From: a virus
Length of the DNA: 33,691 nucleotides
IMG/VR virus record: IMGVR_UViG_3300016457_001097
Location: 1-33,691 of that record
Direction: 5' to 3' (one strand)
Shown piece by piece: positions 1 through 33,691 of the stretch. The first letter of the stretch is position 1. Each line of letters starts with the position of its first letter. A program made the position numbers and the translations under genes. A model generated the notes under the pieces. The model searched no databases. It was not told the origin of the DNA and saw only the letters and a program-made list of their open reading frames with translations.

Positions 1-99
1 TGAGGGTTATCAAACTTTCAGTGATAGCCTTTATGCTTGGATGTATGGTAATGAAAATTTCTTCATTCTGAAATATAAAATAGGAACAAATTATTATCA
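1..99. repeat. Terminal 99-bp direct repeat, left copy (contig closure)
   Basis: Bases 1-99 are identical to 33593-33691. The reading frame entering from 33330 continues without a break through the join, so the repeat is best read as the overlap left when a circular or circularly permuted genome was assembled, rather than two biological copies. The unique circle would be 33,592 bp. Confidence 0.93.
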
Positions 100-928
100 T
101 TTTTGGGCTGGTTTTATAATTCATAAAATACAAGATGTAGAGGCGAAACTTACCTCTGATGCTACAAGTGGAAGCAATGTAACAATAGAAGTAGATGATA
201 CTTCAAAGTTCAAAAATGATATGAATTACCAGATTGTTGGAGCAAATGGTGAAGGTAGAGATAAAGTTAAAGTTGTAGAAGTCATTGATGGAACTCATCT
301 GAAAATAGAAAACCTACCAAGAAACTATGGGGCTGGTTCTGTGATTGGTTTTGCTCCCAATACCTTTGGGGCTGGGAGCGGGACTGTATTATATAATTCG
401 TGCAATTATGATTTTTCAGGGACTTCTTCTACTACTGATGCTGATGTAAGAATGTTTTGTTATAATCCTACAGGCACAAGAGGTAAGAGGACAGAATATA
501 AAATTAAAATACTAACACCTGTTTATATAATTGAAAACGGAAGCGGTGCTTATAATTCCGATTACTATACTTATATAGGTTATTTAGAAGACTGGATTAA
601 ATACATGCTTGAAGGAGAAGATATAAACGAGGAGGATACAGTTGCTGTTGATGAATTAGATAAAGGGACAAGTTCAGGTTCTAACTCAAGCAATACTCTA
701 AATGATACCTCAAAGAATTGGAGTTCTGATGAATTTGCAGGCAAAGTAATAATAATCACAAATGGAACAGGGGCAGGACAAATTAGAAAAATATCTTCAA
801 ACAGTGCTACCCAGATAACGGTTTCAGAGGATTGGGAAACTATTCCAGATGATACAAGTGAATATGTAATAGCAGAGAAAGGATTTAGAAAATATTATAG
901 CAATATATTAGTCCAAGAAGGTGTATAA
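1..928 (+). CDS. Virion appendage-like protein, C-terminal part (gene spans the circular join)
   Basis: This is the continuation of the gene that starts at 33330. Joined across the closure it encodes 396 residues; position 2 is the first base of a codon in that frame. The N-terminal part is rich in Tyr, Trp and Asn. The C-terminal part holds two beta-rich modules. The last, about 70 residues ending near the C-terminus, has the pattern TSKNW-(S/T)-x-(E/Q)-(F/W)-AGK-GTGAGQ-R-I-S, which I recognise as a recurrent module in phage virion and tail proteins. An internal ATG at 41 looks like a start only because the contig is cut there. The gene lies between the capsid gene and the connector genes, so a capsid decoration, neck appendage or fibre role is inferred. 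No enzyme motif is visible. Confidence 0.8.
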   Translation, partial: EGYQTFSDSLYAWMYGNENFFILKYKIGTNYYHFWAGFIIHKIQDVEAKLTSDATSGSNVTIEVDDTSKFKNDMNYQIVGANGEGRDKVKVVEVIDGTHLKIENLPRNYGAGSVIGFAPNTFGAGSGTVLYNSCNYDFSGTSSTTDADVRMFCYNPTGTRGKRTEYKIKILTPVYIIENGSGAYNSDYYTYIGYLEDWIKYMLEGEDINEEDTVAVDELDKGTSSGSNSSNTLNDTSKNWSSDEFAGKVIIITNGTGAGQIRKISSNSATQITVSEDWETIPDDTSEYVIAEKGFRKYYSNILVQEGV

Positions 929-934
929 AATTAA

Positions 935-2125
935 ATGGCTGGGCTGATTATAGATTTTTGGGTAAATAAAATAAATAAAGGGGAGAGTTATATCTCTCCC
1001 ACTTTACCTCTTTATGGTCAAAACTCAATTCTGTATGATATACTCCTAAACAGAGAGAGTGGAGGCAAAGGTTATCTTACTCTGACTTTACCTTTATATC
1101 AAGGAATTAGTTTTGAAACTGACTTGTTCAAAGTTAGCAAGAATATTTTTGCAGTTACAGTTTATTGTGATATTAAGCGAATTATCAAGAAGCAAGTTTC
1201 AGTTTTCCCTGATACAAAGAGGATAATAAAAAAGACCGTTCAGATTCTTTCAGATACTAAAAGGGTTATTAAGAAAAGTATAGAGGTCTACACCGATACT
1301 TTAAGAAAGGTTAAAAAGAGTATTTCAGTTTATACAGATACTATCAGAAAAGTTCTTAAAACAATCTCTGTGGATTCAGATACTAAAAGAATAATAAAGA
1401 AGACCATACAGGTGTTAGCGGATACGAGAAGAGTAGTTCAAAAAGTTGTAGCAGTTTACAGTGACACAAAAAGAACAGTCAAAAGAAGTGTTCAGGTCTT
1501 ATCTGATACAAAAAGAGTTTTAAAGAAGACTGTGTCAGTTTATACAGACAGTTTTAGAAAAGTAAAGAAGACTATTACGGTCTTTGCAGATACCTTAAGG
1601 ATTATTCAGAATGTTATCACGGTTACTGTTTTTGCTGATACCTTAAGGATTGTGAAAAAGCAAGTTTCAGTTTTTAGTGATACAAAGAGAAAAATCAAGA
1701 AAGCGATAACAATCTATACAGATACCTTAAGGAAGGTTCAAAAAAGTTTTTCTGTTCTTACAGATACTTATAGGAAGGTTAAAAAGCAAGTTTCAGTCTT
1801 ATCAGATACAAAGAGAAAGATTAAAAAGATAATAACAGTCTACTCCGATACTTTGAGAAGAATACAAAGAACAGTCTCTGTTTTTGCCGATACCTTGAGG
1901 ATTGTTAAGAAGGTCAACGTTATTACAGTTTATGCAGATACTTTGAGGATTGTTAAGAAACAGGTTTCTGTTTATGCAGATACCAAAAGAAAAGTTAAGA
2001 AGGTGATTACTGTTTATATAGATACATTGAGGAGAATTTTAGTTGCCTTCACAGGTTTTGTAAAGAGAGGAAAATTTGGAAAAATAAACAATTTTATAAA
2101 GAGGAGAGGAAATGTGGATAAGTGA
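935..2125 (+). CDS. Basic repeat protein with about 21 copies of a 14-residue unit
   Basis: The protein has 396 residues. After a head of about 65 residues with two TLPLY segments, nearly all of it is a tandem repeat of 14 residues (42 bp) with consensus (V/I)-(S/T)-V-(Y/F/L)-x-D-T-(K/L)-R-(K/I)-(V/I)-K-K-x. I count 21 copies, with short insertions after copies 11 and 18. Each unit alternates hydrophobic residues and carries about four Lys/Arg, so the protein is strongly basic. DNA copies have diverged at third positions, so the array is not a recent expansion. A GAAGGTG ribosome-binding site overlaps the end of the upstream gene. It lies in the block between capsid and connector genes. A fibrous shaft, or a basic protein binding DNA or an acidic surface, are both possible. 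I do not assign a function. Confidence 0.85.
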   Translation: MAGLIIDFWVNKINKGESYISPTLPLYGQNSILYDILLNRESGGKGYLTLTLPLYQGISFETDLFKVSKNIFAVTVYCDIKRIIKKQVSVFPDTKRIIKKTVQILSDTKRVIKKSIEVYTDTLRKVKKSISVYTDTIRKVLKTISVDSDTKRIIKKTIQVLADTRRVVQKVVAVYSDTKRTVKRSVQVLSDTKRVLKKTVSVYTDSFRKVKKTITVFADTLRIIQNVITVTVFADTLRIVKKQVSVFSDTKRKIKKAITIYTDTLRKVQKSFSVLTDTYRKVKKQVSVLSDTKRKIKKIITVYSDTLRRIQRTVSVFADTLRIVKKVNVITVYADTLRIVKKQVSVYADTKRKVKKVITVYIDTLRRILVAFTGFVKRGKFGKINNFIKRRGNVDK

Positions 2126-2642
2126 GAATGAATTTAAAGAATGGGCACAGATTGATGTTGATGAAAGCATAACTTTAGAGAATTGGATTTTACAGGGTCA
2201 GGATATAATAGAAAAATATCTTGATAGGAATATTGAGCAGGCAAACTACACGGAAAAGCATGATGGTGGAAATCAGTTTGTCTTTTTGAAAAATTATCCT
2301 GTAAGTTCTATTACAAGTGTAAAAGAGGATGATATTATCCTTGATAGCAGTGAGTATGGTTTCACAGAAACGGGAATCTTGTATCTAAAAGATAGAAATT
2401 TCAGTGAAGGGATACAAAACATTGAGGTTTCTTACACTGCTGGATATTCTGAAATTCCCGATAGTCTTAAGAGGGCTCTTACCATAGTTGTTCAGAATCT
2501 CATTGCTTACGCAGTAAGACCAACAGATTTACCAACCTCGCAAGGTATGGAAGGAATGAGTGTCAACTACTCAAAGGATGAAATTCTCACAGATGCAGTG
2601 AAGAAGATACTTAATCCATTTAAAAGGGTCAACATAAGATGA
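2112..2642 (+). CDS. Head-tail connector (gp6-like adaptor)
   Basis: The 176-residue protein begins with an N-terminal helical region (EFKEWAQID, then a helix ending in YLDRNIE) followed by a beta segment with NYPVSSITSVKEDD, then a YTAGYSEIPDSLKRAL helix. This is the layout of HK97 gp6-like connector proteins, which form a ring under the portal. The ATG follows GAGGAGAGGAA and overlaps the preceding stop by 14 bases. It is followed by an ATGA overlap with the next connector gene, the normal order for siphovirus neck genes. Family assignment rests on motif pattern and position. Confidence 0.8.
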   Translation: MWISENEFKEWAQIDVDESITLENWILQGQDIIEKYLDRNIEQANYTEKHDGGNQFVFLKNYPVSSITSVKEDDIILDSSEYGFTETGILYLKDRNFSEGIQNIEVSYTAGYSEIPDSLKRALTIVVQNLIAYAVRPTDLPTSQGMEGMSVNYSKDEILTDAVKKILNPFKRVNIR

Positions 2643-2965
2643 TAAGAGATTGGTTTAGAGAGAATTTTCAGCACTACAGAATCTCAACAACCTTAAATGA
2701 AATCAACGAAACAGAGAAGACAGAAGTTTTTGTCTCACAGTTTATGGGCAGGATGAGAATCACAATAACAAATGAGATGACTGAACATGGATGGGTAGCA
2801 AAGAAAGATATAACACTCTTTACAGAGTATGGAGATCTCAATGTTGGAGATATTGTTGTTGATGCATACAGTCAGGAATTTCAGGTTCAGGAAATTTTAC
2901 CCATAAAGGATAATTTTGGAGTGGTGAATTATTACAAGGTGGTGCTCAATGAGTATAGAAGTTAG
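2639..2965 (+). CDS. Head closure / head-tail adaptor protein
   Basis: The protein has 108 residues, mostly beta, with a TEYGDLNVGDIVVDAYSQEF segment followed by a strand ending in YYKVVLNEYR. Small beta-barrel proteins at this position between a gp6-like connector and a gp10-like protein are head-closure proteins (SPP1 gp16 or lambda FII type). The start ATG overlaps the preceding stop as ATGA. Identification depends mainly on size and gene order. Confidence 0.65.
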   Translation: MIRDWFRENFQHYRISTTLNEINETEKTEVFVSQFMGRMRITITNEMTEHGWVAKKDITLFTEYGDLNVGDIVVDAYSQEFQVQEILPIKDNFGVVNYYKVVLNEYRS

Positions 2966-3368
2966 ATTAGTTTTGCATAATTTAGAGAGATTGGGAAAAG
3001 AGGGAGCACAGGCAGTTAGAAGGGGAATGAATAAATCAGCAATACTTATTGAAAGTGAAGCAAAGAGACTTTGTCCTGTTGATACTGGAAGATTAAAAAG
3101 TTCTATCACTCATATGTGGAGAGGTGGAGATGAGGTTGTTGTTGGGACAAATGTCAAATATGCAAGTTATGTTGAATTTGGAACAAGACCACATATGATT
3201 TTCCCAAGGGAGAAAAAGGCATTGTATTGGGATGGGGCAGAGCATCCAGTTAAACATGTTTATCATCCAGGAACAAAACCACAGCCATTTTTAAGACCCG
3301 CATATGAGAAATATAGAAAAATGATTCCAAAACTAATTAAGGAGGAGTTACGTGCTTTACATAGATGA
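2949..3368 (+). CDS. HK97 gp10-like neck protein
   Basis: The 139-residue protein has the signature of the HK97 gp10 family: an N-terminal helix, then the CPVDTGRLKSSI motif, a beta hairpin with VVVGTNVKYASYVEFGT, and a C-terminal PQPFLRPAYEK motif. Members act at the head-tail junction or tail completion. The ATG lies inside the previous gene, overlapping by 17 bases, which fits translational coupling. Confidence 0.9.
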   Translation: MSIEVRLVLHNLERLGKEGAQAVRRGMNKSAILIESEAKRLCPVDTGRLKSSITHMWRGGDEVVVGTNVKYASYVEFGTRPHMIFPREKKALYWDGAEHPVKHVYHPGTKPQPFLRPAYEKYRKMIPKLIKEELRALHR

Positions 3369-3696
3369 ATGGGTTAAGAATCAAATTAAAAGTCTCTTTC
3401 CTGATATAGATATTTACTTTGAATATCCAGAAAAGGAAATAAACTACCCAGCATTCATTTATTTTCCCGTGGTACTTGTTCCAGAGCTTAAGGGGGCATA
3501 TTCAAGAAGATATCAAATAGATTACTGGACTGATACAGCAAAGGATGGGGAAAGCAAGTTAAACACTCTTTTAGAGTGGACAGAGAGAAATTTCACAGAT
3601 ATATACAATCTTCAGTTGCTCTCTGCAGATTTGAAAAAAGAAGATGGAATGTGGAGAGCAACGATAGAGATAAGAATAATATTTCACAGACAATAG
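3352..3696 (+). CDS. Tail terminator / minor tail protein
   Basis: The protein has 114 residues and starts with GTG at 3352 behind AAGGAGGAG. An N-terminal helix with WVKNQIKSLFPDIDIYFEYP is followed by FIYFP, a Y-x-IDYW strand and a final RATIEIRIIF strand. This alpha-beta plan matches small tail terminator proteins of the lambda U / HK97 gp10-neighbour type that stop tail tube growth. It sits exactly between the gp10-like gene and the presumed tail structural genes. Confidence 0.65.
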   Translation: MLYIDEWVKNQIKSLFPDIDIYFEYPEKEINYPAFIYFPVVLVPELKGAYSRRYQIDYWTDTAKDGESKLNTLLEWTERNFTDIYNLQLLSADLKKEDGMWRATIEIRIIFHRQ

Positions 3697-3709
3697 GAGG
3701 TGAAATTTA

Positions 3710-4441
3710 ATGGCAAATCTTTTAAGCAAATCAGAAGTTTTGGCATTTTTAGATAGTGTGGCAGTTGGCTATCAGAGAGTATCAGCAGTGAAGGGGACAG
3801 GAACAGAAGAGAATACACAATCAAAACAGGCATATACAAACTTACAGAGAGTATTTGATACTAATAATTATGACATTATAAAGATGCTTATGGATGGAGC
3901 CTATCAAACTTATCAGAGGTCATTATCTGCTTATATCTATCAGGATTATCAACTCTTCTTGATGGCGATAAACAGAGCACAGAATAATAACCTTGATGCT
4001 TTTCTTACAAGCGAAGATGCGAGAATTCCAGAGGAGGTTGCAAACATGTATTCAAGTTTAGGTATCACAATTTCACCAGCGAATATACTCCCTCCAGCAG
4101 TTGAGAATATGGGAACATACGATTATGATACTTCAACCTTTACAGATGGAGATGCTATTGACACAACAAAGTATGGAAAAGCATTCATAAAAGTGAAACC
4201 AACAGTTACTGTTGGTTCTGGTTCTGATCTTGTTCTGACTGTAACTGTAAAGAAGATTGATGGCACAACTGAAGAAAAGACCGTTACAATTCCAGCAGAA
4301 ACAAGTGCAGGGACAGAATTCTTTGTTGGTGATGGGGTGAGTGATATGTATGTTGATGTTGTTGATTGTTCACATACATCAGGGAATGCTGGAGATAAGG
4401 TTCAATTCTTCAGTATATATGAAAGAACATTAAATGAGTAA
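3710..4441 (+). CDS. Probable major tail structural protein
   Basis: The 243-residue protein has an alpha-helical N-terminal half (repeated Tyr/Gln-rich helices) and a beta-rich C-terminal half with a LVLTVTVKKIDGTTEEKTVT strand pair. It has a strong AGGAGGTGAAA ribosome-binding site, as expected for an abundant structural protein. Position after the tail terminator and before the chaperones points to the tail tube or a tail-associated structural protein. The helical half is not typical of a tube protein, and the next gene could instead be the tube subunit. Confidence 0.5.
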   Translation: MANLLSKSEVLAFLDSVAVGYQRVSAVKGTGTEENTQSKQAYTNLQRVFDTNNYDIIKMLMDGAYQTYQRSLSAYIYQDYQLFLMAINRAQNNNLDAFLTSEDARIPEEVANMYSSLGITISPANILPPAVENMGTYDYDTSTFTDGDAIDTTKYGKAFIKVKPTVTVGSGSDLVLTVTVKKIDGTTEEKTVTIPAETSAGTEFFVGDGVSDMYVDVVDCSHTSGNAGDKVQFFSIYERTLNE

Positions 4442-4455
4442 GGAGGTGAAATAAC

Positions 4456-4812
4456 ATGGCAGATGAATACACTTTTGGATTAGGAACATGGAGTTGTGGG
4501 GGATATGAGGGTGTTGTAGAGGATATAGATGTAGGGGCAGAGGCTGGAGCAACTTATAAACTTGAATCAAACAATAGTGGAACCCCAGAAGTTGTTGATA
4601 CAAGAATGGGACCTCCATCTTCAAGTGCAACTTTCAGACTTAAAGGAAAACCAGTTTCTCTTGATCCTCTTACCTTGATTGGAGATGTTATTACAGTAAC
4701 TGCTGCTGGTATGAGTGTAACAGGAAGGATAAGAAGGGTAAGACAGGTAGTAAGAAAACTTGATTGGGTTGAGTTCACAGTGGAAGTTGAAGGACCTGCG
4801 GAGGCTGGATAA
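4456..4812 (+). CDS. Probable tail tube protein
   Basis: The protein has 118 residues with a mostly beta pattern: an N-terminal GLGTWSCGG segment, a central ATFRLKGKPVSLDPLTLIGD stretch and C-terminal strands ending WVEFTVEVEG. It has a strong AGGAGGTGAAATAAC leader. It directly precedes the tail chaperone pair, the usual place of the tail tube gene in siphoviruses. It is shorter than most tube proteins, so a second structural protein alongside the 3710 gene is possible. Confidence 0.5.
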   Translation: MADEYTFGLGTWSCGGYEGVVEDIDVGAEAGATYKLESNNSGTPEVVDTRMGPPSSSATFRLKGKPVSLDPLTLIGDVITVTAAGMSVTGRIRRVRQVVRKLDWVEFTVEVEGPAEAG

Positions 4813-5057
4813 TGTTAACTCTAAAGGATTATAGAGAGTTTGAACAAAAGTATAATATTTCAATTTTCTTCATAAATAATAAATTGGCAGAGGGGAAAAT
4901 AGAAGACTTAAAAGCAGAGTGGATAGCATATTTAACTTATCTTTCTTGGAGAAAGCAAAAGGAAAATAAGGAAAAATCTTTTGATGATTTTCTCAATGAA
5001 GTTAAAAGTCTATCTGAACTTGTCAAGAAATTTCAGGAAAGCTGGACAAAAAAATAA
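4812..5057 (+). CDS. Tail assembly chaperone, short (G-like) product
   Basis: The 81-residue helical protein has charged helices (YREFEQKYN; WIAYLTYLSWRKQKENKEK) and no membrane segment. It overlaps the tail tube gene by one base and lies before the tape measure, where siphoviruses encode the two-form tail assembly chaperone. Its last codons, ACA-AAA-AAA-TAA, contain the slippery site at 5048-5054, so this is the 0-frame product. Confidence 0.85.
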   Translation: MLTLKDYREFEQKYNISIFFINNKLAEGKIEDLKAEWIAYLTYLSWRKQKENKEKSFDDFLNEVKSLSELVKKFQESWTKK

Positions 5058-5320
5058 AAAGGTCTTCCCTTGACAAGATAATTTTCCTTTTTGCTAAAGA
5101 ATTTGGATATACACCAGAAGAAACTTTAAATCTTACTTTGGAAGAGGCAGATATTCTTATTAAAGGATTGTCGGGGGAAGACCTGAAAACTAAAGAAGAG
5201 AGACTCGAAGACTTTAAAAAATGGGTGGAAATGCAAAAAAAGATGAAAGAGCAAGGTATAGAAAGTTCTATAAAAGGACTTAGATTAGGAGAAAAAGATG
5301 GCAGAAAGAGACAGAGTTGA
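4812..5320 (+). CDS. Tail assembly chaperone, frameshifted (GT-like) fusion
   Basis: Joining 4812-5054 to 5054-5320 by a -1 slip gives 169 residues: the 81-residue G-like part plus an 88-residue helical, charged T-like part (LDKIIFLFAKEFGYTPEETL, then a Lys/Glu-rich tail). The T-like segment has no plausible start of its own near 5060; a TTG at 5138 lacks a good ribosome-binding site. In lambda the fusion recruits the tape measure to the growing tail tube. The end overlaps the tape measure start at 5298. Confidence 0.82.
5048..5054 (+). promoter_or_regulatory. Programmed -1 ribosomal frameshift site A_AAA_AAA
   Basis: Seven A residues are phased as X-XXY-YYZ in the 0 frame (codons AAA at 5049-5051 and 5052-5054), immediately before the TAA stop at 5055. 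After a -1 slip, reading resumes with ATA at 5054 and stays open to 5320. Heptamer, phase, stop and downstream open frame all match the lambda G/GT arrangement. No strong downstream stem was found by eye. Confidence 0.85.
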
Positions 5321-6962
5321 AATCGCTATAAGAGCAACAACAACAAATTTAAGATCAGATTTAGATAAAGCAGAGAGTCAGTTGAGAAGTTTTGGTAATA
5401 GGACAAAGAAAACTTTATCTGCTGCTTTTAATCTTAAAGATATTCTTTCAGCAGTAGGTTTCTATTTTGGTGCAAGAGAAGTTATTAACTTTTTTAAAGA
5501 TGCTATTCAACAGGCTGCTGATTTTGAACTTCAATTAAAGAAAATTCAAGTAGGTTTAGAGGCATCTGGTGTTGGGGGAGAAAAAATGGCTCTCTCTCTT
5601 GCCAGATATGCAGATGCGCTTCAAGAAGCCACTATCTATTCTAATACTGAGATTATGTCAGCAATGGCGATGTTATCAACCTTCAAACTTACTGAAGAGC
5701 AGATTAAAGCTGCAACTTTAGCAACTCTTGATATGGCAGCTGCAACTGGACAGGATCTTCAAAGTGCTGCGATTCTTATGGGTAAAGCGATGGTGGGGGT
5801 TACTGGAACTCTATCCCGATATGGTATTATTGTAGACAAAGCAAAGTTAGAGAGCGAAGGATATAGAGCCGTTCTTGAGGAAATCAATAAAGAATTTGGT
5901 GGTCAGGCACAAAGGCAGTTAGAAACTTATGTTGGAAAACTTAAGGCTCTTAAGAATGTTATTAATGATATAAAAAGAGCAATGGCAACTCCTCTTATGC
6001 CCGGATTAAAGAAATCTCTTGATGAACTAAAGTATTTTATTACTGGAGAATGGGAGAAAGTTTTTGGTTCAGGATTTAAACCAGAACTGATAGCAAAGGA
6101 TAAATTCTGGTCAATGTTTTTCGGTCTTACTATCAGACCTGATATAAAACTTACAGTTAAACCAAAAACAATGGAAATAGTAAACAAAAATGAATTAGTG
6201 AAAGAAGCTCGATGGCTTATTGAAGATAGCATAAAAGTAACTGATGCAACTGTAACTGTAACTCCAAAAATTAGTGTAGAAGCCTCTCCAGAGTTGAAAG
6301 AAATAAAAAAACTTACTATGCCCGGGCGTGAATATGAAATTTGGGAAGTTGAACAACATGTAAGAGAGGAACTTGCAAAACTTAATAGGCAGTATAAAGA
6401 AGGCGAGATTACTTATGAACAAAAACAAAAAAGAGAAGCTGAGCTTGCAGAATGGAAAAGAGTTAAGATTGCTGATATTAACAGAAGATATGATGAAGAA
6501 GAAAGAGAAGAAAGGGAAAGAAAAACAAAAGAGCAAGAGGCTGAACATCAAAAAATTGTCTCTATGGCAGATAATTTTAGAAAGAAGTTATTTAGTTTAT
6601 CTCATACTCCTTTGGAAACCGCAATTTTCAATTTAGGTGAACAATTCAAAAATTTAAAACCAGTGATAGATAAAGGACTTATATCTCCACTTGAACTTGC
6701 AGATTATGCTCTTCTTTCGCTTAAACAACAATTTGCTGATTGGAGCAGAGGTATTTTTCATGGTTTTGGAGAGAATGAAGTTATAAAGGCACTTACTAAT
6801 GTCGGGCAGAGCAAGATGACAATTGAACATATACTAAAAGGAACTTTAGATATAAATGGAGTTGGAAATCTAAGTGAAGAAGATAAAGAAAAACTTGTAA
6901 ATGCAATTCTAAATTACTTTAACAGAAATCTCAGTAATCCAGTTGGAGGAATTTTGTCATGA
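5298..6962 (+). CDS. Tail tape measure protein
   Basis: The 554-residue protein is mainly alpha-helical. The N-terminal 200 residues have the phage tape-measure pattern (AADFELQLKKIQ, SNTEIMSAMAMLSTF, AATGQDLQSAAILMGKAMVG), followed by a highly charged coiled-coil region (about residues 355-420). The length would imply a tail of roughly 80 nm by the usual 1.5 angstrom per residue relation. It is short for a siphovirus and has no visible peptidase or lysozyme domain. The TAGGAGAAAAAG leader overlaps the end of the chaperone fusion. Confidence 0.9.
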   Translation: MAERDRVEIAIRATTTNLRSDLDKAESQLRSFGNRTKKTLSAAFNLKDILSAVGFYFGAREVINFFKDAIQQAADFELQLKKIQVGLEASGVGGEKMALSLARYADALQEATIYSNTEIMSAMAMLSTFKLTEEQIKAATLATLDMAAATGQDLQSAAILMGKAMVGVTGTLSRYGIIVDKAKLESEGYRAVLEEINKEFGGQAQRQLETYVGKLKALKNVINDIKRAMATPLMPGLKKSLDELKYFITGEWEKVFGSGFKPELIAKDKFWSMFFGLTIRPDIKLTVKPKTMEIVNKNELVKEARWLIEDSIKVTDATVTVTPKISVEASPELKEIKKLTMPGREYEIWEVEQHVREELAKLNRQYKEGEITYEQKQKREAELAEWKRVKIADINRRYDEEEREERERKTKEQEAEHQKIVSMADNFRKKLFSLSHTPLETAIFNLGEQFKNLKPVIDKGLISPLELADYALLSLKQQFADWSRGIFHGFGENEVIKALTNVGQSKMTIEHILKGTLDINGVGNLSEEDKEKLVNAILNYFNRNLSNPVGGILS

Positions 6963-7228
6963 GCATAAGGATAAAAAAGGATATAGAGTATCCAGTTAAA
7001 AGGACAAACAAAATAGAAGACCAGCTCGGAGTTGTTGTTTTTGAAAGTGAGGAAATAATTGAAAGGGTTGTTGAATTTACCTGTGATGAAGAAAGTGAGA
7101 TTTCCCAAAAGGTAGAAGAGCTCACAAGTAGTGGTTGGGCTTTAAGTGAGAATTATACTCCAGAATATACCTTGGCTCTACCAAAGGGGTTTTATACAGT
7201 CAAATTAAAGTTAGTAAAGGTATCATAA
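6959..7228 (+). CDS. Small distal-tail-region protein
   Basis: The 89-residue acidic protein has an alternating beta pattern (EYPVKRTNKIEDQLGVVVFE; a final FYTVKLKLVKV strand). It overlaps the tape measure stop as ATGA and abuts the next gene. It lies where a distal tail protein would be, but it is much smaller than the usual Dit. No motif identifies it. Confidence 0.65.
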   Translation: MSIRIKKDIEYPVKRTNKIEDQLGVVVFESEEIIERVVEFTCDEESEISQKVEELTSSGWALSENYTPEYTLALPKGFYTVKLKLVKVS

Positions 7229-8158
7229 ATGTATTATGTCAAGATCAAAACTCCAGTAATTTGTGAGCAAAGTGTATATGGTTTTTCTGGGTATTCAATA
7301 AACAGGTTCAGCATCACAAAAACTTTAAGAGGAATTAATTCAGCATCCGTAACTTTCTTAAATACTCCGAAAAACTTTGTAGAAGCTGGAATGATTTTTT
7401 CAATTTATTATGATGATCTTGAACTCTTCAGAGGGATTGTTTCAGAACCCATAAACACGAGTTTGACAAAAGAAGTTACCTTTCAAGGAATGCTTTATTC
7501 ATTGTTAACAAAGTTTCTTGTAAATCCCGAAATATTTAATGCTGGTTACAGTCTCAAGAGTGCTTTGAATTATTTTATAAACACTTATGGGGGTGGGCTT
7601 TCTTGGTATATCAATGTTGATACTGATTTAAGTTTTCCTTCTGTAACGGTTTTTCATAAAGAATATGCCTATGATGCAATAAAAAAGATAGTTGACATGA
7701 TTGGGGCATGGATGTGGGAGAACAACGGAACTGTCTATATTGTTCAAGCTGAGATGCCTTCTGGTGTTGAGAATTCACTTGCTGTAGATAAACTTCTCTC
7801 AAAAGTTGAAACCACGAGTCTTGATGAAATTTTGAGTGGAATTGCCATAGCAGATAAGAACGGGAACTTTTATTTCTACAGAGCAGAGGGAAGTTCCTTT
7901 GCTCAAAGTTGGGGAAAGATTGGTTATTATGAGTATCCTTCCTACGCTGATGCGGAAACTCTTAAGAAACTTGCAGAGAATATCTATAAGGCAAGCAGAA
8001 TTGGAGATAAAAAGATTGATGTGAAAGTTGCAGGGTTCCAGAATGTTCCTTTAGGAAGCGTTTATGAAGGGTATCTTGTTACAGAAGTTAGGTATGAATA
8101 TCAAGCAAATCCTCCATTGTTTTTGACATATTTCAAAGGAGAGAGCCTTGATTCTTAA
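7229..8158 (+). CDS. Tail hub / baseplate protein (gp27-like)
   Basis: The 309-residue protein begins with a beta domain containing ITKTLRGINSASVTF and IFSIYYDDLELFRGIV, then an FQGMLYSLLTKFL helix and a domain with YAYDAIKKIVDMIGAWMWEN. Such NxxSxxxxxF plus surface-loop patterns occur in T4 gp27-type hub proteins and Mu P-like tail proteins. A final YEYQANPPLFLTYFKG segment resembles the end of hub domains. Placement after the tape measure supports a distal tail hub. The exact family is uncertain. Confidence 0.65.
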   Translation: MYYVKIKTPVICEQSVYGFSGYSINRFSITKTLRGINSASVTFLNTPKNFVEAGMIFSIYYDDLELFRGIVSEPINTSLTKEVTFQGMLYSLLTKFLVNPEIFNAGYSLKSALNYFINTYGGGLSWYINVDTDLSFPSVTVFHKEYAYDAIKKIVDMIGAWMWENNGTVYIVQAEMPSGVENSLAVDKLLSKVETTSLDEILSGIAIADKNGNFYFYRAEGSSFAQSWGKIGYYEYPSYADAETLKKLAENIYKASRIGDKKIDVKVAGFQNVPLGSVYEGYLVTEVRYEYQANPPLFLTYFKGESLDS

Positions 8159-8525
8159 GAAGTTTAGAAAAGATATATTCAATGCGATAAAGGGACAGAA
8201 ATTTCTCCCTGGGTGGCATTTTGAAATGTTTCATGTGGCATGTTCTACAGATGAAAAAGTTATTGATTTAAAAGGAGTTTACCTTGAGGAACCTTTCATA
8301 CTTGCAAGTGTTCAGGTAAAGGATGATGTTGGAATTCTACCTGAATTTGGACCTCCTGAAGAAGGATATTATTCGGGAGTAAACACAATTTGGCAGGCAG
8401 TCTTAAACAATGATGGAACATACACACAGATAAGGGGGTATTCAGATATAAGTGATGAAGATTTATGGATTACTATTCTTGTTATTGGCTTTGGCTATAT
8501 TCCTTTTATTGAGGAGGAGGAATAA
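8148..8525 (+). CDS. Tail-region protein of unknown function
   Basis: The protein has 125 residues and starts with TTG at 8148, behind AAAGGAGAG and overlapping the hub gene by 11 bases. It has a basic N-terminus followed by a beta domain (VIDLKGVYLEEPFILASVQV) and an acidic end. No catalytic motif is seen. Position between the hub and a large tail-tip candidate suggests a small distal tail component. Confidence 0.65.
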   Translation: MILKKFRKDIFNAIKGQKFLPGWHFEMFHVACSTDEKVIDLKGVYLEEPFILASVQVKDDVGILPEFGPPEEGYYSGVNTIWQAVLNNDGTYTQIRGYSDISDEDLWITILVIGFGYIPFIEEEE

Positions 8526-8526
8526 T

Positions 8527-9564
8527 ATGGGATTTAAAGCATCTTGGCTTCATGAGGAAGCAATGAGTTTTGATTTTTCAATTTCGGCTGAAGAGGCAAA
8601 TGCAGGGACACGAGTGGTTACTAATTGCAATCCTATGGGAAAATGTGAGATAAGTGAGGGATATCTCTGGCATAATGGACTTGCAACGAGCGATGCTGTT
8701 ATTAACAAACAGATGACTGCTCTTTACACAAAAACTGGTGGGTATGATCCATATGAGAGAGAAGTTGATGCTCCAGTTTGGGGTAATATCTGGTATCCAA
8801 AAACAGACTATCAGTATCAGAAATTACCGATGGTTTATTACATTTCAGGTTATGGGAAATTTTCTGCTTGGTGTTATGTGAGTGAATATAATCCAAATAG
8901 TATTTCTTATACATGGACAGATAGGCTTGATGTTCTTATATATCTTCTCTGGGATTCAAATATGATTTCTACAACGCACATGCTTGGAATCTGGATATAT
9001 CAGGAGATACCCTGGGCTATTGATGAAGACCTTTCACAGATAGTTCATGGCATAGGAACAAAAGAAGCATACCTTTTCATGGATGATGGAAAACTTCCAA
9101 GTGATGCAGATAGCAACCAATATGGACAAAGATATTTCTTGAATTATTTAAGAAGTCAAGGTCGCAAACCTTCTGATTATGCGCAACCGGGAATGTGGCA
9201 TTGGTATAACACATATACAGATGACAACATTGCAGAATTTGAGTTGAGAAGCAGTTATTTGGAAGTCCCTTCTAACAATATATATTTTTCTATGACTTGC
9301 AAATGTGATGATGGGGAAGGTAGTTGTGGGAATTGGGCGTCTTCTACTTCTGATGCTCGTTATTTGGGACCTAAATTAGGAGCAGAAATTGTTTATCCAG
9401 ATTTTGCTGATGGGATAGATGGATATGGACTTAAAAATATGTATCCTGATTATATAGACGCTGGTTGGTTGCTTAAACAGGTGAAGTTCAAAACAAAGTG
9501 GACAGATAAACTTGACATTCCACAATACGGCTTAGAGCATAGAGTTTGGGTGGGTGGAATATGA
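8527..9564 (+). CDS. Putative tail tip / receptor-binding protein
   Basis: The 345-residue protein is very rich in Trp, Tyr, Asp and Gly, with few lysines compared with its neighbours. It contains six cysteines, including C-K-C-D-D-G-E-G-S-C near residue 258, unusual for this genome. The ATG at 8527 is chosen because it follows GAGGAGGAGGAATA; a longer reading from 8452 would overlap the preceding gene. It is the last large gene before lysis, the usual position of a receptor-binding or tail tip protein. That role is inferred from place and composition only. Confidence 0.6.
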   Translation: MGFKASWLHEEAMSFDFSISAEEANAGTRVVTNCNPMGKCEISEGYLWHNGLATSDAVINKQMTALYTKTGGYDPYEREVDAPVWGNIWYPKTDYQYQKLPMVYYISGYGKFSAWCYVSEYNPNSISYTWTDRLDVLIYLLWDSNMISTTHMLGIWIYQEIPWAIDEDLSQIVHGIGTKEAYLFMDDGKLPSDADSNQYGQRYFLNYLRSQGRKPSDYAQPGMWHWYNTYTDDNIAEFELRSSYLEVPSNNIYFSMTCKCDDGEGSCGNWASSTSDARYLGPKLGAEIVYPDFADGIDGYGLKNMYPDYIDAGWLLKQVKFKTKWTDKLDIPQYGLEHRVWVGGI

Positions 9565-10172
9565 TTTTTCCTATTAGGAGAGTTATAGGGATAGTTGTTC
9601 ATCACTCTGGGAATAAAAATTCTACCCTTGAGGCTTTGAAAATTTGGCATGATAAATATATTGGGGAAAGAACAGGCAAAAGAGCATACAACTATGTAGT
9701 AACCAAAGACGGGAAATTTCTTTCTTGGTTTGGGGATAAATACATAACAGGGCATTGCGGAGTAGATGGTTGGTATGATTGGAAAACTCCCTGCAATTTC
9801 AATACTCTTTCAGTGTGTTTTTTAGGTAATTTTCAGGTAAATGAAATAGAAGAAAAGCAGTTCAAAGCAGGTGTAGAAGGAATAAAATGGTTGATGAATA
9901 AGTTTAAATTTCCAGCAGATAATATATGGAGACATAAAGATATTTACAAGGGGACAGTTTGTCCCGGTAAAAATTTTCCATTTGAGAGGTTAAAGAAGGA
10001 GGTTTTTATGGAGAATAAATCTTACGGGGAAGAACTTCTTGAATACTTTACAGAGAAGGGCATCATAAAAAGTCCAGAGGTTCACAGAAACAGATTAAAA
10101 GAGCCTTTCAGTAGAGAAGAAACTTTGGCAATTTTAAAAAACATTCTGGATAAGTTGAAAGTGAGGATTTAA
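9561..10172 (+). CDS. N-acetylmuramoyl-L-alanine amidase (endolysin)
   Basis: The 203-residue protein cleaves the amide bond between the peptidoglycan glycan strand and peptide. The amidase_2 / T7 lysozyme-like zinc domain covers about residues 5-150: the first zinc His lies in GIVVHHSG, the second in IWRHKDI, and the Cys ligand in GTVCPG. The C-terminal 50 residues are a helical tail that could bind cell wall. The ATG at 9561 forms an ATGA overlap with the tail gene; upstream non-ATG starts are less likely. It opens the lysis cassette and indicates a bacterial host with peptidoglycan. Confidence 0.92.
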   Translation: MIFPIRRVIGIVVHHSGNKNSTLEALKIWHDKYIGERTGKRAYNYVVTKDGKFLSWFGDKYITGHCGVDGWYDWKTPCNFNTLSVCFLGNFQVNEIEEKQFKAGVEGIKWLMNKFKFPADNIWRHKDIYKGTVCPGKNFPFERLKKEVFMENKSYGEELLEYFTEKGIIKSPEVHRNRLKEPFSREETLAILKNILDKLKVRI

Positions 10173-10174
10173 AA

Positions 10175-10456
10175 ATGGAATGGGTAAAAATAGCAGAGCA
10201 AATTGGACTTGGCGGAGTTGCTGTCATAGGCTTAATTATAATAGTAAGGGAGTTAATAAACAAATCAAAAAATAAAGTTAATGAGAATTATGCTGTTTTG
10301 TTAAGAATTCTTTTAGAGAAACAAAATCACATTTCAGATAATTTAAAAGAAGTATCAGAAAAACTTGAGAAACTTGCTGATAAGGAAGATAAGATAATCA
10401 CAAGGCTTGAGGTCCTATCTACAAAGGTAAATGGATATGCAAGAGATAGGACTTGA
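10175..10456 (+). CDS. Membrane-anchored coiled-coil lysis protein (XhlA-like)
   Basis: The 93-residue protein has one N-terminal membrane segment (about residues 10-27, GLGGVAVIGLIIIV) followed by a basic hinge and a long charged coiled coil with heptad leucines. This layout resembles haemolysin XhlA-type and antiholin-like proteins in phage lysis cassettes. It lies between the amidase and a multispanning holin candidate, two bases after the amidase stop. Function is inferred. Confidence 0.65.
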   Translation: MEWVKIAEQIGLGGVAVIGLIIIVRELINKSKNKVNENYAVLLRILLEKQNHISDNLKEVSEKLEKLADKEDKIITRLEVLSTKVNGYARDRT

Positions 10457-10730
10457 TTTAACATATTTTATCATTGCAGGGTTCTTTGTAGAGATCTTAA
10501 CAGAGTTAGTGAAAAAACTCTGGAATTTGAAAGGTGGTTGGATTCTTCTCTTTGCGATTGGATTTGGAATTCTATTTTCAGTCTTAACACTTCATCAAAG
10601 CATAAAATATCAACTTGCATGGGACATTCCAGATTTAAGTTCAGTAATTATTACAGGAGTTATAAGTTCATCTTTTGCAAAGTTCTATGATTATGTGTAT
10701 AAGATTACCAAATTGAAGTCAAAAATATAA
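10431..10730 (+). CDS. Holin-like membrane protein
   Basis: The 99-residue protein has about three hydrophobic segments (LTYFIIAGFFVEIL; WILLFAIGFGILFSVL; SVIITGVISSSFA) and a short basic C-terminus, the plan of a class I holin. Start choice is uncertain: ATG 10431 or 10437, both inside the preceding gene. A holin would form the pores that release the amidase. No family signature is certain. Confidence 0.65.
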   Translation: MDMQEIGLDLTYFIIAGFFVEILTELVKKLWNLKGGWILLFAIGFGILFSVLTLHQSIKYQLAWDIPDLSSVIITGVISSSFAKFYDYVYKITKLKSKI

Positions 10731-10925
10731 AATATGCACATACGGGCTCATATATGCATTTTAAAGAGGGTAAATGATGTTTGATACTTCTTGACCTTTA
10801 AAAACGCATATATTTTGAAAATACGCATAGGTTTTTAGAAAATTGTTAAAAACAAATACATTAGAATGAACATATTTTAATAAGATGTGCGCATTCTATT
10901 CATCTTGTGAATAAAAATTATTCAT

Positions 10926-10954
10926 TTGACAAAATTAGAACAAATTTGTAAGGT
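10926..10954 (+). promoter_or_regulatory. Weak candidate promoter before the 11068 gene
   Basis: TTGACA at 10926-10931 is a perfect -35 box, but the best -10 at 17-nt spacing is TAAGGT, which is poor. A 7-bp inverted repeat ends two bases upstream and ACAAATTTGT lies in the spacer, so an activator- or repressor-controlled promoter is possible. Confidence 0.35.
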
Positions 10955-10993
10955 AGCATCATACAAAATTGGAAGTTTTTATACGATGCTATC
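10952..10993 (+). promoter_or_regulatory. Long hairpin upstream of the 11068 gene
   Basis: The arms 10952-10968 and 10977-10993 pair over 17 positions with two A-C mismatches and one G-U, enclosing an 8-nt loop. The outer GGTAGCATC/GATGCTATC block is continuous. No T-run follows, so it is not a typical terminator. It could be a protein-binding palindrome or a structured leader. Confidence 0.6.
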
Positions 10994-11067
10994 ATAAATC
11001 TCATTTAAATTTGCAAAGGTGGACAAAACAGTCCACTAAAACAACAAAAATTAAGAAGGAGGTAAAC

Positions 11068-11382
11068 ATGACACCAGAAGTTTACAATGCAATATTAACA
11101 ATTATAGGGGCTTTAATCCTATTTGGGTTGGGGTATTTAATCAAGAAACTCAATGATAAAACAAAGGAAAAGATTAACTTTGTTCTTGAGATTGCAGAGA
11201 ACTTTATCAAAGCAAATCCCGATATTGTCAATCAGCCGTGGGAGAAATTCAAGAAAAAGATAGAAAACACATTTGAAAAGTATGTTAAGATTGATTTAAC
11301 CGATGAGCAGTGGGCTCTTTTCTGGTCTATGCTTTATGATGTGTATGAGAAAGCGAAACAAGAACTTCAAGAACAAACTTGA
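11068..11382 (+). CDS. Membrane-anchored helical protein (LL-H holin-like)
   Basis: The 104-residue protein has an N-terminal membrane segment (about residues 8-26, AILTIIGALILFGLGYLI) followed by a basic stretch and helices with FVLEIAENFIKANPDIV. This resembles phage LL-H type holins, with one N-terminal membrane helix and a soluble helical tail. The ATG at 11068 is chosen for its GAAGGAGGTAAAC leader; an upstream extension to 10969 would run through the hairpin region. It is the last gene before the strong terminator at 11414. Confidence 0.65.
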   Translation: MTPEVYNAILTIIGALILFGLGYLIKKLNDKTKEKINFVLEIAENFIKANPDIVNQPWEKFKKKIENTFEKYVKIDLTDEQWALFWSMLYDVYEKAKQELQEQT

Positions 11383-11413
11383 TTTCATCTTCTCAGTATA
11401 GTAAACTTTAAGT

Positions 11414-11480
11414 AAGAGGGACAGGAGCAATATGGCACATCAAAGAGTCATCTTGCACCTCCGCCTGTCCCTCTTTTTTA
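11414..11480 (+). terminator. Rho-independent terminator of the late operon
   Basis: The 12-bp perfect stem AAGAGGGACAGG (11414-11425) / CCTGTCCCTCTT (11464-11475) is followed by a T-rich run to about 11485. The loop is long (38 nt) and could fold further. It lies between the last lysis gene and the early promoter, so it should end late transcription. Confidence 0.85.
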
Positions 11481-11590
11481 TTTTTGTCATCTCTTGTTTT
11501 CTTTTTAACATAGAGAAGTATTTTTTCTATTTTCAAAAACTCTATAATCCCTTTCTAATTCTATATTTCTTAATTGTTATTTTTTGAACT

Positions 11591-11624
11591 TTTACAAATT
11601 TTAGAGATTTTTTACAAATTTTAG
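11591..11624. repeat. Direct repeats TTTACAAATTTTAG spaced 20 bp
   Basis: Two identical 14-bp copies start at 11591 and 11611, exactly 20 bp apart (about two helical turns), so a protein binding both would sit on one face of DNA. They lie 60-90 bp upstream of the -35 box, an activator-like distance. The core ACAAATTT recurs in palindromic form at 10940 and 17999. Confidence 0.6.
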
Positions 11625-11683
11625 GTCTATTTTTCCCTAAAAATGCAAACAAACCCTTTTGTAATCTGTGTTTCTGGATTTTC

Positions 11684-11711
11684 TTGACAAGATATATTTT
11701 TTTAGTATAAT
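11684..11711 (+). promoter_or_regulatory. Consensus sigma-A type early promoter
   Basis: TTGACA at 11684-11689 and TATAAT at 11706-11711, with a 16-nt AT-rich spacer, are both perfect consensus boxes. The predicted start is near 11718, just ahead of the AGGAGGTG of the first early gene. It is probably the main early promoter, active with host polymerase. Confidence 0.9.
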
Positions 11712-11733
11712 TAAAATAGAAAGGAGGTGTAAG

Positions 11734-11955
11734 ATGACAAAGATTTTAGAACAAATGATTAAAGAACTGAAAGAAAATGAAAATTTGTGTTATGACGATG
11801 TTGTTGAAGAATATCTCAACAACATTAGCTTTGAGGGGTTAATTGATTTAGTAAGAGAACTCAAAGACGAAGAAGATTTCCAAGATGAATTAAAAGACCT
11901 CATTTTTCCATATTTGCTTGGAAGATTAGAGGACAAATTTGAGGAGGAGGTGTAG
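11734..11955 (+). CDS. Small acidic early protein
   Basis: This 73-residue, strongly acidic, all-helical protein is the first gene after the early promoter. The ATG at 11734 follows AAGGAGGTGTAAG; a longer reading from 11668 would include the promoter itself. The profile (small, acidic, first-expressed) is typical of phage host-takeover or DNA-mimic-like proteins, but there is no motif to prove this. Confidence 0.75.
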   Translation: MTKILEQMIKELKENENLCYDDVVEEYLNNISFEGLIDLVRELKDEEDFQDELKDLIFPYLLGRLEDKFEEEV

Positions 11956-11957
11956 AA

Positions 11958-12224
11958 ATGACAGTTTTTGTATATGAAATTAAAGTTTTGGAGAGCAAGA
12001 CAGGTTTTATTAAACCTGTCACGGCAGTCTCTAAAAACGAGACTGTCGCAATATATAAGGCTCTCGAAATGAAAGAGAGCCTTTGGGGGACGCTTGGGAC
12101 AATAGTAGAGGACAAAAATGAAGCGCTTGAGACAGATAATCCGCATTGTGAAGGAATCTGTGTTACACTCCCAGCCGAGCGTGTGAAAAAATGGCTAGAG
12201 GTGCAAGATGACAAAAGAGATTAA
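11958..12224 (+). CDS. Small early protein with three hairpins in its gene
   Basis: The 88-residue protein has the plan VFVYEIKVLE, NETVAIYKALEMKE, then a Cys-containing HCEGICVTLPAERV segment. No family is recognised. The ATG follows GAGGAGGTGTAGAA. The coding sequence carries three consecutive perfect or near-perfect hairpins at 11999-12020, 12022-12048 and 12057-12083, which is unusual for coding DNA. Confidence 0.75.
   Translation: MTVFVYEIKVLESKTGFIKPVTAVSKNETVAIYKALEMKESLWGTLGTIVEDKNEALETDNPHCEGICVTLPAERVKKWLEVQDDKRD
11999..12083 (+). repeat. Three adjacent intragenic hairpins
   Basis: Stems: GACAGGTTT/AAACCTGTC with a 4-nt loop (11999-12020); CGGCAGTCTC/GAGACTGTCG with one G-U and a 7-nt loop (12022-12048); AAGGCTCTC/GAGAGCCTT with a 9-nt loop (12057-12083). 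The three stems have unrelated sequences, are separated by 1 and 8 nt and are GC-richer than the surrounding gene. Confidence 0.85.
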
Positions 12225-12555
12225 GATAAAATTCAATACCTTGTACCTCGTCAAAAATCTTGACGAGGACAGGGTTGTTTACACACTTGAGGGGGAGGGG
12301 GAGAAGGCAATAAAAATAAGAAGGTGGAGGGTGTATGATGATGAAAAATTAAAAAGAATAAGAAAGAACGAAGAAGAGTATAGAAATCAGTTTCCCAGAG
12401 CCCCTGAAAGGAAAATTTTCAGGGGTAATTGGGTTTCTGGTGTAAAGGAAGTATTTTATCTACCAAAATCACAAATAAAATTTAATAGCCGTTCCGTAGA
12501 GCTCCCGAGGTGGCTCGGGAAGAAATACGGATTGGATTTATTAAAGGAGGTGTAA
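12208..12555 (+). CDS. Hypothetical early protein, basic
   Basis: The 115-residue basic protein begins with a beta segment (LYLVKNLDEDRVVYTLEG), then a charged helix rich in Arg/Lys/Glu and a C-terminal SVELPRWLGKKYGLDLLKEV segment. No family is recognised. It overlaps the previous gene by 17 bases. Three intragenic hairpins lie at 12246-12268, 12401-12425 and 12493-12531. Confidence 0.75.
   Translation: MTKEIKIKFNTLYLVKNLDEDRVVYTLEGEGEKAIKIRRWRVYDDEKLKRIRKNEEEYRNQFPRAPERKIFRGNWVSGVKEVFYLPKSQIKFNSRSVELPRWLGKKYGLDLLKEV
12246..12268 (+). repeat. Intragenic hairpin CCTCGTCAA/TTGACGAGG
   Basis: A perfect 9-bp stem with a 5-nt loop, near the start of the 12208 gene. It belongs to the series of hairpins in the early genes. 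Confidence 0.8.
12401..12425 (+). repeat. Intragenic hairpin CCCCTGAAA/TTTCAGGGG
   Basis: A perfect 9-bp stem with a 7-nt loop inside the 12208 gene, flanked by short outer CCAGA/TCTGG complementarity. Confidence 0.8.
12493..12531 (+). repeat. Nested intragenic hairpin
   Basis: Outer stem TCCGTA/TACGGA (12493-12498 / 12526-12531) encloses inner stem TCCCGAG/CTCGGGA (12503-12509 / 12514-12520) with a GTGG loop. It is a two-part stem inside the coding sequence, shortly before the next gene's ribosome-binding site. Confidence 0.8.
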
Positions 12556-12556
12556 G

Positions 12557-12955
12557 ATGTCTGACAAATTAAAAAGGAGATTTGACAGGATTGCTATCCT
12601 GCTCGGGTTAGACCCGAGTAAGGCGAGGTATCATTATGATTGGAAACCGACTACATACGCTTCGTCCAGTATCTGGTATAGGTGCGCTGAGAGTGCTGAA
12701 AAGTCCCTTCATATTAGAAGTGACGGTGAATACTTCAGAATCGAATTTGATTATAGTGATAGAATTTGGAGATTTTGGTTCAGACCATATGACGACAAAA
12801 TAGTAGAGAAATTTATTCTAATTTTAGAAAAAATAGATGCCGGAACAATCTCTTACCGTGATTCCAGGAAGGAGTACAATGTCCCTACCCCTCAAGGATG
12901 GATTACAAAGAGAGTGAAAGACATTATAGAGAAATTTATCAACGAAAGGAGGTGA
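12557..12955 (+). CDS. Hypothetical early protein, Trp/Tyr-rich
   Basis: The 132-residue protein has an N-terminal helix with RFDRIAILLGLDPSKARYHYDW, a beta meander with SDGEYFRIEFDYSDRIWRFW and a C-terminal helix. The ATG follows AAAGGAGGTGTAAG. No family is recognised. Two back-to-back hairpins at 12586-12618 lie at its start. Confidence 0.75.
   Translation: MSDKLKRRFDRIAILLGLDPSKARYHYDWKPTTYASSSIWYRCAESAEKSLHIRSDGEYFRIEFDYSDRIWRFWFRPYDDKIVEKFILILEKIDAGTISYRDSRKEYNVPTPQGWITKRVKDIIEKFINERR
12586..12618 (+). repeat. Two back-to-back intragenic hairpins
   Basis: CAGGAT/ATCCTG (12586-12601, 4-nt loop) is directly followed by CTCGGGT/ACCCGAG (12602-12618, 3-nt loop). They lie about 30 nt after the start codon of the 12557 gene. 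Confidence 0.75.
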
Positions 12956-12958
12956 AAG

Positions 12959-13060
12959 ATGATGGAATTGGAAAAAATCAAAAAGTTTTCCCCAGAGATC
13001 TATCGTCATCTCTGGGGATTAATCAAAGCTGTTTTAAAACTCCTGGAGGAGAAAGAATGA
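12959..13060 (+). CDS. 33-residue peptide, possible leader peptide
   Basis: A short ORF with an excellent GAAAGGAGGTGAAAG leader encodes 33 residues, mostly helical and basic-amphipathic, ending LLKLLEEKE-like (KAVLKLLEEKE). Its coding sequence contains an 11-bp perfect hairpin (12989-13018), and its stop lies in the loop of a second (13040-13080), which is followed by a terminator (13097-13129). This arrangement resembles an attenuation leader, though a functional micro-protein is equally possible. Confidence 0.6.
   Translation: MMELEKIKKFSPEIYRHLWGLIKAVLKLLEEKE
12989..13018 (+). repeat. Intragenic 11-bp hairpin
   Basis: TCCCCAGAGAT (12989-12999) pairs perfectly with ATCTCTGGGGA (13008-13018), with an 8-nt loop, inside the 33-residue ORF. 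Confidence 0.85.
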
Positions 13061-13080
13061 GATAAATATTCCTCCAGGAG
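13040..13080 (+). promoter_or_regulatory. 11-bp hairpin over the stop of the 33-residue ORF
   Basis: CTCCTGGAGGA (13040-13050) pairs perfectly with TCCTCCAGGAG (13070-13080), with a 19-nt loop holding the TGA at 13058. A ribosome ending translation here would cover the 5' arm and loop. Placed 16 nt before a terminator, it could be the switchable part of an attenuator. Confidence 0.65.
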
Positions 13081-13096
13081 GCTCAGCGTTTTGCTC

Positions 13097-13129
13097 ACCC
13101 TCCCTCAAAGTATCAAGGGAGGGTTTTTT
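13097..13129 (+). terminator. Rho-independent terminator inside the early operon
   Basis: ACCCTCCCT (13097-13105) pairs with AGGGAGGGT (13116-13124), with a 10-nt loop, followed by TTTTTT. Genes continue downstream with no new promoter seen by eye, so it probably attenuates rather than ends early transcription. Confidence 0.85.
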
Positions 13130-13151
13130 ATTTTGTAAAGGAGGTGTAAAA

Positions 13152-13661
13152 ATGGAATTAAAACAACAAATTAAAGACACAGAAAAACACTTTAAGGAGA
13201 AGTTTTTTGCTCTCATGGAAGAGAGTAAAAAAGTAGATGATGATTTAAAAATCTTAATTGATTTCATTCAGTCTCCACACACAACCGAACCAGAGAAGAT
13301 TACAGGGGATTACGGGTTGAAACTTGCAAATTACTTTGACCAACTCGGCGATTTACTTGCTAAAGTAGAACTGAATAGAAAAGACCTTCACGATAAGATT
13401 GACCATTTTACAGCATTATTCCAGATTGCAGAAAAGATGAGGTTAGAAAAAGAGAATGGGGGAAAAAGAATAACTGATGGGTATTTAGATAGACTCGCAA
13501 ACGCAGATGACGACCTTTACACCTTGAAACTTAGGTATAACTCCTTTGAAGCCCTTTATACACATATTCAAAAAAAAAGAGAAATGGTTTGGGAACTCAT
13601 ACAGTTATTGAAGAAAACTGCAGATGCAAAAGTAAGTTTTGCACAAACAATTCCAAGTTAG
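13152..13661 (+). CDS. Hypothetical coiled-coil early protein
   Basis: The 169-residue protein is predicted to be almost all helix, with heptad-like charged repeats (LKQQIKDTEKHFKEKFFALM; RLEKENGG; YTHIQKKREMVWELIQLLKK). It has no Cys and no enzyme motif. The AAAGGAGGTGTAAAA leader lies 12 nt after the T-run of the upstream terminator. It could be a siphovirus Gp157-like or structural coiled-coil protein, but nothing proves this. Confidence 0.7.
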   Translation: MELKQQIKDTEKHFKEKFFALMEESKKVDDDLKILIDFIQSPHTTEPEKITGDYGLKLANYFDQLGDLLAKVELNRKDLHDKIDHFTALFQIAEKMRLEKENGGKRITDGYLDRLANADDDLYTLKLRYNSFEALYTHIQKKREMVWELIQLLKKTADAKVSFAQTIPS

Positions 13662-13670
13662 GAGGCAAAA

Positions 13671-13835
13671 ATGAACTATATCGTGAAAGAGATTCTTCAA
13701 GATATTGATTTTAAAATAGCAAAGGCGGTGTATAGACAAGACCTTAGAAGAGAAAGGTCATTGAGGAAAGTAAAGAAGGTGTTTTTAGACACCTTTAAGG
13801 AGATGAGAGATGAAAAGCCCGTGCTTAAAGTGTAA
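13671..13835 (+). CDS. Small basic protein, 54 residues
   Basis: This short ORF starts at ATG 13671 behind TAGGAGGCAAAA and ends at 13835, overlapping the next gene. It is helical and rich in Arg/Lys (YRQDLRRERSLRKVKKVF). A 7-bp hairpin AAGGTGT/ACACCTT (13776-13795) lies in its coding sequence. The good ribosome-binding site and tight spacing support it as a gene. Confidence 0.65.
   Translation: MNYIVKEILQDIDFKIAKAVYRQDLRRERSLRKVKKVFLDTFKEMRDEKPVLKV
13776..13795 (+). repeat. Intragenic hairpin AAGGTGT/ACACCTT
   Basis: A perfect 7-bp stem with a 6-nt loop inside the 54-residue gene, upstream of the next gene's ribosome-binding site. Confidence 0.7.
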
Positions 13836-13992
13836 GAATAAGGGGACACCAGAATGTCCCCTCTTTGGCACAGGTATAAAACCCAAACAAATTATAGCCT
13901 CTAATTGTCCATTTTTCAAGGCATTAGAAGGCTATGATTGGCTTGTAAAGATTTTAAGAAAGGAGGCGTTAAGTGAAAGTAAAAACATATAA
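13810..13992 (+). CDS. Small cysteine-cluster (zinc-binding-like) protein
   Basis: The 60-residue protein has the pattern C-x2-C-x7-C near the N-terminus (CLKCKNKGTPEC) and another Cys-Pro later (NCPFF), a plausible four-Cys zinc or metal site. The ATG follows AAGGAGATGAG. Two hairpins lie in the gene (13841-13862 and 13894-13935). Small phage zinc proteins often bind nucleic acid or host proteins; the role here is unknown. Confidence 0.7.
   Translation: MKSPCLKCKNKGTPECPLFGTGIKPKQIIASNCPFFKALEGYDWLVKILRKEALSESKNI
13841..13862 (+). repeat. Intragenic hairpin AGGGGACA/TGTCCCCT
   Basis: A perfect 8-bp stem with a 6-nt loop inside the small Cys-cluster gene, six nt after the stop of the 54-residue gene. 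Confidence 0.8.
13894..13935 (+). repeat. Intragenic 12-bp hairpin with one bulge
   Basis: ATAGCCTCTAAT (13894-13905) pairs with ATTAGA and GGCTAT (13923-13935) with one bulged A at 13929 and a 17-nt loop. Confidence 0.75.
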
Positions 13993-14569
13993 GATGAAAT
14001 CAGGCAGGGAAATAAATTACTATCCCATTTCTGAAGTCAGAAAAGAATTCAAAGATTATCTTGAGAAGAACGGACTAAATTTCAATTTTGATATAGATGT
14101 CAAAGATACCTCAACAGGAAACCTATTTCTAAAAGCAACTTTAATGACGGAAAAGGATGAAAGATTAAAAGATAGAGTTTCAGTTGTATTACCCATAGAT
14201 GAATGTCTCGGGGAAACTCCAAAGTATTCAAGTCCTTCTAATGAGGTAGCAAAGATTTTAACCCGTTTGGAAAAAAGATGTAAGATTATCCTTCTGGGAC
14301 TTGAGGACCCAGACGAGGCAAAGGGAGAGATTGAACACATTGAGGAAACGATCAATGCAGAAGAAAAACCAAAAAGTTTTTTTAGTAATGATCCCATAAC
14401 TCCAGCACAGTTAAGAGTTATCCAGAACTTTATGGACAAAGGGCATGACGAAGAGATAATGAAATTCATAACAGAAAATTTTGGAAAAGTATCCTTGAAA
14501 GAACTTACAAAAACTGAAGCGGTGAAGGTAATTCAATTAATTAATACATATCTTAAAAAGGGAGGATAG
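13973..14569 (+). CDS. Possible single-strand annealing / recombination protein
   Basis: The protein has 198 residues and starts with GTG at 13973 behind AAAGGAGGCGTTAA. The N-terminal half has YYPISEVRKEFKDYL, then beta strands (FNFDIDV, FLKATLM, RVSVVLPI), a plan like Rad52/Sak-type annealing proteins. The C-terminal tail, ITPAQLRVIQNFMDKG followed by LTKTEAVKVIQLINTYL, resembles the C-terminal segment common in phage annealing and recombination proteins. The location just before the initiator and RusA genes supports a recombination role. The family call is tentative. Confidence 0.45.
   Translation: MKVKTYKMKSGREINYYPISEVRKEFKDYLEKNGLNFNFDIDVKDTSTGNLFLKATLMTEKDERLKDRVSVVLPIDECLGETPKYSSPSNEVAKILTRLEKRCKIILLGLEDPDEAKGEIEHIEETINAEEKPKSFFSNDPITPAQLRVIQNFMDKGHDEEIMKFITENFGKVSLKELTKTEAVKVIQLINTYLKKGG
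14293..14313 (+). repeat. Intragenic hairpin TCTGGG/CCCAGA
   Basis: A perfect 6-bp stem with a 9-nt loop in the possible annealing-protein gene. It is the last clear member of the early hairpin series. Confidence 0.6.
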
Positions 14570-14571
14570 AA

Positions 14572-14817
14572 ATGACAATAGAAGAAAGAATTGAAGAATT
14601 AGAGGCGAAGGTAGAACTCTTGGGCTTTAAACTTGAAAAAATAGAAGAAGTAATGAATACAGAAAAACTCATAAAGTTTCTTGCGTATGTAATAGTTTAT
14701 CCAAGAAACGAAGTCAATCTCAATACAAACATGATTAATTTCCTTATGGCGGTGATAAGGTGGCTTGAAAAACACGAAGAGGTAAGAAAGAGGCTAAAAG
14801 AAGTCTTGGAAGCGTAA
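14572..14817 (+). CDS. Small coiled-coil early protein
   Basis: The 81-residue all-helical protein opens with a heptad pattern (RIEELEAKVELLGFKLEKIEEV), followed by a hydrophobic helix and a charged C-terminus. The ATG follows GGGAGGATAGAA, three bases after the upstream stop. No family is recognised; it probably forms a dimer or larger oligomer. Confidence 0.7.
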   Translation: MTIEERIEELEAKVELLGFKLEKIEEVMNTEKLIKFLAYVIVYPRNEVNLNTNMINFLMAVIRWLEKHEEVRKRLKEVLEA

Positions 14818-14857
14818 CCTCCTGTGGGTGGGATATGGGAAGGGAAAGGAGAGAGCA

Positions 14858-15022
14858 ATGATTGAAGAAGAAAAATGGTGGTTGAAATGGGTTCTATATT
14901 GGACAACAGTTTTAGACAAGAAAGACATAGACGAATACTTTGAAAGGCGTGATAAGGAAGGTTATGTAAAAAATGAACGGGAATCCACAACCAGAGGAAG
15001 GATACACAAGAATAGCAAATGA
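14858..15022 (+). CDS. Small Trp-rich protein, 54 residues
   Basis: The ATG at 14858 is chosen because AAAGGAGAGAGC precedes it; an earlier start at 14828 lacks this. The peptide begins acidic, then EKWWLKWVLYWTTVL, an amphipathic Trp-rich helix that may meet a membrane or protein partner, and ends highly charged. It overlaps the start of the initiator gene by 50 bases. Confidence 0.55.
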   Translation: MIEEEKWWLKWVLYWTTVLDKKDIDEYFERRDKEGYVKNERESTTRGRIHKNSK

Positions 15023-15929
15023 ACTTTTAGAGGCAATTTACTCTTTTCCTTTTACAAAGAGAGAGTTTAAAATACTTCTCTATATGATTAGGTATTCATA
15101 CGGTTTTAATCAAAAAGAAGTTATAAATGGAGCAACAGATATCAAAAAAATCAGCGAAGAAACAGGAATAGAATATCACGATGTTTATAAAGTTATCCGT
15201 GATTTAGAAAATATGAATGTTTTAGGTAAAATACCTAAAGGTTGGCGAATAAACAAGATGTATAAAGGCTGGAAGCGATTAGGTAAATTACCTAAACCTT
15301 TAGGTAAAACACCTAAAAAATTAGGGAAATCACCTAAAATTTTAGGTAAAATACCTAAAACTACATCCAAGAAAAACACTTCAGAAAAGGAACGGATTGA
15401 CCCTCTAAAGAAAAGTATAAAGAAAACATATAAAGAAAAGAATATTACATCTACTAACGTAGATGTAGACGCTAAAAAACCAAATCCTGTTTATCAATTA
15501 GTAGAAGACTTTGCTCTGTTTAGAGGTATTCCGCTTGATAGGGGCTTCATCAACAAGAATGTTCAACATGCTAAAAGGTTGCTTAAACAATACCCGCCCG
15601 AGTTTATCGCTCAGGTCATCAAGTGGCGCCTTGAACATGATGACGGCTTCTGGCACTCCAAACTTAACAATTTAGGTATAGTCTACACGCACATTGCTGA
15701 GTGGATTGGCGAAATGAAGCGTGGAAAGAAAATCATCTCCTTTAAGAAATTCCTTGAACAGAACCCACACCTGGATTATAGACAATTGGAGAAGGGCACG
15801 AAGGAGAGAGAAATCGCTCTTTGGAGGGCTTTGAGAGAAGCGTATAAATCGGGGTATGTAGAATTTACCCCTAAGATGTTGGAAGTTTATAAATCCTTTA
15901 TTGAAGACTTTGAAAGGAGGAAACTTTGA
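14973..15929 (+). CDS. Lambda-O-like replication initiator
   Basis: The 318-residue protein has residues 1-95 matching the phage replication protein O N-terminal winged-helix pattern: GYTRIANELLEAIYSFPFTKREFKILLYMIRYSYGFN-like text with DIKKISEETGIEYHDVYKVI (recognition helix). Residues about 83-130 are a basic linker with LGKxPKx units encoded by the iterons at 15221-15359. The C-terminal half (about 165-318) is helical and may contact a helicase loader. In lambda, O binds iterons inside its own gene and starts replication; the same architecture is seen here. RusA and an unknown gene follow. Confidence 0.85.
   Translation: MNGNPQPEEGYTRIANELLEAIYSFPFTKREFKILLYMIRYSYGFNQKEVINGATDIKKISEETGIEYHDVYKVIRDLENMNVLGKIPKGWRINKMYKGWKRLGKLPKPLGKTPKKLGKSPKILGKIPKTTSKKNTSEKERIDPLKKSIKKTYKEKNITSTNVDVDAKKPNPVYQLVEDFALFRGIPLDRGFINKNVQHAKRLLKQYPPEFIAQVIKWRLEHDDGFWHSKLNNLGIVYTHIAEWIGEMKRGKKIISFKKFLEQNPHLDYRQLEKGTKEREIALWRALREAYKSGYVEFTPKMLEVYKSFIEDFERRKL
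15221..15359. other. Replication origin iterons inside the initiator gene
   Basis: There are five 19-bp imperfect palindromes of the form (T/A)TTAGGTA-N3-TACCTAAA at 15221, 15278, 15299, 15320 and 15341. The last four are spaced exactly 21 bp (two helical turns) and encode a 7-residue repeat LGKxPKx; the first stands 57 bp upstream. Copies 3 and 4 each have changes in an arm (CACCTAAA; AGGGAAA). An AT-rich stretch follows near 15410-15450. This matches the lambda ori plan. Confidence 0.88.
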
Positions 15930-16393
15930 GTCTTGAAGATATTGAGAAAGAATATGACAGGAAGTATGGCAACAAACCAGTGAGAGCGGGGAAACTTCTC
16001 GGGAGTGATCCTGAGGAGTTAAAAAAGATTGCCTTTAAGAATGCGAAAAAGATTCACGAACACAGGGTAATCATAGAGAATTTCCTAAATTCAAAAGGAG
16101 AAGCATTTTTTAAACTCAATCTCTGCCCGTTTATGGATTTTGAGAACATGGCTTTGAAAGGAAAACAATTGAAATATTTAGGATACAGGATAAATTGTGC
16201 TACGCAGTTCAACATTGACGCTATCAGATATAAAGTAGAATCTCCACATTTGAAAGTAGTAACAGAGCAAATGACTTTTGGATTTCCTTGTCCGAACAGA
16301 GAAAATTGTCCTTTAGAGAAATTTGTCAGAGCAATGAGAGAGAAAGAACTTGAGGAACTTCCAAAGAGAAAAAGAAAGGAGTTGGAGATATGA
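15926..16393 (+). CDS. Cys-containing protein at the lambda-P position
   Basis: The 155-residue protein starts with TTG at 15926 behind AAAGGAGG, overlapping the initiator stop. It has an N-terminal charged helix, then NLCPF, INCATQF and a final FPCPNRENCPLEKF; this C-x5-C pair with the earlier Cys could bind zinc or an iron-sulfur cluster. It lies where lambda encodes the helicase loader P, but no loader motif is visible. Function unassigned. Confidence 0.7.
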   Translation: MSLEDIEKEYDRKYGNKPVRAGKLLGSDPEELKKIAFKNAKKIHEHRVIIENFLNSKGEAFFKLNLCPFMDFENMALKGKQLKYLGYRINCATQFNIDAIRYKVESPHLKVVTEQMTFGFPCPNRENCPLEKFVRAMREKELEELPKRKRKELEI

Positions 16394-16803
16394 TTTCTTT
16401 CTTTGTCCCAGGGCACCCAGTTGGAAAGGAAAGACCTCGTTTGGGGAAGAGTGGAAATGTTTACACTCCTACAAAGACAAAACATTGGGAACACATGGTC
16501 GGTTTGATAGCAAATGAACACTTTAGAGATTTTACTTTTGAAGATGAGATTGGAGTTGCTCTGTTCTTCTTTTTGAAAGGAAAAAGAGGAGATATAGATA
16601 ACCTTGCAAAGTCAGTTCTTGATGGACTTCAAGGAATAGCATACAAAAACGATTCACAGGTGTATGTTCTTTTTGTTCAAAAAATCAGGGTGAACTATGA
16701 AGGTGATGAAGGGGTTGAGATAAACATATGGGATTTAAAAAAGGATGATTTGATTATTAAAGCAAAGCATACAAAAAGCGAGAAACTTTTAAGGAGGGTG
16801 TGA
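16390..16803 (+). CDS. rusA: RusA-type Holliday junction resolvase
   Basis: The 137-residue protein has the RusA family signature: the FFVPGHPVGKERPRLGK N-terminal motif, VYTPTKTKHWE, then the acidic catalytic segment GDIDNLAKSVLDGLQGIAYKNDSQV with the conserved aspartates. RusA proteins cut four-way junctions as dimers and help phages resolve recombination or replication intermediates. The ATG overlaps the upstream stop. Length matches the family. Confidence 0.93.
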   Translation: MISFFVPGHPVGKERPRLGKSGNVYTPTKTKHWEHMVGLIANEHFRDFTFEDEIGVALFFFLKGKRGDIDNLAKSVLDGLQGIAYKNDSQVYVLFVQKIRVNYEGDEGVEINIWDLKKDDLIIKAKHTKSEKLLRRV

Positions 16804-17048
16804 TGTTTAGCACAATAATTATAATCCTTGCTTATATATTTTTGATTGTCGGAAGCCTATGCGTTGCTTTGGGCTTCTGGCAGGATTGGGAGGAAGTTAA
16901 TAATGCCAAAAAACCGCCAAGAAATCACCAAAAACCAGAGAAGCCTTTCAGGGAAATCCTGAAATACGGCGGGATTTTTGGAAAAGTTGATAAGATAAAT
17001 CCTCACCCTTGGTTGCCAGATGGAGATGAGGAGGAAAGTGATGATTAA
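16803..17048 (+). CDS. Small single-span membrane protein
   Basis: The 81-residue protein has an N-terminal membrane segment (about residues 2-24, STIIIILAYIFLIVGSLCVAL) followed by a soluble Pro/Lys-rich tail and an acidic end. The ATG at 16803 overlaps the RusA stop and sits behind AAGGAGGGTG. No family is recognised. Short hairpins at 16850-16879 and 16946-16964 lie in the gene. Confidence 0.65.
   Translation: MFSTIIIILAYIFLIVGSLCVALGFWQDWEEVNNAKKPPRNHQKPEKPFREILKYGGIFGKVDKINPHPWLPDGDEEESDD
16850..16879 (+). repeat. Intragenic hairpin CGGAAGCC/GGCTTCTG
   Basis: GAAGCC (16852-16857) pairs with GGCTTC (16872-16877), extended outward by a G-U and a C-G pair. It lies in the membrane-protein gene. 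Confidence 0.5.
16946..16964 (+). repeat. Intragenic hairpin TTTCAGG/CCTGAAA
   Basis: A perfect 7-bp stem with a 5-nt loop in the same gene. With the 16850 hairpin it shows the stem-loop habit is not confined to 12-14 kb. Confidence 0.65.
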
Positions 17049-17343
17049 GGAGCAAATTTTTAAATTGATGGATGAGATATTAGGTGAGTATGAGTTTGAA
17101 AAGATAAAAATTAAATATGCGATAGAGGACAAAACTTTAAAAATAGAAGGGATTTGTGAATTTGAACCTGTCAATTTACATGTAGGATACACTATTGGTT
17201 TGGTAGATGAGTATGAAGATGAGATAGAAGAGGATGATTTAAAAGTGTATATAAGAACAGCATTAGAGTTTATAAAAGGCAAATTCTGGGATTTTCTTGT
17301 GCATCATTTAGGATATAAGTTTGACTATAAAGGAGGCAGGTGA
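17041..17343 (+). CDS. Hypothetical acidic protein, 100 residues
   Basis: The ATG at 17041 is chosen for the GATGAGGAGGAAAGTG leader; a reading from 17020 would overlap the ribosome-binding site. The protein begins with a helix (QIFKLMDEILGEYEFEK), has beta strands in the middle (KTLKIEGICEFEPVNLHVGY) and an acidic stretch, and ends with a helix with aromatic residues. No family recognised. Confidence 0.65.
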   Translation: MIKEQIFKLMDEILGEYEFEKIKIKYAIEDKTLKIEGICEFEPVNLHVGYTIGLVDEYEDEIEEDDLKVYIRTALEFIKGKFWDFLVHHLGYKFDYKGGR

Positions 17344-17579
17344 TGAATAGAGATACTTTTAGATGGGCTTTAATAGATGTATTAGGCTTATTGAAATTTG
17401 AATTGGAAAGAAAATTAGATGAGAATGGGCAAGATGATATTCTCTGGTTCAGAACAAAAGATGGAGAGATAAAGGCTCTCCCGCAAGTTACTATAAAGGA
17501 ATTAATTGAAAGATTTGATAAGTATATTGATGAGATAGCATTAACAGAGGAGGCGAACGATGTGGACACTAAAAGATAG
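17343..17579 (+). CDS. Hypothetical small helical protein, 78 residues
   Basis: The ATG overlaps the upstream stop (TGATG) behind AAAGGAGGCAGG. The protein is helical, with FRWALIDVLGLLKFELERKL and ELIERFDKYIDEIALTEE segments. No family is recognised and no enzyme motif is visible. Confidence 0.65.
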   Translation: MNRDTFRWALIDVLGLLKFELERKLDENGQDDILWFRTKDGEIKALPQVTIKELIERFDKYIDEIALTEEANDVDTKR

Positions 17580-17724
17580 TATATACTTTTTCCTTCTTGT
17601 CTGGGCAGGGGTAAGTATATTCCTCACGGTTGTGAATTTATTTTTGAAGAAGAACCTGAAAGAGATAGATAAGGGTGAAGCCATGAGCATAATTGATAAG
17701 GCAGGGAGGAGGGAGACAGAATGA
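17560..17724 (+). CDS. Small single-span membrane protein, 54 residues
   Basis: An ORF in a frame overlapping the end of the previous gene starts at ATG 17560 behind AGAGGAGGCGAACG and ends with an ATGA overlap with the next gene. The first 30 residues hold a membrane segment (IYFFLLVWAGVSIFLTVVNL) followed by a basic KK-rich patch, so the C-terminus should be cytoplasmic. It may be a lysis-control or superinfection protein; this is not proved. Confidence 0.6.
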   Translation: MWTLKDSIYFFLLVWAGVSIFLTVVNLFLKKNLKEIDKGEAMSIIDKAGRRETE

Positions 17725-17969
17725 GAAAAGAACTTACAAGAAAACAAATTGAGAAACTTAAAAAGGTTGTAAAGGAGATGAAAAACAGAACCGCCGAAGC
17801 ACTCACGGATGAGGAAATAAGAGAACTTGAAAAGGAAACAGAAGGGGCTGTCAGGTTGTCAGAAGAGGTAAGGTTGAGTGAGATTATGAAGGAGTATGAG
17901 GATTTACTGAAAGATATACACACGGCTTTATCAGTGATTTTGACTGAAATAGAGGAGGTGCTTGATTGA
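17721..17969 (+). CDS. Small coiled-coil protein, 82 residues
   Basis: The all-helical, highly charged protein (ELTRKQIEKLKKVVKEMKNR, then Glu/Leu-rich helices) overlaps the previous gene as ATGA behind GGAGGAGGGAGAC. No family recognised. It is the last gene before the palindromic control region at 17971. Confidence 0.65.
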   Translation: MRKELTRKQIEKLKKVVKEMKNRTAEALTDEEIRELEKETEGAVRLSEEVRLSEIMKEYEDLLKDIHTALSVILTEIEEVLD

Positions 17970-17970
17970 A

Positions 17971-17990
17971 TTGTATCATACATGATACAA
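17971..17990. promoter_or_regulatory. Perfect 9-bp inverted repeat (operator-like)
   Basis: TTGTATCAT-AC-ATGATACAA has perfect 9-bp arms around a 2-bp centre, the form of a dimeric helix-turn-helix repressor site. It begins two bases after the stop of the upstream gene and lies about 70 bp before the clamp-like gene, in one of the few gaps of the early region. Confidence 0.75.
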
Positions 17991-17998
17991 CATTCTTA

Positions 17999-18008
17999 AC
18001 AAATTTGT
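17999..18008. promoter_or_regulatory. Palindrome ACAAATTTGT, shared with 10940
   Basis: A 10-bp perfect palindrome identical to 10940-10949 and related to the direct repeats at 11591 and 11611. It lies 9 bp after the operator-like repeat. Occurrence in the three main non-coding gaps suggests a shared protein site, though short AT-rich words can recur by chance. Confidence 0.4.
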
Positions 18009-18061
18009 ATTGTATGAAGGACAAAAATACACAATTTTATTTTTGAAGGAGGGATGAAAAC

Positions 18062-18658
18062 ATGAAAACAATTTTAGACAGAATTGCTTTGGTGCTGGAG
18101 AATTTATTAACAACAGGGAGCCACAGGGAATACGAGGGGTATTTGAGAATAACAGCCAGCAAAGTTTCAGCAACAGATGGAAGGATATTGCTTGAAGTTA
18201 AAAATAACAATATGAAATTTTCTGATAGTGAGGGGGAAGTGTTTTTGTCTAAAAACCAGTTAAAAAAGATTAAAAAAGTCCTCGCAAAAGAAGTTGATAA
18301 GTTTATTGTTGAGAGAGTTGTTATACCATTTGAAGGGGAAGATGAAATAAAAGTTTTGATAGAAGATTATGAAGGGGAAACAGAGATGAAATTCCCTGCA
18401 AGAGATATTGATTATCCTGATACAGAGCAGATTTACAGAGATACAGAGCCGAAATTATCTGTTTCTTTTAGTCTTGCTGTGTTAAAAAAACTTATTGAGG
18501 TTTTATACAGGTTTAAACAAGAGACAGAGGGAATTAAATCTGACAGGGTGAAGTTCTTATTTTATGGAGAAGAAGAGCCTGTTGAGATAAGATATGAAAC
18601 AGAAGATACAGAAGTGAGAGGAGCTGTTATGCCGTTAAGGAGGGATAAAGATGATTGA
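18062..18658 (+). CDS. Mini sliding-clamp-like protein (DnaN beta-clamp fold)
   Basis: The 198-residue protein resembles the bacterial polymerase III beta clamp in order of motifs. An ITASKVSATDGRILLEV segment matches the ATDGHRLA region; FPARDIDYPDTEQIYRD matches FPDYRRVLP; and the end EVRGAVMPLRR matches the terminal YVVMPMRL. A complete beta clamp has about 366 residues in three domains; this is roughly half, suggesting fewer domains per chain. No DNA polymerase gene is visible here, so it may act with host enzymes or tether a phage protein. The leader is GAAGGAGGGATGAAAAC. Confidence 0.6.
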   Translation: MKTILDRIALVLENLLTTGSHREYEGYLRITASKVSATDGRILLEVKNNNMKFSDSEGEVFLSKNQLKKIKKVLAKEVDKFIVERVVIPFEGEDEIKVLIEDYEGETEMKFPARDIDYPDTEQIYRDTEPKLSVSFSLAVLKKLIEVLYRFKQETEGIKSDRVKFLFYGEEEPVEIRYETEDTEVRGAVMPLRRDKDD

Positions 18659-19061
18659 TTATAGAAAAGAAGTGCCGAGTTTGGAGTTATGCAAGAGGTT
18701 GAAAGAATTGGGTTTTCCTCAAGATGGTGGCGGGTGGTATTGGGTGAAGATTAAAAAAAGATGGAGATTGTGTTTAGATAATGATAGATTCAATGATTGT
18801 TGGGAAAAGGTAGAGAAAGTTATCAAAGCCCCCACAGTTGCAGAGATGGGAGAGTGGTTGCCCCCAGCCCTTAATTTGAAAGAAGGAGATGCCTATCTGA
18901 ATATAGATAGACCTGAAGAAAATCTCTGGATACTCTCTTATAGTTTGAGAGATAGTTTTATTTGCCCTATTGCTGTGGATGGAGAAACAGAAGCAAACGC
19001 TCGTGCGAAATTACTTATCTGGTTAGTAGAAAATGGATATATGAGTTTTAAGGAGGATTAA
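18651..19061 (+). CDS. Phage protein of the KAPTVAEMGEWLP family
   Basis: The 136-residue protein has LELCKRLKELGFPQDGGGWYW, KAPTVAEMGEWLP and a C-terminal ANARAKLLIWLVENG segment. I recognise this pattern from many uncharacterised phage and mobile-element proteins. Function is unknown. The start overlaps the clamp-like gene by 8 bases behind AAGGAGGGATAAAG. Confidence 0.75.
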   Translation: MIDYRKEVPSLELCKRLKELGFPQDGGGWYWVKIKKRWRLCLDNDRFNDCWEKVEKVIKAPTVAEMGEWLPPALNLKEGDAYLNIDRPEENLWILSYSLRDSFICPIAVDGETEANARAKLLIWLVENGYMSFKED

Positions 19062-19062
19062 A

Positions 19063-19536
19063 ATGAACCCCACAGAACGCTATATCAAGATGTGTGAGAA
19101 AGCGGAGGAGATACAGAAGGCATGGGAGCCTAAAGATTGGGATTGGGTTGCTGTGCCTAAAGAGTATAATATTTGGATTGAAGGTATACAAATAGGAGAT
19201 TATAGCGTTTTGGTATTAAGCGGTTATGAAACTGATTGTTATTACTACGGACCTGAAAGTGATATGTTTAATCCTGATTTAAATTTGGAAGAAATCTGTC
19301 CAAGCGAAGCAGAATTTAGGAAACACGCCATCTGGCTTCCCACACAAGAACAGTTGCAGGAGATGATGACAGATAAGGGTTATTTTAGATTCAGCTTGAT
19401 AGAATTATTTTACAGGTTTGTAAATAAGAACTACAAAAAGTTTTCTTCAATGAATGAACTTTGGCTTGCTTTTGTAATGTGGACAAAATATCACAAAATT
19501 TGGGACGATGAAAGAGAGGAATGGAGGAATAAATGA
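19063..19536 (+). CDS. Phage protein of the WLPTQEQLQEM family
   Basis: The 157-residue acidic, aromatic-rich protein carries AIWLPTQEQLQEMM in its second half and a helical C-terminus. The WLP-(R/T)-Q-(D/E)-QLQ-(E/D)-M motif occurs in uncharacterised phage proteins often encoded beside the KAPTVAEMGEWLP family, as here. Function unknown. ATG follows AAGGAGGATTAAA and the gene ends with an ATGA overlap with the thioredoxin-like gene. Confidence 0.7.
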   Translation: MNPTERYIKMCEKAEEIQKAWEPKDWDWVAVPKEYNIWIEGIQIGDYSVLVLSGYETDCYYYGPESDMFNPDLNLEEICPSEAEFRKHAIWLPTQEQLQEMMTDKGYFRFSLIELFYRFVNKNYKKFSSMNELWLAFVMWTKYHKIWDDEREEWRNK

Positions 19537-19775
19537 AAAAAGTCTTCGTGTTTGGCTCTAAACATTGCAAACCGTGTGAGGGGTGGAAAAGAATGCTAAA
19601 AGAAGCGGGGGTAAAATATGAATACATAGATGTTGAGGAAAATCCAAAAATGGCGAATGAGTATTTGGTAAACTCCCTGCCTACGACGATAGTTCTAGAT
19701 TCGGATAAGGTTAAATTTTTCTACGCAGGGGCAGGGAAGAAGGGACTAAAAGAATTAAAGGGGATTTTAAAATGA
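19533..19775 (+). CDS. Thioredoxin/glutaredoxin-like redox protein
   Basis: The 80-residue protein has a compact thioredoxin fold: the N-terminal strand KKVFVFGSKHCKPCEGWKRM with a C-K-P-C active site, YEYIDVEENPKMANEY, and the cis-proline segment SLPTTIVLD. It lies in an ATGA-coupled run directly before csf1 and in the same operon as the cysH-like gene at 22308. Thioredoxins and glutaredoxins are the normal electron donors of PAPS reductases, so a functional link is possible but inferred. It could also reduce a ribonucleotide reductase of the host. Confidence 0.88.
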   Translation: MKKVFVFGSKHCKPCEGWKRMLKEAGVKYEYIDVEENPKMANEYLVNSLPTTIVLDSDKVKFFYAGAGKKGLKELKGILK

Positions 19776-20386
19776 CAGTTCCAGAACTGATTTTTGACGG
19801 TATAGAGGTTGAGGAAGGGGATAAGAAGGGAGAATGTATTATATGTGGTAAACAGGTTTCTAACGGGTTCCTTTTCCCATTCTCGGATAATTTTGTAGGG
19901 TTCAGTGCGTTGAAATATGGGAATGTTCTTTGTCCGAAATGCTATGCATTTGTCAGAAATCAAAATTTCAGGAAGAGAAGTTTTGTAGCCACAAAGGGAA
20001 AAGTAGAGTTTCTAAAGAGGGATGAGATGAAGAAAAAGATTCTCTTCCCTCCAGAGCCTCCGTTCTTTATGTATCTCACTCACAGCCACCAAAAGCAGGG
20101 ATGGATTTTTGATTTGCAAAAAGTTTCTTTTTCAAGGGAGGATTATTTCTTATCAACAGATTTTTTTGATGGAGCGATCACAGTGAACAGATTAAAAGCA
20201 CTTGCGTACAACGGGTTAATAGAATTTTTGAGGGAAAAAGGAATATCAAAAACAGAGATAAGAACAGGGAATTTCAGTTCAAAAACATATATAAAAGCAA
20301 GAAAGGAGGGATTCATGGAAAAGATAATATCAGCGAAACATAAGGCTGGAATGCCTTTGTGGGAGGTGTTGGTTTATGTTAACTGA
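19772..20386 (+). CDS. csf1: Type IV CRISPR-Cas Csf1 (Cas8-like)
   Basis: The 204-residue protein has an N-terminal C-x2-C (Cys22, Cys25) and C-x2-C (Cys54, Cys57) zinc finger, followed by a RxRSF-like segment, an FLKRDEM stretch, then PPEPPFFMYLTHSHQKQGW. This plan (four-Cys finger, PP-PF-LT-S-QK motif, about 200-250 residues) matches Csf1, the large-subunit-like component of type IV effector complexes. The identification is strengthened by csf2 and csf3 downstream. The gene overlaps its neighbours by 4 and 11 bases, so it is translationally coupled. Confidence 0.85.
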   Translation: MTVPELIFDGIEVEEGDKKGECIICGKQVSNGFLFPFSDNFVGFSALKYGNVLCPKCYAFVRNQNFRKRSFVATKGKVEFLKRDEMKKKILFPPEPPFFMYLTHSHQKQGWIFDLQKVSFSREDYFLSTDFFDGAITVNRLKALAYNGLIEFLREKGISKTEIRTGNFSSKTYIKARKEGFMEKIISAKHKAGMPLWEVLVYVN

Positions 20387-20738
20387 TGAGGAAATCACAC
20401 AGGGAATGGCGGAGATACTCTTTCAGGTGTATAAGAATATACCTTGGAAGAAGTTCAGAGGGGTAGTGAATATAAGGGATATGTTCAACCATAGGGTTAG
20501 AAGCGCAAGTAGGAAACCAACACTTGAGATGTTTGTGAGTAAACTTTCAAATTATTTTGGTATCCAATCACTTCCAAATGAGATTGTAAGTGTCATAGAA
20601 AAGTTAAAACCAGAGGAGGAAAGGGCTTTAGAAAAGTTATACACAGAGCACATTTATTTGTGTGCTTTAGCATTCTTAAAATATGAAGAATTGAAAAAAC
20701 AAAGAAAAGAAAGGAGGAGTATGTTTAATGAGAATTAA
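20376..20738 (+). CDS. cas11: Cas11-like small subunit of the type IV module
   Basis: The 120-residue protein is predicted to be all helix, with a basic middle (FNHRVRSASRKPTLEMFVSK) and a charged C-terminus (EELKKQRKERRS). Type IV-B loci encode a helical small subunit (Cas11) between csf1 and csf2, exactly this position and size. Cas11 proteins diverge strongly, so the call rests on gene order and helical content. ATG 20376 lies inside csf1, and the end overlaps csf2. Confidence 0.65.
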   Translation: MLTDEEITQGMAEILFQVYKNIPWKKFRGVVNIRDMFNHRVRSASRKPTLEMFVSKLSNYFGIQSLPNEIVSVIEKLKPEEERALEKLYTEHIYLCALAFLKYEELKKQRKERRSMFNEN

Positions 20739-21585
20739 ATTTGAAGGAAAAATAGTTGCAAAGACTCCAATATTTCATGGAGGAGATGAAAAAACAGGGT
20801 CAACACCAATTTTGAGAACAATTACAATTTATGATTCAAAAGAGAATAGAAATTACATCCTTCCATACATTTCAGGAAATTCAATCAGAGGGAAACTGAG
20901 AAGATTGATTATGCATGATTTCTTTACAAGGCTTGAATATGAACCAGATTTGAAACTCCATCACATTTTCTATTCTGGTGGAGTTCTTGAAACAACAGAG
21001 AAGATGTATGGAAATGTGGATTTGGAGTTGAGAAAAAATATCAGAGATTTCATAATTCCACTTTCGCTTTTTGGGGCATCAGTGGGAAATCAGGTTCTTA
21101 CAGGGAAATTGCAGGTTGGTCATATCTTCCCAGTGTGCAAGGAATATGCAGGTTTCCTTCCAGAGGAATTCAGAAAATTAGAGGCGAGCAAAAAAAGTGT
21201 GAGACTCTTTACAGATGATAGTTTCATCACTCGCAGAGACGACATGAATGTAGAAAGAGATGTTGACGAACAGGCAGTCCAAATGAAAGTAGATTATGAA
21301 TGTTTTATCCCAGGGACAATTTTTTATCACTGGTTTGCTCTTGACTATCCAACAGAATTAGAGATGAGCTGTTTTGGACACATGATAAGCCTATTTAGGG
21401 AAACTCCATTTCTTGGAGGAAGGAGTTCACAGGGAGATGGAGAAGTTGAATTTGAATACACTCCAGAAATACCAGATGAGAACAAGTATCTTGAATTTCT
21501 AAAAGAAAACAAAGAAGACATAAAGAAGGTTCTTGATGATATTAAATTGAGATTCACATCTATGAAGGTTCCCAAAAATGATTGA
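20728..21585 (+). CDS. csf2: Type IV CRISPR-Cas Csf2 (Cas7-like backbone)
   Basis: The 285-residue protein begins with KIVAKTPIFHGGDEKTGSTP, the typical type IV Cas7 start, then YISGNSIRGKLRRLIMHDFF (residues 48-67), the conserved Ser-Gly-Asn-Arg-Gly-Arg RAMP motif that contacts RNA. The end has FLGGRSSQGDGEVEFEY, a RAMP glycine-rich segment. Cas7 copies form the helical backbone that holds guide RNA. The ATG follows AAAGGAGGAGTATGTTTA and overlaps the previous gene by 11 bases. Confidence 0.93.
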   Translation: MRIKFEGKIVAKTPIFHGGDEKTGSTPILRTITIYDSKENRNYILPYISGNSIRGKLRRLIMHDFFTRLEYEPDLKLHHIFYSGGVLETTEKMYGNVDLELRKNIRDFIIPLSLFGASVGNQVLTGKLQVGHIFPVCKEYAGFLPEEFRKLEASKKSVRLFTDDSFITRRDDMNVERDVDEQAVQMKVDYECFIPGTIFYHWFALDYPTELEMSCFGHMISLFRETPFLGGRSSQGDGEVEFEYTPEIPDENKYLEFLKENKEDIKKVLDDIKLRFTSMKVPKND

Positions 21586-22345
21586 GGAAGAGGTAAGGTA
21601 TTTTCTGAAAAAGTTTGAAAGTTACTCTACGAGATTTTATACCTTCACTCCATTTAGGCTCACATTTTACCTCAAGGCTCCCATGTGTCTTACACATCCA
21701 TGGATGCATCTTGATAGTTTGATATTACACTTCTACATGAAGAGAGTTTTAGGACAGGATTACTTTCTTCTACCGAGTAAGTTTCCAATTGGAAGGCTTA
21801 TGAGGGATAGAAAGGATTTGGCGATAACTCCACTGAAGAAGACAAAAGAGAACTTGTATCACGCTTCAGTCTCTTTTTTCAACAAGGATGAGAAGAGAAG
21901 CGAGACGCTCTACAAAAGGTTTGAGGATAGATGGATCCCAAAAACAAGAAGAAAGAAGATTACAAGGGGAAGCGGATACTACAAGGATTTTGCCATGAGA
22001 ATGGTGTATATACTCGCTGATGAGGTTGTTTTCTATGGAAATGGGGACATAGAGGAAATAGGAGATATTTGCACAGAGATCACAGCACTTGGAAATGATA
22101 CCCGTGTAGGGTGGGGAGCAGTGAGAGATTTCAAGATAGAGCCTGTGAAGGAAGATTGGAGCATAGTTGCAGAGGGGAAAGCGATGAGACCAATCCCCGT
22201 AAGGTTTTTGAAGAAATACACAGAGGCGGTATATCTTGCGTGGAAGAGTCCGTATTGGGCGAGCGAGAGTGTTGATTTGTGCGCAGTTCCGGGTTCGGAG
22301 GTGGAACTTGGAGAAGATTTGGAAAGAGACATTTTTGGCTCATAG
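21578..22345 (+). CDS. csf3: Type IV CRISPR-Cas Csf3 (Cas5-like)
   Basis: The 255-residue protein has FRLTFYLKAPMCLTHPWMHLDSLILHFYMKR-like text (in part: APMCLTHPWMHLDSLI), diagnostic of Csf3, the Cas5-like RAMP that caps the 5' handle of guide RNA. A glycine-rich segment, TALGNDTRVGWGAVRDF, lies near residue 175. The start overlaps csf2 by 8 bases. A clear second RAMP protein next to csf2 makes the type IV assignment strong. Confidence 0.92.
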   Translation: MIEEEVRYFLKKFESYSTRFYTFTPFRLTFYLKAPMCLTHPWMHLDSLILHFYMKRVLGQDYFLLPSKFPIGRLMRDRKDLAITPLKKTKENLYHASVSFFNKDEKRSETLYKRFEDRWIPKTRRKKITRGSGYYKDFAMRMVYILADEVVFYGNGDIEEIGDICTEITALGNDTRVGWGAVRDFKIEPVKEDWSIVAEGKAMRPIPVRFLKKYTEAVYLAWKSPYWASESVDLCAVPGSEVELGEDLERDIFGS

Positions 22346-23006
22346 CAAAACAAGTTTGTTTAAAAAGAAAGTCATAGAGGCAAAGGAAATAATCAGGGAT
22401 GCTCTGAAGAGATACAAAAAACCATACATTGCTTTTTCAGGTGGAAAGGATTCTACCTGTGTATTACATCTTGTATTGAAATTTAGACCAAACATTCTTG
22501 TATATCATTTTTATTTTGGAAAGTATTTTGTCCCAGAGGATATGGAAAAACAAGTGATAGAAAATGCAAAAAAGATTGGTGCAAACAGATTGATGGTTAG
22601 GACTTCAAAACAATATGATGTTTTAAAGAGGGATGCAAGAAATGTTCTTGGCAGATACTACAAAAAAGTTATGGAGCCTTGGTTTATATCGCATGGTTAC
22701 GATTGTTCATTTCTTGGTATTAGAAAGCAGGAGTCCGCAAAGAGAAACAGAAAGGTAAAGTATGGTTTTGCTATGAGTAAGAAAATCAAAGAGATATATC
22801 CAATTCAGGATTGGAGTTGGCTTGATGTGTGGGCATACATAATTGGAAATAATCTTCCTTATCTTTCTTTCTATGATGATTATGGAAAAGTTGTTGGTTA
22901 TGACCAAGTGAGATTTACCACATTTTTTGATGATGAATTTGCCAAAGTTGGTTCTTCTAATATAGATGGAATTCTCATGTGGAGATTTAAAAATATAAAG
23001 GATTGA
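22308..23006 (+). CDS. cysH: CysH-like PP-loop protein of type IV-B locus
   Basis: The 232-residue protein has the ATP pyrophosphatase (PP-loop) motif SGGKDST at residues 44-50, then IGANRLMVRTSKQYD and FLGIRKQESAKRNR, the PAPS reductase family signature. The C-terminal ECGLH cysteine motif of catalytic PAPS reductases is not visible; the chain ends soon after YDQVRFTTFF. CysH-like genes are the characteristic companion of type IV-B csf loci. TTG 22308 is chosen for the CGGAGGTGG leader; an ATG at 22236 would overlap csf3 by 110 bases. It closes the csf operon. Confidence 0.85.
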   Translation: MEKIWKETFLAHSKTSLFKKKVIEAKEIIRDALKRYKKPYIAFSGGKDSTCVLHLVLKFRPNILVYHFYFGKYFVPEDMEKQVIENAKKIGANRLMVRTSKQYDVLKRDARNVLGRYYKKVMEPWFISHGYDCSFLGIRKQESAKRNRKVKYGFAMSKKIKEIYPIQDWSWLDVWAYIIGNNLPYLSFYDDYGKVVGYDQVRFTTFFDDEFAKVGSSNIDGILMWRFKNIKD

Positions 23007-23028
23007 AATTAGGTCTTCATAGATTAAT

Positions 23029-23058
23029 TCTGCCCTGTTCGGAAATCGGCAGGGCGGA
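23029..23058 (+). promoter_or_regulatory. Hairpin after the csf-cysH genes
   Basis: TCTGCCCTG (23029-23037) pairs with CAGGGCGGA (23050-23058) through nine pairs, one G-U, around a 12-nt loop. There is no T-run, so it is not a typical terminator. It may protect or process the 3' end of the csf transcript. Confidence 0.6.
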
Positions 23059-23077
23059 TGCTTAGAAAGGAGGTATT

Positions 23078-23233
23078 ATGGCAAAAATAATCATTACATA
23101 CGATGAAGAACCAAAAACTTGGTTGATTTGGCGAGAAAGGGAAAATGGAAGAAAAGAGATAACTTTCAGAACAAAGTCTCCTGTAAATTTTAGAGAGATT
23201 ATGAAAATACAGGAGATGATGGAAGAAAAATGA
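23078..23233 (+). CDS. Small basic beta protein, 51 residues
   Basis: A short ORF with a strong AAAGGAGGTATT leader begins IIITYDEEPKTWLIWRERENG and ends with a helix (NFREIMKIQEMMEEK). The beta-hairpin plus helix layout is plausible for a small DNA-binding or regulatory protein. It overlaps the next gene as ATGA, which supports it as real. Confidence 0.6.
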   Translation: MAKIIITYDEEPKTWLIWRERENGRKEITFRTKSPVNFREIMKIQEMMEEK

Positions 23234-23613
23234 AGACAAACTATTACAGGGATTTCTTTATTCAAGAATACGAACGGTATAAAGCGATTTGTGATATTCT
23301 TGAGGAATGGGGATATAAGGGGAATTATTTTGAAATCTCTTCAAGCACTTATAATCCTGCAAAGGATAAGTTGACTGAATACATAGATAAAAAGAGATTT
23401 TTTGAAGAAGTATTATCTCCGATCCCATACAGACTCAAGATGTATTTAGAATTCTATTACCAATACAGAAAAGGAGAAATATCAGAGAAAGAATTAAAGA
23501 GGCATGTGTCAATCCCTTTAGGGGTATATTTTTCTGCTGTGAATTGGGCAAGTTATCTATTCTTTGAAGGTTTTCAGCAAAGAAAGGAGTATGAAAATGG
23601 AAGTTTCTCTTGA
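23230..23613 (+). CDS. Hypothetical protein, Tyr/Phe-rich
   Basis: The 127-residue helical protein has many aromatic residues (YYRDFFIQEYERYKAIC; LKMYLEFYYQYRKG) and a charged middle. No family is recognised. It overlaps the downstream HTH gene by 17 bases, so the pair may be co-translated and functionally linked. Confidence 0.65.
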   Translation: MKTNYYRDFFIQEYERYKAICDILEEWGYKGNYFEISSSTYNPAKDKLTEYIDKKRFFEEVLSPIPYRLKMYLEFYYQYRKGEISEKELKRHVSIPLGVYFSAVNWASYLFFEGFQQRKEYENGSFS

Positions 23614-24124
23614 AGTCATAAAATATTTTAGACTTGTGAGAATAGAAACATTTGAAGATTTAGAAACGATCAAGGAAATAATTTTGAATGATTTATCTGA
23701 TGAGGAGTTTCTTGTAGCATTCTACTTGGGGCTAAATACTGGTTGGGGTGTAAATCTTGATAAGAGAGGGGAATTAACTTACTGTGAGAAACCAAAAAGA
23801 TATTTGTCTTCTTGGGTTGCTTGGTATTTAGGATATTCAAAAGAGAGAGTAAGACAACTTATAGCAAATATAGAATGCAAGGTTTATAACGCTTTCTACA
23901 AGACAAACTTCACTTATACTGATTTTTTGAAATATATAGCAGAAAGGAAAAAAATAGAGAGAGAAGTTCTGAAAGAGAAACTGCCGCAAAGATACGAAGA
24001 ACTAAAGTCTCAAGGTGAGAAGTTTATTATTAAAAAGTTAGCAGAGGAGTTTCATATATCAAAAAATACGGTGTATAGCATTCTAAATTCCTTGACTTTG
24101 GACAAAAAACTCGTTAAAATTTAG
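23597..24124 (+). CDS. Helix-turn-helix regulator, candidate late-gene activator
   Basis: The 175-residue protein has a sigma-region-4-like helix-turn-helix at about residues 74-98, with WYLGYSKERVRQLIANIE and a basic end, like ERVRQI in sigma-70 region 4. A second helix-turn-helix lies at about 143-165 (KKLAEEFHISKNTVYSIL). ATG 23597 is chosen over 23564 and 23591 because AAAGGAG sits 7 nt before it. Its gene ends at the late promoter at 24092-24120, which lies inside its last codons, the location of Q in lambda. A Q-like or sigma-like late activator is inferred. Confidence 0.65.
   Translation: MEVSLEVIKYFRLVRIETFEDLETIKEIILNDLSDEEFLVAFYLGLNTGWGVNLDKRGELTYCEKPKRYLSSWVAWYLGYSKERVRQLIANIECKVYNAFYKTNFTYTDFLKYIAERKKIEREVLKEKLPQRYEELKSQGEKFIIKKLAEEFHISKNTVYSILNSLTLDKKLVKI
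24092..24120 (+). promoter_or_regulatory. Candidate late promoter (pR'-like)
   Basis: TTGACT (24092-24097) and TAAAAT (24115-24120) with a 17-nt spacer form a good sigma-A promoter inside the last codons of the HTH gene. The predicted start is about 24127. A structured leader and a terminator follow within about 130 bp, then the whole late operon. Confidence 0.65.
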
Positions 24125-24126
24125 AT

Positions 24127-24259
24127 AGAAGTAGAGTTACATAGTGCTGTTGAAAAAGTAGAGGACTGAACCCCTGTAAAGGGGTGTAAGCCCTCGCAAG
24201 AGTCTGTTTGAGACAGACAACTTTAAGGGAGCATACTGCGTAGCGGTTGCTCCCTTTTT
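24127..24259 (+). ncRNA. Structured leader RNA / possible short RNA before the late operon
   Basis: A predicted transcript of about 133 nt from the 24092 promoter to the 24225 terminator contains ACCCCT-gtaa-AGGGGT (24170-24185), closed by GAGG/CCTC (24161-24164 / 24192-24195), then GTCTGT-ttgag-ACAGAC (24202-24218), then the terminator stem. Lambda pR' makes a similar constitutive 6S RNA ending at tR'. An RNA function is not shown. No known riboswitch was recognised. Confidence 0.55.
24225..24259 (+). terminator. Rho-independent terminator before the late genes
   Basis: AAGGGAGCA (24225-24233) pairs with TGCTCCCTT (24248-24256) and the loop can continue the stem (ACTGC/GCGGT), giving nearly 14 pairs, followed by TTTTTA. 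It separates the early region from the late operon, so passage through it should require antitermination. Confidence 0.88.
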
Positions 24260-24275
24260 ATATTTGGGGTGAAAT

Positions 24276-24488
24276 ATGGAGGCAAAGTTGAAGCAAATAG
24301 ACCCAAAAACTTATGAAATAGTTGATTGCGAGGATTTAACATTTATTGGAAAGAAAATTCATGTTGATTATGACAAGAATTGGTTTTATGGTTCATTGAG
24401 TTTGTCTAAATATTACGATTTAGATACTGCAGGAGATTTATGGGATATAGATAGAGGACAATTGATTGGATATTGGGAAGAGATATGA
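24276..24488 (+). CDS. Hypothetical small acidic protein, 70 residues
   Basis: First gene of the late operon. ATG 24276 follows TTTGGGGTGAAAT, a weaker leader than most here. The protein has a beta-rich pattern (YEIVDCEDLTFIGKKIHVDY, then W-Y-G-S-LSLSKYYDL). No family is recognised. It ends with an ATGA overlap with the next small ORF. Confidence 0.65.
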   Translation: MEAKLKQIDPKTYEIVDCEDLTFIGKKIHVDYDKNWFYGSLSLSKYYDLDTAGDLWDIDRGQLIGYWEEI

Positions 24489-24640
24489 CAAAAGAAGAGA
24501 AGATTGAAAATCTTGAAAAATTAATAAAAGGAGTGATTAAATCAATAGAAGCCATCGATAAGAGGGTGTCAGCTTTAGAAGATATTGTTTATAATGATGT
24601 AGATTTCATTCCTGACTTTTACACTCAGGAGGTTAATTGA
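24485..24640 (+). CDS. Small coiled-coil protein, 51 residues
   Basis: A short ORF overlaps the previous stop as ATGA. It is helical and charged (EEKIENLEKLIKGVIKSIEA), with an acidic, aromatic C-terminus. Overlaps at both ends support a real gene, but function is unknown. Confidence 0.6.
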   Translation: MTKEEKIENLEKLIKGVIKSIEAIDKRVSALEDIVYNDVDFIPDFYTQEVN

Positions 24641-25392
24641 AGTATATAGAACATAAATTACCCGAAAAAGAGAAGATATATTTACTTCCAATTTCAGACA
24701 CACACATAGGGGACCCACACTTTGACAAAGGAAAGTTAGAACGATACCTTGAGTGGGCAAAGAAAGAACCTGTATATTTGATTTTGAACGGAGATATATT
24801 TAATATGGCGGAGCCTTACAAATTAGCTGACGAGGATGTTTTAACCCCCAACGAGCAACTTGATTTGGCGGTAGAAATCTTTGAACCATGGAAAAACAAA
24901 ATCTTAGGGATAACAGAAGGAAATCACGAACGCAGATTAAGACGGAAAAGGTTTGATGTAGGTTGGGAGTTTGCTCAAAGATTAGGACTTTCCAATTTAT
25001 ATGATAGAGACGGAATAATGTTAAAAATCACCTTTGGAGAGGATAAGCACGGGAGACCTGTAAAATACTTTATCTATGCAACACACGGGTGGGGAAGTGG
25101 AAGAATGCCAGGGAGTAAGGTGAACAATTTATCAAGGCTTTCTTATGGGATACCTTTATGTGATGTGTATATAGCAAGTCATACGCATTTTATGACAGGT
25201 TATCAGGATATAATCGTAGTTCCTAACGAAAGAGCACACAGAGTAGAAGAGAGAAAAAGAACTTATGTAAGTAGTGGAAGTTTTCTAAAATGGGGAGGAT
25301 ATGCAGAGAGAAAGGGTTTTTCCCCAGCAAAGTTAGGAACAGTGAGGATAAGATTAGACGGACATAGAAGAGATGTTCATATAAGTATATAA
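24637..25392 (+). CDS. Calcineurin-like metallophosphoesterase
   Basis: The 251-residue protein has the two-metal phosphoesterase motifs: D-x-H (Asp21, His23) within SDTHIGDPH, GDIF (Asp53), GNHE (Asn96-Glu98), ATHGWG and SHTHF, all in family order. Such enzymes hydrolyse phosphodiester or phosphomonoester bonds with two metal ions. It starts with TTG at 24637 behind CAGGAGG, overlapping the small upstream ORF. It lies just before the terminase genes, so a DNA-end or nucleotide role in packaging is possible but unproved. Confidence 0.9.
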   Translation: MKYIEHKLPEKEKIYLLPISDTHIGDPHFDKGKLERYLEWAKKEPVYLILNGDIFNMAEPYKLADEDVLTPNEQLDLAVEIFEPWKNKILGITEGNHERRLRRKRFDVGWEFAQRLGLSNLYDRDGIMLKITFGEDKHGRPVKYFIYATHGWGSGRMPGSKVNNLSRLSYGIPLCDVYIASHTHFMTGYQDIIVVPNERAHRVEERKRTYVSSGSFLKWGGYAERKGFSPAKLGTVRIRLDGHRRDVHISI

Positions 25393-25420
25393 AAAATAAA
25401 AATAGATGTGAGAGGTTGAT

Positions 25421-25864
25421 ATGAGAAGAAAAATACCTTGGGATGAGATAAGAAAAAAATATATTACAGGTATAGAAAGAAATGGAAAGATAGGATATCC
25501 TTCTCAGAGAGAGCTGGCAAAGGAGTATGGAATAGATCCCTCTCTTATAGGTAGAAGAGCAAAGAAAGAGGGTTGGAGAGAACAGAGACAGATATATATC
25601 AGCAAGTTGTCAGCAGAAGGTCAGCAAAGAAAGATAGAGGAAATATCAGAGAGGGGGGTTCAGTTTGACCTTGAATGCTTTGATATATCCTTTGAGGCGG
25701 TAAAGAAGATAAAGGAAATTATAAAGAACGGAGAGAAGAAGGATTTAATTTCTCTTTCACAGGCACTTGAAAGATACCAGAAAGTAGGGAAGAGTGCTTT
25801 GGGAGAGAAAACAGGAGAAGAGAACATTATAAACATAAACATAAAAAAAGGTTTTGATGATTGA
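25421..25864 (+). CDS. terS: Terminase small subunit
   Basis: The 147-residue protein has an N-terminal helix-turn-helix (SQRELAKEYGIDPSLIGRRAKKEGW), a central helical oligomerisation region and a C-terminal tail that contacts the large subunit. It recognises phage DNA for packaging. The next gene has Walker and nuclease motifs of the large subunit and overlaps it by 8 bases. Confidence 0.85.
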   Translation: MRRKIPWDEIRKKYITGIERNGKIGYPSQRELAKEYGIDPSLIGRRAKKEGWREQRQIYISKLSAEGQQRKIEEISERGVQFDLECFDISFEAVKKIKEIIKNGEKKDLISLSQALERYQKVGKSALGEKTGEENIININIKKGFDD

Positions 25865-27023
25865 GATTAGAGTTATTCCAAAGTATGCAGATTTACTCTT
25901 TGATAAATCTTCAGACTTAATTCTTTATGGAAGTGCAGGAGCGGGAAAGAGTTACTTTGCAGCTCAGAAAACATTGGTTTATGGTCTCCAGTATCCAGTC
26001 TCAAAGATTCTTGTAACGAGAAAAACCTTTCCAGCTTTAAGAATTACATCACTTGCATTGATAAGAGAACTTTTTGAGAAGTATAGGATACCTTATGAAG
26101 AGAATAAGGCAGAGGGAGTGATTACTTTACCAAATAGGTCTCTAATCTACTTTAAGAGTCTTGACGATCCGAAGAAGATAAGAAGTTTGAATCTTGATTT
26201 TGCATGGATAGAACAGGCAGAGGAGATTACTTATTCAGACTACATGGAAATAAAAAGAAGAATGAGGGGGAATGCTGGCTATCTCCAAGTTCTTATGACA
26301 GTAACTCCAGAAGGTTATGACCATTGGATTTATCAGTATTTCTGGGAAGGAAAAAGAGGGAAAAAGGTTCATTTCTCTTACAAGGACAACAAGAAACTTC
26401 CAGAACAGTATATAGAGGAACTTGAGAAACTAAAAGATACTGATGAAGAACTTTACAGGAAGTATGTTCTTGGTGAGTGGGGCAAACTTACAAACTCAAT
26501 ATACAACAACTGGAGTATAGGAGAGATAGAGAAAATTGATGAGTGGATTGGCGGTGTGGATTTTGGTTTTAACAATCCCAGTGTCTTTCTCTTAATTGGT
26601 GTGGGTGATAATCAGATTTATGTAAAGAAGGAGATTTACAGAAGAGGGCTCACAAACAGGGAGTTTGGGGAGTTGATTTTGAACTTATTAAAGGAAAGTG
26701 GAATTTCAAAAGATATAAACATTTACTGTGATTCAGCAGAGCCAGATAGGATTGAGGAATTAAAGAGGATGGGGCTTAATACCTATCCAGCAGAGAAAGA
26801 AGTTCTTGTTGGTATTGATTTTGTGAAAAGACAGAAGATTTTTATAGACCCTGAATGTGTAAACACCATAAAAGAGATAAAAGGTTACAAGTGGGAAACA
26901 GATAAAAATGGAAATGTTCTGGATAAACCAGTCAAGTTCAACGATCATAGTATGGACGCATTAAGATATGCACTTTACACACATTTGGGAAGAAGACGGG
27001 AGGTAAAGATTATATGGCTTTAA
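25857..27023 (+). CDS. terL: Terminase large subunit
   Basis: The 388-residue protein has a packaging ATPase domain with Walker A GSAGAGKS (residues 25-32) and Walker B LDFAWIEQAEEI, then a nuclease domain with acidic residues in GGVDFGFNNP, NIYCDSAEP and DHSMDALRYA. It moves DNA into the capsid and cuts it. The starts TTG 25854 and ATG 25857 are alternatives; ATG is preferred. Confidence 0.95.
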   Translation: MIEIRVIPKYADLLFDKSSDLILYGSAGAGKSYFAAQKTLVYGLQYPVSKILVTRKTFPALRITSLALIRELFEKYRIPYEENKAEGVITLPNRSLIYFKSLDDPKKIRSLNLDFAWIEQAEEITYSDYMEIKRRMRGNAGYLQVLMTVTPEGYDHWIYQYFWEGKRGKKVHFSYKDNKKLPEQYIEELEKLKDTDEELYRKYVLGEWGKLTNSIYNNWSIGEIEKIDEWIGGVDFGFNNPSVFLLIGVGDNQIYVKKEIYRRGLTNREFGELILNLLKESGISKDINIYCDSAEPDRIEELKRMGLNTYPAEKEVLVGIDFVKRQKIFIDPECVNTIKEIKGYKWETDKNGNVLDKPVKFNDHSMDALRYALYTHLGRRREVKIIWL

Positions 27024-28996
27024 TCAATTTTAGGGCTCTATTAGGAGTCAAGAAGAAAAAGAAAGAGCTTACCCTGAATGAGGTTTTAAATCTCATTTTT
27101 GGGAAAACAAGAGGAGAAATAAACACTTCTGAAGATGCATTCAACAAGAATTCATGGGTTTATGCTTGTGTAAGAGCAATAGCGGAGACAATAAGCTCTG
27201 CTCCTTTAAAAATTGTTAATAGTAAAAATGAATCTGTTGAGAAGATAGAGGCGTATTTCAAAAAACCAAATCCAAATATGACAGGTGTAGAACTCAGGGA
27301 AGGAACTTTTGCTTGGATGGAGTTGAGAGGGGTTGCCTACTGGTTGATTCAGAAACCTTTTATATACCTTCTCGATTCAGATATGGTTCAGATTAAGAGA
27401 GAAGAAGGGGAAATAAAAGAAGTTAGATACTATGTGGGGAATTCAAAATGGGAGGTCTATGATCCTGAAGATGTTGTTATTTTTAAAAATTTTAATCCTT
27501 ATGTGAGGACTTTGGGGTTTTCAACAATAACCGCTGCAATGAAGGCAGCGCAAATGCAGGGACTTGCAGATGAGACTAATATAAACACTCTTAAAAATGG
27601 TGCTCTTATTCCCGGTTTTTTAAAAGCAAATGAGGAAATTTCAGAGGCTTCAATAGAAAGGATTAAAAAACAATGGGGAGCAAGATACTCTGGATTTGAG
27701 AATGCAGGAAAGACTCCTTTTATTCCAGCAGATGTAAGCTATGAAAAGATAGGTCTCACTCCACAAGATATGCAATTCTTACAGATGGAAAAGATGACAA
27801 CAGATAGAATATCAACAGTCTTTGGTGTTCCAGCTCTCTTTCTAAATAGACTTGAGAATGTTAACTGGGCAACTGCAAAAGAACAAAGAAGAGTATTCTG
27901 GGAATTTACCCTTATTCCAAAACTCAGAAGATTTGAGGAAAGATTGAATGTTTTTGTTCTTCCAAAGTTTGGTTCAGGGCTCAGGGCATATTTTGATTTG
28001 AGTCAGGTTGAGGCACTCAAAGAGAATGAAAGCGAGAAAGTTAAGAGAGACCAGATACAGATTACAACAGGTTTAAGAACAATAAACGAATTGAGAGAAA
28101 GAGATGGTCTTCCACCAGTGCCATGGGGAAACTCTTGGTGGGGAAATCTCTCAATGGTTCCTCTTGGGGAGTATAAACCAGAAAAAGAAGTTGATCCTTT
28201 TGAAAGATTAATAAAGGAAGTTTCAATCAGAGTTCAAAAAGACAATAAAGAGAGGATATGGAAATTGTTTGTAAGCAAGATAACCCCGCAAGAGGAGAAA
28301 CTTGCAAAGGAAGTATCCAAGCTTTTCAAGAAACAAGAGAAAGAAGTTCTTGAGAAAATTAAGAACAACATAGTGGATTTTGGAAAAGAATTCAAAGATG
28401 AATTTATAGATAGGCTTCTTTTTGATTTTGATGAATGGGTTGATGTATTCCAGAAAAAAGAAATGCCATATCTTGTTGCTTTCATGAAACAGGGGGGAGA
28501 TGAGACTTTGACAAGATACAGTCTTGATATCAATTTTGATGTTTACAACTACAGAGTTCAAGAATGGCTGAAAAAGAAAACATTTAAATTTGCAAAAGAG
28601 GTAAACGAGACCACGCAGAGACATTTAAGAGAGCAACTCATAGAAGGTTGGAAAAACGGAGAGGGAATTGAAGATTTATCAAAGAGAGTTAAGAAAGTCT
28701 TTGATTTTGCTACAAAGTCAAGAGCAAAAACAATAGCAAGAACAGAGATTGTGAGTGCAAACAATAAGGCATCTGTGGAAGCTATAAGACAGGCAGGGGG
28801 AAAGTGGAAAAAAGTTTGGCTCACTGCTCTTGATGAAAGAACAAGAGAGTGGCATGCAGAGGCAGATGGTCAGAAGGTAGATTTAGACCAACCTTTTATA
28901 GTCAACGGTGAGGCATTGGACTATCCAGGGGATCCAAATGGTTCTCCTGAAAACATCATAAATTGCAGATGCACGGTTATATATGAACCAGCATAA
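27014..28996 (+). CDS. Portal protein with C-terminal MuF-like domain
   Basis: The 660-residue protein is much longer than typical portals (about 400-500). Residues 1-390 match the HK97/lambda-type portal family: NSWVYACVRAIAETISSAPLKI near residue 45, the FFVPGxxNW-like segment with FGVPALFLNRLENVNWATAKEQ near 270, and a final TTGLRTINELRERDGLPPVP. The C-terminal part ends with AEADGQKVDLDQPFIVNGE and NCRC motifs of MuF minor head proteins, linked by helices. A portal-MuF fusion is known in some phages. Overlap with terL is 10 bases. Confidence 0.9.
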   Translation: MALINFRALLGVKKKKKELTLNEVLNLIFGKTRGEINTSEDAFNKNSWVYACVRAIAETISSAPLKIVNSKNESVEKIEAYFKKPNPNMTGVELREGTFAWMELRGVAYWLIQKPFIYLLDSDMVQIKREEGEIKEVRYYVGNSKWEVYDPEDVVIFKNFNPYVRTLGFSTITAAMKAAQMQGLADETNINTLKNGALIPGFLKANEEISEASIERIKKQWGARYSGFENAGKTPFIPADVSYEKIGLTPQDMQFLQMEKMTTDRISTVFGVPALFLNRLENVNWATAKEQRRVFWEFTLIPKLRRFEERLNVFVLPKFGSGLRAYFDLSQVEALKENESEKVKRDQIQITTGLRTINELRERDGLPPVPWGNSWWGNLSMVPLGEYKPEKEVDPFERLIKEVSIRVQKDNKERIWKLFVSKITPQEEKLAKEVSKLFKKQEKEVLEKIKNNIVDFGKEFKDEFIDRLLFDFDEWVDVFQKKEMPYLVAFMKQGGDETLTRYSLDINFDVYNYRVQEWLKKKTFKFAKEVNETTQRHLREQLIEGWKNGEGIEDLSKRVKKVFDFATKSRAKTIARTEIVSANNKASVEAIRQAGGKWKKVWLTALDERTREWHAEADGQKVDLDQPFIVNGEALDYPGDPNGSPENIINCRCTVIYEPA

Positions 28997-29006
28997 GGAG
29001 GTGAAC

Positions 29007-30212
29007 ATGATAAGAAAAACTTTTACAGGGGGAATCAAAGGTTATGATGATAAGGAGCAGGTGATAATACATTCTATAACTTCTCTCACTGTGGACAGGG
29101 ATGGAGAAGTGATAATCCCAAAGGGTGCAAAGATAGAGAATTTCAGGAAAAATCCAGTTGTCCTTTTTGCTCATGATTATAAGAGTCCTCCAATTGGAAA
29201 AAATATTTCTCTTGAAATCAAAGATGATGAGATTATAGCAAAAACACAGTTTGCAGATACACAGCTTGGAAGAGAACTTTATCAGTTATACAAAGAAGGA
29301 TTCATGTCAGCTTGGAGTGTTGGTTTTATTCCTGTGAAAGAATCGGATAAGAAAGTTTTAGAGGGACAAAAAGGAAAAACATATGAGGAATGGGAGTTGT
29401 TGGAATATTCAGCAGTTCCTGTGCCTTCAAATCCAGAAGCCTTGACAATAGCAAGGAGCAAAGGATTGAAGGTAGAGGAAATTGAGAAATATTTGGAGGT
29501 GAAAAATGAAATGGAGTTAAAAGGAGTGGTATCTTATAAGAATTCCTCTGATACTTCTGATGATGAAATAAAATTAAAGGGAGTAATACCTTATAAAGAA
29601 ACACCGAAAGCCCCTGAAGATTATTCATGGAATGCTCCAAAAGAGATTAGAGAAGCCGATGTATCTGATTTAAAAATTATGTGTGCTTGGTATGATTCAG
29701 AGAATCCCGATATAAAAACTTCATACAAACTTCCTCACCACAGAGCAAAAGACCATTATGTTGTGTGGAGAGGAGTTGCTGCAGCTATGGGAGCTTTGTT
29801 AGGAGCTCGTGGAGGAGTGAATATCCCAGAGAAGGATAAGAGGGGAGTTTATAATCATCTCGCAAAACATTATAAGCAGTTTGACAAAGAACCTCCAGAA
29901 TTCAAGGAATATACAGAACTTGAATTGAAGGGGCTTGCTTATGAGGGATTAATAATTTTGAACGATGACATCATAAAGGAAGATGAAAAGATAAACGATG
30001 ACATCGTAGACAAAGAAGGAAGAGTTTTATCAGAGAAAAACAGAAAACTCATAAAAGAAGTTATCACAAGAATGGATGAATTAAAATCCGCACTTGAAGA
30101 ACTCTATAATGCCTCTGAACCAAAAAAGGATAGTCCAACATTAGTTGGAAAAAATGAAGAGGTAATAGAGATTCTTCAAAATTTAAACAATCTTTTAAAG
30201 GAGGTTGAATAA
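29007..30212 (+). CDS. HK97-type prohead protease with C-terminal extension
   Basis: The 401-residue protein carries in residues 1-165 an HK97-family (S78) protease: a His in VVLFAHDYKSPPIG, the Ser region FMSAWSVGF, and WELLEYSAVPVPSNPEALT. The C-terminal half has a further domain with KLPHHRAKD, VVWRGVAAAMGALLGARGGV and YNHLAKHY, an LPHH-type domain seen in other phage head proteins, plus a helical tail that may act as scaffold. It may be a fused protease-scaffold. ATG 29007 is selected for the AAGGAGGTGAAC leader. Confidence 0.85.
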   Translation: MIRKTFTGGIKGYDDKEQVIIHSITSLTVDRDGEVIIPKGAKIENFRKNPVVLFAHDYKSPPIGKNISLEIKDDEIIAKTQFADTQLGRELYQLYKEGFMSAWSVGFIPVKESDKKVLEGQKGKTYEEWELLEYSAVPVPSNPEALTIARSKGLKVEEIEKYLEVKNEMELKGVVSYKNSSDTSDDEIKLKGVIPYKETPKAPEDYSWNAPKEIREADVSDLKIMCAWYDSENPDIKTSYKLPHHRAKDHYVVWRGVAAAMGALLGARGGVNIPEKDKRGVYNHLAKHYKQFDKEPPEFKEYTELELKGLAYEGLIILNDDIIKEDEKINDDIVDKEGRVLSEKNRKLIKEVITRMDELKSALEELYNASEPKKDSPTLVGKNEEVIEILQNLNNLLKEVE

Positions 30213-31267
30213 TGTCAGTAAATCTTGAAGAACTGAAAAAAGAAATTATTGATAATACAGCAACAAGGGTTGCAAAGGATTTGGAGGAAAGGTTAGGAAA
30301 GAAATTCCTCACGCATGAGGAAATTCAGGAGATGTTCAAGAACTGGAAACCAAAAAAGGTAGAGGAAGAGGATAATCTTGAAGAGGTTATAAAGTTCTAT
30401 AGGGGTCTTGTAAAAAAGACTGATATTTCAGACGAGGTAACTTCTGGCGGTCTAATTCCAAGAACAGTATCAAACAGAATTCTTGAAGGTATAAGAAAGG
30501 CAAGCTGGGTTAGAAAGTATGTAACTGTTTTTCCAGATACAAAAGGAACATTGTTTGTAAAGAGTGCTGGAGCAACTGCATATAGAACAGCACCGGGAAA
30601 TGCTCCAACCAGTTCAACACTTGGTTATACTGCAGTTGATTACAATACATATGAGCTCATAGCAGATACAATTGTATCCAACAGGCTTCTTTCAGATGCA
30701 AATGTTCCTCTTATAAACTGGATTGAAGACCAACTTTCATATGCCTTTGCGATTGCTGAAGAGAAAGAATTTATACAGGGAGATCCAGCAAATCATGAAT
30801 TTGAAGGACTTAACAATGCAGGAATAACAACTGTAACAGCTGCAAGTGGACATACTACAATCAGTGCGTTGGATTATGATGATATTCTTGATTTGTATAT
30901 GGCAGTTTCACAGCAGTATAGAGCAAAAGCAGTTTGGATTCTTCATACAGATACTCTTAAAGTTCTTAAGAAGCTTAAAGATAACAATGGTCTTCCAATT
31001 TTCTCCCCAACTGACAACACAATCTTTAACAGACCATTTATTGAGTGTGAGTATATAGCAACCTCTGGGACAGATAATCCTGTAATCTACTTTGGTGATT
31101 GGAGCGGTTATTATATCTTTGAGAAGGGTGGAATTCAGGTTATGAGCACAAACGCAGGTAAGGAACTTGTTTCAAAGAGACAGACCTACATCATAGCAAT
31201 CAATTACAACGGAGGAAAAGCAGTTATTAAGGATGGAATGAGAGGGCTTAAACTTGCGTCTTCATAA
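30212..31267 (+). CDS. Major capsid protein, HK97 fold
   Basis: The 351-residue protein has an N-terminal helical delta-like region (about residues 1-80, charged) then the HK97 coat pattern: TSGGLIPRTVSNRILEGIRK, SWVRKYVTVFPDTKGT, ELIADTIVSNRLLSDANVPL and a C-terminal AKAVWILHTDTLKVLKKLKD and GGKAVIKDGM. The N-terminal domain would be removed by the adjacent prohead protease. A strong terminator follows at 31293. Confidence 0.95.
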   Translation: MSVNLEELKKEIIDNTATRVAKDLEERLGKKFLTHEEIQEMFKNWKPKKVEEEDNLEEVIKFYRGLVKKTDISDEVTSGGLIPRTVSNRILEGIRKASWVRKYVTVFPDTKGTLFVKSAGATAYRTAPGNAPTSSTLGYTAVDYNTYELIADTIVSNRLLSDANVPLINWIEDQLSYAFAIAEEKEFIQGDPANHEFEGLNNAGITTVTAASGHTTISALDYDDILDLYMAVSQQYRAKAVWILHTDTLKVLKKLKDNNGLPIFSPTDNTIFNRPFIECEYIATSGTDNPVIYFGDWSGYYIFEKGGIQVMSTNAGKELVSKRQTYIIAINYNGGKAVIKDGMRGLKLASS

Positions 31268-31292
31268 TCCTTCCTCCTTTCTTAATATAGAT

Positions 31293-31316
31293 GGGAGCCT
31301 TCGGGCTCCCTTTTTT
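31293..31316 (+). terminator. Rho-independent terminator after the capsid gene
   Basis: GGGAGCC (31293-31299), loop TTCG, GGCTCCC (31304-31310), then TTTTTT. The stable CTTCGG tetraloop makes a strong terminator. It could raise capsid expression above the genes further down by partial termination, because downstream genes have no visible promoter of their own. Confidence 0.92.
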
Positions 31317-31332
31317 ATTTGGGAGGTGAACT

Positions 31333-31521
31333 TTGAAAGTAAAAGTTAAGGTTTTAAAACCGATATATGAAAACGGGAGAGAATGGAAAGTAGGGGAGGA
31401 GTTTGAAACTACACTTGAGAGAGCAAAAGCACTTGCACATTCAGTAAAGATTGTAAAAGGATTGGAAAAACCTCCTAAGGACAAGATGGTAAAGAAAACA
31501 AAGAATAAGGAGGTGAAATAA
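31333..31521 (+). CDS. Small basic protein, 62 residues
   Basis: It starts with TTG at 31333 behind GGGAGGTGAACT. The protein has a beta segment (KVKVKVLKPIYENGREWKVG) typical of small virion proteins of this size after major capsid genes, then a basic tail (KDKMVKKTKNKEVK). The overlap with the next gene is one base. Confidence 0.6.
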   Translation: MKVKVKVLKPIYENGREWKVGEEFETTLERAKALAHSVKIVKGLEKPPKDKMVKKTKNKEVK

Positions 31522-31931
31522 TGGCTTATATTCACATGTATAAAGATAATCCTACGGCTGGAGAAACTGACGGAATTCAGGTTTCAGAACAGACCGAAAA
31601 TGCTCCTGTAACTGTAACTTTAACAGTAGCTGGAAGTGATGTAGAAAGTGGAGCAATAAAACTTGCTTTAAGATGTGAAAGCGGATATCAGACAAGTGGA
31701 GATACAACTATAACTCCAACAGGAGATAGTTCAGATAAATGGGCTTTGGCTCCTGATAATGGTGGAAGTCCAGGGACTTTTGGTAGTTATGGTGACTCTC
31801 TAACCATTTCAGATACAATAGGAGCAACTAACTATATCTTCTGGGCAAAAGCAAAAGCACTTGCAAGTGAAGATCCTCAGAATGATGCAACGGTTGACTT
31901 GAAGATTGATGCAACTATTGAGGCGGTATAA
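31521..31931 (+). CDS. Beta-rich decoration- or fibre-like protein
   Basis: The 136-residue acidic protein is nearly all beta, rich in Thr, Ser, Gly and Ala (VTVTLTVAGSDVESGAIKLA; SGDTTITPTG), without basic patches. It resembles phage decoration or head-fibre Ig-like modules. Lack of Cys and a strong AAGGAGGTGAAATA leader suggest an abundant virion protein. The role is inferred. Confidence 0.6.
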   Translation: MAYIHMYKDNPTAGETDGIQVSEQTENAPVTVTLTVAGSDVESGAIKLALRCESGYQTSGDTTITPTGDSSDKWALAPDNGGSPGTFGSYGDSLTISDTIGATNYIFWAKAKALASEDPQNDATVDLKIDATIEAV

Positions 31932-31933
31932 AG

Positions 31934-32719
31934 ATGAAAATTAAAAGCATTTTTATCAGTCCTCAAAAAGCGGTATATGACGCTGGGGAAAAGGTTTTAA
32001 TCAAAATTGAATGGGAAGGAGATGCATATCAGGATTATAAGGATGAATATTTCAAGAAATACAGAAAAAGATACAGAAGGTTTAGAAATGTAGATGTAAT
32101 AGTAGAGAGGATGTGGAATTATTATTACCATGATTGCTGGTTCAGACCTATTCTCTTTGTAGGTGATGAAAAAATAGAAAATCCAGATAAGATTGTAGAG
32201 AGAGAGTTCACTATCCCTAAAAAAATCCTATCCAAAAAACAGGCTTTCAGATTTGGCAGATTAAGAAAGAGATTTGAATGGCTATACATCACTCTTGGAG
32301 TTGAGCATAACTGGAAAGGAGAAGATACAAGTGAATGGAAACCCTTTGATAGCAAGAGAATAAGGCTTGACTACTACCCCTATGCAATTTGGGATGGGGA
32401 AATAGATTTTGAATTCACATCCTATCCTAAAACCCTGAAAAAGAATGAAAGTGGAAGAGTTACAGTCTCTGTTAAAAATAAAGAAAAAATAAGACAGTAT
32501 GTTAGGTTTGTGGTAGCAGGAGAATTTGAAGTAAAAAATCATTATCCTGAACTTATGCTTGAACCTTTTGAGAAGAAGACTTTTGACTTTGAAATCAAGC
32601 CTTCCGTATCTTTCCCTTGCGGTTTGAGATTTTTAAGGTTAAAACGATTGGGAATGATGGAAGTTAGTAAAAATTTCAGAGATTTAAGGATAAGAGTGGA
32701 GGAGGCAAACAATGATTAA
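31934..32719 (+). CDS. Ig-like two-domain structural protein
   Basis: The 261-residue protein has an N-terminal beta domain (IFISPQKAVYDAGEKVLIKI) followed by a highly charged Tyr/Arg-rich stretch (YFKKYRKRYRRF), then a second beta domain with VTVSVKNKEKIRQYVRFVVA and ELMLEPFEKKTFDFEIKPS, an Ig/fibronectin-like strand pattern. No enzyme motif. It sits between capsid and connector genes, so it is a virion appendage candidate. Confidence 0.6.
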   Translation: MKIKSIFISPQKAVYDAGEKVLIKIEWEGDAYQDYKDEYFKKYRKRYRRFRNVDVIVERMWNYYYHDCWFRPILFVGDEKIENPDKIVEREFTIPKKILSKKQAFRFGRLRKRFEWLYITLGVEHNWKGEDTSEWKPFDSKRIRLDYYPYAIWDGEIDFEFTSYPKTLKKNESGRVTVSVKNKEKIRQYVRFVVAGEFEVKNHYPELMLEPFEKKTFDFEIKPSVSFPCGLRFLRLKRLGMMEVSKNFRDLRIRVEEANND

Positions 32720-33311
32720 AAAAATTTTATTAGTATATTTATTAATTACTATGTTTTTACCCGTAAGTGTAAAAGTTAAGGCTGCAACAGAACCTAAATA
32801 TTTACTGGTTTGGGAATGGGGAAATTCATTTAGATTGGAAAAGGGAAGAGATGGAAAATGGATAGTAAAATATTATCTGGAAGTTCTCAAAGTTAGAGAT
32901 TGGGAAAAAGAACATCCACGAGATTATAGGGTAGTAGATTTAGTCGTTTGCACATTCACTAATAAATACTATACAGATGAGGATTGGTTAAACTGGCGTA
33001 TGGGAAAATTTGAATTGCCAGAAGGTTTTTATGATATTGACAACTGGGATGTAGAGATACATTCTCGCATTCCCATACGAATAAGTCCTCCAGGAATGAG
33101 TGGCACTATAACATATTATAGACCTTATTACTATGTTGGGATTTTTGAGACATTTGACTGGAGACCTGATAATAAAGGGAATTATTTATTGCCTGTGTTA
33201 GTTGACAAGCCACATTGGTATGTTTACACAGTAAGAGTAAAAGGAACTCTACCTCGCAAATTTGATAAGTGGATAGAAATAGAACCAGAAGAGTTTTATT
33301 TCAATCCTTAA
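32712..33311 (+). CDS. Exported protein with Sec signal peptide
   Basis: The 199-residue protein starts with a classic signal peptide: basic n-region MIKK, hydrophobic core ILLVYLLITMFLPVSV, and a V-K-A cleavage site before ATEPKY (about residue 25). The mature part is aromatic-rich, with a WEWGNSFRLEKGRDGKW beta start and several Asp-rich turns. A secreted or surface product inside a capsid-tail operon is unusual. It may change the host surface or block superinfection, or be a virion part that looks exported. The gene ends 18 bases before the next start. Confidence 0.75.
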   Translation: MIKKILLVYLLITMFLPVSVKVKAATEPKYLLVWEWGNSFRLEKGRDGKWIVKYYLEVLKVRDWEKEHPRDYRVVDLVVCTFTNKYYTDEDWLNWRMGKFELPEGFYDIDNWDVEIHSRIPIRISPPGMSGTITYYRPYYYVGIFETFDWRPDNKGNYLLPVLVDKPHWYVYTVRVKGTLPRKFDKWIEIEPEEFYFNP

Positions 33312-33329
33312 GAGTAGAGGAGGCGGACA

Positions 33330-33691
33330 ATGTATAAATATATAGTAAGGAAGTATTATGCTACAAAGGAAGATTTCCTTGATGCTTTATGGCAATTTCT
33401 TTATGACATAGGATGGGAATTATGGGATAATCAGGACAGTAATAATTATAGAGTTTACAGGACAAAAGGAAGCACAGATTTCTCAAACGGGTTGTATGGA
33501 TATATAAAAATAAGGTGGGATTCATCAAAACTGTATTTTAGAGCATATTATAATTGGGACAATACTAACCACAATGGAACTGGTTATGTTTGTGAGGGTT
33601 ATCAAACTTTCAGTGATAGCCTTTATGCTTGGATGTATGGTAATGAAAATTTCTTCATTCTGAAATATAAAATAGGAACAAATTATTATCA
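33330..33691 (+). CDS. Virion appendage-like protein, N-terminal part (continues at 1)
   Basis: The ATG at 33330 follows GAGGAGGCGGACA. The frame runs open to the contig end and, after the 99-bp repeat is removed, continues at position 2 to the stop at 928, giving 396 residues. The visible N-terminus (MYKYIVRKYYATKEDFLDAL, then W/Y/N-rich text) has no signal peptide, unlike the gene before it. See the entry at 1-928 for the C-terminal modules. Confidence 0.85.
   Translation, partial: MYKYIVRKYYATKEDFLDALWQFLYDIGWELWDNQDSNNYRVYRTKGSTDFSNGLYGYIKIRWDSSKLYFRAYYNWDNTNHNGTGYVCEGYQTFSDSLYAWMYGNENFFILKYKIGTNYY
33593..33691. repeat. Terminal 99-bp direct repeat, right copy (contig closure)
   Basis: This is the exact second copy of bases 1-99. 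It lies inside a coding sequence and its length resembles an assembler k-mer overlap. A true short direct terminal repeat cannot be excluded from sequence alone, but a gene broken at both ends and whole only on the circle argues for closure. Confidence 0.93.

Follow-up and report, generated by a model that had tools for sequence, protein, structure and literature searches.

The initiator gene of this phage very probably carries, embedded within it, the theta-replication origin of a bacterial siphophage, with an ori-lambda-like layout, and a comparison of about 110 relatives suggests that residue 70 of the initiator's recognition helix reads the iteron site. The window, i.e. the whole 33,691-base record IMGVR_UViG_3300016457_001097, has identical ends (99 bp, 1-99 and 33593-33691) and is therefore probably a complete, circularly mapping genome. 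It codes for a terminase, a portal, a capsid, a tape measure and a peptidoglycan amidase, and is thus that of a tailed phage of a bacterium, with its main genes all on one strand.

The array between 15221 and 15359 comprises five palindromes of 19 bp with steps of 57, 21, 21 and 21 bp, four of the copies standing at exact 21-bp steps, as the initial annotation had described. Perfect dyads with 8-bp arms were found in the copies at 15221 and 15341; two others have 7/8 arms and the copy at 15320 is degenerate. With up to 3 mismatches allowed, TTTAGGTANNNTACCTAAA matched 5 times in the whole window, always in the array, where 0.28 matches were expected and none of 100 shuffles did as well. A simpler measure, the number of dyads of any sequence with a 3-bp centre within 140 bp, was not significant, at least 5 dyads being present in 313 of 5000 synonymous shuffles. 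Generic dyad clustering was then dropped as a significance test and replaced by a sequence-specific array score combining shared sequence and periodicity; the score of the initiator gene was matched by 0 of 150 synonymous-codon shuffles. The improbable feature of the array is its shared sequence plus periodicity, not the dyads as such.

Table 1 Features of the putative origin and its surroundings (positions in the window).
Feature	Start	End	Strand	Basis or remark
O-like replication initiator gene, 318 aa	14973	15929	+	PF04492, PHROG
Recognition helix, residues 68-80; D70 codon 15180-15182	15174	15212	+	AlphaFold2; residue-70 covariation
Iteron 1	15221	15239	.	TTTAGGTAAAATACCTAAA; in wing-coding part; encodes residues 83-89
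Iteron 2	15278	15296	.	ATTAGGTAAATTACCTAAA
Iteron 3	15299	15317	.	TTTAGGTAAAACACCTAAA
Iteron 4 (degenerate)	15320	15338	.	ATTAGGGAAATCACCTAAA
Iteron 5	15341	15359	.	TTTAGGTAAAATACCTAAA
Spacer, array to predicted unwinding element, atypically long	15360	15403	.	Weakest-DNA position
Predicted DNA unwinding element	15404	15453	+	Weak DNA, tandem repeat, aligned in five relatives
Palindrome TACATCTACTAACGTAGATGTA just after unwinding element	15446	15467	.	Dyad search
Helical C-terminal domain, residues 172-317	15486	15923	+	AlphaFold2, block pLDDT 53-86
155-aa protein in lambda P position	15926	16393	+	Gene position

The initiator exhibited a Phage_rep_O domain (PF04492) with an E-value of 1.6e-15 and 57.8 bits, well over the cut-off of 28.7, which bears out its earlier description as rep-O-like. 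It also matched the PHROG family 'replication initiation O-like' (E 1.4e-19), and with 45.1 bits fell narrowly under the TIGR01610 cut-off of 45.5. An AlphaFold2 model built with 46 family sequences predicted a winged helix, with a block pLDDT of 93-97 over residues 51-100 and wing strands at residues 84-87 and 90-93, followed by a low-confidence linker and the helical C-terminal domain, which presumably binds a partner. The palindromes had been placed in the linker; this holds for iterons 2-5, which encode it, while iteron 1 codes for part of the wing. Alignment of the C-terminal domain with lambda-type O C-termini by hhalign was not significant (E 0.088 over 23 columns). A fold search returned only generic winged-helix matches, none of them with E < 0.001 in the PDB, and searching the PDB by sequence gave no solved structure for the Phage_rep_O family.

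The DNA 3' of the array was predicted to contain an unwinding element. Only 0.0009 of the 50-bp windows of the genome are weaker than this stretch, within which three TAAAGA repeats of 12-13 bp lie at 15406-15444. In the family, the 36 bp of lowest stability within reach on the 3' side start 4 bp after the array (median of 110 non-redundant loci), and in 88 of the 110 they are weaker than the DNA 5' of it. The element is displaced to 44-53 bp after the array in this phage (53 bp), Geobacillus phage GBK2 and the loci L030, L135 and L161, and these five align there. A displaced weak region (26-61 bp) was also seen in six other loci and was absent in four other loci with Asp or Glu at residue 70. 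The displacement marks a GBK2-like subgroup, yet is not confined to it. Similar hairpins to the palindrome following the element were present 3' of the element in lambda, L110, L267 and L106, the enrichment in the family being modest (33/105 loci, compared to 9/105 in shuffled sequences and 21/105 upstream).

The short motif AAAGA, counted on the coding strand, reached 29.4 per kb in the 110 bp after the array, compared to 3.0 upstream and 2.7 further downstream. We counted 342 occurrences after the array versus 171 (maximum 188) in synonymous shuffles, with a strand bias of 354 on the top strand versus 10 on the bottom. The motif is present in 105 of the 110 loci and is read in all three phases. 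These features bear on the possibility that the array is an operator, bound by the O-like protein to repress its gene or set its timing, while replication starts elsewhere. Winged-helix proteins are often regulators, binding inside the gene could block transcription, and strand opening at the element is a prediction. However, the weakest DNA and a strand-polar AAAGA lie directly 3' of the array throughout the family, as in lambda, where this layout of array and 3' weak DNA is a proven origin (PMC7466680, PMC3349717), and repression could coexist with an origin function. We therefore consider a purely regulatory role very unlikely.

GC skew along the genome showed no inflection at the iteron array; this check, proposed with the initial annotation, is uninformative because the main genes all run one way and the skew is positive throughout. 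The skew rises from roughly 0.13-0.25 to 0.36-0.45 at about 16000-19500, just after the origin gene, which may be due to gene content and not to replication.

Relatives were gathered by protein only: 80 loci came from viruses, 80 from bacterial genomes belonging to several phyla, and others from two additional viral sets; alignments were needed for this, as a query of the viral contigs with the O gene's single protein gave no match. Terminase relatives, followed as a path to sister phages, comprised one contig with an identical terminase and one with 47% identity, neither record having an O gene. After removal of near-duplicates the first viral set contained 42 loci, to which this phage, GBK2 and lambda were added. 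Significant palindromic arrays lie inside the gene in 36 of the 42 as well as in the three added phages, and likewise in 53 of the 80 loci from bacterial genomes and in 109 of another 156 viral ORFs, the viral and genome sets overlapping in part between scans. Array detection and half-site centring were automatic and sometimes off by a base. Palindromic arrays are thus a property of the O-like family. The initial annotation had proposed a lambda O/ori architecture with a different iteron, and had named the absence of iterons from relatives with the same gene as evidence against it; they are present in most, which favours that reading.

The sequences of the iterons differ among relatives, while the position of the array in the gene is the same. 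In 110 non-redundant arrays the first copy stands at codon 116 and the step is 23 bp (medians); 92 of them end with a step of 23 or 24 bp, compared to 21 bp in this phage. More than one reading phase was found in 97 of the 110 arrays (and in 37 of the 39 arrays of the first viral set and the three added phages), which makes the uniform, single-frame array of this phage unusual within the family. One relative, L084 (O-like ORF 2950-4188), has sixteen iterons with a repeated series of spacings, a pattern that block duplication of the array would give.

The iteron core GGTAAAAYACC is common to this phage, GBK2 and Bacillus-group prophages. A DNA-only scan of viral contigs for two GGTAAAWYACC cores, made without protein information, returned 16 stretches, with an O-like protein encoded at the array in four of them (L014, L015, i.e. 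GBK2, L018 and L025); L018 and L030 are one contig. The exact iteron pair of this phage was not found in the viral contigs. Repeats of ACCGGGTAAAACACC stand in tandem, with steps of 12 and 24 bp, in L016 (11016-11064) and L019 (9359-9407), contigs without an O-protein match.

We then compared the recognition helix with the half-sites. Under a strict symmetry filter, the covariation analysis at first comprised only 18 loci. In the training set of 51 loci, the recognition-helix residues covaried above average with the half-site bases, residue 70 and base 5 being the strongest pair. The rule is that Asp or Glu at residue 70 goes with G at base 5, His, Lys or Arg with C, and Asn or Gln with T. The Asp/Glu-G and His-C predictions were fixed before new loci were fetched, whereas the Asn/Gln-T and Lys/Arg-C extensions were added after the data had been seen. 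Among 53 new loci with less than 75% identity to the training set, His-C was observed in 18 of 20 and Asp/Glu-G in 2 of 3; the Asp70 miss (L242) is on the same contig as L014 and its array was mis-centred by the script, the cores reading GATGGT. For the extensions, the counts among these new loci were 8/8 for Asn-T, 4/4 for Lys-C, 2/2 for Arg-C and 2/2 for Gln-T. With all data taken together, 74 of 86 loci obey the rule, compared to a shuffled mean of 39.8 and a maximum of 55 in 20,000 shuffles. The 12 exceptions include lambda (Arg70, base T) and a group with Asn70 and GTCTCT.

To control for relatedness, a tree was built that left out the recognition helix; the domain being about 100 aa long, the resolution of the tree is poor. 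It gave 16 phylogenetically independent pairs whose members belong to different classes; their base 5 is not the same in 14 of these, the rule holds for both members in 13, and column 70 ranked first among all columns. Candidate codes at residues 67, 68, 72, 73 and 76 were weak and mixed with relatedness, and are not claimed. On the complementary strand, the rule would amount to ordinary contact chemistry (acid with C, base with G, amide with A). The covariation points to binding of the initiator to the iterons and to an Asp-C contact.

These data also bear on the idea that a flexible (LGKxPKx)n linker is what was selected, grown by tandem duplication, the palindromes being a side effect of its codons. 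Each iteron copy of this phage indeed reads LGKxPK in one frame, the five copies having the same residues at 5 of 6 positions, and GBK2 encodes a similar V-G-K-x-P-T repeat. Against this, most related arrays mix reading phases, L030, the closest by protein, reads the same core in all three phases, the last GBK2 copy is out of frame, and the iterons covary with the DNA-reading residue 70. The exact synonymous codons of the LGKxPK copies, given the amino acids and the codon usage of the phage, have a probability of 2.7e-11, although a recent duplication would lower this value too. We regard selection on the linker as highly improbable. DNA function and protein linker had been described as locked together; the peptide is present in every copy, but the lock is a local coincidence of the 21-bp step. 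The mixed phases and differing sequences across the family indicate that the DNA is conserved, and the LGKxPK peptide is therefore a by-product.

For the embedded origin we propose the following mechanism, in which dimer binding, O-some formation, opening and helicase loading are drawn by analogy with lambda. The N-terminal winged helix, presumably as a dimer, would bind each palindrome, with Asp70, near the start of the recognition helix, reading the C that pairs with the second G of TTAGGT, half-site base 5. The bound iterons would form an O-some, the strain of which would open the predicted unwinding element, and the A-rich strand with its TAAAGA repeats would then be captured. In lambda-type phages each iteron is bound by O, which also binds single strands rich in A/T, and two iterons and the AT-rich tract are enough for unwinding (PMC7466680); the lambda iterons are bound by O dimers (PMC5043065). 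The C-terminal domain would finally recruit the host replicative helicase, either directly, via a host loader or via an unrecognised phage protein, e.g. the 155-aa product of the next gene.

Searches of the genome for the lambda P, DnaC/IstB-type, DnaB_2 and DnaB families (PF06992, PF01695, PF07261, PF03796) gave no match. As neither P nor another loader nor a phage DnaB was found in the genome, membership in an O-P module is not claimed. The 155-aa protein has no relative in Pfam, PHROG, NCBIfam, viral contigs or phages, and its participation in helicase loading is only a guess from its position. That the array is an inherited relic which has lost its origin role, as the missing loader and helicase families, the degenerate copy 4 and the unusual last step of 21 bp might suggest, is scarcely credible given the intact initiator gene, the two perfect palindromes, the unwinding element and array in register with relatives, the residue 70 still matching the iteron, and the host helicase and loader that phages can use.

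Beyond this phage, it seems reasonably probable that the Phage_rep_O family shares one origin grammar. Residue 70 would set base 5 via the opposite strand (Asp/Glu-C, His/Lys/Arg-G, Asn/Gln-A), AAAGA would be strand-polar whatever the iteron and maybe read single-stranded by a conserved component, and the window would fall in a subclass with an element displaced by about 50 bp. The residue-70 rule is a simple, testable statement of how O-type initiators choose their origin, and would be of use in predicting the origins of many bacterial prophages from their protein sequences. As a candidate signal in single-stranded DNA, the AAAGA repeat would have a role comparable to that of the DnaA-trio of chromosomal origins. 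Neither was found described in the open PMC subset, an incomplete literature.

Several other features of the genome were noted. Tandem repeats of 42 and 126 bp make up a gene at 935-2125, whose product repeats a D-T-x-R-x-x-K-K-like motif; no clear family was found for it. The 198-aa protein at 18062-18658 weakly matches phrog_947, a DNA polymerase processivity factor family (E 0.022), and better phrog_3007, labelled RusA-like (E 6.9e-10), a label that looks doubtful because a true RusA lies at 16390-16803. At 19772-23006 the phage carries a type IV-B-like CRISPR-Cas effector cassette (PADLOC E-values: csf1/Cas8 1.3e-34, Cas11 3e-29, csf2/Cas7 1.6e-72, csf3/Cas5 2.5e-60), followed by a CysH-like PAPS reductase (Pfam E 1.2e-17); csf2 has a single distant match in the phage collection, in Skermania phage SPI1. 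A small glutaredoxin/thioredoxin-like protein directly upstream (19533-19775) is possibly the redox partner of the CysH-like protein. Type IV-B cassettes are known from prophages, some lytic phages and Bathyarchaeia viruses (PMC10848311). An archaeal host, suggested by the latter, was rejected, since the endolysin is a peptidoglycan amidase and every O relative listed has a bacterial host. The 'thermophile-like' label of the initial annotation reduces to composition (an IVYWREL index of about 66 °C) and the iteron kinship with a Geobacillus phage.

That phage, GBK2 (NC_023612, GBK2_45), shares with ours the GGTAAAAYACC core, an Asp at position 70 and a displaced unwinding element (by 44 bp in GBK2), and its initiator is 40.7% identical over the first 84 residues. 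It has seven copies of GTTGGTAAAAYACCAAC, the seventh out of frame, in contrast to the single-frame array of this phage, and its outer half-site is GTT versus TTA. Its O-like gene is followed by annotated helicase loader and DnaB genes, of which none was found in the genome of this phage. L030 (IMGVR_UViG_3300028908_000221) and the Bacillus-group prophages L135 and L161 also have the same core, Asp70 and a displaced TAAAGA-repeat element, but their steps are 22 or 31-33 bp in mixed frames (22 bp in L030). In L030 the next gene encodes an ATPase that weakly matches DnaC/DnaI-like families.

The half-sites of lambda are TCCCTC versus TTAGGT, its steps 20, 24 and 23 bp versus a uniform 21 bp in one frame, and its weak tract starts 5 bp after the array versus about 53 bp. 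Lambda has a P gene, none being found here, and breaks the residue-70 rule, which this phage (Asp70, TTAGGT) obeys. In both, the initiator has an O-type N-terminus and its gene contains palindromic iterons of 17-19 bp, with an AT-rich strand-polar tract and a palindrome 3' of the iterons (PMC3349717, PMC7466680). Judged from its sequence, the layout of origin and initiator is of the already known lambda O/ori kind, of which this phage appears to be an ordinary member.
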